This document shows, in pieces, positions 1-39,593 of a stretch of DNA of 39,593 bases. Source of the DNA: Acidobacteria bacterium Ga0077534 (GTDB lineage Bacteria > Acidobacteriota > Blastocatellia > Pyrinomonadales > Pyrinomonadaceae); assembly GCA_001464455.1 (NCBI GenBank), contig LNEI01000031.1, positions 1 to 39,593 on the forward strand. The letters are read 5' to 3'. Position 1 is the first letter of the stretch; each line of letters begins with the position of its first letter. The position numbers were made by a program, and so were the translations under genes. The notes beneath the pieces were generated by a model. That model was not told the origin of the DNA. It did no database searches and saw only the letters and a program-made list of their open reading frames with translations.

Positions 1-585
1 TTTCAATTTCGCAAGAGTTCATGTAGCGTCTTATGCATGAACACCTGTACCATTTGCAATTCCCGCTCGAACATCTCGGTCAAACTCCCGCAATTCGCTC
101 CGGACAAAAAGCTAGCATTTATCGAAAGCGTCTGCGAAGAGCTCATCAAAGACCGCTTCGGGCCGTGGTACGTGTTTGAGTCGTCAGCGACCGCTCACGA
201 TGCAGTGCCATCTGCGGCAGTGGGCTGGGATCTGGGATTCGCTACGCCGCGAGGCCGCCGCTCTGGGTCGGCCCTAGCTGGCGGGGTATTGGGACGCGCG
301 ATATCGCGAGCCGGCCGTGGCGGGTCAGTACCACCTGCGGTAGCGGGTGGGGTTTTGGGACGCGCTGCATCGCGAGCCGGCCTTGGCGGGTCAGTACCAC
401 CTGCGGTAGCGGGTGGGGCTTTGGGACGCACGGCTAGAGACCCGCTGCACCGCATCTACGTCGTTCCGATTTCTCTTCGGGGTCTTGAGTCTTCAAGAGC
501 CCCGGTCTCTATGATTCCCGGTACTGACCCCAGATCTCTCCTCGCCCAACCACGCGGATCACCTCGTTTAGCCCTCACTTTTTGA
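1..585 (+). CDS. Possible hypothetical protein, 5' end outside window, C-terminus made of tandem repeat
   Basis: Frame 1 is open from the first base to a stop at 583-585, with an internal ATG at 37. The first 60 or so residues read like a normal protein (for example EELIKDRFGPWYVFES), and a C-x2-C pair lies near the start. From about base 280 the frame passes through the 66-bp tandem repeat (22 residues per unit, GGSVPPAVAGG core) and then low-complexity sequence. I do not recognise the family. One reading is a real gene whose original C-terminus was replaced or extended by repeat DNA. The alternative is that only the first 200 bases are genuine coding sequence. No downstream partner gene is visible. 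Confidence 0.3.
   Translation, partial: FQFRKSSCSVLCMNTCTICNSRSNISVKLPQFAPDKKLAFIESVCEELIKDRFGPWYVFESSATAHDAVPSAAVGWDLGFATPRGRRSGSALAGGVLGRAISRAGRGGSVPPAVAGGVLGRAASRAGLGGSVPPAVAGGALGRTARDPLHRIYVVPISLRGLESSRAPVSMIPGTDPRSLLAQPRGSPRLALTF
281..430. repeat. 66-bp tandem repeat (about 2.3 units)
   Basis: TTGGGACGC recurs at 289, 355 and 421, exactly 66 bp apart. Each unit carries GCGGGTCAGTACCACCTGCG followed by GTAGCGGGTGG. Because 66 is a multiple of three, the frame stays open through the array. The GGTGG/CCACC-containing half can fold on itself. Both flanks of the array are also repeat-rich. Confidence 0.8.
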
Positions 586-902
586 ATTTCCAATTTTGAA
601 TATTTAATTGACGTAGATCTTTGACAATCCGAGATCCTGGGACGCAAAGCTCCCTCCGATCAACCGCTAACCCGGTTTAGAGCCCGGTTGCTCTCGCGGC
701 CTGAGCCTCGACACTACGTTAGCAGCGACCTAAACCAACACCCACAGGCCGCCGGTATGGTCCGCTGCTACAAACAGTAGACTCCTACGGAGCCTTCCAG
801 AGGCAACGCACAGGGATGCCGAACTAGCTGCAAACGTACCAAGATTCCTGGGACGCATCCATGCAACTCCCCTCCTGTCCAGGAGGGGAACCATAGCGAA
901 AA

Positions 903-1104
903 CTCCCCTCCTGGACAGGAGGGGTGCCCGCTTCGGGCGGGGTGGTTGAGTGGGTTAGGTACCACAAACAAGAACAGACACCGCGAAAGTTTGGGACGCA
1001 AAGCGACGACGCGACACTTCGTACAGTTCAAAATGAACAATCCCCACCATTTCAACCACCCCGTCAGCCCAAAGCGGCTGCACCCCTCCTGTCCAGGAGG
1101 GGTG
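903..1104. repeat. Family B palindromic element, copy B8
   Basis: It begins with the hairpin CCCCTCCTGGACAGGAGGGG, followed by TGCCCGCTTCGGGCGGGGTGG and TTGAG. It ends with TTTCAACCACCCCGTCAGCC and the same hairpin as its reverse complement (CCTGTCCAGG centre). The core (TGGGTTAGGTACCACAAACA and onward) differs from the cores of the copies elsewhere in the window. The end hairpin at about 1085-1104 is shared with the next element. Confidence 0.7.
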
Positions 1105-1272
1105 CCCGCTTCGGGCGGGGTGGTTGAGTGGGTTAGGTACCACGAACAAAAAGTTTGGGACGCAAGCGAAAACATGCACGAACGATACGTACCCTCGAGG
1201 ATGCTCAATCCCAAACATTTCAACCACCCCGTCAGCCCAAAGCGGCTGCCACCCCTCCTGTCCAGGAGGGGA
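1085..1272. repeat. Family B palindromic element, copy B9
   Basis: Same ends as B8, and its core begins with the same TGGGTTAGGTACCAC and then diverges. It contains TTTGGGACGCAAGCG in the core. After a 16-base linker, one more end-hairpin follows at about 1291-1312, so the array continues as an incomplete copy. Confidence 0.7.
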
Positions 1273-1326
1273 GTTGCTGCTGCGTGATTCCCCTCCTGGA
1301 CAGGAGGGGAGTTCTTGGGACGCAAC

Positions 1327-1360
1327 GAAAAAAGGCCCGATCATTATTGATCGAACCTTT
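1327..1360 (-). terminator. Rho-independent terminator after the tRNA pair
   Basis: Read on the minus strand, AAAGGTTCGATCA pairs with TGATCGGGCCTTT across an ATAA loop (with G-U pairs) and is followed by a T run. It lies directly downstream of tRNA-Asp, so it should end the Val-Asp tRNA transcript. Confidence 0.75.
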
Positions 1361-1373
1361 ATATTATTTCGAA

Positions 1374-1450
1374 TGGCGGGGCCGACGGGACTCGAACCCG
1401 CGACCTCCAACGTGACAGGCTGGCGTTCTAACCAACTGAACTACGACCCC
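1374..1450 (-). tRNA. tRNA-Asp (GTC)
   Basis: On the minus strand the acceptor GGGGTCG pairs with CGGCCCC, followed by discriminator G and an encoded CCA. The anticodon stem CCAGC/GTTGG holds the loop CTGTCAC, giving anticodon GTC. The T arm has GGTTCGAGTCC and the D arm GTTC/GAAC. The gene is 77 nt. G73 and GTC both fit aspartate. Confidence 0.95.
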
Positions 1451-1459
1451 GCAAAAGAT

Positions 1460-1535
1460 TGGTGGGCACGAAGGGACTCGAACCCCTAACTTCCTCCTTG
1501 TAAGGGAGGCTGTCTACCAATTGACGTACGTGCCC
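1460..1535 (-). tRNA. tRNA-Val (TAC)
   Basis: On the minus strand the acceptor GGGCACG pairs with CGTGCCC, discriminator A, with CCA encoded. The anticodon stem CCTCC/GGAGG holds CTTACAA, giving anticodon TAC for valine. The gene is 76 nt. It lies 9 nt upstream of tRNA-Asp, so the two are almost certainly co-transcribed, Val first. Confidence 0.95.
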
Positions 1536-1613
1536 GAAAAAGAAGTTTTCGGCGACGTGCCCGATGAATTTTCAAAAAAACGTCGCTCGAATCCGAAAAT
1601 TGAGCGAACCTTA

Positions 1614-1642
1614 ACCTTACGAGAAGCCAGTTTATCTGTCAA
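1614..1642 (-). promoter_or_regulatory. Candidate sigma-70 promoter of the tRNA pair
   Basis: On the minus strand a perfect TTGACA (1642-1637) is followed after 17 nt by TAAGGT (1619-1614). The -10 is poor, but the spacing and the position about 80 bp upstream of tRNA-Val fit a stable-RNA promoter. Confidence 0.4.
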
Positions 1643-1661
1643 GTCAATCAAAGGAAAAGAA

Positions 1662-2672
1662 TCACCCTCGGCGCATCAGGATCGGCTTCGAGTCAGGCTC
1701 TTGCCCTGCCGGACCGTCATCGTAGGTCAGGACGGTGCCGCCGAAACCGACGACCCAGCCGCGGCCGTTGTTAAAGACAATCCGCTCGAGCCTGTGCGTT
1801 GTTTTCGACGCGACATCGGTCCAGTTGTTGCCGCCGTCGCGGGTTCGGACGATCACGCCGTTTTCACCTATCGCCCAACCGCTCGTGGTGCTCGTAAAAT
1901 ATACGTCGGTCAGATTGGCCGTGACGCCGGAAAACTGCTGTCGCCATAGTCGTCCGCCGCCGTTCGAGCGAAATATTCGCCCTTTTGTACCGACCGCCCA
2001 GGCGCCTTTGTCGCCCGAGAAAAATACTGAGCTGAATCTCATGTCGCGGTCACCGATGAGCGAAGCTTTTTCCCAGGTAAAACCCGAGTCTTCGGTAAAC
2101 ATGATCGTTCCGCCGGCCCCGACGATGGCTCCGATACGTTCGTTGGCATAAGCACCACCGAGCATCAGATAGTGGATAGGCGTTTGGACCTTTTTCCACG
2201 ACTGACCGTCTTCCTGCAGCTGATATATGACACCGCCCTCGCCAAAAGCCATTGCGCGGCCATCGGGGGCGAAAAGCAGCCGAGCAACACGTTCGCGGCC
2301 ACCCTCTTCGAACTCGAATTTATCCCAGGTTTTGCCGCCGTCGAGCGTCCGTCTAAGGTATGATGCGGTCCTGGTCGTTCTGTCGAAGACACTGCGTTCG
2401 CAGAGCATCCACCCTTTGTTCGGATCAACGAAATGGATCTGCTGGATCGCATCAGCCGTAAACTTTTTTGCCTGGACCCATGTTTTGCCGCCGTCCTGAG
2501 TGGAAAGCAAAACACCGTCAGTTCCCGCGATCCAGCCGCGGTTGGCGTCTAGAAACGTTATGTCCTTAAACCACGCGAAACTGTTCGTATTTCGCTTCAC
2601 CCACTCGGCGCGTGCATTCGCAGCTCCGAAAAGAACGGCGAACACAAATATTATTGCTTGAACTTTACGCAT
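1662..2672 (-). CDS. Ycf48/BNR-type beta-propeller protein, exported
   Basis: 336 residues from the ATG of MRKVQ. This start gives a clean signal peptide (hydrophobic IIFVFAVLFGAANARA, cleavage about residue 22) and has AAAAGGT upstream; a longer frame upstream would run into wza. The mature protein is built of propeller blades with repeated GG-x-x-W turns (QDGGKTW, LDGGKTW, EDSGFTW, RDGGNNW) and blade motifs of the form GWxxG. This matches the Ycf48-like/photosystem II assembly-factor fold, which is also common in non-photosynthetic bacteria. It starts 13 nt after the exporter gene and is the last gene of the exopolysaccharide cluster. A periplasmic or surface scaffold role is therefore inferred; no catalytic residues are evident. 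Confidence 0.85.
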   Translation of the reverse strand: MRKVQAIIFVFAVLFGAANARAEWVKRNTNSFAWFKDITFLDANRGWIAGTDGVLLSTQDGGKTWVQAKKFTADAIQQIHFVDPNKGWMLCERSVFDRTTRTASYLRRTLDGGKTWDKFEFEEGGRERVARLLFAPDGRAMAFGEGGVIYQLQEDGQSWKKVQTPIHYLMLGGAYANERIGAIVGAGGTIMFTEDSGFTWEKASLIGDRDMRFSSVFFSGDKGAWAVGTKGRIFRSNGGGRLWRQQFSGVTANLTDVYFTSTTSGWAIGENGVIVRTRDGGNNWTDVASKTTHRLERIVFNNGRGWVVGFGGTVLTYDDGPAGQEPDSKPILMRRG

Positions 2673-2685
2673 TTCGAATGACCTT

Positions 2686-3489
2686 TTAGAACGGGCTTCC
2701 GAACAGCAATCGGGCCGCACTCGCCTTGCCGAGCACATCAAAGAACTTGTCAATGGTAAAGCCCTTTCCGGCAACAAAGACCTGATCGCCCGGGTTCAGA
2801 AAAACCATATCGGCCTTGCCTGTTTCCATTTTCGAAAGGCTGACCTGTTTACGTTCGAGCCGTCCGTCGCGGGTGTAGCTGACAACGTAGACCTTGTCTT
2901 TGTTGCCGTTCTTCGTCACGCCGCCCGATTCGAGAATGGCCTCGTAAACGCTCACCTTTCGGTCCATGACGCGAACGCCGGGTGCGGCCACGTTGCCCAT
3001 AACGCTGTATCGCGTCGACATCGCCTTTTCGAGGGTCACCGACACTTTAGGGTCGATGATGAACTCATCGAGTTTCTTGGTTATCTCGGCTGCAACCTGC
3101 TCGACTGTCTTTCCGGCGACGAGGATGCCCTCGCGGATAAGCGGGTATGTGATGCGGGCGTTGGGCGGCACGGGCTTGCTCAGGATGCAGTATTCAGGAC
3201 ACTGCCCAAAAACTTCGACCGAAATCACATCGCTTGGACCGAGGCGGTATTCCTTTAGGTAATTGTTGTAATACGGCACGATGTCGTCGTCAGATACGAC
3301 TTCGTCTGTCTCGGCCGATTTCTCATTTTCCGAAGTCGGGGCCGGCAGCGGCACCGAACTTTTTGGCTGCTTGTCCGACTTTAGGACGTCCGCTTTTGTC
3401 GTATCCGACTGGGCATGAGCCGTTAAAGAAAAAAGCAAAGCACTGAGAACGAACGTCAATAAACTACTTGATAAAAACTTAACTTTCAT
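2686..3489 (-). CDS. Wza-like polysaccharide export protein (Poly_export + SLBB), PEP-CTERM-associated type
   Basis: 267 residues. There are two in-frame ATGs two codons apart; the second has GAGGA at about 7 nt and is preferred (the first is at 3495). The signal peptide ends at AHA-Q, with no lipobox cysteine, unlike E. coli Wza. After a charged, Pro/Ser-rich linker comes the Poly_export domain (YRLGPSDVISVEVFG, about residue 80, to DPKVSVTLE, about 150). An SLBB domain follows (YSVMGNVAAPGV to NPGDQVFVAG). The family forms the outer-membrane or periplasmic ring that passes exopolysaccharide out of the cell. It sits between the priming transferase and the Ycf48-like protein in the same operon. 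Confidence 0.9.
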   Translation of the reverse strand: MKVKFLSSSLLTFVLSALLFSLTAHAQSDTTKADVLKSDKQPKSSVPLPAPTSENEKSAETDEVVSDDDIVPYYNNYLKEYRLGPSDVISVEVFGQCPEYCILSKPVPPNARITYPLIREGILVAGKTVEQVAAEITKKLDEFIIDPKVSVTLEKAMSTRYSVMGNVAAPGVRVMDRKVSVYEAILESGGVTKNGNKDKVYVVSYTRDGRLERKQVSLSKMETGKADMVFLNPGDQVFVAGKGFTIDKFFDVLGKASAARLLFGSPF

Positions 3490-3546
3490 AACCATTTCCT
3501 CGTCCGTTGGTGTTAAACAACTATTCCACTTGTGAATCCAATTTTG

Positions 3547-4935
3547 CTATCTTCCCTTTCCAAACAGAACGGTCTTGACCGTGTCAAAGACGATCACAAG
3601 GTCGAGCGTAAGGCTCTGATTCTTGATGTAATAAAGGTCGTACTGGAGCTTTTGGATCGCATCCGCAACCGAGGCACCGTACGGATACTTGATCTGAGCC
3701 CAGCCCGTCAGACCCGGAGCAACCAGATGCCGATGCTCGTAATATGGGATCTCCTTGGCCAACTGATCGACAAAGTGCGGACGCTCCGGCCTCGGGCCGA
3801 CAAAACTCATTTCGCCCTTCAGAATGTTCCAAAACTGCGGTATCTCATCGATCCGAAGCTTTCGAATGACCTTTCCAACGCGCGTCGTCCTGTCATCGTT
3901 CGTAACCGCCCAGATGGGCTTGCCGTCGGCCTCAGCATCCGTTTTCATCGAGCGGAACTTGATGACCCGAAACGGTTTACCGCCCTTACCGACCCGCTCC
4001 TGCATGTAGAATATCGGCCCTCTCGAGTCCAGCTTGATCAAGATCGCCGTAATGATCGCGATCGGCAAAGAAACGATCGCCCCGACAAGTGCCAGTAGCC
4101 TATGGATCGCCTCACGGACGACGAGCTTCAACTGCGATTCACGCCTTTTGTTGGCAAAGATCAGCCACGATGGGCGGAGCATATCGACGTGCACCTTGCC
4201 CGTAATGCGTTCAAAAAAAGAAGTGCATTCCTCGATCGACACATCGCCCGCGAGGCTCATTTTCAGCAAAGCTTCGGTCGGAAAGGCTCCTCGCCGTTCA
4301 CGGACCGCTATCACAACGCGGTCGATGCGCTCACTGCGGATTACGGACTCGAGTTCGTGCGCCTTTCCGAGGATCTCGGATCGTCCGAGTTTCTCTCGCG
4401 GTTTGGCTCCATTTTCCGAGAGAAAACCGACGATGCGATATCCGGCATCACGCCGTTCCCAAACGGCTTCCGCGGTATCAAGGGCGGATTTGCCGGTGCC
4501 GACTACGAGGATCTTTTCACCGATATCAGGGTGCCCGGTCAAACCGTGGATGAGCACCCGCCACCCTAGAAGCAGAACCAATACGATCGGAACCGACAGG
4601 ACCGTAACGCCGCGGCCGATGAGCATCCCGGGAACAAAGTAGAAGAACAAAGCGAGAAGAGCCCAAGCTATGCCAAGCGCCTGAACTAGCCGGAGCAGAA
4701 GTTCACGCCGATTGGTCATTACGATATAGTCGTAAAGATCGTAAAAGTAGAGGAGAAGCAGGCAGACACACGTAGCCAACGATATTTTTAGCCAGCCATT
4801 CTTAGCGTTTAGTTCATTCTCAGACCCCGCAAGGCCAAGGCGCAGGTAGAGTGCTAAGATGACGCCGCAATAAATGATCGCGGCATCAGCCAGCAGTAAC
4901 CAGAACAACCTTGAACTAAATCTTGCAGCACCCAT
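3547..4935 (-). CDS. Polyprenyl-phosphate sugar-1-phosphate transferase (exopolysaccharide priming enzyme)
   Basis: 462 residues. The N-terminus has about four membrane helices (to about residue 120), followed by a nucleotide-binding-like domain (ILVVGTGKSALDTA) and a fifth helix (LLALVGAIVSLPIAIITAIL). The C-terminal bacterial sugar transferase domain shows YMQERVGKGGKPFRVIKFRS, RKLRIDEIPQFWNILKGEMS, FVGPRPERP and APGLTGWAQI. These are the signatures of the WbaP/WcaJ family, which moves a hexose-1-phosphate from a nucleotide sugar to undecaprenyl phosphate at the inner membrane. The PEP-CTERM-associated EpsB-type subgroup is the likely place, given the neighbours. It begins 11 nt after the kinase gene. 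The sugar cannot be told from sequence. Confidence 0.93.
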   Translation of the reverse strand: MGAARFSSRLFWLLLADAAIIYCGVILALYLRLGLAGSENELNAKNGWLKISLATCVCLLLLYFYDLYDYIVMTNRRELLLRLVQALGIAWALLALFFYFVPGMLIGRGVTVLSVPIVLVLLLGWRVLIHGLTGHPDIGEKILVVGTGKSALDTAEAVWERRDAGYRIVGFLSENGAKPREKLGRSEILGKAHELESVIRSERIDRVVIAVRERRGAFPTEALLKMSLAGDVSIEECTSFFERITGKVHVDMLRPSWLIFANKRRESQLKLVVREAIHRLLALVGAIVSLPIAIITAILIKLDSRGPIFYMQERVGKGGKPFRVIKFRSMKTDAEADGKPIWAVTNDDRTTRVGKVIRKLRIDEIPQFWNILKGEMSFVGPRPERPHFVDQLAKEIPYYEHRHLVAPGLTGWAQIKYPYGASVADAIQKLQYDLYYIKNQSLTLDLVIVFDTVKTVLFGKGR

Positions 4936-4946
4936 TTTTTTCGGCT

Positions 4947-5963
4947 TTACTGAGGAGCTACCGCTTCACCGAGCCGTTTGTAGTTGTAGTACCCGTAGTT
5001 GTAATGCGATTCTTCAAGCACGTCTTCACTCTGATTCAAGACAACGCCCAGCAATCGGTCGCGTGGGATCGGTTCGAGCAAGCGTTCGATCACGCTGTAA
5101 CGCGTACGATTTGCCCGCACGACGAGCATCGCACCATCGGCGTGGTTGATCAGAACGGTCGCATCCGTAAAGATGCCCAATGGCGGAGCATCGATAATAA
5201 TGTAGTCAAACATCTCACGGGCCTCTCGCAGGATCTCTTTGAAACGCGGGCCCGATATCATTTCAGCAACGTCATTACGAGCTTCTCCACCCGGCAAGAT
5301 ATGAAGCCCGGAAGGCTCAAGCCGGACTATCGACTCTGCCAAGGTTGCGGTTCCGTCGAGCACATGCGATAGGCCCGTATCCGTTTCGATACCGAGGTAA
5401 TCGCCCAGGCTCGGCATGCGCAGATCGCTATCGATGATCAGGCAGTTGACACCATCTGTTTGGGCCAGAAGCCATGATAAGTTCAGTGCAGTAACTGATT
5501 TGCCTTCGCTCGGATTGACACTCGCGACGACTATCGACTGCAACTTCTGACGCTGGCTCTTGTGGAGAACATGAGTACGGAGGCTGCGGTACTCTTCGCA
5601 ATAATTCGACAAGGGCTGCGTGATCGCAACCAGTCTTGGCTCAACGCGTTCGGTGTCGACAGCCCAGCTGACAAAGTCAGGAAGCTGTCGACCACCGACG
5701 CGCGTTAAGGATTCGGCGTCCAATTTTGCCCCGGCAGAGATCTCCGTCTCCAATCGAACAGGGAGTGCCGTCCCGTTCGTTGAATCCGGCTGCCCTATGA
5801 ACGCCGAACTTGGGCTACCGATCTTGATGTCCTCACCGAGCAGGTCTGGCGGCAAATTTGTCCGCCGAACGCTCGGATTAAAAGGGACTATCTTGTCCGA
5901 CGGGTTGTATTCGCCGCCGAGCCTTTCGGTATGCTTTTTTTGTAATGCTTTGAGAATGCTCAT
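4947..5963 (-). CDS. BY-type tyrosine autokinase (CpsD/CapB family)
   Basis: 338 residues with GGAGAG upstream of the start. The N-terminal 120 residues are a poorly conserved linker. The kinase domain has Walker A SVNPSEGKS (about 148-156), Walker A' LIIDSDLRMP (about 175-184) and Walker B YIIIDAPPLG (about 254-263). It ends with a tyrosine cluster (YNYGYYNYKR, about 321-330), the usual autophosphorylation site. There is no membrane-anchored Wzz domain, so the adjacent chain-length protein should be its membrane activator, as in the split CpsC/CpsD systems and the PEP-CTERM-locus TyrKin family. Its role is to control polymer length and export by cycling phosphorylation. Confidence 0.93.
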   Translation of the reverse strand: MSILKALQKKHTERLGGEYNPSDKIVPFNPSVRRTNLPPDLLGEDIKIGSPSSAFIGQPDSTNGTALPVRLETEISAGAKLDAESLTRVGGRQLPDFVSWAVDTERVEPRLVAITQPLSNYCEEYRSLRTHVLHKSQRQKLQSIVVASVNPSEGKSVTALNLSWLLAQTDGVNCLIIDSDLRMPSLGDYLGIETDTGLSHVLDGTATLAESIVRLEPSGLHILPGGEARNDVAEMISGPRFKEILREAREMFDYIIIDAPPLGIFTDATVLINHADGAMLVVRANRTRYSVIERLLEPIPRDRLLGVVLNQSEDVLEESHYNYGYYNYKRLGEAVAPQ

Positions 5964-5999
5964 TGTTGAACTCTCCGATCTATTTCGCTTCGAGCGAAA

Positions 6000-7070
6000 C
6001 TATGAGTTGAATTTGTTGAAACCATTAAGTGTGCCGAGTTCGAGTGTCACGTCGTCATCCAGGTCCTCAAATATGAGGGTGTCGCCGTTCGAATATCCAT
6101 TCGACCCACGAGATTCCGGTTGAGGCTCGGGTTTGAAGATACGGGGCTTTACGGCCTCTGTCCGGGCGGCTCCGTGCCAAATATCATCCTTGGCATCTGC
6201 CCGTAGAACACGGCCTGCCGGCGATTGAAATGCCTGTTCAGAAGCGATCAAGTTATCCTTTCTAGGCAGCATGTCCAGATTATCGGCAACCGCTTCTATG
6301 ATCTGACGGCCGATCACCGGCTCTCCGGCGGAATAGGCCGCGAGCATAGCGTTGTCGCAAAGGTTGTTGATCTGACGCGGAATGCCGTCGCTGCACTGGT
6401 AGATAAAGTCAACGGCTCCCGGCGTAAAGACGTTCGGCTGGTCCGATCCGGCGATCATCAAACGCTCGGTGATGTAGCGGTCGACTTCCTCGACATTTGG
6501 AAAAGGATGCATCGTGCATCGGAGGGCAACTCGCTGTTTAAGCTGGCGGAGATTCTGCTGATTCAGCTTATCGCGGAGTTCCGGCTGACCGGTGAGCACG
6601 ATCTGCAGGTGCTTTGCATTATCCGACTCGAAGTTCAGCAAAAGCCTGATCTCCTCGAGCACGAAGTCGGAAAGCTCGTGAGCTTCGTCAATGATTATCA
6701 CGGTACGAAGTCCGCGGCGATGCCGTTCTTCGAGCACCTTGCCCATCAGCGTGAGCAGCTCGGATTTGTTGGACCAATCCTTGATACCGAGCATCTGCGT
6801 AACGTGATGGTAGAATTCGTCGATCGATAGACGCGGATTAAAAACATAAGCCGCGAGCACACTCGAATCGAGGCGGCGCAGTATCCACCGAAGTGCTGTC
6901 GTCTTACCCGTTCCGACCTCGCCGGTCAGGACGATGAGGCCCTTCGCATTCTCAAGACCGTAATAAAGGCTCGCGAGTACCTCGTTATAACTCGGCGTGA
7001 ACACGATAAACCGCGGATCAGGCGTCAAAGTAAATGGAGAATCGTCTAAACCGAAGAATTCTTGATACAT
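6000..7070 (-). CDS. ExeA/GspA-like AAA ATPase of the XrtA/PEP-CTERM locus
   Basis: 356 residues. It opens with MYQEFFGLDDSPFTLTPDPR, typical of the ExeA-like family found beside exosortase genes. Walker A is GEVGTGKTT (about 50-58) and Walker B is VIIIDEAHEL, followed by the sensor-like IVLTGQPEL. The C-terminal 80 residues are charged and unconserved, ending in an acidic stretch (DLDDDVTLE). Members of this family accompany Wzz, the tyrosine kinase and the exporter in exosortase-linked exopolysaccharide operons. The exact mechanical role is not established; assembly or polymer handling at the inner membrane is likely. It lies 36 nt upstream of the kinase gene, in the same operon. Confidence 0.9.
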   Translation of the reverse strand: MYQEFFGLDDSPFTLTPDPRFIVFTPSYNEVLASLYYGLENAKGLIVLTGEVGTGKTTALRWILRRLDSSVLAAYVFNPRLSIDEFYHHVTQMLGIKDWSNKSELLTLMGKVLEERHRRGLRTVIIIDEAHELSDFVLEEIRLLLNFESDNAKHLQIVLTGQPELRDKLNQQNLRQLKQRVALRCTMHPFPNVEEVDRYITERLMIAGSDQPNVFTPGAVDFIYQCSDGIPRQINNLCDNAMLAAYSAGEPVIGRQIIEAVADNLDMLPRKDNLIASEQAFQSPAGRVLRADAKDDIWHGAARTEAVKPRIFKPEPQPESRGSNGYSNGDTLIFEDLDDDVTLELGTLNGFNKFNS

Positions 7071-7130
7071 AAGTTTCTATCTCAACCTCTGTTCCGGTAG
7101 ATCCGGGTCAAAACCTTAAGAAGCTAATTC

Positions 7131-8783
7131 CTATACAAATCTGTCAAAAAGCCGTGTTAACTGAAGGATCAGAATGATAAGCGGGATGATCCCGATCGCT
7201 ATTGCGGTTCCGGCGGCGAGTTTCAGCCATGAAGAACGGCGGATCCAGGTTTTTTCACCAACCGACAAGAGCGGCGGCACCGAAGCAAGCACGGGGAGTC
7301 CGGTATAGTGCTTAGCATCCTCAATATTCTGGATCTTAAATAGACGGGGCACCTCAAAGAACGCCGCAAGCAGGAGCCCGAGCATCAATCCGATGCCGGC
7401 TCCCATCATCGTCAACATAAATCGTTTCGGAGCGACCGGTGATTGAGGCACGTTAGCCGGGTCCTGAACGCGGATGGTCTCACCCTGCTGGCCCTGTTCG
7501 ACATCCAAAGTTACGCCGGCATCATTCTTTTTCTTCAGTATTTCGTCGTATGCCATCTTGGCGGAACCAAGCTGAGCTGTAACGCTCTCAAGAGCGACCT
7601 TGACTTGCGGGATCGCATTGATACGCGATTCCAGAGCCGCTATTTGCACGGCATTCTGCTGACGCTCAGAATCCTTGGTAAGGAGCTGCGACTCGATCTG
7701 ACCGATCTGAGCCTGCAGTCTCTGATTCTCGAGTTCGAGATTCTTCTGCTGCATCTCGGCTTTTCGGCTGCTCGACTGAGCAGCAACCGCAACACGTCGA
7801 TCGGTGTTCTTTCTCAAGCCTTCCAGCTCGTCGTTGAGGCGTTCGATCTCGCTATTCTTCGCGACAACGGCAGGATGTTTTGGTTTATAGACCTTAAGCA
7901 GATTATCGAGCTGGCCTTTCAAGTCAGCTCTTTTTTGGATGAGCTGCGCGTAAACCGGCGAATCTTCTATCTGCGAAGCCTGACGTGCGGTGTCCTGATT
8001 TTCCTTTTCTCCAAAGTCCTCGATCAGCCGCATCTGGCGATTGTTGGCTGCGATCCCGTCGCTCAGACGGCCCTTTTCGCTGTAGAGAGCCTGTTTTTCT
8101 TTTGTTATGGTGTCATCCCTTTGGCGAAGCCCCTCAAGCTGGGCAACAAGGCCCTGCTCACTCTCAGGCAGAGTAGACACATTCTGCATCATGATCTCGA
8201 GCCGCTGCTTCTCCAACTCATCGAGATTTGTCTTCTTTTCGTTGAGCTGACGTTCGAAAAGTTCGTTTGTAGACTCGGCCACCTCGACGGAGTTTTGAAC
8301 CTGCAGGTTTACATATTTCGTAGCTAGTTCGGCGGTAACGTTTCGCGCCGACTGAGGGTCACGATCTCGATAACTGATCTTGAAACCGGCGACTCGTTCA
8401 TTTCCGGTTTCCGCCATCTCAACATTGATGTTCTTGTACATCTTCTCGACGATCAGTTCCATCGGAACTCCGGCTCCCCTTTCCGTCTTGTACAGATCGT
8501 ATTTGAGGATCATCGGCTCCAACGATGAGCGACTGAGCACCTCTTGATTGATCGTCGACAGCCGCTGCGAGAGATCCTCACGCGAAACGGGCGCCACTAG
8601 GTTCGCTGAAATGGTGGGCGGTTTGACGGTAAGAAGCGATGTCGATTCATAAACGCTCGGCAATCGATAAACGATATATCCGATAGCAACCGTCAGAGTG
8701 ATCATCGGCAAAATGATCAACCACTTCTGTCGTTTGACCATTGCGAGTATCTCGCCTGGTTTTCTCTGTCTAAATTCAGCCAT
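7131..8783 (-). CDS. Wzz/GumC-type chain-length determinant protein
   Basis: 550 residues. One membrane helix lies near the N-terminus (WLIILPMITLTVAIGYIVYR, about 21-41). A periplasmic region rich in heptad coiled coil spans about 165-440. A second helix follows at about 456-478, after the PxxP segment PQSPVAPKRF. A further hydrophobic segment (about 525-545) near the C-terminus suggests an extra helix. There is no kinase domain. This is the membrane partner of the separate tyrosine kinase and sets exopolysaccharide chain length. AGGT precedes the ATG. The gene is 17 nt downstream of the tiny PEP-CTERM-like gene. Confidence 0.92.
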   Translation of the reverse strand: MAEFRQRKPGEILAMVKRQKWLIILPMITLTVAIGYIVYRLPSVYESTSLLTVKPPTISANLVAPVSREDLSQRLSTINQEVLSRSSLEPMILKYDLYKTERGAGVPMELIVEKMYKNINVEMAETGNERVAGFKISYRDRDPQSARNVTAELATKYVNLQVQNSVEVAESTNELFERQLNEKKTNLDELEKQRLEIMMQNVSTLPESEQGLVAQLEGLRQRDDTITKEKQALYSEKGRLSDGIAANNRQMRLIEDFGEKENQDTARQASQIEDSPVYAQLIQKRADLKGQLDNLLKVYKPKHPAVVAKNSEIERLNDELEGLRKNTDRRVAVAAQSSSRKAEMQQKNLELENQRLQAQIGQIESQLLTKDSERQQNAVQIAALESRINAIPQVKVALESVTAQLGSAKMAYDEILKKKNDAGVTLDVEQGQQGETIRVQDPANVPQSPVAPKRFMLTMMGAGIGLMLGLLLAAFFEVPRLFKIQNIEDAKHYTGLPVLASVPPLLSVGEKTWIRRSSWLKLAAGTAIAIGIIPLIILILQLTRLFDRFV

Positions 8784-8800
8784 TTTGTTTACCTGCTAAA

Positions 8801-8977
8801 CTAACCGTTCTCTTCCTCGGCCTTTGATTTTTCTTCTCTCGCAAAGAGCGATCTCAAGATCACCGCCGCCAGCGCGAGCATCACTCCAAAGATCAGCAAC
8901 CCGACAGACTCAGGCAGCGAGACGGTGATCATCTCTACCATCGTTGGATTTGCCGTACTTGCTTGAAATATCAACAT
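8801..8977 (-). CDS. 58-residue protein with PEP-CTERM-like sorting segment
   Basis: A short gene with GGAG about 8 nt before its ATG, placed 18 nt after prsT and 17 nt before the chain-length gene. The protein has a short polar start, then LPES at about 21-24, one hydrophobic helix (VGLLIFGVMLALAAVIL) and a basic then highly charged tail (RSLFAREEKSK, then acidic). A P-E motif, a helix and an arginine cluster is the layout of exosortase sorting signals. The usual motif is VPEP, so LPES is a variant, and there is almost no passenger domain. It could be a dedicated substrate of the neighbouring exosortase, or simply a small membrane protein. Spacing and ribosome site support it being a real gene. 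Confidence 0.72.
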   Translation of the reverse strand: MLIFQASTANPTMVEMITVSLPESVGLLIFGVMLALAAVILRSLFAREEKSKAEEENG

Positions 8978-8995
8978 CTAAAACTCCAACCCGCC

Positions 8996-11371
8996 TCAAA
9001 GTGTTGCGAGCACTGACCTCGCATCCTGTATCTCACGCTGCGATAGATTTGCTATTTGCCGCAGCGAGGTCTCAACCTCTCGGCGGGCCGATTCTTTATC
9101 ACCGGCTTTTGCGAGAGCCATCCCAAGGCGAACTCTGTATCCCGGCACCGGGATCGACCCCGTCTTCTGTGCCGCCGACTGCTCGACAGCTACCGCTTTT
9201 CGGAACTGCTCAACCGCTGGCGAGGCCAGGCCTTTTTTCAAGTAAACCCACCCCAGCGTATCGTAGAATCCTGCCGTGGTTTGTCCCTTGCTGACAGCCA
9301 TCGTGGCGAGCTGCAATGCCTCATCGAGATTCCCCTGCTGTTCGGCTATCAGCCACGCCAGATTGTTTGCGGCGATCGGCGTCTCAGGGGCTAGTTCGAG
9401 GGCTCTACGATATGCCTTCTCGGCGGCAGAAGTATTCCCCTGCGAGTCTTCGAGAATCCCAAGCATTGTAAATGCAGGAGCAACCGGCCGTTTCTCGACA
9501 ACCTTTCGGTACTGGTCGAGCGCCTCTGATATCCGCTTCTGCGAAACCAAAAAGCTTGCGTAAGCCGAGTAGGCCGGCAAATAGTCCGGGTCTGTTGAAA
9601 TAGCGTTGAGAAGGTGGCGTTCAGCCTGTTCTGGATTCTTCTCAGCCGAATACACATTCGATTTCAGGAAACTAAGGGCCGCGAGCACCTCGCCGCGTCC
9701 AGCGTTTGCCTCGATAAGAGAATCAAGCCTCGCGTGAGCCTTTTCCGGTTGGCCTTGGCGAATCGAGATGTTTACGATCCCGCTGATCGCGTCGAAGTTC
9801 CTCGGATCCGCGTTAAGTGCCTTTTCGTAAAGTGAATATGCTTCGGGCAAATTGCCTTCGGCGACAAACACCTTTGCAAGATTCACCATCGCAGCGGATG
9901 ACCTCGGCGAAACCCTCAGCACTTCCTGCAGATCGGATTTCGCCTCCGAATATCTTCCGAGCTCCAGATGAGCCAGGCCCCGCGACGATATCGCCTTGAC
10001 CCTAACGTCCTGAACCATCTGAATAGGTTGATCGGACGTCGGAACCGCAGCATTCGATCTCTTTATAAGCTCGTTTGAAAGCCTTAGGGCAGTGGACGCA
10101 TCGCCTGCCGTAAAAGCAGCCTGGATCCGAACGAGTCCGGCATTCAGGAATGTCGGATGATACCTTTCAAGATCGCCAAGAAATGCGTTCGCTTGGTCGA
10201 GAAGGCCAAGTGACAACTTCGCTTGGGCCATCATGAAAAGCGGTTCGCGGCTGCTAGGCTGCTTCTTAAGAATTTCGGTAAGATCCTTAACGGCTTCCTC
10301 GACCTTGTGTTCCTGCATTCGAAGCCGAGTTCGGAGCATCAAAGCTTCGATGTCGTCATCGTTGATCTTGAACAAAGCCACTAGCTGTTCCTCGACCTTT
10401 TCGCTTTCTTTTCTGTCGAGATGGATATTACTCAACCGGTATCGTGCGAGAACGTATTCGGGCGCGTCCACTAGCACTTGATTCAAAGTGGCTATCGCCT
10501 CGTCGCCGCGGTTCGCTTTATCGTAGAACTCTGCCAGCACGAGCCGGCTTTCCGGACTGTTCTCTTGAATGCGAACCAGCTCAATGTAGGCCTGTTCGGC
10601 TTTGTCTATCTGTCCGCTCGTTACAAAAAATTCTGCCAGAGCTTCGCGGGCCTCGATATTTGTATTGTCGGTCGCGATCGCCTTATTAAATTGATTTTCG
10701 GCTTCTTCGTCGCGGCCCGAGTACATCAAAAAGCGGCCATACTCGATGTGGCCAAGCGTTGAATCAGGCACAGCCGCGATGCCTCGTTTGATAGCTTCTT
10801 CAGCCTCAGGAGCTTTCTCCCTCGTCATGAAAAGCCTTTGGAGGCTGATATAGGATTCGATCCGCTGCGGGTCAAGGGCTATGGCTTTATTTATCGCTTC
10901 GACAACGTCGGCGTCAGGTTTTCCCTGCGTGGCCATTATCGATGCCGTCAAAATGTGGCCCTCGATGAAACCGCTGTCTGCGGCGAGGATCTCGTCTCGA
11001 AGCTTTTCTGCTTCACTGGTCAGCGGCGGCTGAACCAGCAGAAAGTAATTTGCTAGCTTTGCTTTCGCATCTAGATTCTTATCGTCGAGTTCGACCGTTT
11101 TTCTAAGTTCCTCGACCGTTTCGGTGAACTGGCCGAGTTTCTCGTAGGCGCGTGCCATTCCCCAGTGTGCGGCTGCCGAGTCCTTGTCATATTCGACCGC
11201 AGCCCGGAACTGCATTAGGGCATCATGGAACTTTCTTTTCTGGAGGTGTTCTTCTCCCTTTGCGACCAGCGAGGTCGATGACGTACATGAGGCTGTGAAA
11301 AGCCCTACGCAAAGGAATAAAAGCAGGTAGGCGAAACGACTACGAGACAACTGGCACTCTCGGTTTAGCAT
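8996..11371 (-). CDS. prsT: PrsT-like TPR lipoprotein of the PEP-CTERM system
   Basis: 791 residues. The N-terminal hydrophobic segment ends in LFTASC, a lipobox whose cysteine would be lipidated. The rest is almost entirely tetratricopeptide repeats, often with the A-x-x-x-Y-x-x-A-L pattern (for example AAHWGMARAYEKLGQF, PEAYSLYEKALNADPRN). Length and position beside an exosortase match the PEP-CTERM-locus TPR lipoprotein family. The ribosome site before the ATG is poor, and a TTG seven codons in is an alternative start. The 226-nt gap to the exosortase gene suggests its own leader. The probable role is periplasmic scaffolding of exopolysaccharide assembly. Confidence 0.88.
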   Translation of the reverse strand: MLNRECQLSRSRFAYLLLFLCVGLFTASCTSSTSLVAKGEEHLQKRKFHDALMQFRAAVEYDKDSAAAHWGMARAYEKLGQFTETVEELRKTVELDDKNLDAKAKLANYFLLVQPPLTSEAEKLRDEILAADSGFIEGHILTASIMATQGKPDADVVEAINKAIALDPQRIESYISLQRLFMTREKAPEAEEAIKRGIAAVPDSTLGHIEYGRFLMYSGRDEEAENQFNKAIATDNTNIEAREALAEFFVTSGQIDKAEQAYIELVRIQENSPESRLVLAEFYDKANRGDEAIATLNQVLVDAPEYVLARYRLSNIHLDRKESEKVEEQLVALFKINDDDIEALMLRTRLRMQEHKVEEAVKDLTEILKKQPSSREPLFMMAQAKLSLGLLDQANAFLGDLERYHPTFLNAGLVRIQAAFTAGDASTALRLSNELIKRSNAAVPTSDQPIQMVQDVRVKAISSRGLAHLELGRYSEAKSDLQEVLRVSPRSSAAMVNLAKVFVAEGNLPEAYSLYEKALNADPRNFDAISGIVNISIRQGQPEKAHARLDSLIEANAGRGEVLAALSFLKSNVYSAEKNPEQAERHLLNAISTDPDYLPAYSAYASFLVSQKRISEALDQYRKVVEKRPVAPAFTMLGILEDSQGNTSAAEKAYRRALELAPETPIAANNLAWLIAEQQGNLDEALQLATMAVSKGQTTAGFYDTLGWVYLKKGLASPAVEQFRKAVAVEQSAAQKTGSIPVPGYRVRLGMALAKAGDKESARREVETSLRQIANLSQREIQDARSVLATL

Positions 11372-11597
11372 AGATCGTTAAATTGGTCGCTAAGATCGAC
11401 AGGGGCGGGTTTCGGGGCAGTGAAACTTCGCTCCGGCCTTTTGATCGAGCGTTTTGCAGGTCGCTAACTTTCTATTTAGCTGACTCCGCGATTTATCTCT
11501 ATTTCAAAAACTAAATCCCAGTGTTCACTGGTAGTTCAGAGATACATACAATCGGAAGTAGATTTCAGATTTTTCTTACGGTTAGGAGAGATCGATA
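11372..11597 (-). promoter_or_regulatory. Leader between exosortase and prsT with a perfect 14-bp palindrome
   Basis: This is the largest gap inside the exopolysaccharide cluster. It contains CCAGTGTTCACTGG at 11518-11531, a perfect palindrome about 150 bp before prsT. No T run follows on the minus strand, so it is more like an operator than a terminator. No sigma-54 TGGCAC-N5-TTGC site was seen. Confidence 0.35.
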
Positions 11598-13181
11598 CTA
11601 TTCAGGAACAAATGGTGAAAGAGATTCTGCAAGATTAGACGCAAGATCAGTTGCGGCTTTGACCCCTGCAGTTTCGTCCGAGCCGACGCTTGTCATCACT
11701 CGGACGATCGCACCATCGCTGCGGCGGCGTGTGATGCTGTCGAAGATGGTATTGAACTTATCGCTATACTCACTAGGCTCAAATCTGCCGCGCCCTTGAT
11801 ACCAATAGATCATTACCTCGTTGTAGATACCGTTCTGTATGATGTATCGATTAGCGGAGAAACTTCTGCCATCGCCAAGATCGATCTCGACCACCTGCGG
11901 GTCTTTCATTACCCAACCAGCTCCGGGCAAACAGTTTTGAGGACTATGGTATGTAGCACCCGAACGTTGTGAGGCGTAGTAACCCACATAAATATTTGCT
12001 ACGCGACCATCTGTGGTCGTATACTCACGCATCGTGTAGTCGCTGGTGCGTAAAACGCTTTCGATGCCCTCGTCAAACTTTATCTCGTTGCCACGCTGTG
12101 TCCAGACTCCAAGAGTCTGCGAAAGCTCAGTAAGTGACCGGCGTTCAGGCAGATCATCAGCTCTGGAAACAAACCAATTGACAAGAATCCCGCCCGCAAT
12201 AATGGCAGCTATCAAAGGCAAGACGGGAGCGCTTCTCGCCGATGAGATCCCGCCCGAGACAAATGAGCCATCAGCTACTTCCCTGCCGCGAATAAGCTTT
12301 TTCAAAAGCACATTCGCCCCTATCAACAGGACCAACGCAACAACGTACACCATCCATCCGGAGGTATCGTGCCAAGTCCCTTCAGTGGCCTGCTTGCCGT
12401 AATAGTAAGTGAGGATACCGGTTCCTGAGACTCGGGCTGCATTTGTCACCACGGCGATCGGTATTGCGAGCAGCATTAGCAACAATGCCCGCACGAGATC
12501 TGACGGAGCCATATTTGCAAATCCACCCCGTTCATAACGGCGGGTGAAATAACCCAGGATCAGGGCAAGCGTGACCAGCGTCATCAACGACCTGATCCCG
12601 CTGCACGCCTCAACCACCTCAAGCGAGATCGTCTGAGTCGAACCTTGCGGCAAAATGTCGATGACGTTACCTTTCCTAAGCGTTGGAACATCGAAAAAAC
12701 GAATGCCCCATACCGCCATCTGTGATGCCCAGGTCTGGAGCGGAAAGGCGATGCGATTAAAAATGATCTGCGGTATTGGGATTGCGAGCAGGAGCAAAGC
12801 AAATGGCACCAGTAATAAATTCAATATCCTCAGGCCGAACAAATAGACCACAAGCCCGACGAGCATGAGGACAAAGGAAATACGTGTGGTAAACAGCTCG
12901 GCGCCAAGAGTTCCCGCGAAAAGGAAAAAAAGTGAGACAAGTACAATACAAAAACCAGCGATCACTGCGGGATCCCGCCGAACGCTGGAGAATAGATCCC
13001 ATTCACGCCAGACGATCATCCCTATCACGAACGGTACCAATAGCCCGTGCGAGTAATTCTCATCGGTCCACCAGTCGCGGCCTAGCTTAGAAAGCACGGT
13101 TGCGTACAGAAATACAACCGCCGCCGATATCGCGGCAGCCTTGGCCAGTGTTGTGTTTGAATCCTTTGCGTTCTCGCTCAT
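11598..13181 (-). CDS. Exosortase fused to an EpsI domain
   Basis: 527 residues from the ATG of MSENAKD; an in-frame TTG four codons upstream is possible. The first 300 residues are polytopic, with the exosortase catalytic set: Cys193 in EACSGIRS, Arg250 in [10 protein letters not shown] and His271 in GTWHDTSG. This is followed by an EpsI-type (DUF3485) periplasmic domain, recognised by [20 protein letters not shown], about residue 415. Exosortases are membrane transpeptidases that process proteins with PEP-CTERM-like tails. EpsI is usually encoded next to the exosortase, and here it is one polypeptide. The subclass (XrtA or an acidobacterial type such as XrtJ) cannot be fixed by eye. It heads the cluster, 57 nt after the prenyl synthase gene. 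Confidence 0.93.
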
Positions 13182-13238
13182 ACGAAAAACCAAGTTCTAC
13201 AAAACCCGAATGAACGAGATTTTCCGCAAGCCGTGAAA

Positions 13239-14126
13239 TTAAGAATTGCGGCTGACGACGAATTCGACCATGCCTCGAAGTAGAACGGTGTCACGGTCAA
13301 GATCATTTAACCCCTTCAGAGCATCGTCGCGAACCGTCTTTGCCATCTCACCGGTCTTCACATGACCGTAATGGGCCGGGTAGGTAGCCTTCCGGGAAGA
13401 AACATCTTTACCCGCAGTCTTTCCGAGGGTCGCCGTTTCTTGAGTCACATCGAGAAGATCGTCAGTTATTTGGAACAGGAGGCCCAGCTTTTCACCAAAC
13501 GATCTAAAAACCGTGATCTCCTCTTCCCTTGCCGAGGCGATAATGGCCCCGCAAACGGCCGAGGCGGTAATTAAAGCACCGGTTTTTTGAGCATGGATCT
13601 CAGCGATCTCTTGGATCGACAATTCATTCCCTTCCGCATCCAGATCGAGCTGCTGTCCGGAAACCATCCCGTACGGCGTGCCTGAGGCCTCAGCCAGCAA
13701 CGAAATTATGCGGATGCGGTCTTCCGCCGAGAGCCCAGCATCGTCAGCAACGGCCTTGAACGCCAACGTCTGTAAAACATCACCCGCAAGAATCGCGGTC
13801 GCCTCACCAAACTTAACGTGACAGGTAGCTTTTCCCCGCCGCAGATCGTCATCGTCCATCGCCGGCAGATCATCGTGAATGAGCGAGTAGGTGTGGATCA
13901 TCTCGACGGCCGCTGCCGTACTTAGCATAGTTGATCGCGGTGCTCCCAAAGCCTCGCCGACTGCGATCAATATTGCCGGGCGAAAGCGCTTCCCACCCGC
14001 AAAAACACTCCAGCGAATGGCCTCGTGCAGGGTCCGCGGTGAAGTAGCACCAGCGGGTATTAATTGATCCAGCCGCGCATCGACATCGCAGGTAACGCCT
14101 TTTAGAAATTCAGTGAGCTGGTGCAT
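13239..14126 (-). CDS. ispA: Short-chain (E)-prenyl diphosphate synthase (farnesyl/geranyl type)
   Basis: 295 residues from the ATG of MHQL; an in-frame TTG three codons upstream is an alternative. The two aspartate-rich motifs are present: DDLPAMDDDDLRRG (first, about 85-98) and DDLLD (second, in FQITDDLLDVTQE). GGKRFRP near the N-terminus is the conserved IPP-binding stretch. The enzyme condenses IPP with allylic diphosphates to make farnesyl or geranylgeranyl diphosphate, the precursor of undecaprenyl phosphate and quinones. Its place just before the exosortase gene, in the same orientation, would suit supply of the lipid carrier for exopolysaccharide, but it may equally be a neighbouring housekeeping gene. 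Confidence 0.93.
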   Translation of the reverse strand: MHQLTEFLKGVTCDVDARLDQLIPAGATSPRTLHEAIRWSVFAGGKRFRPAILIAVGEALGAPRSTMLSTAAAVEMIHTYSLIHDDLPAMDDDDLRRGKATCHVKFGEATAILAGDVLQTLAFKAVADDAGLSAEDRIRIISLLAEASGTPYGMVSGQQLDLDAEGNELSIQEIAEIHAQKTGALITASAVCGAIIASAREEEITVFRSFGEKLGLLFQITDDLLDVTQETATLGKTAGKDVSSRKATYPAHYGHVKTGEMAKTVRDDALKGLNDLDRDTVLLRGMVEFVVSRNS

Positions 14127-14214
14127 CGAAGACAATTATCTTTTATCATCCCATCGAATCAAAATTCGCATTTTTGCGCAGCCATTTGCGATAATGTAGA
14201 TTCTTTTCCTAGAC

Positions 14215-14688
14215 ATGCCAATCACTGAAACCGATTTCCGAAGGGCTCTTTCCTGTTTTGCAAGCGGTGTTACGGTTGTGACCACAGTCGACGCTGAAGG
14301 CGGGCTTCACGGCCTAACCGTTTCAGCTTTCTGCTCCGTTTCGCTGGCGCCGCCTCTGGTTCTAGTCTGTATCGAGAAAGCGACCGCGAGTCATTTCGCA
14401 TTTCTCGAATCACGCATTTGCGCCGTTCACACGCTGGACGAGACTCAACAAGCGATCTCCGAGCGTTTTGCGACCCCGATCCAAGACAAATTTGTCGGCC
14501 TCGAATTCCGTCCCGGCATAGGTGGCGTTCCGGTCATTGAAGGTACGCTCACCGCACTTGAATGTCGTGTTATAAATGTCTTCGACGGTGGTGATCACTC
14601 GATATTCGTTGCAGAAGTCGAGAAAACGCAAACACGCGAAGGTGATCCTTTACTCTATTTCCGCGGCAGCTATCGATCTATCGCATAG
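14215..14688 (+). CDS. Flavin reductase-domain protein (FMN-binding, HpaC-like)
   Basis: 157 residues. FRRALSCFASGVTVVTT, GLTVSAFCSVSLAPPLVLVC and FRGSYRSI are the typical motifs of the flavin reductase-like split-barrel family, which reduces flavin with NAD(P)H for a partner oxygenase or acts alone. Length is normal for the family (150-180). The gene diverges from the prenyl synthase gene and is followed after 14 nt by the PHP-type gene. No oxygenase partner lies nearby. The ribosome site is not evident. Confidence 0.88.
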   Translation: MPITETDFRRALSCFASGVTVVTTVDAEGGLHGLTVSAFCSVSLAPPLVLVCIEKATASHFAFLESRICAVHTLDETQQAISERFATPIQDKFVGLEFRPGIGGVPVIEGTLTALECRVINVFDGGDHSIFVAEVEKTQTREGDPLLYFRGSYRSIA

Positions 14689-14702
14689 CTGCTAAAAAGC
14701 AT

Positions 14703-15692
14703 ATGATACGAAAAAACCTGCTTCTTTCTGCGATCGTTCTATCATTACTGAGTGTGCCGGCGGCGGCTCAGGTTAAGGAACGCTGGTTCAAAGGAAACAC
14801 CCACACGCATACGCTTAACAGCGACGGTGACTCAACGCCCGATGCTGCCGTCACCTGGTATCGCGAGCGAGGTTACAACTTCGTGTTTATCACCGACCAC
14901 GAGTATATTACCGACGTTGCTCCGCTGAACGCCCTGTTTGCCCAAGCCGATCAGTTTCTGGTCATTTCGGGTCAGGAAGTGACGGACTCGTACAACGGTA
15001 AACCATACCACTCAAATGGTTTAGGCATCACCAAAGCCATTATGCCGGCCAAGTTGAGCGGAGCGGTCGAAACACTCCAAAAAAACATTGACGAGATCGT
15101 CGCGGCGGGCGGAGTCGCTCAGATCAATCACCCGAACTTCGGCTGGGCTTTGACCGCCGAACACCTGATCAAGCTTCGCGGCTATTCTTTGCTCGAGATC
15201 CACAACGGCCATTTTCTGGTAAATAATCAGGGCAGCATCGACTCGCCGAGTGCCGAGTCGCTCTGGGATGCCGTCCTATCGAGCGGCAAAGCCGTTTACG
15301 CGATAGCGGATGATGATTCGCACAGCTTCAAGCGTATCGGTGACCCGACAGCGTCCACACCGGGTCACGGCTGGATCTACGTTCGAGCAAAGGAACTTAC
15401 GAGAAACGCAATTCTCGAAGGACTGCGAACCGGGAATTTCTACGCTTCGACCGGCGTTGAGCTGACGGATGTTGAGCTTGGCCCAAAGCAAGTTTCGGTC
15501 TCCATCAGGGCCCTCACGAATAGCCGCTATCGCACCCAGTTCATAGGAAAGAACGGCAAAATGCTGACTGAAACCGGTGCAAACCCTGCTGTTTATCAGA
15601 TCACCGGAAACGAGGGCTACGTACGAGCAAGGATCGTCGAGTCGAACGGTAAAATGGCCTGGACTCAAGCCGTTTTCGTTCCGTCACGATGA
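14703..15692 (+). CDS. Exported PHP-type phosphoesterase (CehA/McbA-like metallohydrolase)
   Basis: 329 residues. It has a signal peptide (LLLSAIVLSLLSVPAAAQ). The PHP-fold metal ligands are visible: NTHTHTLNSDGDSTPDA near residue 32, FITDHEY near 72, QINHPN near 139 and DDDSH near 200. The fold hydrolyses phosphate or carboxyl esters using two or three metal ions. The exported form with a small C-terminal beta domain belongs to the CehA/McbA-like group. It follows the flavin reductase by 14 nt, probably in the same transcript. Its stop codon abuts the stop of the convergent hslO gene with no spacer. The substrate is unknown. Confidence 0.85.
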   Translation: MIRKNLLLSAIVLSLLSVPAAAQVKERWFKGNTHTHTLNSDGDSTPDAAVTWYRERGYNFVFITDHEYITDVAPLNALFAQADQFLVISGQEVTDSYNGKPYHSNGLGITKAIMPAKLSGAVETLQKNIDEIVAAGGVAQINHPNFGWALTAEHLIKLRGYSLLEIHNGHFLVNNQGSIDSPSAESLWDAVLSSGKAVYAIADDDSHSFKRIGDPTASTPGHGWIYVRAKELTRNAILEGLRTGNFYASTGVELTDVELGPKQVSVSIRALTNSRYRTQFIGKNGKMLTETGANPAVYQITGNEGYVRARIVESNGKMAWTQAVFVPSR

Positions 15693-16583
15693 TCACGCGA
15701 GTTTTCCGATGAGATCTCGTAGATCGTCTTCGTCAAGACGATAGGTTTCATTGCAAAATCCGCAATTCATCACCGCTCCCTTCTCCTGTTCGAGCATCGA
15801 CTTGAGTTCGTCCCTCCCAAGCGCCTCGATCATCGTAAAGGCGCGTTCGCGAGAGCAGGTGCATTGGAACGAGATATCCTTCTCACCAAGCACCTCGAAG
15901 TCAATAATACCGAGCGTTAAGCGTATCAGATCCTCCGGAGTCGCTCCCTCCTTGATGACCGATGTGAGGTGCGGCGCATGGGCCACGGTATCTTCGATCA
16001 TCGTCACGATATGATCATTAACGCCGGGCATCATCTGGATCAAAACACCGCCCGATGCCGTCACGAAGGGCTCCGACTTTTGAAGCAAAACTCCCAGCAG
16101 CACGGCCGACGGGATCTGCTCAGACTTTGCAAAGTAAAACGCAAGGTCCTCTGCGATCTCTCCGGACTGTATTGGCACCGACCCGATGTAAGGCTCGCGG
16201 TGAAGCCCTATATCAAATCCGGACTCGCGGATAACGTGAAACATTCCCTTTCCGACAATCCCGGCGACATCAAATTTGCCGTCCGGCTTCGGAGGCAATT
16301 CCGCCAGCGGATTTCGAACGTAGCCACGAACACCGCCCGTATTGTTTGCCTCAGCAACTACACCACCGATCGGGCCATCAGCATCGATCCGCAGCGTCAG
16401 CCGGTCAAAATCTTTTAGGCTCGCGCCCATTAGAGCCGCCCCCGAAAGCATTCGGCCAAGTGCGGCGGACGCCGTTGGGCAAGTCCCATGCCGACGGATC
16501 GCCTCTTCGACCGTGTCTGTCGTAACAACGGCTATAACTCTGACCGTATCGTCGGCAGCGGTTCCGTGTATAAGTTTGTCCAT
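15693..16583 (-). CDS. hslO: Hsp33 redox-activated chaperone
   Basis: 296 residues from the ATG of MDKLIHG; a TTG two codons upstream is also in frame. The N-terminal domain has TVEEAIRRHGTCPTASAALG and a G-rich turn (DADGPIGGVVAEA). The C-terminal zinc site is CTCSRER (C-x-C), then CGFCNETY (C-x2-C) after about 30 residues, as in all Hsp33 proteins. The four cysteines bind zinc when reduced. On oxidation they form disulphides and switch on holdase activity, protecting unfolding proteins in the cytoplasm. Length is normal. It is transcribed away from the TolB-like gene. Confidence 0.96.
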   Translation of the reverse strand: MDKLIHGTAADDTVRVIAVVTTDTVEEAIRRHGTCPTASAALGRMLSGAALMGASLKDFDRLTLRIDADGPIGGVVAEANNTGGVRGYVRNPLAELPPKPDGKFDVAGIVGKGMFHVIRESGFDIGLHREPYIGSVPIQSGEIAEDLAFYFAKSEQIPSAVLLGVLLQKSEPFVTASGGVLIQMMPGVNDHIVTMIEDTVAHAPHLTSVIKEGATPEDLIRLTLGIIDFEVLGEKDISFQCTCSRERAFTMIEALGRDELKSMLEQEKGAVMNCGFCNETYRLDEDDLRDLIGKLA

Positions 16584-16624
16584 CTTCAATAGTTTGTGAA
16601 GGCCGATGACTGGTTGTCAAATCA

Positions 16625-16656
16625 TTGACCTATCGATTCCTGGTGGTGTACATTCG
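16625..16656 (+). promoter_or_regulatory. Candidate promoter of the TolB-like gene
   Basis: TTGACC at 16625-16630, 17 nt, then GTACATTCG from 16648. The same pattern with identical spacing precedes the P-domain protein (36467-36498). GAGG lies 7 nt before the ATG at 16685. Confidence 0.45.
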
Positions 16657-16684
16657 CTAGCATAGATTTACAAATGAGGCATAA

Positions 16685-17749
16685 ATGAACTTATTCAGCA
16701 AATCATCCGCTTCGTCTGCCCGTGTCATCTTTTTTCTCACGATATTGTTGATTTCTGTGGCTGATACCGATGCTCAGAAAAAGCAGAAGGACGAATTGGT
16801 GCCCGTTATCGCATTTGTCAGTACCCGCGATCACAAGGCCGAATCGATAGCCGAGTTTTTTCTTGCTTCCGAGATCTATCTCATGGATATGGACGGCTCA
16901 AATCAGCGCCGTCTTACGAACAATAGATTTGGCGACGGGTACCCAAACATCTCGCCCGACGGACGCCGGATCGTATTCGAAAGCGGCCGTCTGCGAAAAC
17001 CGGGCGACCCCAACAATCTTTCCGATCTCTTTATAATGAACTCAGACGGCTCCGATCAGCGACATCTCGTGCGAGGATCGTCAGCAACCTGGTCACCTGA
17101 CGGAAAGCACATCGCGTATCACGCAAGTGCTTCCGGGAGTGGAACAATGAACCGCATGAATCCCGGATCGGCTACCTCAGACAGCGATATCTTTATCCTG
17201 AACGTCGACGATTTCCTCAAAGGAAAAGCCAAACCGTGGAATCTTACCAATGACCCCTCGATGATCGATGAAGATGCGGATTGGTCGCCCGACGGGAAAT
17301 CTATCGCCTTTACGAGATATGGTGTCAACGTCCCGCACGACAAAGCGACTAGTGCCGAGGTTTTCGTTATCAATCCCAGCGGCCGCGAAAAACCTCGCCG
17401 CCTGACAAATAACAATGACGAGGAACGTGCGCCCGCATGGTCGCCCGATGGAAAACAGATCGCGTTAACCTGCAGGATCAACGATTCGCCGTTTCAAGCA
17501 TGTGTGATGAATTCGGACGGCTCGAATTTGCGAGCATTGACCAAAATAGCCGGTCGTACCGCAGTGTGGTCTCCGGACGGAAAACAAATCATTTTCCATC
17601 GCGAAGTGAAAGCTGGCGACACCGAAAACGAGCAGTTATTCTCGATAGACCTGACGGGTGCGAACGAAAAGCAGCTAACTTCGGGCTCCTACCTGAACGG
17701 CTGGGCAAATCCCGGAATGGTGCTACGAAGTGCACTAGCACCCAAATAA
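16685..17749 (+). CDS. Exported TolB-like PD40 beta-propeller protein
   Basis: 354 residues with a signal peptide (VIFFLTILLISVADTDAQ). Blades carry the WD40-like PD40 signature: PNISPDGRRIVFES, ATWSPDGKHIAYHA, ADWSPDGKSIAFTR, PAWSPDGKQIALTC and AVWSPDGKQIIFHR, each preceded by an MNxDGSxxRxLT strand. This is the TolB C-terminal propeller type. Without a TolB N-terminal domain or nearby tol/pal genes it is better called a secreted propeller of unknown partner. A promoter-like TTGACC/GTACAT pair lies upstream. It is separated from nrdJ by 270 nt of regulatory sequence. Confidence 0.88.
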   Translation: MNLFSKSSASSARVIFFLTILLISVADTDAQKKQKDELVPVIAFVSTRDHKAESIAEFFLASEIYLMDMDGSNQRRLTNNRFGDGYPNISPDGRRIVFESGRLRKPGDPNNLSDLFIMNSDGSDQRHLVRGSSATWSPDGKHIAYHASASGSGTMNRMNPGSATSDSDIFILNVDDFLKGKAKPWNLTNDPSMIDEDADWSPDGKSIAFTRYGVNVPHDKATSAEVFVINPSGREKPRRLTNNNDEERAPAWSPDGKQIALTCRINDSPFQACVMNSDGSNLRALTKIAGRTAVWSPDGKQIIFHREVKAGDTENEQLFSIDLTGANEKQLTSGSYLNGWANPGMVLRSALAPK

Positions 17750-18019
17750 ATTATCAAAGATCAAAACCACGCAAAATAAATACTACTCGTGGTTGCTCCA
17801 CAACGATGCACAATATCTTGTGCAAAAAAACATTGACAAGGTTTGACCGTTTTCACTAAACTTCAACTACTTGCAGATCGGACTTACATACGCATCTTCA
17901 AGTTCGCTTAACACAATTCATCTCATCTAAAAGCTATCAAATGCTATTTTCTAATGTTAAAATAGCGTTAATCGGGTAGATTCGTCTCGGCATCTTTATA
18001 AAGGAGCGTAGGGCCACAT
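17750..18019 (+). promoter_or_regulatory. nrdJ upstream region: NrdR-like box, promoter and inverted repeats
   Basis: GCACAATATCTTGTGC at 17808-17823 is a perfect hyphenated palindrome and matches 13 of 16 positions of the NrdR-box consensus (ACACWATATATWGTGT). A TTGACA -35 element follows at 17833-17838, with a weak CTAAAC 17 nt on. A second palindrome, GCTATTTT/AAAATAGC with an 8-nt centre, lies at 17943-17966. AACCACG/CGTGGTT (17765-17794) may be the end of the preceding gene's transcript. A second NrdR box at the usual 31-32 bp distance was not found, nor any cobalamin riboswitch. Confidence 0.55.
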
Positions 18020-20542
18020 ATGAGCACAGTTTTTGAGTCGGCAATAAGCACATTTCTCGATAAAAACGGCGTTGGAAACGGCGCCGGAACAGCTACTGCA
18101 CGCGAGTTCATCCCGCTCGGCCTCAACGCTCAAAAGGTCGTCAGCAAGCGATATGCTCTCAAAGACGAAAACGGTGAACCGCTCGAAACTTGGGCGGACA
18201 TCGTTCGCCGCGTGGTCGGTCATGTTTCAAAAGCTGAGACCGAGCCGTTCAAACAAAAGCTCTTCTACAACGAGATGACCGCCGTCATGCTCGCCCGCGA
18301 GTTCGTTCCGAACACCCCTTGTCTGGTCAACGCCGGCAAGCCGAAAGGCCAGCTTGCTGCCTGCTTTGTTCTCAACGTACCTGATTCGATCGAAGGCATC
18401 ATGGAACATGCCCAGCACGTTGCGATCATTCACCAGACGGGCGGCGGGACGGGCATGACCTACGAATTTTTACGCCCTGCGGGCTCGATGGTCAATTCGA
18501 CTCGTGGCGTTGCATCGGGCCCGGTTAGCTTCATGAACATCGTCAATCAAACGACCGAGGTCGTGAAGCAAGGTGGTGTTCGCCGCGGTGCAAATATGGG
18601 CATTCTGCGTGTTTCGCATCCCGACATTCTCCGTTTCATCCACGCCAAGAACGATCAAACTAGTCTCACCAACTTCAACATATCGGTGACGGTCACAGAC
18701 ATGTTTATGGAGGCGGTTGAGAAGGGCACGTGGTTCCAAACCGAGTTCAACGGAGAACCCTGGACTCAAGCGGTGTACGATGCCGCAACCGGCCAGGACT
18801 ATGTCGTCTATCGCCGTGCCGACGGTTCAACGGCTACCTTTGCGGACAAGCTCGGGTTTGAAACCGCCGATCTCAGCGACTGCATCATCGAACCGCCGCC
18901 TCTGCCCGGAATGGTTTTCGCACCCGACATATGGAACCGCATCATCGCTTCGGCCCATAAGTACGCCGAACCGGGCATCATCTTTATCGATCAGGTCAAT
19001 CGTCACAACCATCTGATGAACTCGATGGGCCCGATATACGCGTGCAACCCGTGCGGCGAACAGCAGCTTCATTTCAACAACTCGTGCAATCTCGGCTCGA
19101 TCGACGTTGCCAAGTTTTACAAACAAGTTTCGGACGGCGAAGGTGTCGTCGATTGGGAGCGACTTTCAAGCGTCACTCAACTCTGCACCCAGTTCCTCGA
19201 TAACGTGGTCGATGCCGGTTATTTCCCGCTGCCTGAGATCGATGATGTCGTCAAACGCACCCGCCCGGTCGGCCTGGGCATCATGGGCTTTGCAGATCTC
19301 TGCCTGAAGATGGGCGTGACCTACGGCAGCGATGAATCGATCGCCTTGATGGAACGCGTCATGGGCTTTGTCCGACGTGAATCATGGCTCGCATCGCTCA
19401 ATCTCGGGAAGGAAAAAGGTGTTTTCCCGGAGTTCGAAGCAAACAAGGAAGCGTATGCCCGGTTTATCTACGACGAGATCGGCATTCCCCGCGACATTCC
19501 GCTTACGCCTCGCAACTACGAGGTAACTACCATTGCTCCGACGGGTACGATCTCCTTGGTGGCCGAAACTTCGTCTGGGATCGAGCCTAACTTCTCTTGG
19601 GCATACGTCCGTCAGGATACGCTCGGAACCCGAACTTACGTTCACACTCCAGCCGCCGAAGCTCTCGGTTTAACGGTCGATCAAACCAACGAAGAGTCGA
19701 TAAAAGCTGCGGCAGAATATGTCGTGGAACATGAAGCCGAACTGCCGAGCCACTTCATCTCAGCCATGTCGATCAAATCGCTCGAGCATGTCAAGGTGCT
19801 TGCCGCCGCTCAAAAGCATGTCGACAACGCCATTTCAAAGACCTGTAACGGAGCCAAAGACGACACCGTCGAATCTGTCGACGAACTCTACAAACTCGCC
19901 CGCACTCTCGGCTGCAAAGCCGTCAGCTACTATCGCGACGGCAGCCGCGAAGGGCAGGTGCTGAATGCGATGAAAGTCGAGGAGAAGGGGAGTGACGCAG
20001 GGAAGGAACAACAGCCTTCGACTCCTCAACTCATCAACTCATCAACTCCCGAACTCTTCCACTCCTCCACTCCGTCACGCGTCGAGCGGCCCCGCGAACT
20101 GCAAGGCTCGACCTGGCAAATCCCGTTCGAGGGCCAAAATCTGTATGTGACGGTCAATCACGATGGGCAGCGGATCCTCGAGATCTTCGTTGCCGGGCCG
20201 ATCAGCCCGGGCGTTGGCCTGCTCGCTTCAAAAATGCTTCGCGGCGGTTTCGACTCAAACGAGGTTGCTCACAGCCTGAACAAAGTAACGTCTACCCACG
20301 CCGTGTGGTTCAACGAACGCCTTCTGACCTCACCGGAACAGGCCGTGGCAGAGTGCCTACTTCTCATCGAACGCCGTCTGAATGGAATGCCCGAGTCGGA
20401 ACGTGCCATCGGCAAGACCGTAGCGATCGAAACCACGCAAATGTCCAGCATGATCGGCAAGTGTCCCGAATGCAGCGGCCAGCTCGAACACGCATCAGGC
20501 TGCGACTCGTGCCGCGACTGCGGGTACTCGAAGTGTAAATAA
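18020..20542 (+). CDS. nrdJ: Adenosylcobalamin-dependent (class II) ribonucleotide reductase
   Basis: 840 residues. It shows the class II core: [29 protein letters not shown] (first active-site Cys), [22 protein letters not shown] (radical Cys) with [21 protein letters not shown], and [20 protein letters not shown]. The C-terminal domain carries a C-x2-C zinc ribbon (KCPECSG, then [12 protein letters not shown]) for redox relay. It reduces ribonucleotides to deoxyribonucleotides with or without oxygen. The linker before the C-terminal domain (bases about 20000-20085) is a Ser/Thr/Pro-rich in-frame minisatellite (ATCAACTC-type units), an oddity also seen in the terminase gene. AGGAG and GTAGGG lie upstream of the ATG. 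Confidence 0.96.
20020..20085. repeat. In-frame 8-bp-type minisatellite inside nrdJ linker
   Basis: CAACTCATCAACTCATCAAC is followed by degenerate CTCTTCCACTCCTCCACTCC. The tract encodes a Ser/Thr/Pro-rich stretch ([17 protein letters not shown]) between the catalytic core and the C-terminal domain of NrdJ. It resembles the period-8 arrays after dacB. Confidence 0.6.
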
Positions 20543-20546
20543 CTGT

Positions 20547-20588
20547 GGACCGCAGGCATCCTACCTGCAGGCAGGATGCCTGCGGTCC
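20547..20588. terminator. 42-bp perfect inverted repeat between convergent genes
   Basis: GGACCGCAGGCATCCT (20547-20562) and its exact complement (20573-20588) flank a 10-nt centre that is itself palindromic. It fills the 50-bp gap between the stops of nrdJ and the di-haem peroxidase, followed by TTTT on the plus strand. It may serve as a bidirectional terminator; the sequence also looks like a REP-type mobile palindrome. Confidence 0.55.
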
Positions 20589-20592
20589 AGTT

Positions 20593-22827
20593 TTACTCGA
20601 GCCCGACGAAGTCAAACCCTGTCAGATCCCCTGTAATGTCAAAGATCCTTGGCGAAAATCTGTAGCGTTTCGACGCTACCGCCATCGAATATCCGGCTCC
20701 TGTCGGAACGCTATTAAAGCTATATACACCGAACGAACTGGTCGTCGCGGTTCGGCGAACGCCGGTTGCATCGGTGAGGTTTACTATCGCATTTCGCAGG
20801 CCCTGACCGGTCGGCGTTGCGACTCGGCCTGTAATGGATACGGTCGGAATGTCGACCGCCTCGCCAAATGTCGTGAACTGCAGCAGCCGCGAGACCGAAA
20901 ACCCATTTACCGCCTGTGCATCCTCGATATACCAGCGGCCGTAGAACGTTCGATTCTCAAACGCCTCTGAGTTCGGTATCACTACGCTGACCGATGCCCA
21001 GCCGTTTCCCGCTCCGCTCGATTGCGAATTTACGGCAACCCTTGCGAGCGATCCTGCAGATGGGATCGAGGTGCCGACACCGGGATCGACGTCATCGATG
21101 ACCAGTACGGCCTGCGAATTCCCGAGTGCCTTCGAAACCGAGACGGTGAAGTTCGGATTCCCCACCATCGGTGGGGCGATGGCCATGACCTCGGGCACGA
21201 TCGCACCCGTTCCGGCCCGGCCGGTTCCCGTTATTTGCGGGACTCGGTTCGACTCGGTATAAAGTTTCGGCCGGTCGAATGGGGGCAGTTCGTTCTTTAC
21301 TCGGAGATCGGTCATCGGTCTCTTCATAAAGGCGACTAACGCCTGCTTATCATATGCCGAAAGTCCAAGCTTCCTGATTATTCCGTTTTCGAAGTTCGGC
21401 GCATCGTCGTGGTCCCCGCCGCGATCGTAAAACTCAATAACTTCCTCGAGTGTCGCGAAACGTCCGTTCCGCATGTACGGGGCATGGAGTTCTACATTGC
21501 GAAGATTTGGGGTGCGGAAACGGCCGTTGTCGTCCGTGTTTTGCGTAACGGCGCCGCGGCCTAGATCCTCGGCGACCGGGCGAACGCCTATATTGTGATA
21601 TTGATTGTTGCTCAAAAGCGGGCCGCTGTGGCAAACGTTGCAGTTTGTCGCGACAAATAACTGCAGGCCATCCTGTTCGAGCTGCGTCATCTGTTCGATA
21701 TTGGCGTTCGAGCGGTCAAATGGCGTGCGGTCGGAAAACAGCATCCGCTCGTGCGTGCCGATCGCCATCGCGATCCTCGCCGGCGTGACTTCGGGCGTAC
21801 CGAACGCCTCCTCAAAAAGCTCAGGATAACTACGTGTACCGATCCAAGTTTCGAGGCTTGCAGGAATATCCGTTGCGAGGGCGAGCGGTTTTGCACACTG
21901 GATGCGGCTAGCGACGTCGCTCCAGTTACGGCCGCCGTGAGCCATCTCAGCCGACGAGAGCGGCGGTCCGGCTACCTGGCTCTCAAGTGCCGCTCGGGTT
22001 GGAAGCAGGACGTTGTTGGTCAATTGATCGCGAAAGGTCTCGCTCGCTCGGCCGTCCCAGAAAAGGCCGCTTCTTGAGTAGCCCGCATTTAGGTACGAAG
22101 GCGATTTGCGGCCAGTAACCTGGTTGCCGAAGCCATAGACCGGATCAAAAACGTATGTTCCATTAGACAGATTCTGCGGCACGCCGGGTGAGCCAAAGAT
22201 GTCGTCGGCGGTGCCAAACATCTGATCGAAACCGGGATTTCGCGTGGCCGCATTTGTCCGCGGATCGGAACCTCCCGCGGCTGGACGGTGACAGGTTCCG
22301 CAGGAAACGGTTCGGGTCGATGAAAGCTGCTCATCCCAGAAAAGGGCTTTTCCGAGTGATGCTTTTGCTGCGGTTACTGGATTTCCTGCGGGAGCGATGG
22401 GCGGTTCGAGCGGCTGGAAGAGCCAGGTTTGGTCTAGCATTCCATCGCCACGTGTGCCCTGATCAGGCGTACCAAGCGGGCTCTGTACGGTTCCGTTCTC
22501 GGCACGAACCCAGTAAAAATAAGGCTGCGTTCCGGTGACAGTCGGGTCGAAAAAGAAACTAGCCTGAGTCGTACCAACGTCAGTCGCGGTTGCAGGATCG
22601 TTCGAAGTATTTCGAAATATACGATATGTCGTCGCCCCTCTGATGGTATCCCAATAGATCCCGACCTTGTTTGCGTAGTCGCCATCGGAAGCGTTGACCC
22701 CGGTCGGAGCCGCTAACGAGCTGCCAAACACGCTGCCCTCGGCTGTTCTGGTCTCGCTGCCGAAGAAGGCTACGCCGAGCGCAAACATCGCAAACCCACC
22801 AATAACAAAAAACTTTATCGTCCGCAT
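20593..22827 (-). CDS. Exported di-haem cytochrome c peroxidase (MauG/CcpA family) with Fn3-like and C-terminal beta domains
   Basis: 744 residues from the ATG of MRTIKFF, chosen for GGAAGTAGG upstream and a proper signal segment; the frame stays open upstream only through repeat DNA. After a signal anchor, residues 40-130 look like a fibronectin-III module. The peroxidase part has two haem c sites, CGTCH (176-180) and CNVCH (396-400), with FWDEQLSSTRTVSCG and LFWDGRA, the usual motifs. The last 81 residues are a carboxypeptidase-regulatory/transthyretin-like module (SITGRVATPTG to DFVGLE), also present on the FG-GAP protein at 31489. The enzyme would reduce peroxide or oxidise a partner in the periplasm or at the surface. 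Confidence 0.9.
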   Translation of the reverse strand: MRTIKFFVIGGFAMFALGVAFFGSETRTAEGSVFGSSLAAPTGVNASDGDYANKVGIYWDTIRGATTYRIFRNTSNDPATATDVGTTQASFFFDPTVTGTQPYFYWVRAENGTVQSPLGTPDQGTRGDGMLDQTWLFQPLEPPIAPAGNPVTAAKASLGKALFWDEQLSSTRTVSCGTCHRPAAGGSDPRTNAATRNPGFDQMFGTADDIFGSPGVPQNLSNGTYVFDPVYGFGNQVTGRKSPSYLNAGYSRSGLFWDGRASETFRDQLTNNVLLPTRAALESQVAGPPLSSAEMAHGGRNWSDVASRIQCAKPLALATDIPASLETWIGTRSYPELFEEAFGTPEVTPARIAMAIGTHERMLFSDRTPFDRSNANIEQMTQLEQDGLQLFVATNCNVCHSGPLLSNNQYHNIGVRPVAEDLGRGAVTQNTDDNGRFRTPNLRNVELHAPYMRNGRFATLEEVIEFYDRGGDHDDAPNFENGIIRKLGLSAYDKQALVAFMKRPMTDLRVKNELPPFDRPKLYTESNRVPQITGTGRAGTGAIVPEVMAIAPPMVGNPNFTVSVSKALGNSQAVLVIDDVDPGVGTSIPSAGSLARVAVNSQSSGAGNGWASVSVVIPNSEAFENRTFYGRWYIEDAQAVNGFSVSRLLQFTTFGEAVDIPTVSITGRVATPTGQGLRNAIVNLTDATGVRRTATTSSFGVYSFNSVPTGAGYSMAVASKRYRFSPRIFDITGDLTGFDFVGLE

Positions 22828-22885
22828 CAAACCTACTTCCCTTATATTTATAGAACCCCAAATTTTATCATATCTAACGCTGAAA

Positions 22886-23061
22886 CTCCCCTCCTGGACA
22901 GGAGGGGTGGCCCGGCTTTGCGGGTCGGGGTGGTCGAGGAGGTGGGGGATCGCGGTGTTTGAATTAGTGTTACTTTTTGCCATTTTATCTTCCTCACTCC
23001 GCGAGCCCTCAACCACCCCGTCAGCCGAAGCGGCTGCCACCCCTCCTGTCCAGGAGGGGAG
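22886..23061. repeat. Family B element, copy B1
   Basis: Ends are CCCCTCCTGGACAGGAGGGG hairpins. Inward of the left hairpin are a GGCCCGGC/GGGTCGGGG stem and TGGTCGAGG; inward of the right one are CCTCAACCACCCCGTCAGCC and GAAGCGGCTGCC. The core (ATCGCGGTGTTTGAATTAGT onward) is like those of B4, B5 and B6. Confidence 0.85.
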
Positions 23062-23073
23062 TGTTTCTTGATT

Positions 23074-23256
23074 CCCCTCCTGGACAGGAGGGGTGGCCCG
23101 GCTTTGCGGGCCGGGGTGGTTGAGGCGCTGGGGCTTCGATAATGAAACGCGGGCGATGGCAGCGAGCATAACATTGCTTTGCATTGCATACTCCGCGAGG
23201 CCTCAACCACCCCGTCAGCCGAAGCGGCTGCCACCCCCTCCTGTCCAGTAGGGGAG
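23074..23256. repeat. Family B element, copy B2
   Basis: Same ends as B1, with one T in the right hairpin (CCAGTAGGGG). The core is of a second type, containing CGATAATGAAACGCGGGCGA and TGGCAGCGAGCATAACATT. Confidence 0.85.
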
Positions 23257-23268
23257 CTTTTCCTGATT

Positions 23269-23451
23269 CCCCTCCTGGACAGGAGGGGTGGCTCGGCTTT
23301 GCGAGCCGGGGTGGTTGAGGCGTTGGGGATTCGATAATGCAACGCGGGCGATGGCAGCGAGCATGATATACCTTTGGGTTGTATACTCCGCATCAACATC
23401 AACCACCCCGTCAGCCGAAGCGGCTGCCACCCCTCCTGTCCAGGAGGGGAG
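23269..23451. repeat. Family B element, copy B3
   Basis: Same ends. The core closely matches B2 (CGATAATGCAACGCGGGCGA). The left inner stem has changed to GGCTCGGC/GCGAGCCG, a compensated pair that keeps the hairpin. Confidence 0.85.
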
Positions 23452-23463
23452 CTTTTCTTGATT

Positions 23464-23636
23464 CCCCTCCTGGACAGGAGGGGTGGCCCGGCTTTGCGGG
23501 CCGGGGTGGTTGAGGCGTTGGGGGATCGCGGTGTTTGAATTCGTGTTACTTTTTGCCATTTTATCTTTCTCACTCCGCGATCTCTCAACCACCCCGTCAG
23601 CCGAAGCGGCGGCCACCCCTCCTGTCCAGGAGGGGA
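23464..23636. repeat. Family B element, copy B4
   Basis: Same ends, with a core like B1 (ATCGCGGTGTTTGAATTCGT). It is followed by a partial end-hairpin about 40 bp before the dacB start. Confidence 0.85.
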
Positions 23637-23706
23637 GTGTTTCTTGAGTCCCCTCCTGTGGAGGGGTGCTTTTCGTCGCAAACCAACTTTGCTGTAAAAT
23701 CCTTCC

Positions 23707-25353
23707 ATGATCTCTAACCGAATGTTTCTGGGTGTTGCTCTGGCTGCGGCGATCTTTTTCTCCTTTGCTGATGGGGATGTTGTGATTCGGTCGGTCGGGG
23801 CTGAGCCGAGGCCGGAACCGACCGCTACGATGCGGCCTAGAACTGCTCCGATCACGCCGACTCCAACACCGGCAACCGCGACGCCGTCGCCAACTGTTAC
23901 CCCGGGCACAAAACCGGTCGAAACGCTCGAGCAGCTTCAGTCGAAGATCAGGATGCGGTTGTTTGATCCGCTCGTTCGGCGTGGCCGGGTCGGGGTGAAG
24001 ATCGCTTCGCTGAACTCGGGCAAGGTTATTTTCGAGCAGGACTCGGAGAAGTATTTCATGCCGGCTTCGAACATGAAAAACTTCACTGTGGCTGCCGCTA
24101 TCGACAAGCTTGGCCCGGATTTTCGCTTCGTGACGAGCGTTTACGGCACTTCCCTGCCGGATCCTAACGGTACGGTCAAGGGTGATATTCGCGTGTATGG
24201 CCGGGGCGATATTTCGATCTCTAATACCTTTTTTAACGGCGACAATTACAAAGGGATCGACAATCTTGTCGACCGTATCGCCGCCGCCGGTGTAAAGCGG
24301 ATCGAGGGCTCGATCGTTGGTGACGAAAGCTATTTCAAAGGTTTCTACATTCCGCAGACGTGGGAGTGGGACGACCTTCAGTTCTATTACGGCGCCGAGG
24401 TTTCGGCACTCCCGGTGAATGACAATGCCGTCAGTGTCGCCGTCACGCCGGGTGCGAACGGCGGGCCTTGTGTGGTCACGATCACGCCGCCGAACACTCT
24501 GTTTCAGATCAACAATCTGTGTACTACGGGCGGTTCGCGGCGAACGGCCTCGGTCGTTAAAAAGATCGACCGCAACGTGCTCGACGTTACTGGCACAGTG
24601 CCTTCGGGCGATGATGGGCTGCGGGCGGCTGTCGCGGTTACGCGGCCGGCGGAACTGTTCATTGCACTGCTCAAACAGCGGCTGGAATTTCGGGGTATCA
24701 CGGTGACGGGTTCCGTCAGGATGTCGCCGCCGAACATTCGCAGCCAGCCGGGGCAGATCGAAATAGCCCGGCTCGAATCGGTTCCGCTCAGCCTCATCGC
24801 CGCAAAGACGATGAAGCCCAGTCAAAATATGTTTACCGAGGTGCTGCTGTGGACGCTCGGTGAGGAGCGTGGCTTCCCTGCCGGACAGCGTGTTTACAGC
24901 GAGTCCGACCCGGATAGCTCCGCCGCCGGTATTAACGTTATCAAAGCCTTCCTTAAGGACATCGGCGCCGCGGAGGACGGCATTTTGCAATATGATGGCT
25001 CGGGGCTGTCGCGTCATGATCTGATCACACCTTCGGCTGTCGTATCGCTGTATACGTACATGGCTAAACAAAGTAAATATGCTCCGGTGTGGCGTGAGAG
25101 CCTGACCATTGCAGGAGTCGATGGCACGCTTACGAACAGAATGCGGGGGACGCAAGCTCAAGCGAATTTTCGCGGGAAGACCGGGACCATCGACCAGGTC
25201 TCCGCGCTTTCTGGTTACGTGACGACGGCTGCGGGTGAACAGCTCGTCGTCTCGCTCGTAGTAAATAATGTCGGCGGCCGTGCCGTCACCCGAACTTCGC
25301 TGACCGACGAGATAGTCGTGGCGTTAGCGAATTTTAATGGGAGAGTCGACTAA
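23707..25353 (+). CDS. dacB: D-Ala-D-Ala carboxypeptidase/endopeptidase, PBP4 (DacB) family
   Basis: 548 residues. A signal segment (FLGVALAAAIFFSFADG) is followed by a Pro/Thr-rich linker (about 33-70). The peptidase S13 motifs are present: S-N-M-K (121-124, nucleophile Ser), a middle YDGSGLSRHD motif, and GKTGTI (K-T-G) about 60 residues before the end. The PBP4 insertion domains between the first and second motifs account for the length. It trims or cleaves peptidoglycan cross-links in the periplasm. The upstream region is entirely family B repeats, and the gene ends in a period-8 minisatellite. Confidence 0.93.
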   Translation: MISNRMFLGVALAAAIFFSFADGDVVIRSVGAEPRPEPTATMRPRTAPITPTPTPATATPSPTVTPGTKPVETLEQLQSKIRMRLFDPLVRRGRVGVKIASLNSGKVIFEQDSEKYFMPASNMKNFTVAAAIDKLGPDFRFVTSVYGTSLPDPNGTVKGDIRVYGRGDISISNTFFNGDNYKGIDNLVDRIAAAGVKRIEGSIVGDESYFKGFYIPQTWEWDDLQFYYGAEVSALPVNDNAVSVAVTPGANGGPCVVTITPPNTLFQINNLCTTGGSRRTASVVKKIDRNVLDVTGTVPSGDDGLRAAVAVTRPAELFIALLKQRLEFRGITVTGSVRMSPPNIRSQPGQIEIARLESVPLSLIAAKTMKPSQNMFTEVLLWTLGEERGFPAGQRVYSESDPDSSAAGINVIKAFLKDIGAAEDGILQYDGSGLSRHDLITPSAVVSLYTYMAKQSKYAPVWRESLTIAGVDGTLTNRMRGTQAQANFRGKTGTIDQVSALSGYVTTAAGEQLVVSLVVNNVGGRAVTRTSLTDEIVVALANFNGRVD

Positions 25354-25550
25354 GTTGACTAGGTTGCGAAGTTGACTAAGTTGCGAAGTTGACTAAGTTA
25401 CGGAGTTGCGGAGTTGCGGGTTGTAAATATCGATATCAAAAACTTCGCAACCTCATAACTTCGCAACTTCGCAACTTCGCAACCTCGTAACTTCGCAACC
25501 CCGCAACTTCGTAACTTCGCAACTTCGCAACTCTGCAACTCTCTAAACTC
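25354..25550. repeat. Inverted pair of 8-bp minisatellites between convergent genes
   Basis: About 25355-25420 is built of AGTTGCGA/AGTTGACTA units. About 25440-25535 is built of AACTTCGC units, the reverse complement, in roughly eleven repeats. Between them is a short AT-rich spacer (TTGTAAATATCGATATCAAA). The whole can form one long hairpin lying between the stops of dacB and the RRM gene. Confidence 0.8.
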
Positions 25551-25982
25551 TTACCATCGTCCGCCGCCGCCGTAGCCGCGGTCGTCGCCGTAGTTTCCGC
25601 GGTCGCGATCTCCTCTATCCCGGCCGCCGCCTCCGCCGCCGTAACCGCCGCCTCCGCCATAGCCGCCACCACCGCCGCCGCGTCCGCCGCCGCCGCCGCG
25701 ATAGCCGCCGCCTCCGCCGCCGCTGCGATTGTCTTCACGTGGGCGAGCCTCGTTTACGACGAGATTTCGGCCGTCGTATTCCGAGCCGTTGAACTGTGCG
25801 ATAGCCGCCGTCGCATCGTCGTCCGAAGCCATTTCAACAAATCCAAATCCTCGCGAACGCCCCGTTTCGCGGTCCATCACAACATTGGCCGAATCAACGG
25901 CCCCAGCCGTAGCAAAATGCTCTTGCAGATCTTCGCTCGTCACGCGAAAAGATAGATTACCGACGTAAAGTTTAGTTCCCAT
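25551..25982 (-). CDS. RRM-type RNA-binding protein with Gly-rich tail
   Basis: 143 residues from the ATG of MGTKLYVGNL, with AGGAG 3-7 nt upstream. The single RRM shows RNP2 (LYVGNL, 4-9) and RNP1 (RGFGFVEM, about 44-51), with a normal spacing. From about residue 86 the tail is almost only Gly, Arg, Tyr and Asp (GGGGGGYRGG units), the type found in cyanobacterial and other bacterial RNA-binding proteins. It likely binds single-stranded RNA, perhaps in cold or stress response. A much longer frame upstream in the same reading frame is antisense to the Calx-beta gene and is not used. The Gly-rich tail is itself a triplet-type repeat. Confidence 0.92.
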   Translation of the reverse strand: MGTKLYVGNLSFRVTSEDLQEHFATAGAVDSANVVMDRETGRSRGFGFVEMASDDDATAAIAQFNGSEYDGRNLVVNEARPREDNRSGGGGGGYRGGGGGRGGGGGGYGGGGGYGGGGGGRDRGDRDRGNYGDDRGYGGGGRW

Positions 25983-26381
25983 TTCTCCTGTAATGAAGTC
26001 GATAGAAGAAGCGTAAGGGTAGGTATTGACGGCGGATCTCGATGATCTGACCGTTACTGCAGCGGCGCGTCCCACACAAAAAAATCTACTGCTTCCAAAC
26101 CAATAAAACCTACTCTCAGGACCGAACCGAAAAGCGCCGCATCTAGCAACCGGACGGGGAATATCACGAGATATCAGCGAGAGCCTATAAATACATAGCG
26201 GAATTATGCCCGTATTCACATCATTTACGCAAGGAAATTTTTGCCCTTGCATCGTCGGCGGTGCCTTTTTTTCCTTTAGCGTCAGTTTCTTGACCGCCGA
26301 GCCGATATCGCATAGACTTTCTGCGATCGGCCCCTGCTTCATCTTGTCCGCAGATCTTTCAGACCGGAGGTTGCCTTTCGT
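25983..26381. promoter_or_regulatory. Divergent intergenic region with two hairpins
   Basis: No gene is seen. GCAAGG/CCTTGC (26229-26250) and GCCGAT-CGCA/TGCG-ATCGGC (26301-26331, one 2-nt bulge) can fold. They lie in the leader of the plus-strand Calx-beta gene. GGAGG stands 12 nt before that gene's ATG. The side next to the RRM gene has a leader of unusual length for such genes. Confidence 0.35.
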
Positions 26382-27449
26382 ATGAAGAGCAGATCGACAA
26401 TAGGCGTTTTTTCCCTTCTCTCGCTCGTCCTTGTTGCGGCGTTCTTTCTTGTCGGGCCGGTTCAGCATGCCCAAACTGGGACGCCCAACGTAAATATCGT
26501 TATGATCGCCGGAGCCTTTGAAACCGAGGGCGATTCGGGTGCGATCCAACGCAATTTTTATCTTCGGCGTAGCGACACGTCGAATACATGCACCATCATC
26601 TATCGCTCCGTCGATGGAACGGCCCAGGCCCCTTCGGATTATTCGCCTCTCTCCGGCGTTCTGACATTTCTTCCGGGCGAGCTTGATAAATTCGTACAGG
26701 TGCAGATCGTCGGCGATACGGTGTTCGAGCTGGACGAGCGTTTTCGTTTTGAGATAACCAGTGCGACCGGATGTCAGGCCAATCCGAACTTCCTCGAGGT
26801 AACGATCTATGACAACGACGCTCCCGGTCCGGGCGTTTCTGCGGTATCGCTGTTCTCGCCCGGTCCTGCCGGAGCTGAGGGCAATTTTGGTGTCACCCAG
26901 TACAACTTCTGGATAGACCGCGTGGGCGACCTGACTATGCCTTGTACCGTAAACTATATAACCCGCGACGGGACAGCGTTCGCCCCTGAGGATTACACCG
27001 CTCGCTCCGGAACCTACTCGTTCACCGCCGGCCAAGTCCGGGGCACAATCACGGTGAATGTCATTGCGGATCTTTTCACTGAGATGGACGAGACGTTCTT
27101 TTTCGACATAACCGGTACGACGGGCTGCATTCTTCGAAATCACCGTTCGGTAATGGCCGAGATAATCGATGGCGACATGCCGGGGCCATCGTGCTCCGGT
27201 GGTATCGAAGGCGATGCGAACCTTGATGCCGCGATTCGGGTGAACGACCTGGTGATCATGCGCCGTGCGATCCTCGGGCTTGAACCTGCGGCGCTGCTCG
27301 GCTGCTCGCTTCAGAAGCTCGATATCACGCCCGACTGCGGCGACGGCAGCGTCAACTCCGGCGATGTTACGATACTGCGCCAATGGATCCTGCAAGGCAG
27401 CGTCCAACGCCCCAACTGCGGCCCCATCGGCCCACCGCCACTGTTCTAA
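26382..27449 (+). CDS. Exported Calx-beta protein with C-terminal dockerin-like repeats
   Basis: 355 residues. Signal peptide (SLVLVAAFFLVGPVQHAQ). Two Calx-beta modules follow, at about 38-145 and 155-265, each with the DGTAxAPxDYxxxSGxxxFxxG and ExDExFxFxIT motifs. The last 80 residues have two EF-hand-like dockerin repeats (GDANLDAAIRVNDLVIMRRA and DCGDGSVNSGDVTILRQWIL) with calcium-binding Asp/Asn positions. Calx-beta and dockerin modules both bind calcium. The protein is probably secreted or cell-surface, possibly docking to a partner. Its stop lies 2 nt before a family A palindromic element. Confidence 0.88.
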   Translation: MKSRSTIGVFSLLSLVLVAAFFLVGPVQHAQTGTPNVNIVMIAGAFETEGDSGAIQRNFYLRRSDTSNTCTIIYRSVDGTAQAPSDYSPLSGVLTFLPGELDKFVQVQIVGDTVFELDERFRFEITSATGCQANPNFLEVTIYDNDAPGPGVSAVSLFSPGPAGAEGNFGVTQYNFWIDRVGDLTMPCTVNYITRDGTAFAPEDYTARSGTYSFTAGQVRGTITVNVIADLFTEMDETFFFDITGTTGCILRNHRSVMAEIIDGDMPGPSCSGGIEGDANLDAAIRVNDLVIMRRAILGLEPAALLGCSLQKLDITPDCGDGSVNSGDVTILRQWILQGSVQRPNCGPIGPPPLF

Positions 27450-27450
27450 G

Positions 27451-27589
27451 CCGGGAACGACGGCGCCCTCGCCTGCAAGCGTTCCGCTTCGGGACGCTGA
27501 CGTACTTAGTGATTCGTCAGCTTGGAAAATAACGATCTCTGTCACGCCGGAGGAACCGGCGTTGCAGGCGAGGGCGCCTGCGTTCCCGG
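27451..27589. repeat. Family A palindromic element, copy A1
   Basis: Left end is CGGGAACGACGGCGCCCTCG (one change against the consensus GGAACGCAGGCGCCCTCGCC). Right end is its complement GGCGAGGGCGCCTGCGTTCC. Inside are the hairpins GCGTTCCGCTTCGGGACGC and CGCCGGAGGAACCGGCG. It lies between the convergent Calx-beta and terminase genes. Confidence 0.85.
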
Positions 27590-27618
27590 CTTCAGAGCCC
27601 GCGTTCCTGGCGATCGTC

Positions 27619-30600
27619 TTAAAATACATACAGCCTCCTGTCTTCTCCGCTGCCCATCATTGCCACGGCGACTGAGACGGCGTCGACCTGGTCGTCGTGT
27701 TGGCCGACGGGAAAGCGGATGAGTTCCTCGACGAATTCGTCTATCCACGGGCCGCGGACGAGTTTCAGCTTTCCCTCTTCGGCTCGCGGCGACCATGTCA
27801 GGGCGCGTGTCGTTTTGTCGGCGGTGACGGGCACGAGGCGGAACGGCCAACGCATCAATATCTGCTGGCGGCGGAGTTCTGAGACGATCGCTGCCGCATT
27901 TCCGCTGTTCTCGATGCCGTGCTGCGTGTCGCGCTCCTGCATGATCCGCTCGAAAACGTATCGCCGCTGCTCGGGGTACTCGATCCGCTTGCGAAAACCG
28001 TCGGCGATGTACATCACGCCCATTTCATCGATAGCGACGCGGAAACTCGCGGTGTAGTCGGCGGTGGTTTTGGTCGATATCGCGAGGTCGTATCCGCGAA
28101 ACCACTTGAGGCCCGGCGGAGCTTTGTCGACGATATTTTTGAGCCACTCGCGTTTGAATATCGAGCCCTCAGCCGGGTTCGGCCGCTGCTGATAAAGCGC
28201 CGAAAAGGAGTAGGTGCCAAGCTGATCTTTGAGCTCCAAAAGCTTCGGCACGTCATACCGCGGCGGGCAAAGAGCCTCACCTACGACGCGCCAATCTTGG
28301 GGAGTTGCGAGAGTTTCGGAAGTTGCGGAAGTTGCGGAAGTTGCGGGAGTTTCGGAAGTCGTGGAATTTTCGGAGGTTTTGGAAGTTTTGGAAGTTGGAT
28401 TTTCTGGCGTCGCTGAAGGCGACGAGGATAATAGCCTGGGGTGGGGCCGCTTCGGCGGAACCTCGGGAATAATGGCGATGTTTTCGGCTCCCTGAAGGGG
28501 AGCGACATTGTCATTCAGCCTCGAATACAAACGCGGATAGCCGATGACGCGGGGTTTTGCGACTGGAACGCAGGCGCCCTCGCCTGCAGGCGTTCCGTTT
28601 CGGGACGCCGACGTGCGTGGTGATTGTTCAGGTTGGATAATACCCGGCTCCGGCACGCCGGGGGAACCGGCGTTGCAGCCGAGGGCGGCCGCGTTCCCGG
28701 CATCGGACGGCTTTCCAATACCGTCGCTCCAGGACTCCTCCATTCCCCCGCTCCCCAACTCCTCCATTCCCCCGCTCCCCAACTCCTCCATTCCCCCGCT
28801 CCCCAACTCCTTGATCGCGGGCAGGTTTATGATCTCCCACTTCTCGCCGCCTTCGTTCATTTGCTTTATAAGGCGGCCGGCGAGGTCGTCTTCGTGCCAG
28901 CGGGTTTGGATGAGGACGATCGCACCGTTGGGTTCGAGGCGGGTGTAGAGGTCGTCGGTGTACCAGTCCCAGAGGCGGTTGCGAAAGGTTTCGCTCTCTG
29001 CCTGAGCACGGTTTTTCACCGGGTCGTCGACCATGATCAGATCCGCCCCGAAACCCGTCACACCAGCTCCGACGCCAACCGCCTTTAGCCCGCCACCCGC
29101 CGCCGTGCCCCATTCGGAGACGGTATTGATGGGTTTTGATGAGGTGAAGGGGAACATCTTCAACGGTAAACTCCCCTCCTGGACAGGAGGGGTGGCCCGG
29201 CTTTGCGGGCCGGGGTGGTTGAGGAGGTGGAGGATCGCAATGTGTGAATTAATGTTACTCGTTGCGAGGTTGTCTTCCCCAGTCCGCGAGGCCTCAACCA
29301 CCCCGTCAGCCGAAGCGGCTGCCACCCCTCCTGTCCAGGAGGGGAGTGTTTCTTGATTCCCCTCCTGGACAGGAGGGGTGACCCGGCTTTGCGGGTCGGG
29401 GTGGTTGAGGAGGTGGGGGATCGCAATGTTTGAATTAATGTTACTCGTTGCGAGGTTGTCTTCCCCAGTCCGCGAGGCCTCAACCACCCCGTCAGCCGCG
29501 GCTTTAGCACTGGCCGGGCCTTGACGGCCAGAACCGGCTGCCACCCCTCCTGTCCAGGAGGGGAGTTCGGATTCTAACTCGATCCGTTCGCCGCAGCTTG
29601 AGCAGTGGTCGATGTCACCGACCTCCGACGCGGTGCAGCGCGAGCGGTCGTTGTGGTCGAGCCGGACGGAGTCGACCTTCTCTTCCCTCTTAGCAGCGGC
29701 CGCAGCACGGCACGCGGAGCAGCGGAAACGGACTGGCGATCTCGAGCTATCGCCGGTTCCTCGGGCGTGAGCGCCTGGATCCCCCTCCTGGACAGGAGGG
29801 GTGGCCCGGCTTTGCGGGTCGGGGTGGTTGAGGTCCGCAGGGATTGTGCGAGTTTGTTGCAGCCGGCTTTCGTTCATGTGTGAGTTGCGTGGTGCCGCAA
29901 GTTCATCAACCACCCCGTCAGCCGAAGCGGCTGCCACCCCTCCTGTCCAGGAGAGGAGTTCGCTTACTCGTTCCATCGCGACGTGGTCTGAGATCACTTG
30001 CCTTATCTTTCGCGAGAAGCGGTTGGCGAGGCTTTGGCCGTAGCTGGCGAGGATGATGTTTGTTTCGGGCTTTTGGAGCAGACGCCAGGCGAGGTAGCGG
30101 ACGGTGACGAGTTCGCTCTTGCCATGACGCGGCGGGATGTTGATCATCAGTCGTTTGATCTTGCCGCTCGTAATGCGCTCGAGCGCGTCGTAGATGACCT
30201 GCTGAAATTTCCAGTCCCAATTCATGTTTGGCGAGATATCTTTGAGCCAGTTGACGAAGTCGGGAAAGCCGGGCGGCTCTTCACCTGTAGGTCCGCTCTC
30301 TGCGACTGGAACGCAGGCGCCCTCGCCTGCAGGCGTTCCGCTTCGGGACGCCGACGTGCGTGGCGATTGTTCAAGTTGGGCAATACTATGCTCCGTCAGG
30401 CCGGAGGAACCGGCCTTGCAGGCGGGGGCGCCTGCGATCCCGGCTCTTTCCCATCCAAACTCGCGTATCCACCCCTCGCGGGTGCCGCGGCCTTTTGTGC
30501 GGCGGTAGAGGATGCGGCAGGAGAAATCTTCGAAGCCGAACGAACGCATCGCGGCTTCGATCTTTGGGCCGGACATTCCGCTTTCGTACAGCTGGCGGCA

Positions 30601-30732
30601 GATGTTGACCTTGAGGTGTGAAAGATTCTGCTGTTCGTTCTTGACATTCGTTTGTTCGTTGTATATCATGTGATAGTTGAATGACATTTCCGGCTTCGCG
30701 GCTGACCCGCGAGGCGAAATGGATGCGTACAT
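27619..30732 (-). CDS. Phage-type terminase large subunit, expanded by in-frame repeat elements
   Basis: 1037 residues; relatives of this ATPase/nuclease family are usually about 450-550. AGGG lies 4-7 nt before the first ATG. Genuine parts: an N-terminal HTH-like segment (about 38-95); the ATPase with Walker A NIPPRHGKSE (about 198-207), Walker B ADLIMVDDP and coupling IQTRWHEDDLAGRL; and the nuclease with RGYDLAIS, NSGNAAA and QHDDQVDAVS. Inserted parts: family A at about 97-143 and 678-723; family B at about 259-317, 390-458 and 463-521; an 8-residue repeat ELGSGGME x3 at about 641-665; and a T-S-E/T-S-A tract at about 775-811. A C-x2-C pair (FRCSAC, HCSSCGE) sits between two B copies. No other phage gene is nearby. 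It is either an intact but padded protein or a decaying gene still open. Confidence 0.85.
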   Translation of the reverse strand: MYASISPRGSAAKPEMSFNYHMIYNEQTNVKNEQQNLSHLKVNICRQLYESGMSGPKIEAAMRSFGFEDFSCRILYRRTKGRGTREGWIREFGWERAGIAGAPACKAGSSGLTEHSIAQLEQSPRTSASRSGTPAGEGACVPVAESGPTGEEPPGFPDFVNWLKDISPNMNWDWKFQQVIYDALERITSGKIKRLMINIPPRHGKSELVTVRYLAWRLLQKPETNIILASYGQSLANRFSRKIRQVISDHVAMERVSELLSWTGGVAAASADGVVDELAAPRNSHMNESRLQQTRTIPADLNHPDPQSRATPPVQEGDPGAHARGTGDSSRSPVRFRCSACRAAAAAKREEKVDSVRLDHNDRSRCTASEVGDIDHCSSCGERIELESELPSWTGGVAAGSGRQGPASAKAAADGVVEASRTGEDNLATSNINSNIAIPHLLNHPDPQSRVTPPVQEGNQETLPSWTGGVAAASADGVVEASRTGEDNLATSNINSHIAILHLLNHPGPQSRATPPVQEGSLPLKMFPFTSSKPINTVSEWGTAAGGGLKAVGVGAGVTGFGADLIMVDDPVKNRAQAESETFRNRLWDWYTDDLYTRLEPNGAIVLIQTRWHEDDLAGRLIKQMNEGGEKWEIINLPAIKELGSGGMEELGSGGMEELGSGGMEESWSDGIGKPSDAGNAAALGCNAGSPGVPEPGIIQPEQSPRTSASRNGTPAGEGACVPVAKPRVIGYPRLYSRLNDNVAPLQGAENIAIIPEVPPKRPHPRLLSSSPSATPENPTSKTSKTSENSTTSETPATSATSATSETLATPQDWRVVGEALCPPRYDVPKLLELKDQLGTYSFSALYQQRPNPAEGSIFKREWLKNIVDKAPPGLKWFRGYDLAISTKTTADYTASFRVAIDEMGVMYIADGFRKRIEYPEQRRYVFERIMQERDTQHGIENSGNAAAIVSELRRQQILMRWPFRLVPVTADKTTRALTWSPRAEEGKLKLVRGPWIDEFVEELIRFPVGQHDDQVDAVSVAVAMMGSGEDRRLYVF
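28295..28412. repeat. In-frame 9-bp minisatellite in the terminase gene
   Basis: Plus strand reads GGAAGTTGC repeated with drift (AGTTTCGGA, AGTTTTGGA). On the coding strand it gives Thr/Ser-rich triplets (SATSATSET). The same AGTTGCGG core occurs with period 8 in the non-coding array after dacB. Confidence 0.7.
28564..28699. repeat. Family A palindromic element, copy A2 (inside terminase gene)
   Basis: Ends are GGAACGCAGGCGCCCTCGCC and a slightly diverged complement (GAGGGCGGCCGCGTTCC). Read in the terminase frame it gives CNAGSPGVPE and SPRTSASRNGTPAGEGACVP. Confidence 0.85.
28738..28812. repeat. 24-bp tandem repeat, three units, inside terminase gene
   Basis: Each unit is CTCCATTCCCCCGCTCCCC plus AACTC on the plus strand, encoding ELGSGGME on the minus strand. 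It falls between LPAIKE and the second family A copy, in a loop before the nuclease domain. Confidence 0.85.
29171..29346. repeat. Family B element, copy B5 (inside terminase gene)
   Basis: Standard B ends. The core (ATCGCAATGTGTGAATTAAT) is homologous to B1 and B4. In frame it reads LPSWTGGVAAASADGVVE to NHPGPQSRATPPVQEG. Confidence 0.85.
29359..29565. repeat. Family B element, copy B6 (inside terminase gene)
   Basis: Start 186 bp after B5, joined by the same TGTTTCTTGATT linker as in the dacB array. The right inner hairpin is enlarged by about 33 bp (GGCTTTAGCACTGGCCGG region), a multiple of three, so the frame is kept. Confidence 0.85.
29782..29957. repeat. Family B element, copy B7 (inside terminase gene)
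   Basis: Standard ends with a single change in the right hairpin (CCAGGAGAGG). The core is of another type (TCCGCAGGGATTGTGCGAGT). It begins just after the ATPase segment SDHVAMERVSEL. Confidence 0.85.
30306..30443. repeat. Family A palindromic element, copy A3 (inside terminase gene)
   Basis: Ends GGAACGCAGGCGCCCTCGCC and GGCGGGGGCGCCTGCGATCC. Same orientation and reading frame as A2. It separates the N-terminal HTH-like part from the ATPase domain. Confidence 0.85.
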
Positions 30733-30895
30733 TCAACCCTAGTACAAAGACACTCAAATTGGTAGCCTAAAATGCACAGAATGTACAATAATGCACAGTT
30801 TGCAGCAAAATGCGTGAAATTTTCGCGCACGGCTATCCCGGCACATCACGCGGCTCCCGCGTCGATAAATTCCAACAAAAACACACACTCAAGAC
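30733..30895. promoter_or_regulatory. Divergent promoter region with three short direct repeats
   Basis: AATGCACAG (30771-30779), AATGTACAA (30780-30788) and AATGCACAG (30790-30798) follow each other at 9-10 bp, about one helical turn. They lie between the terminase and the small DNA-binding-like gene, so they may be an operator for one or both. No clear -35/-10 pair was found. Confidence 0.4.
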
Positions 30896-31135
30896 ATGAA
30901 TACCACGCAACGAACATTGGATTTGATCACGCGGCCAAAGCTCCGCCTCTCTGAGGTCGAACGCCTCATCCGCATTAACCGCATCATCGTTCCCCCGCTC
31001 TCACGCCGACGCCTTATCGAAATGTGTGAGGACGGAACCCTCAAGATCGCCCCGAGAAAAGACCCGCGCTCCAGATATCTGGTCTACGAAGACTCATTCC
31101 TGAACTGGGTCCGCTCGCTGGACGAGCCGGCGTAA
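30896..31135 (+). CDS. Small basic protein, possible excisionase/MerR-like DNA-binding domain
   Basis: 79 residues, predicted mostly helical and basic. The stretch SRRRLIEMCEDGTLKIAPRK followed by SRYLVYEDSFLNWVRSL has the layout of helix-turn-helix domains of the excisionase type: a helix, a wing with G-T/L-K, then R-x-Y-L-V and a final helix. It diverges from the terminase gene across a region with short direct repeats. A role in control of that gene is a guess. The ribosome site is weak (CAAGAC). No integrase or other phage genes lie around it. Confidence 0.6.
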   Translation: MNTTQRTLDLITRPKLRLSEVERLIRINRIIVPPLSRRRLIEMCEDGTLKIAPRKDPRSRYLVYEDSFLNWVRSLDEPA

Positions 31136-31138
31136 GGA

Positions 31139-31262
31139 TGCGGAAGCCCGCACGCAGTAAGGGCTCTGTCCGACATTGTGCTACGTTGAACGGGCCTCTC
31201 CCGAACTGCGCCGCAAGATTCTCGGTGCGCAGGAGAGCCCTTACTTCGTGCGGGCTTCTGCA
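31139..31262. repeat. Palindromic element with 25-bp-class ends (family C)
   Basis: The arms GCGGAAGCCCGCACGCAGTA (continuing AGGGCTCT) and GAGAGCCCTTACTTCGTGCG (continuing GGCTTCTGC) are near-perfect inverted copies flanking about 65 bp. It occurs once in the window and begins just after the stop of the small gene. The interior also holds a GCGCCGCAAGATTCTCGGTGCGC stem. Confidence 0.75.
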
Positions 31263-31413
31263 TTGGTGGTTTCTGCATGGGGAGAAAACGAAATTTATTT
31301 CGCCCATCTTTACCGTTCGTGCATCTTAAGGTTTATACTTTACGCTGACTGCGTAGGAACTACCGGCATTCCGTTGGCGTTTGGCGAGGATTTTGGCCAT
31401 GAGATAAAGTGGT

Positions 31414-31481
31414 TGAATTTTTTGCCTCAGCGGGAATATAATTGAGGTAAGAAGTAATAACATTGTTTACCTCGCGAGGAG
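31414..31481 (+). promoter_or_regulatory. Promoter and 5' hairpin of the FG-GAP gene
   Basis: TTGAAT (31414-31419), 18 nt, then TATAAT (31438-31443). Directly after it an inverted repeat GAGGTAA/TTACCTC (31444-31473) ends 2 nt before the GAGGAG ribosome site. It could be an operator at the start of transcription or a translational hairpin. The 170 bp before it hold nothing recognisable. Confidence 0.55.
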
Positions 31482-31488
31482 AATCATC

Positions 31489-33171
31489 ATGAATAGAAGT
31501 TTGAGGCAGGGCAGCTTGCGTGCTTCGGCGGCGAGAATTGTTTTGGCTGGTTTTGTTGCCGGCTCGATGGCTGTTGGCGGTTTGCTGACAGGCACGCTTT
31601 CGACGCCCGAGGCGATAGCGGCCGGATCGGCGGCGAAGATCCGCGGAAACGCGGCTTTGACCGAACTGAAGAAGAATCGGCGCGATGATTCCCTTGTCAG
31701 CAAAAAGCGCAGCGACGACAAGGCCTTGGTAGATATTAACGCAGCAAATGCGGCCTTCTCATTCGGCGGGTCGACCAAGATCCAGGCCGGTGACGGCACG
31801 GCGGGCGACCAGTTCGGCGGCAGCGTAGCGATATCGGGCACGACGGTCATCGTCGGTGCAAATGCCAACGCCGCTACCTCAACACGCAACGGTGCGGCTT
31901 ACATTTACGTGCTCAGCAACGGAACGTGGACGCTCCAGCAGAAGTTAACGCCGGCTGACGGCGAATCAAACGACATTTTCGGTTCGTACGTCGCGATCTC
32001 GGGCGACACGGCCGTCGTCGGGGCATACGGCGACACGGTCGGAACCAACGTGAATCAGGGCTCGATCTACGTTTTTACCCGAACGGGCACGACCTGGACG
32101 CAGCAGCAGAAGATAACTGCCGCTGACGGCGAAGCGAACGACTATTTTGGCCGTGCAGTGGCCATCGCAGGCGACACGATCGTCGTCGGGGCTTCGTCGG
32201 CCGACCTGACGACGAGCATCGATCAGGGAGCCGCTTATGTCTATTTCCGAACCGGGACGACATGGGCTCAGCAGGCAAAACTCACCGCAGGCGACGGAGC
32301 TTCGCTGGATTATTTCGGCGATGCTGTCGCCATCAACGGCGATTCGATCATCGTCGGAGCGACCGAAGACACGACCGGGGCGAACACTCAGCAGGGCTCG
32401 GCATACGTTTTCACGCGAGCGGGCACAACGTGGACGCAGCAGCAGAAGCTGACGGCGGGCGACGCGACGGGATTTGATTACTTTGGTTTCAGCGTTTCGA
32501 TCGACGCAAATACGGCGGTCATCGGGACTTTGCAGGACGTCGGCATCAATTTCCAACAGGGTTCGGCATATGTTTTCACCCGCTCGGGTACGACCTGGAC
32601 GCAGCAGCAGAAGCTGACCGCAGCGGACGGAGCCGCAGGCGACTCATTCGGTAACGCTGTCCACGTTCTCGGTGACACGATCATGGTCGGAGCCGCGGGC
32701 GACACCAACGGTGCAAACATGCGACAGGGCTCGGCTTACACTTTTGGCCGCAGCGGAACCGTCTGGACCGAATCGCAGAAGCTGGTTGCGGCTGACGGCG
32801 GTGTCGACGATTCGTTCGGAGCGGGCGTTGCGTTCACGCAAAACAACGCGGTGGTCGGCTCGATCGGTGACACGATCGGATCGAACTCGCTGCAGGGTTC
32901 TGCGTACATATTCTCATCCGATGTCAGCATTTCCGGCCGCGTCACGACCCCAACCGGTCAAAATCTGCGAAACGTGGTCGTTTCGCTCATCGATTCCGCA
33001 GGCGTCCGCCGCACCGCGACGACCAGTTCATTCGGGCTCTACTCGTTCGACGGCGTCCGCACCGGCGATACCTACACGATGACCGTTTCATCAAAACGCT
33101 ACCGCTTCACGCCAAAGGTCCTGCCGGTCGATTCTAACCTGACAGGCGTCGACTTTGTCGGACTGGAATAA
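31489..33171 (+). CDS. Exported FG-GAP/integrin-alpha-like propeller protein with C-terminal beta module
   Basis: 560 residues. The N-terminus has a long signal-like segment (IVLAGFVAGSMAVGGLLTGT). Residues about 95-480 are seven or so blades of about 52 residues with the pattern ADGxxxDxFGxxVAIxGDTxVVGAxxDTxGxNxxQGSAYVFTRxGxTWTQQQKL, the FG-GAP type seen in integrin-like propellers. The last 81 residues (SISGRVTTPTG to DFVGLE) are the same module that ends the di-haem peroxidase at 20593, about 65 percent identical by eye and without gaps. GAGGAG precedes the ATG. Probably secreted or surface-bound, with no enzymatic motif. Confidence 0.9.
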   Translation: MNRSLRQGSLRASAARIVLAGFVAGSMAVGGLLTGTLSTPEAIAAGSAAKIRGNAALTELKKNRRDDSLVSKKRSDDKALVDINAANAAFSFGGSTKIQAGDGTAGDQFGGSVAISGTTVIVGANANAATSTRNGAAYIYVLSNGTWTLQQKLTPADGESNDIFGSYVAISGDTAVVGAYGDTVGTNVNQGSIYVFTRTGTTWTQQQKITAADGEANDYFGRAVAIAGDTIVVGASSADLTTSIDQGAAYVYFRTGTTWAQQAKLTAGDGASLDYFGDAVAINGDSIIVGATEDTTGANTQQGSAYVFTRAGTTWTQQQKLTAGDATGFDYFGFSVSIDANTAVIGTLQDVGINFQQGSAYVFTRSGTTWTQQQKLTAADGAAGDSFGNAVHVLGDTIMVGAAGDTNGANMRQGSAYTFGRSGTVWTESQKLVAADGGVDDSFGAGVAFTQNNAVVGSIGDTIGSNSLQGSAYIFSSDVSISGRVTTPTGQNLRNVVVSLIDSAGVRRTATTSSFGLYSFDGVRTGDTYTMTVSSKRYRFTPKVLPVDSNLTGVDFVGLE

Positions 33172-33192
33172 CCTCACTCATAATTGGCAATT

Positions 33193-33225
33193 AAAAAAAG
33201 GCGGCTCTTCGGAGCTGCCTTTTTT
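33193..33225. terminator. Strong bidirectional terminator
   Basis: AAAAAGGCGGCTC, a TTCG loop, then GAGCTGCCTTTTTT, about 20 bp after the FG-GAP stop. A-runs and T-runs on both sides allow it to work in both directions, also serving the minus-strand membrane protein gene. Confidence 0.85.
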
Positions 33226-33228
33226 ATC

Positions 33229-33301
33229 GAGGATGTCTGAAACGTGTTTTTCTGGGGCGTGGAGCGGCCCAAAATCGACTTTTCAGACATCCTCTTTTTT
33301 T
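33229..33301. ncRNA. Candidate structured RNA or second terminator with 14-bp stem
   Basis: GAGGATGTCTGAAA (33229-33242) and its exact complement (33281-33294) flank a 38-nt loop, and a run of seven T follows. On the plus strand this has the form of a small RNA ending in its own terminator. On the minus strand it would precede the TTCG terminator. No promoter was recognised, so it may just be a palindromic element. Confidence 0.35.
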
Positions 33302-33341
33302 GTTAGCTCGTGGACGGTGCTCCTCAATTATGGCATGCAGT

Positions 33342-34085
33342 TTATATGATGCTTCTCACAAACTCGGTCCACGCTTCGGTTCTGCACATTGCGATCCTCA
33401 CCGGGCCGGAAAGGACCATAAAGGCGAGGCCGGCGGCGAATGCGCGGTTTAGCTTGCCCATGACGTAGGTGTCGGCTGCGAGGATCGCGATGCCGATGAC
33501 GGACGGAACGCCAAAGAGCCAGATCGCACCGAGGTCGGGGATGAACGGGAACGGCATTCTAGCGATCGACGGAGCGAGGAAATTGAGCATGACGACGAGC
33601 ATCAGGCGTTTGTGATCGGCAGGGACTTTTCGGTAGTAGATAGCCGCTGCGAAAAGCACTACAAATGTCACCATGTCGCCCGCCGGGACCGCGAAAAATT
33701 CCTCAGGCGTGAATCCCGGAAAGCCGCGTCCCGCAGCCGTCGCATAGTATCCGGTCAGGAACCCCGAAACTGTCATCACAACCGCCAAACCAATACTCGC
33801 AAGCCCGAGCGTCATATGCAGCCGAACCCGTTTCGCCGAGATGAGCGCTGCCTGAACTGAAAACAGCACGATCCACAAAGTGATCGACGCCGCATGCACC
33901 GCGACTATCGGGGTCATTGCCTGCGGCTTGTATGGGAGAGCGAAGATGTAGTTCGGGATGAAGCCGAGTATTGTGATCAGCGGGAAAAAGATCGCCGCTC
34001 CGATAAAGAATCTATGTTCGATGTCGGCTTTGCTTCGCCTCGCCGCCAGATCAAAAGCCTGAATATCCGCAAAATTTGTAGCCAT
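33342..34085 (-). CDS. Polytopic inner-membrane protein of unknown function
   Basis: 247 residues with seven predicted membrane helices, starting with FIGAAIFFPLITILGFIPNYI. A conserved-looking HAASITLWIVLFSVQAALI helix is followed by a basic loop (AKRVRLHMTLGL), and ADHKRLMLVVMLNFLAPSIARMPF appears later. Histidines at the start of helices recall haem- or quinone-related membrane proteins (cytochrome b561-like or DUF2306-like), but I cannot place it in a named family. GGAGG lies 5 nt before the ATG, so the start is sound. The family A copy A4 lies just upstream. Confidence 0.8.
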   Translation of the reverse strand: MATNFADIQAFDLAARRSKADIEHRFFIGAAIFFPLITILGFIPNYIFALPYKPQAMTPIVAVHAASITLWIVLFSVQAALISAKRVRLHMTLGLASIGLAVVMTVSGFLTGYYATAAGRGFPGFTPEEFFAVPAGDMVTFVVLFAAAIYYRKVPADHKRLMLVVMLNFLAPSIARMPFPFIPDLGAIWLFGVPSVIGIAILAADTYVMGKLNRAFAAGLAFMVLSGPVRIAMCRTEAWTEFVRSII

Positions 34086-34172
34086 AACAGCCTCCGTTGA
34101 GTTTTGAATAACCGCCGCATTTCAAACGGGCTTGTTTGCTAAGGCGGGAAAGTGAAGCGGATGGTATCACCC

Positions 34173-34309
34173 CGGGAACGCAGGCGCCCTCGCCTGCAAG
34201 CGTTCCGCTTCGGGACGCTGATGTATGCGGTGATCGGTCAACTCGAATAACGCTCACCTCCGTCACGCCGGAGGAACCGGCGTTGCAGGCGAGGGCGCCT
34301 GCGTTCCAG
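34173..34309. repeat. Family A palindromic element, copy A4
   Basis: The best preserved copy: GGGAACGCAGGCGCCCTCGC at the left end and GCGAGGGCGCCTGCGTTCCA at the right, with both inner hairpins. It sits between the divergent membrane-protein and debranching-enzyme genes, 34 bp before the latter. Confidence 0.88.
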
Positions 34310-34342
34310 TCGGCGCGGAAAATCTGCTGAGTTGGTACTATA

Positions 34343-36325
34343 ATGAAATCATCGATGATCCAACTGGGCCCCGACATTTGCACTGACTTTTCTGCCGCTT
34401 CTTCTCGCGAGTGGCTTGAGACCAATGGTATCGGCGGGTACGCTTCGTCGACGGTGGCGGGAGCGGGTTCGCGGCGTTATCACGGGCTTTTGGTGGCGGC
34501 GACGAAGCCGCCGCTCGGGCGGATGGTGCTGCTTTCGCGGTTTGACGAGGCACTCGTGATCGGTGGCGAGCGATTCGAGATATCTTGTAATCAATATCCC
34601 GGCAGGGTTCACCCCGAGGGTTTTCGTTATCTCACGTCGTTTCGGCTAGACCCTTTTCCGCGTTGGACTTACGAGGTTGGCGGTGTCGAGGTTGAGCGGT
34701 CGCTATTTATGGTGCACGGCGAAAATACGACCGTTTGCCGCTGGAAAATAACCGACCGCAGCGAAGGTTCGCGAGCCGATGACGACGAACTCGACTGTCA
34801 TCTCGAGCTCAGGCCGCTGGTCGCTTTTCGCAATCATCATCATCTTCGCCGGGCCGAGCCGGAATTTGAGACCGGTTTCACGACCGGCAACGGTTGGCTC
34901 GCTATTTCGCCCTACGAAGACATGCCGACGCTTTACCTTGCCCATAACGGAGCTGCGGTCGAGCGGACGGGCGTTTGGTACCGTAATTTCGAATACGCCA
35001 TCGAAAGCGAACGCGGCTTCCCTTTTCACGAAGACCTTTTTCAACCATTTTCGCTAACATTTGATCTTAAAACGGATGCAACGATCATCGCTTCGACCTC
35101 GCAAAAGCTGGCATCGCAGGCCGCCGAGCTCGAAAAGTCGGAATTAAGACGCCGTGCCGAGATCATCGTACGGTCTGAGATCAAGGACGAATCGCTTTGG
35201 CCGCTGGTGCTCGCTTCTGACCAGTTCATCGTCGAACGAGGTCTGGGAAAGACCGTCATCGCGGGCTATCACTGGTTTTCCGATTGGGGCCGCGACACGA
35301 TGATCGCCCTGAACGGCCTGACACTCGCGACCGGCCGTCCGGAAGTCGCGAAGCAGATCATTCTCGAGTTTTCCCGCCACATTTCGCAGGGAATGCTCCC
35401 GAACCGCTTCCCGGACGAAGCGGAAACGCCTGATTACAATACGGTTGACGCGACGCTTTGGTATTTCGAAGCGATTCGGGCGTACGCAGAGAAAACGGGC
35501 GACTTCGACACCGTCCGCGAACTCTACAAAAAACTGATCGACATTATCGATTGGCACGTCCGCGGCACGCGTTACGGCATTCACCTGGACACCGACGGGC
35601 TGCTTTACGCGGGCGAGGAAGGCCATCAACTGACTTGGATGGACGCCAAGATCGGCGATTGGGTCGTCACGCCACGAACCGGCAAACCTGTCGAGATACA
35701 GGCTCTGTGGTATAACGCCCTGCGGGTGATGGAATCGTTTGCAGCGAGATTTGGCGACGAAGCAAAACGCGACGAATACGCCGATATGGCAGAGATCGCC
35801 AGAGAAAGTTTTGTCGGGCAGTTTTGGAACGAATCGGGCGGTTATCTTTACGACGTAGTGAACGGCGAGCTGCGCGACTCGTCGCTGCGGCCCAATCAGA
35901 TCTTCGCCGTCTCGCTTCCCTACTCGATGCTCGACACGGTTCGTGCGAGAAAGATCGTCGACCGCGTGGAAGCCGAACTGCTCACATCGGTCGGGCTCAG
36001 GACTCTTTCGCCGAAAGACCCAAAATACGCTCCCATCTACATCGGTTCGCCTCTCGAACGCGATGGCAGCTATCATCAAGGCACCGTTTGGGCCTGGCCC
36101 ATCGGCCATTTCATCGACGCCTATCGAAGGGTCCACTCAAAAGACCCAAAGGCCGAAAAAGCCATCGCGGCGATGATCGAACACTTCAAAAACCACCTCA
36201 CCGAAGCCATGATCGGCCAGATCTCCGAAATATTCGACGCCGACCATCCCCACACCCCACGCGGAGCCGCCGCCCAAGCCTGGAGCGTCGCGGAAGTTTT
36301 GCGGTCGTGTCGAAACGACGGATGA
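34343..36325 (+). CDS. Glycogen debranching enzyme (amylo-alpha-1,6-glucosidase, GH133 type)
   Basis: 660 residues. The N-terminal domain begins with REWLETNGIGGYASSTVAGAGSRRYHGLL, the signature of archaeal/bacterial-type debranching enzymes, and continues as a beta-sandwich to about residue 250. The C-terminal (alpha/alpha)6 catalytic domain shows YHWFSDWGRDTMIALNGL, NTVDATLWYFEAIRAY, LTWMDAKIGDWVVTPR, and GTVWAWPIGHFIDAY. It hydrolyses alpha-1,6 branch points of glycogen or related glucans in the cytoplasm. Two ATGs, at 34343 and 34355, could start it; neither has a clear ribosome site. It stands alone, with no other glycogen genes in the window. Confidence 0.93.
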   Translation: MKSSMIQLGPDICTDFSAASSREWLETNGIGGYASSTVAGAGSRRYHGLLVAATKPPLGRMVLLSRFDEALVIGGERFEISCNQYPGRVHPEGFRYLTSFRLDPFPRWTYEVGGVEVERSLFMVHGENTTVCRWKITDRSEGSRADDDELDCHLELRPLVAFRNHHHLRRAEPEFETGFTTGNGWLAISPYEDMPTLYLAHNGAAVERTGVWYRNFEYAIESERGFPFHEDLFQPFSLTFDLKTDATIIASTSQKLASQAAELEKSELRRRAEIIVRSEIKDESLWPLVLASDQFIVERGLGKTVIAGYHWFSDWGRDTMIALNGLTLATGRPEVAKQIILEFSRHISQGMLPNRFPDEAETPDYNTVDATLWYFEAIRAYAEKTGDFDTVRELYKKLIDIIDWHVRGTRYGIHLDTDGLLYAGEEGHQLTWMDAKIGDWVVTPRTGKPVEIQALWYNALRVMESFAARFGDEAKRDEYADMAEIARESFVGQFWNESGGYLYDVVNGELRDSSLRPNQIFAVSLPYSMLDTVRARKIVDRVEAELLTSVGLRTLSPKDPKYAPIYIGSPLERDGSYHQGTVWAWPIGHFIDAYRRVHSKDPKAEKAIAAMIEHFKNHLTEAMIGQISEIFDADHPHTPRGAAAQAWSVAEVLRSCRNDG

Positions 36326-36615
36326 TGAGGCCACGCAAGAAGCGCATTTTCGCGGCCTTTCTGATAACCCCACGAGACTTTTATCGGCCTCTATCGATCT
36401 GTTCGCCGGGATCGCTGAGCCTCTTCTACGGCTAACATCTCATGAAGCGCTAATCGGCCTTTCGCGTTGACACCTTATGCGAAGTTGGAGTACATTCGAT
36501 GCATCAAGTTTTAAATTGCTGCGAAAGTAGCATCACCTGTGGGTCGGCGTTAGGGCATGTGCAAGTCACGCGGACTCATCATGCCATTCATGAGCGAGGA
36601 GGCTCGGTATCGTAT
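36326..36615 (+). promoter_or_regulatory. Upstream region of the P-domain protein, with promoter
   Basis: No gene is seen. TTGACA at 36467-36472 is followed after 17 nt by GTACATTCG (36490-36498), identical in layout to the site at 16625. The leader from there to the ATG at 36616 is about 110 nt. GAGCGAGGAGG lies at about 36594-36604, some 12 nt before the ATG. Confidence 0.45.
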
Positions 36616-39593
36616 ATGAAAACTCAGGAAATCGATCGTATTGCAAGATACAGGAAAACATTGACCGTCACGGCTTTGTTTGCAATAGTCGCAGCCTTTG
36701 GGACTGCCTTTGGCCTTATGAAGGCAGAAGCCAGTTCCGCTGGAACGCTGCAGGCCGAAGATGCTCCGCGTTTTACTAATTCGTCCGGTCAGACACCGTC
36801 TGCAAATGGTGTGGATGAGGTAAGGCCTGTTTCGTTCGGGGACACTATTCGCCCGTCAGGTCCGAATGCACCGGACGCACCTATCACATTTACACAGTCA
36901 ACCTCACAGGCGATCACTGCTCTGAATTCGGTCTCGTGCAACGCGGGCACCTTACACACGGACAATAGCTACTATCGAGCTTTCACTCTGGCTAGCCACG
37001 GCATCACTACGGATACGCTGAACGTGACATCCGTTGATATTGGTATCGAAGAAGCCGATGCGGGCGGACCAACACAGCCGATAACGGTCAATCTTTACAC
37101 CACAACGGGATTTCCAGCTGGCTTCCCCGGCTCTCTTACTTTGATCGGCACTACCTCGATAAATCTTGCAGATCAGACAGGTACGATATTAAACATTCCT
37201 ATTGCAGGAGTGGTTCCGCCGAGCACGTCTCAGCTGGTGGTCGAGGTATTTACGCCGAATGGCCAGGGTGCGGGAAACGCGTTTTTTATGGGCTCCAATG
37301 GCGCCGGACAGTCAGGCCTCAGCTTCTTACGTGCACCCGATTGTGGAGTCACAGTACCGACGGCAACGGGCGCGATCGGTTTTCCAAACATGCACATCGT
37401 GATGAATGTGAACGGCGATACAGTACCGTCGGCGGTATGTGCTCCCACTGCCTCGACGTTTACCAACAACACCCCCGTCGCGATCCCGACTGGACCGGGT
37501 ACCGTAACGTCAACGATCAACGTCGCAGGCGCGGGTACATATCTCACTGATGTTGATCTGACGACATTTATGCCGCACAGTTTCGCGGCGGACCTGGATG
37601 TGACGATTCAGTCCCCGGCCGGAACGATCGTGACCCTCACTACCGATAATGGAGCCGGAAACGACAACGTATTTAACGGAACGGTTTGGGATGACGATGC
37701 CAATCCGGGTGGCCAAGTTCCGTACGTGACCAACAATGGTTTGGTGACGGATCATGCATATGTGAATAACACACTTGCTTCGCCGCTTGTGCCGGAAGAA
37801 TCTCTAGGTGCATTTATAGGCGAAGATCCAAACGGCACGTGGACTATCACGATCTCGGACGATCTATCTGGAGATGGCGGTAGTCTTGACAGTTGGACCC
37901 TTGATCTTGACACGCTTGCCGGGCCTCCAACAGTCACGACCAATGCCGCGATCATACAGAACACGCCGACAGCGATCCCGACCGGGCCTGCTGTTGTCAC
38001 ATCGACATTGAATGTAGCGGGGCTCGGCACATCGATCCACGATGTCGACCTTACGTCCTTTGTACTCCACACATTCGGAGCAGACCTAGACATCACGATC
38101 CAGTCGCCGGCAGGAACTATCGTAACCCTTACAACCGACAACGGGGCTGGAAACGACAATATATTTAATGGCACTGTCTGGGACGACGATGCAAATCCAG
38201 GCGGTCAAGTTCCTTACGTGACCAATAGCGGCCTGGCCACAGATCACCCTTATGTCAATTTAACCCCGGCCGCGACACTTGTGCCGGAAGAAGCAATGAG
38301 TGCCTTCTTTGGTGAGGATCCAAACGGCACTTGGACCATCACCATCTCTGACGATCTCGCCGGCGATGGCGGAAGCCTTGATAGCTGGGGTCTCGAGATC
38401 AATACATTCAATTGTGGAGCGGCTCCGACCACCACGACAGTTGTCTCGGCTCCGAATCCATCTATCGGTGGACAGGCGGTGACCTTTACGGCAACGGTTG
38501 CTCCGGTTCCAACCGGTGGCACTGTCACCTTCATTGAGGGCGGCACGTGTGCAGCTCCTACAGTCACACTCGGTGGCCCGGTACCAGTCAATGGTGCAGG
38601 TCAAGCGGTGTTTAATATCTCAAGCCTGGTTCCGGGAGCCCACACAGTTACCGCTTGCTATTCGGGCAATGGTGACTTCCAGGCGAGCGATGGTGATACC
38701 GTTCACAATGTAAGTGGTCGGGGAAACACCACAACCACGATCAATTCGGATCTGCCAGACCCGTCGGTTTTCGGCCAGAACTACACAGTAGTAGTAACGG
38801 TCGCACCGGTCGCACCGTCAACCCTGGCTCCGTCCGGAAGCGTTCCGGTTTCAGATGGTACCAACATATGCTCCGCTACTCTCGTTGGCGGAACCGGCAG
38901 CTGCCAGCTTCCGGGCACGTCCGTTGGGCCTAAGACGTTGACCGCCACGTATCCGGGCAACGCTGTCTACAACGGCAGTGCGGATACCGAGAGCCATACG
39001 GTCAATAAGGCAGATACGACGACGGTGGTGCAGACATTGCAGAATGCTCCGACGTATGGGGAGACGTTTACGATAACGGGTTCGGTGGCGGCGAATCCGC
39101 CGGGGGCTGGGGTTCCGCAGGGGACGATCAGTTTCCTTGACGGTGCTGCTCCGATCGCCGGGTGTCAGAATCTGGCATTGAATGCTCTCGGTTCGGCGAC
39201 TTGTTCGCTGAACAACCTGCCTGCGGGTACCAGGACGATCAACGGCCAGTACTCGGGCAACGCTAACTTTAACGCGAGCAATGGTTCTTCGACGCAGGTC
39301 GTGAACCCTGCCATCCTGAACGTGACGGCTTCGTCGCATAACCTGACGTACGGTGATGCGGCTCCGGCTATCACGAACACGATCGTGGGATTCGTGCTCG
39401 GCCAGACGGCGGCGGTGCTGACCACTCAGCCGAACTGCTCGACAACGTATGCGGCGGGTTCGGGAGCCGCAGGCTCGCCTTATCCGACAAGCTGTTCGGG
39501 AGCAGCGGCCCCGAACTATGTGTTCAACTACATCCCGGGCTCGATCAACGTCGCGAAGAAAGCCCTCAATGTGACGGCTGACAACAAGGCACG
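36616..39593 (+). CDS. Very large secreted protein: two P domains, Ig-like repeats and MBG domain (3' end outside window)
   Basis: At least 992 residues with no stop before the window ends. A signal peptide (LTVTALFAIVAAFGTAFG) is followed by an unassigned beta region (about 60-270). Two nearly identical proprotein-convertase P domains follow at about 275-435 and 440-598, with TSTxNVAGxGT, DLDxTIQSPAGTIVTL, DNGAGNDN and FxGEDPNGTWTITISDD. Then come three Ig-like modules (about 604-700, 701-795, 796-897), each with TFTATV-like and GxxTVTAxYxGNxxFxAS strands. An MBG-type module (LNVTASSHNLTYGDAAP) starts at about 899. No protease domain is seen so far. It is probably a surface or extracellular structural protein. 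Codon use becomes more G-ending (GGG, ACG) after about 39000. Confidence 0.85.
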   Translation, partial: MKTQEIDRIARYRKTLTVTALFAIVAAFGTAFGLMKAEASSAGTLQAEDAPRFTNSSGQTPSANGVDEVRPVSFGDTIRPSGPNAPDAPITFTQSTSQAITALNSVSCNAGTLHTDNSYYRAFTLASHGITTDTLNVTSVDIGIEEADAGGPTQPITVNLYTTTGFPAGFPGSLTLIGTTSINLADQTGTILNIPIAGVVPPSTSQLVVEVFTPNGQGAGNAFFMGSNGAGQSGLSFLRAPDCGVTVPTATGAIGFPNMHIVMNVNGDTVPSAVCAPTASTFTNNTPVAIPTGPGTVTSTINVAGAGTYLTDVDLTTFMPHSFAADLDVTIQSPAGTIVTLTTDNGAGNDNVFNGTVWDDDANPGGQVPYVTNNGLVTDHAYVNNTLASPLVPEESLGAFIGEDPNGTWTITISDDLSGDGGSLDSWTLDLDTLAGPPTVTTNAAIIQNTPTAIPTGPAVVTSTLNVAGLGTSIHDVDLTSFVLHTFGADLDITIQSPAGTIVTLTTDNGAGNDNIFNGTVWDDDANPGGQVPYVTNSGLATDHPYVNLTPAATLVPEEAMSAFFGEDPNGTWTITISDDLAGDGGSLDSWGLEINTFNCGAAPTTTTVVSAPNPSIGGQAVTFTATVAPVPTGGTVTFIEGGTCAAPTVTLGGPVPVNGAGQAVFNISSLVPGAHTVTACYSGNGDFQASDGDTVHNVSGRGNTTTTINSDLPDPSVFGQNYTVVVTVAPVAPSTLAPSGSVPVSDGTNICSATLVGGTGSCQLPGTSVGPKTLTATYPGNAVYNGSADTESHTVNKADTTTVVQTLQNAPTYGETFTITGSVAANPPGAGVPQGTISFLDGAAPIAGCQNLALNALGSATCSLNNLPAGTRTINGQYSGNANFNASNGSSTQVVNPAILNVTASSHNLTYGDAAPAITNTIVGFVLGQTAAVLTTQPNCSTTYAAGSGAAGSPYPTSCSGAAAPNYVFNYIPGSINVAKKALNVTADNKA

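Follow-up and report, generated by a model that had tools for sequence, protein, structure and literature searches.

In-frame palindromic repeat inserts in a large terminase gene of the acidobacterial genus OLB17

The terminase gene and its inserts

The window, meaning the whole 39,593-nucleotide stretch of DNA analysed here, comes from a bacterium of the genus OLB17 (Pyrinomonadaceae, Acidobacteriota) and contains a single uninterrupted reading frame of 1037 amino acids at positions 27619-30732 of the minus strand. Judged from its sequence, the gene encodes a large terminase (TerL), for which DNA packaging into a prohead is the predicted role. An earlier note on this DNA, made from the letters alone, had named it a terminase on the basis of motifs, and both the identity and the motifs are confirmed by Pfam (Terminase_6N, 8.5e-11; Terminase_6C, 5.3e-11), by PHROG (terminase phrog_38, 2.1e-96), and by a 52-row alignment. 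The protein has the Walker A and Walker B motifs of an ATPase and the acidic residues of an RNase H-like nuclease: PPRHGKSE occupies residues 200-207, with seven of its eight positions invariant in the alignment, and D569, D570, P571, D882, D1014, and D1017 are likewise invariant. An AlphaFold model has a confident core, with disorder coinciding with the repeats, and solved terminases are its top Foldseek matches (8dgc_E, 2.6e-11).

The domains can be followed along the minus strand. An N-terminal helical domain (about residues 30-95; 30448-30645), confident in the model and without a Pfam match, is followed by the first half of the ATPase domain with Walker A (residues 155-257; 29962-30270; alignment and model), the second half with Walker B (residues 533-645; 28798-29136), and the nuclease domain (residues 812-1032; 27637-28299), the last two placed by Pfam, alignment, and model. 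Beyond the start of the gene lies a divergent HTH-like ORF on the plus strand (30896-31135), related to the HTH-like ORF of the head-gene cluster of the genus; it has no Pfam match, and its relative L067 matches HTH_17 weakly.

Repeats make up 1135 of the 3111 bases of this TerL (about 36%), in at least eight inserts: two copies of family A, three doublets of family B, one copy of family C, and two tandem arrays. On the same strand as the gene, the first family A copy (residues 97-144; 30301-30444) lies in the linker before the ATPase domain, and the family B doublets follow at residues 258-317 (29782-29960), 389-459 (29358-29567), and 462-521 (29170-29348). Next come a 24-bp tandem array (3.2 copies, 100% matches; residues 641-667; 28734-28811), the second family A copy in the linker between ATPase and nuclease (residues 678-725; 28558-28701), the family C copy (residues 741-776; 28407-28512), found by BLAST and with relatives in other lone TerLs, and a 9/18-bp minisatellite (residues 779-810; 28303-28397). 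All five family A and B inserts are absent from the orthologue L222. The genome copy search places another family A copy directly downstream of the gene (27454-27591).

The earlier note had described at least seven in-frame insertions over an open 3.1 kb. Each element it listed (two of family A, three of family B, the 24-bp and 9-bp arrays) was recovered in its place, a search for stops in the window copy found none, and the list grows by family C, a dispersed family that had been overlooked (20 BLAST pieces genome-wide, including the window's own). Its statement that insertions fall in inter-domain loops fails for the largest insertion (about residues 258-531), which splits the ATPase domain between its Walker A half and its Walker B half. 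Within this insertion, a segment with two CxxC pairs (residues 320-381; 29590-29775, minus strand) belongs to none of the repeat families, and L222 keeps the motif CSAC there.

Repeat families across the genome

The 4.2-Mb genome contains 22 near-full-length family A copies, and a family B query returns 127 BLAST pieces (counting both strands and overlapping pieces), both far beyond chance; copies of the two families are dispersed and palindromic. CGTC together with an exact stem of at least 5 is present in 14 of the 22 A copies as against 21 of 1100 mononucleotide shuffles (run for A only), and CGTC with a stem of at least 4 in 10 of 11 B stretches. Because this putative CGTC-tagged stem-loop occurs in both, the earlier description of A and B as unrelated families is unsafe. 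As in a RAYT-associated repeat (REPtron), family A flanks a Y1_Tnp gene: copies at C27:250701-250836 and 251471-251607 enclose the gene at 250937-251218, the one locus examined among ten Y1_Tnp matches.

The window TerL and a second TerL of the same genome (the C4 paralogue) together contain four of the 22 family A copies, and all four share one orientation relative to the gene. Among the other 18, none is flanked on both sides by at least 40 positively scored codons in one open frame. This rule was set after the data had been seen: a stricter version, which required a coding score of 0.25 on each side, flagged two places and was replaced because it missed the TerL copies. The distribution supports the suggestion, made earlier, that the gene is a sink for repeats.

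Family B is also found in frame in unrelated conserved genes. Its units lie within open frames in 11 of the 12 other genes judged, including RluD, Nnr, NagA, CoaBC, AAA_25, and others; the remaining one, an AMP-binding enzyme gene at C18:312790, is split into two frames. Eight of the eleven were counted by codon score and AAA_25 and CoaBC by open frame plus Pfam, with Nnr in addition, and four further places (C8:12712, C4:38666, C18:656433, C4:47423; one strand scored, with stops or a frame change) were left uncounted because they lie between separate ORFs. Set against an expectation of one third, the binomial values are 5e-5 for 11/12, 0.004 for 11/16 (the four places taken as failures), and 0.03 for 8/13 (codon score alone), all of them indicative only because broken genes are harder to recognise. 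Elements are absent from orthologous rows in the alignments of both TerL and RluD (for RluD, 30 loci aligned out of a 41-genome search). The window locus is syntenic with G052:C18 and the second copy on C4 with G052:C34; both G052 TerLs lack the A and B copies, and the C4 paralogue carries its A and B copies independently. The A and B segments are missing from these orthologues, hence they are not conserved protein domains there. In linker 1 the C4 copy and its orthologue are of similar length, so replacement, not simple insertion, is possible at that site.

Terminases and head genes in OLB17

The earlier note had also called this terminase a lone one, lacking capsid and portal genes in its neighbourhood, which is true of the window and not of the genome: portal and capsid genes lie on C29, in a head cluster found genus-wide. 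No TerL was found beside that cluster in the stretch examined. Of the 41 genomes, 37 have head genes, whose sequence is conserved and whose flanks, where checked, are host genes, as expected of conserved, vertically kept head genes of the gene-transfer-agent kind; no tail genes were seen in the cluster flanks. TerL lies outside the head cluster in about half of the TerL-bearing genomes, and the TerL-core tree, with poor support at its deep nodes, is not read as showing whether TerL entered the cluster or left it. An ordinary HK97-type prophage was considered and rejected, as the PF04860 portal is absent from the genome of the window (G000, one of 25 genomes searched) and another portal type is on C29.

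A TerL was classed as lone when the stretch examined gave no match to portal, capsid, or GH46, a weak label for the 9 of 36 whose contigs measure about 5.3 kb at most. Taken together, lone TerLs exceed the compact cluster-borne ones in linker length. The median ATPase loop is 175 nt in 31 lone and 48 nt in 18 cluster-borne copies, and the corresponding values for the ATPase-nuclease linker are 138 and 6; rank tests on these overstate significance because copies within groups are related. Linker 1 was left out because most cluster-borne copies lack a match at that place, as were L074 (the TerL of a distinct G001 prophage) and TerL fragments such as G000:C17:119547, G011:C12:91053, and G023:C121. 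A peculiarity of the window copy alone can be dismissed on this genus-wide difference, even with three lone copies (L215, L217, L223) near-compact. Nor do families A, B, and C account for all linker sequence: of the 78 linkers longer than 60 nt, only 16 match one of the three, L218 and L230 among them weakly, over 26-44 nt. The remaining linkers contain other repeat-like peptides.

Origin of the inserts and comparison with known elements

The observations are probably best explained by palindromic REP/RPE-like elements that keep inserting, with selection retaining in-frame copies in tolerant linkers. The TerL would derive from a phage head module that most OLB17 genomes have kept, and in the lineage of the window it is located away from the portal and capsid cluster. 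The elements would insert at many sites; those causing a frameshift or landing in a folded part of a gene under selection would be lost, and open-frame copies would be kept in the linker before the ATPase, the loop inside it, and the ATPase-nuclease linker, so that TerL swells and its domains stay conserved. On this account the protein is presumably made and working, the window TerL would serve the distant head cluster, and the pattern would come from the elimination of copies that break the frame and not from targeting.

The gene could instead be a pseudogene, a decaying prophage remnant whose frame happens to stay open because its inserts are rich in GC and poor in stops, though this seems unlikely. 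It is true that stop-free frames, one or two of the six, are common among family A copies, but all four copies in the two TerLs have the same orientation. Frames are broken in 5 of 31 lone copies (some of which would be decaying or misassembled) and 1 of 18 cluster-borne ones, yet the other 26 lone copies keep an intact frame although their linkers vary widely. Core dN/dS, a check proposed in the earlier note, is low, at 0.04-0.24 in five lone pairs (NG86 dN/dS of 0.211/1.33 for L041/L221, 0.21/1.38 for L046/L047, 0.077/0.73 for L059/L231, and 0.012/0.27 for L229/L230; YN00 gave values for four of eight pairs). The window/L222 pair has the highest ratio of the eight (0.285/1.19, or 0.24), and with dS above 1 the pairwise values are compatible with recent relaxation in the window copy; however, third-position changes dominate its core (215 vs 119 and 84), and the catalytic residues are retained.

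Elements might also be useful, being recruited into or directed at the linkers, where they would alter motor function or immune recognition; this appears quite improbable. The same linkers are used repeatedly, lone copies often occur in twos or threes, and the two TerLs of G048 have nuclease domains that are 97% identical and ATPase-nuclease linkers that are entirely different. Against this, insert content differs between species and is predicted to be disordered, and similar units occur in unrelated housekeeping genes, which favours general tolerance. An assembly or binning artefact is scarcely credible: the relatives are mostly metagenome bins and the window is an entire 39.6-kb contig, one of 32, but the genome is 97.9% complete and 0.02% contaminated, synteny with G052 runs through the locus, and the C4 copy bears A and B elements in its own right.

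Beyond retention of tolerated insertions, a broader and rather unlikely picture can be sketched: a domesticated, perhaps tail-less head module (gene-transfer-agent-like or a particle packaging host DNA) whose motor gene became detached from the operon, duplicated, and hypervariable. Its linkers would be continually rebuilt from CGTC-tagged palindromic elements that a resident RAYT-type transposase moves, and would influence how the motor works or how it is recognised by immune systems. Literature searches found nothing joining Pyrinomonadaceae with gene transfer agents and nothing related on DUF559 with palindromic repeats.

In-frame insertion of such elements is already known from Rickettsia and from free-living bacteria, and the OLB17 case is a variant. 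The lineage is a good setting for studying the incorporation of mobile DNA into proteins: a 41-genome comparative system far from Rickettsia, with empty sites in syntenic orthologues, reused protein loops, and one extreme recipient gene. Another lead is the phage head module retained in most of the genus; about half of the motor-bearing genomes have the packaging motor outside this module. Compared with tailed-phage large terminases, the window TerL is alike in domains, catalytic residues, and fold; it differs in being twice the usual length and in sitting outside the head cluster. Gene transfer agents and domesticated head modules resemble the OLB17 system in the retention, conservation, and host-gene flanks of the head genes; here the TerL is often outside the cluster, and particles are not known.

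Rickettsia palindromic elements (RPEs) are described as several families of short palindromic repeats read in frame in unrelated conserved genes, with RPE-4 and RPE-6 CGTC-tagged (PMC10969869, PMC2229807, PMC3733652). The RPE-like reading put forward in the earlier note gains support, as families A and B are palindromic, dispersed, in frame, and missing from syntenic orthologues, with B in unrelated genes. The likeness is one of behaviour, and the OLB17 case differs in phylum and in having a single gene that combines two tandem arrays with repeats of three dispersed families. In free-living bacteria, by the account in PMC3733652, REP singles and dimers occur inside genes, pseudouridine synthases among them, and intragenic REP clusters encode 43-82 amino acids; families A and B may share with these GTAG/CGTC-tagged intragenic REPs the CGTC with a stem. 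The same 2013 survey reports finding no transposase gene flanked by CGTC units, unlike family A, which adjoins a tyrosine transposase gene. The survey also covers tyrosine transposases of acidobacteria whose inverted repeats are long, a type to which family A may therefore belong.

Inserts in the terminase gene

The ORF at window positions 27619-30732 (-) encodes a large terminase (TerL) of 1037 aa that retains its ATPase and nuclease residues (the acidic residues are invariant in a 52-row alignment), and 1135 of its 3111 bases are repeats. Insertions occupy three sites: the linker preceding the ATPase, a loop within the ATPase that separates the Walker A half from the Walker B half, and the ATPase-nuclease linker. 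In the AlphaFold model, pLDDT is at least 90 at 375 residues and below 50 at 488, mainly in stretches 1-29, 100-148, 267-531 and 650-806, and the inserts coincide with these stretches, the N-terminal tail excepted. Residues below 50 number 45/48 and 39/48 in the family A copies A1 and A2, 56/60, 71/71 and 49/60 in the family B doublets B1, B2 and B3, and 34/36 in the family C insert. Compared with solved structures, the model matched terminases (top, 8dgc_E, 2.6e-11).

Family A elements are 132-142 bp long with inverted ends of ~24 bp, and 22 near-full copies were aligned from the genome. Four of them lie inside an open frame with flanking coding sequence, all in the window TerL and its paralogue on contig C4 and all in a single orientation relative to the gene. 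For the other 18, no open frame carries coding sequence that scores positively over at least 40 codons on each side, a rule chosen after viewing the table. Together the two TerL genes occupy 0.14% of the genome; the uniform-chance probability that they would receive four of 22 copies is ~3e-8, a crude null for a window chosen for its repeats, and that for the C4 gene alone is 9e-5 (again a crude null).

Orthologues and a separated head cluster

Synteny between the window and G052:C18 in a related genome extends from ribonucleotide reductase to TerL, with the genes for di-haem peroxidase, peptidase S13 and an RRM protein in between. The C4 TerL has its syntenic counterpart on G052:C34. Both G052 terminases are without family A and B copies. 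The first linkers of the C4 pair are of similar lengths, so replacement is possible there. For the TerL core, dN/dS (NG86) was 0.24 in the window pair and 0.16, 0.15, 0.11 and 0.04 in other pairs of lone genes (no portal, capsid or GH46 match in the stretch examined), and 0.12, 0.10 and 0.07 in cluster-borne pairs, with dS above 1 in three pairs and YN00 giving no estimate for four. Two TerLs of one genome (G048; L229, L230) have nuclease domains that are 97% identical and entirely different ATPase-nuclease linkers. Elsewhere in the window, a 692-aa ORF (25551-27629) has an RRM domain at residues 554-623 only, and its frame continues into a family A copy; in all likelihood the real gene is far shorter. 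A family B tandem array (22883-23658) lies at the beginning of the di-haem peroxidase ORF, where the G052 stretch leaves much less room, and a 66-bp tandem repeat (275-429, 2.3 copies) lies within ORF 37-585.

A phage head cluster spread across OLB17, the genus of this bacterium, holds, with local rearrangements, HTH, GH46, g2, g4, TerL, SPP1-type portal, g6, capsid and g8. Capsid, portal and TerL are each present in 37 of 41 genomes; TerL is in the cluster only in 17, lone only in 17 and both in 3, and it was not found in G005, G012, G040 or G050 in a search of the 41. In 14 genomes the head-cluster stretch examined has no TerL match. The head cluster of the present genome (on C29) has neither TerL nor the HTH gene, which adjoins TerL in the window, and in G052 the two are likewise separated from the cluster. 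Intact complete TerLs span 519 to 1037 aa when lone and 444 to 524 aa when cluster-borne; capsid ORFs have 285-340 codons and portal ORFs 387-514, with one extra portal match (G045) within a 24-codon scrap. The predicted TerL protein, if made, may drive packaging for the distant head cluster. The nearest capsid in named phages is that of Aeribacillus phage AP45 (55.6% identity). Two head cluster loci (L067:6799-14230; L130:5583-11511, on G000:C29) contain GH46, portal, capsid and small genes. Where the flanks were checked, they consist of host genes (GGDEF, MnmG/GidA, DPP IV), and no tail genes were seen in them. Capsids at 70-72% identity occur in IMG/VR contigs (L311-L314, L348; best 80 of 444 listed); these contigs are wrongly filed host DNA or else related proviruses.

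Repeat families and their spread

CGTC adjoins an exact stem of at least 5 in 14 of the 22 family A copies vs 21 of 1100 mononucleotide shuffles; with a stem of at least 4 it is found in 10 of the 11 family B stretches examined, a figure that stands without a shuffle control. CGTC-tagged REP palindromes are reported to include RPE-4 and RPE-6 of the Rickettsia palindromic elements (RPE), and the same paper found none bordering a transposase gene (PMC3733652). A Y1_Tnp (RAYT-type) gene at C27:250937-251218 is bracketed by two family A copies, the whole locus (G000:C27:250701-251607) being an apparently CGTC-tagged pair with the gene between. The pair and its gene are possibly a mobile unit of the kind reported not found for CGTC repeats. 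Family B has a unit of ~54 bp, arranged as inverted doublets and arrays. A DUF559 gene at C25:194177-194482 has such arrays on either side (G000:C25:193277-195148), looks intact, and might be linked to their spread. Family C gave 20 BLAST pieces in the genome.

Family B also lies in open frames of RluD, an Eco57I-type methylase, an XdhA-like protein, HsdM, NagA, AtuA, an AMP-binding multidomain enzyme, an M1 peptidase, an AAA_25 protein, Nnr (YjeF) and CoaBC. Against solved homologues, the site spans 30 residues in RluD vs 6 in E. coli RluD, 57 in NagA vs 18 in the structure and 57 in Nnr vs none. In the AMP-binding enzyme at C18:312790, a family B doublet breaks the gene into two frames: the AMP-binding domain ends at the element (profile position 276/384), and its remainder resumes with AMP-binding_C in a separate ORF. 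By eye, the RluD loop differs in length and content among aligned rows, with family-B-like peptides in L297 and L289; across L281-L310 it is hypervariable genus-wide, with assorted repeat-like peptides inside.

The TerL frame is open, its repeat elements are dispersed, its domains are conserved and its orthologues carry no family A or B copies. The elements would insert widely and, in genes under selection, frame-keeping copies in tolerant loops would survive, the TerL linkers perhaps being the most tolerant sites seen.

Comparison with known systems

In-frame RPEs of Rickettsia have been reviewed (PMC10969869, PMC2229807), and REPs are reported within genes of several free-living bacteria, pseudouridine synthases included (PMC3733652). 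In a 24-genome acidobacterial survey that catalogues prophages, none is given for Pyrinomonas methylaliphatogenes (PMC5900883). No earlier report of such a repeat-stacked, cluster-split TerL was found in the literature searched. What is unusual is that a single conserved gene stacks copies of three dispersed families together with two tandem arrays, that the same linkers are used repeatedly throughout the genus, and that a motor gene is split from its head cluster.
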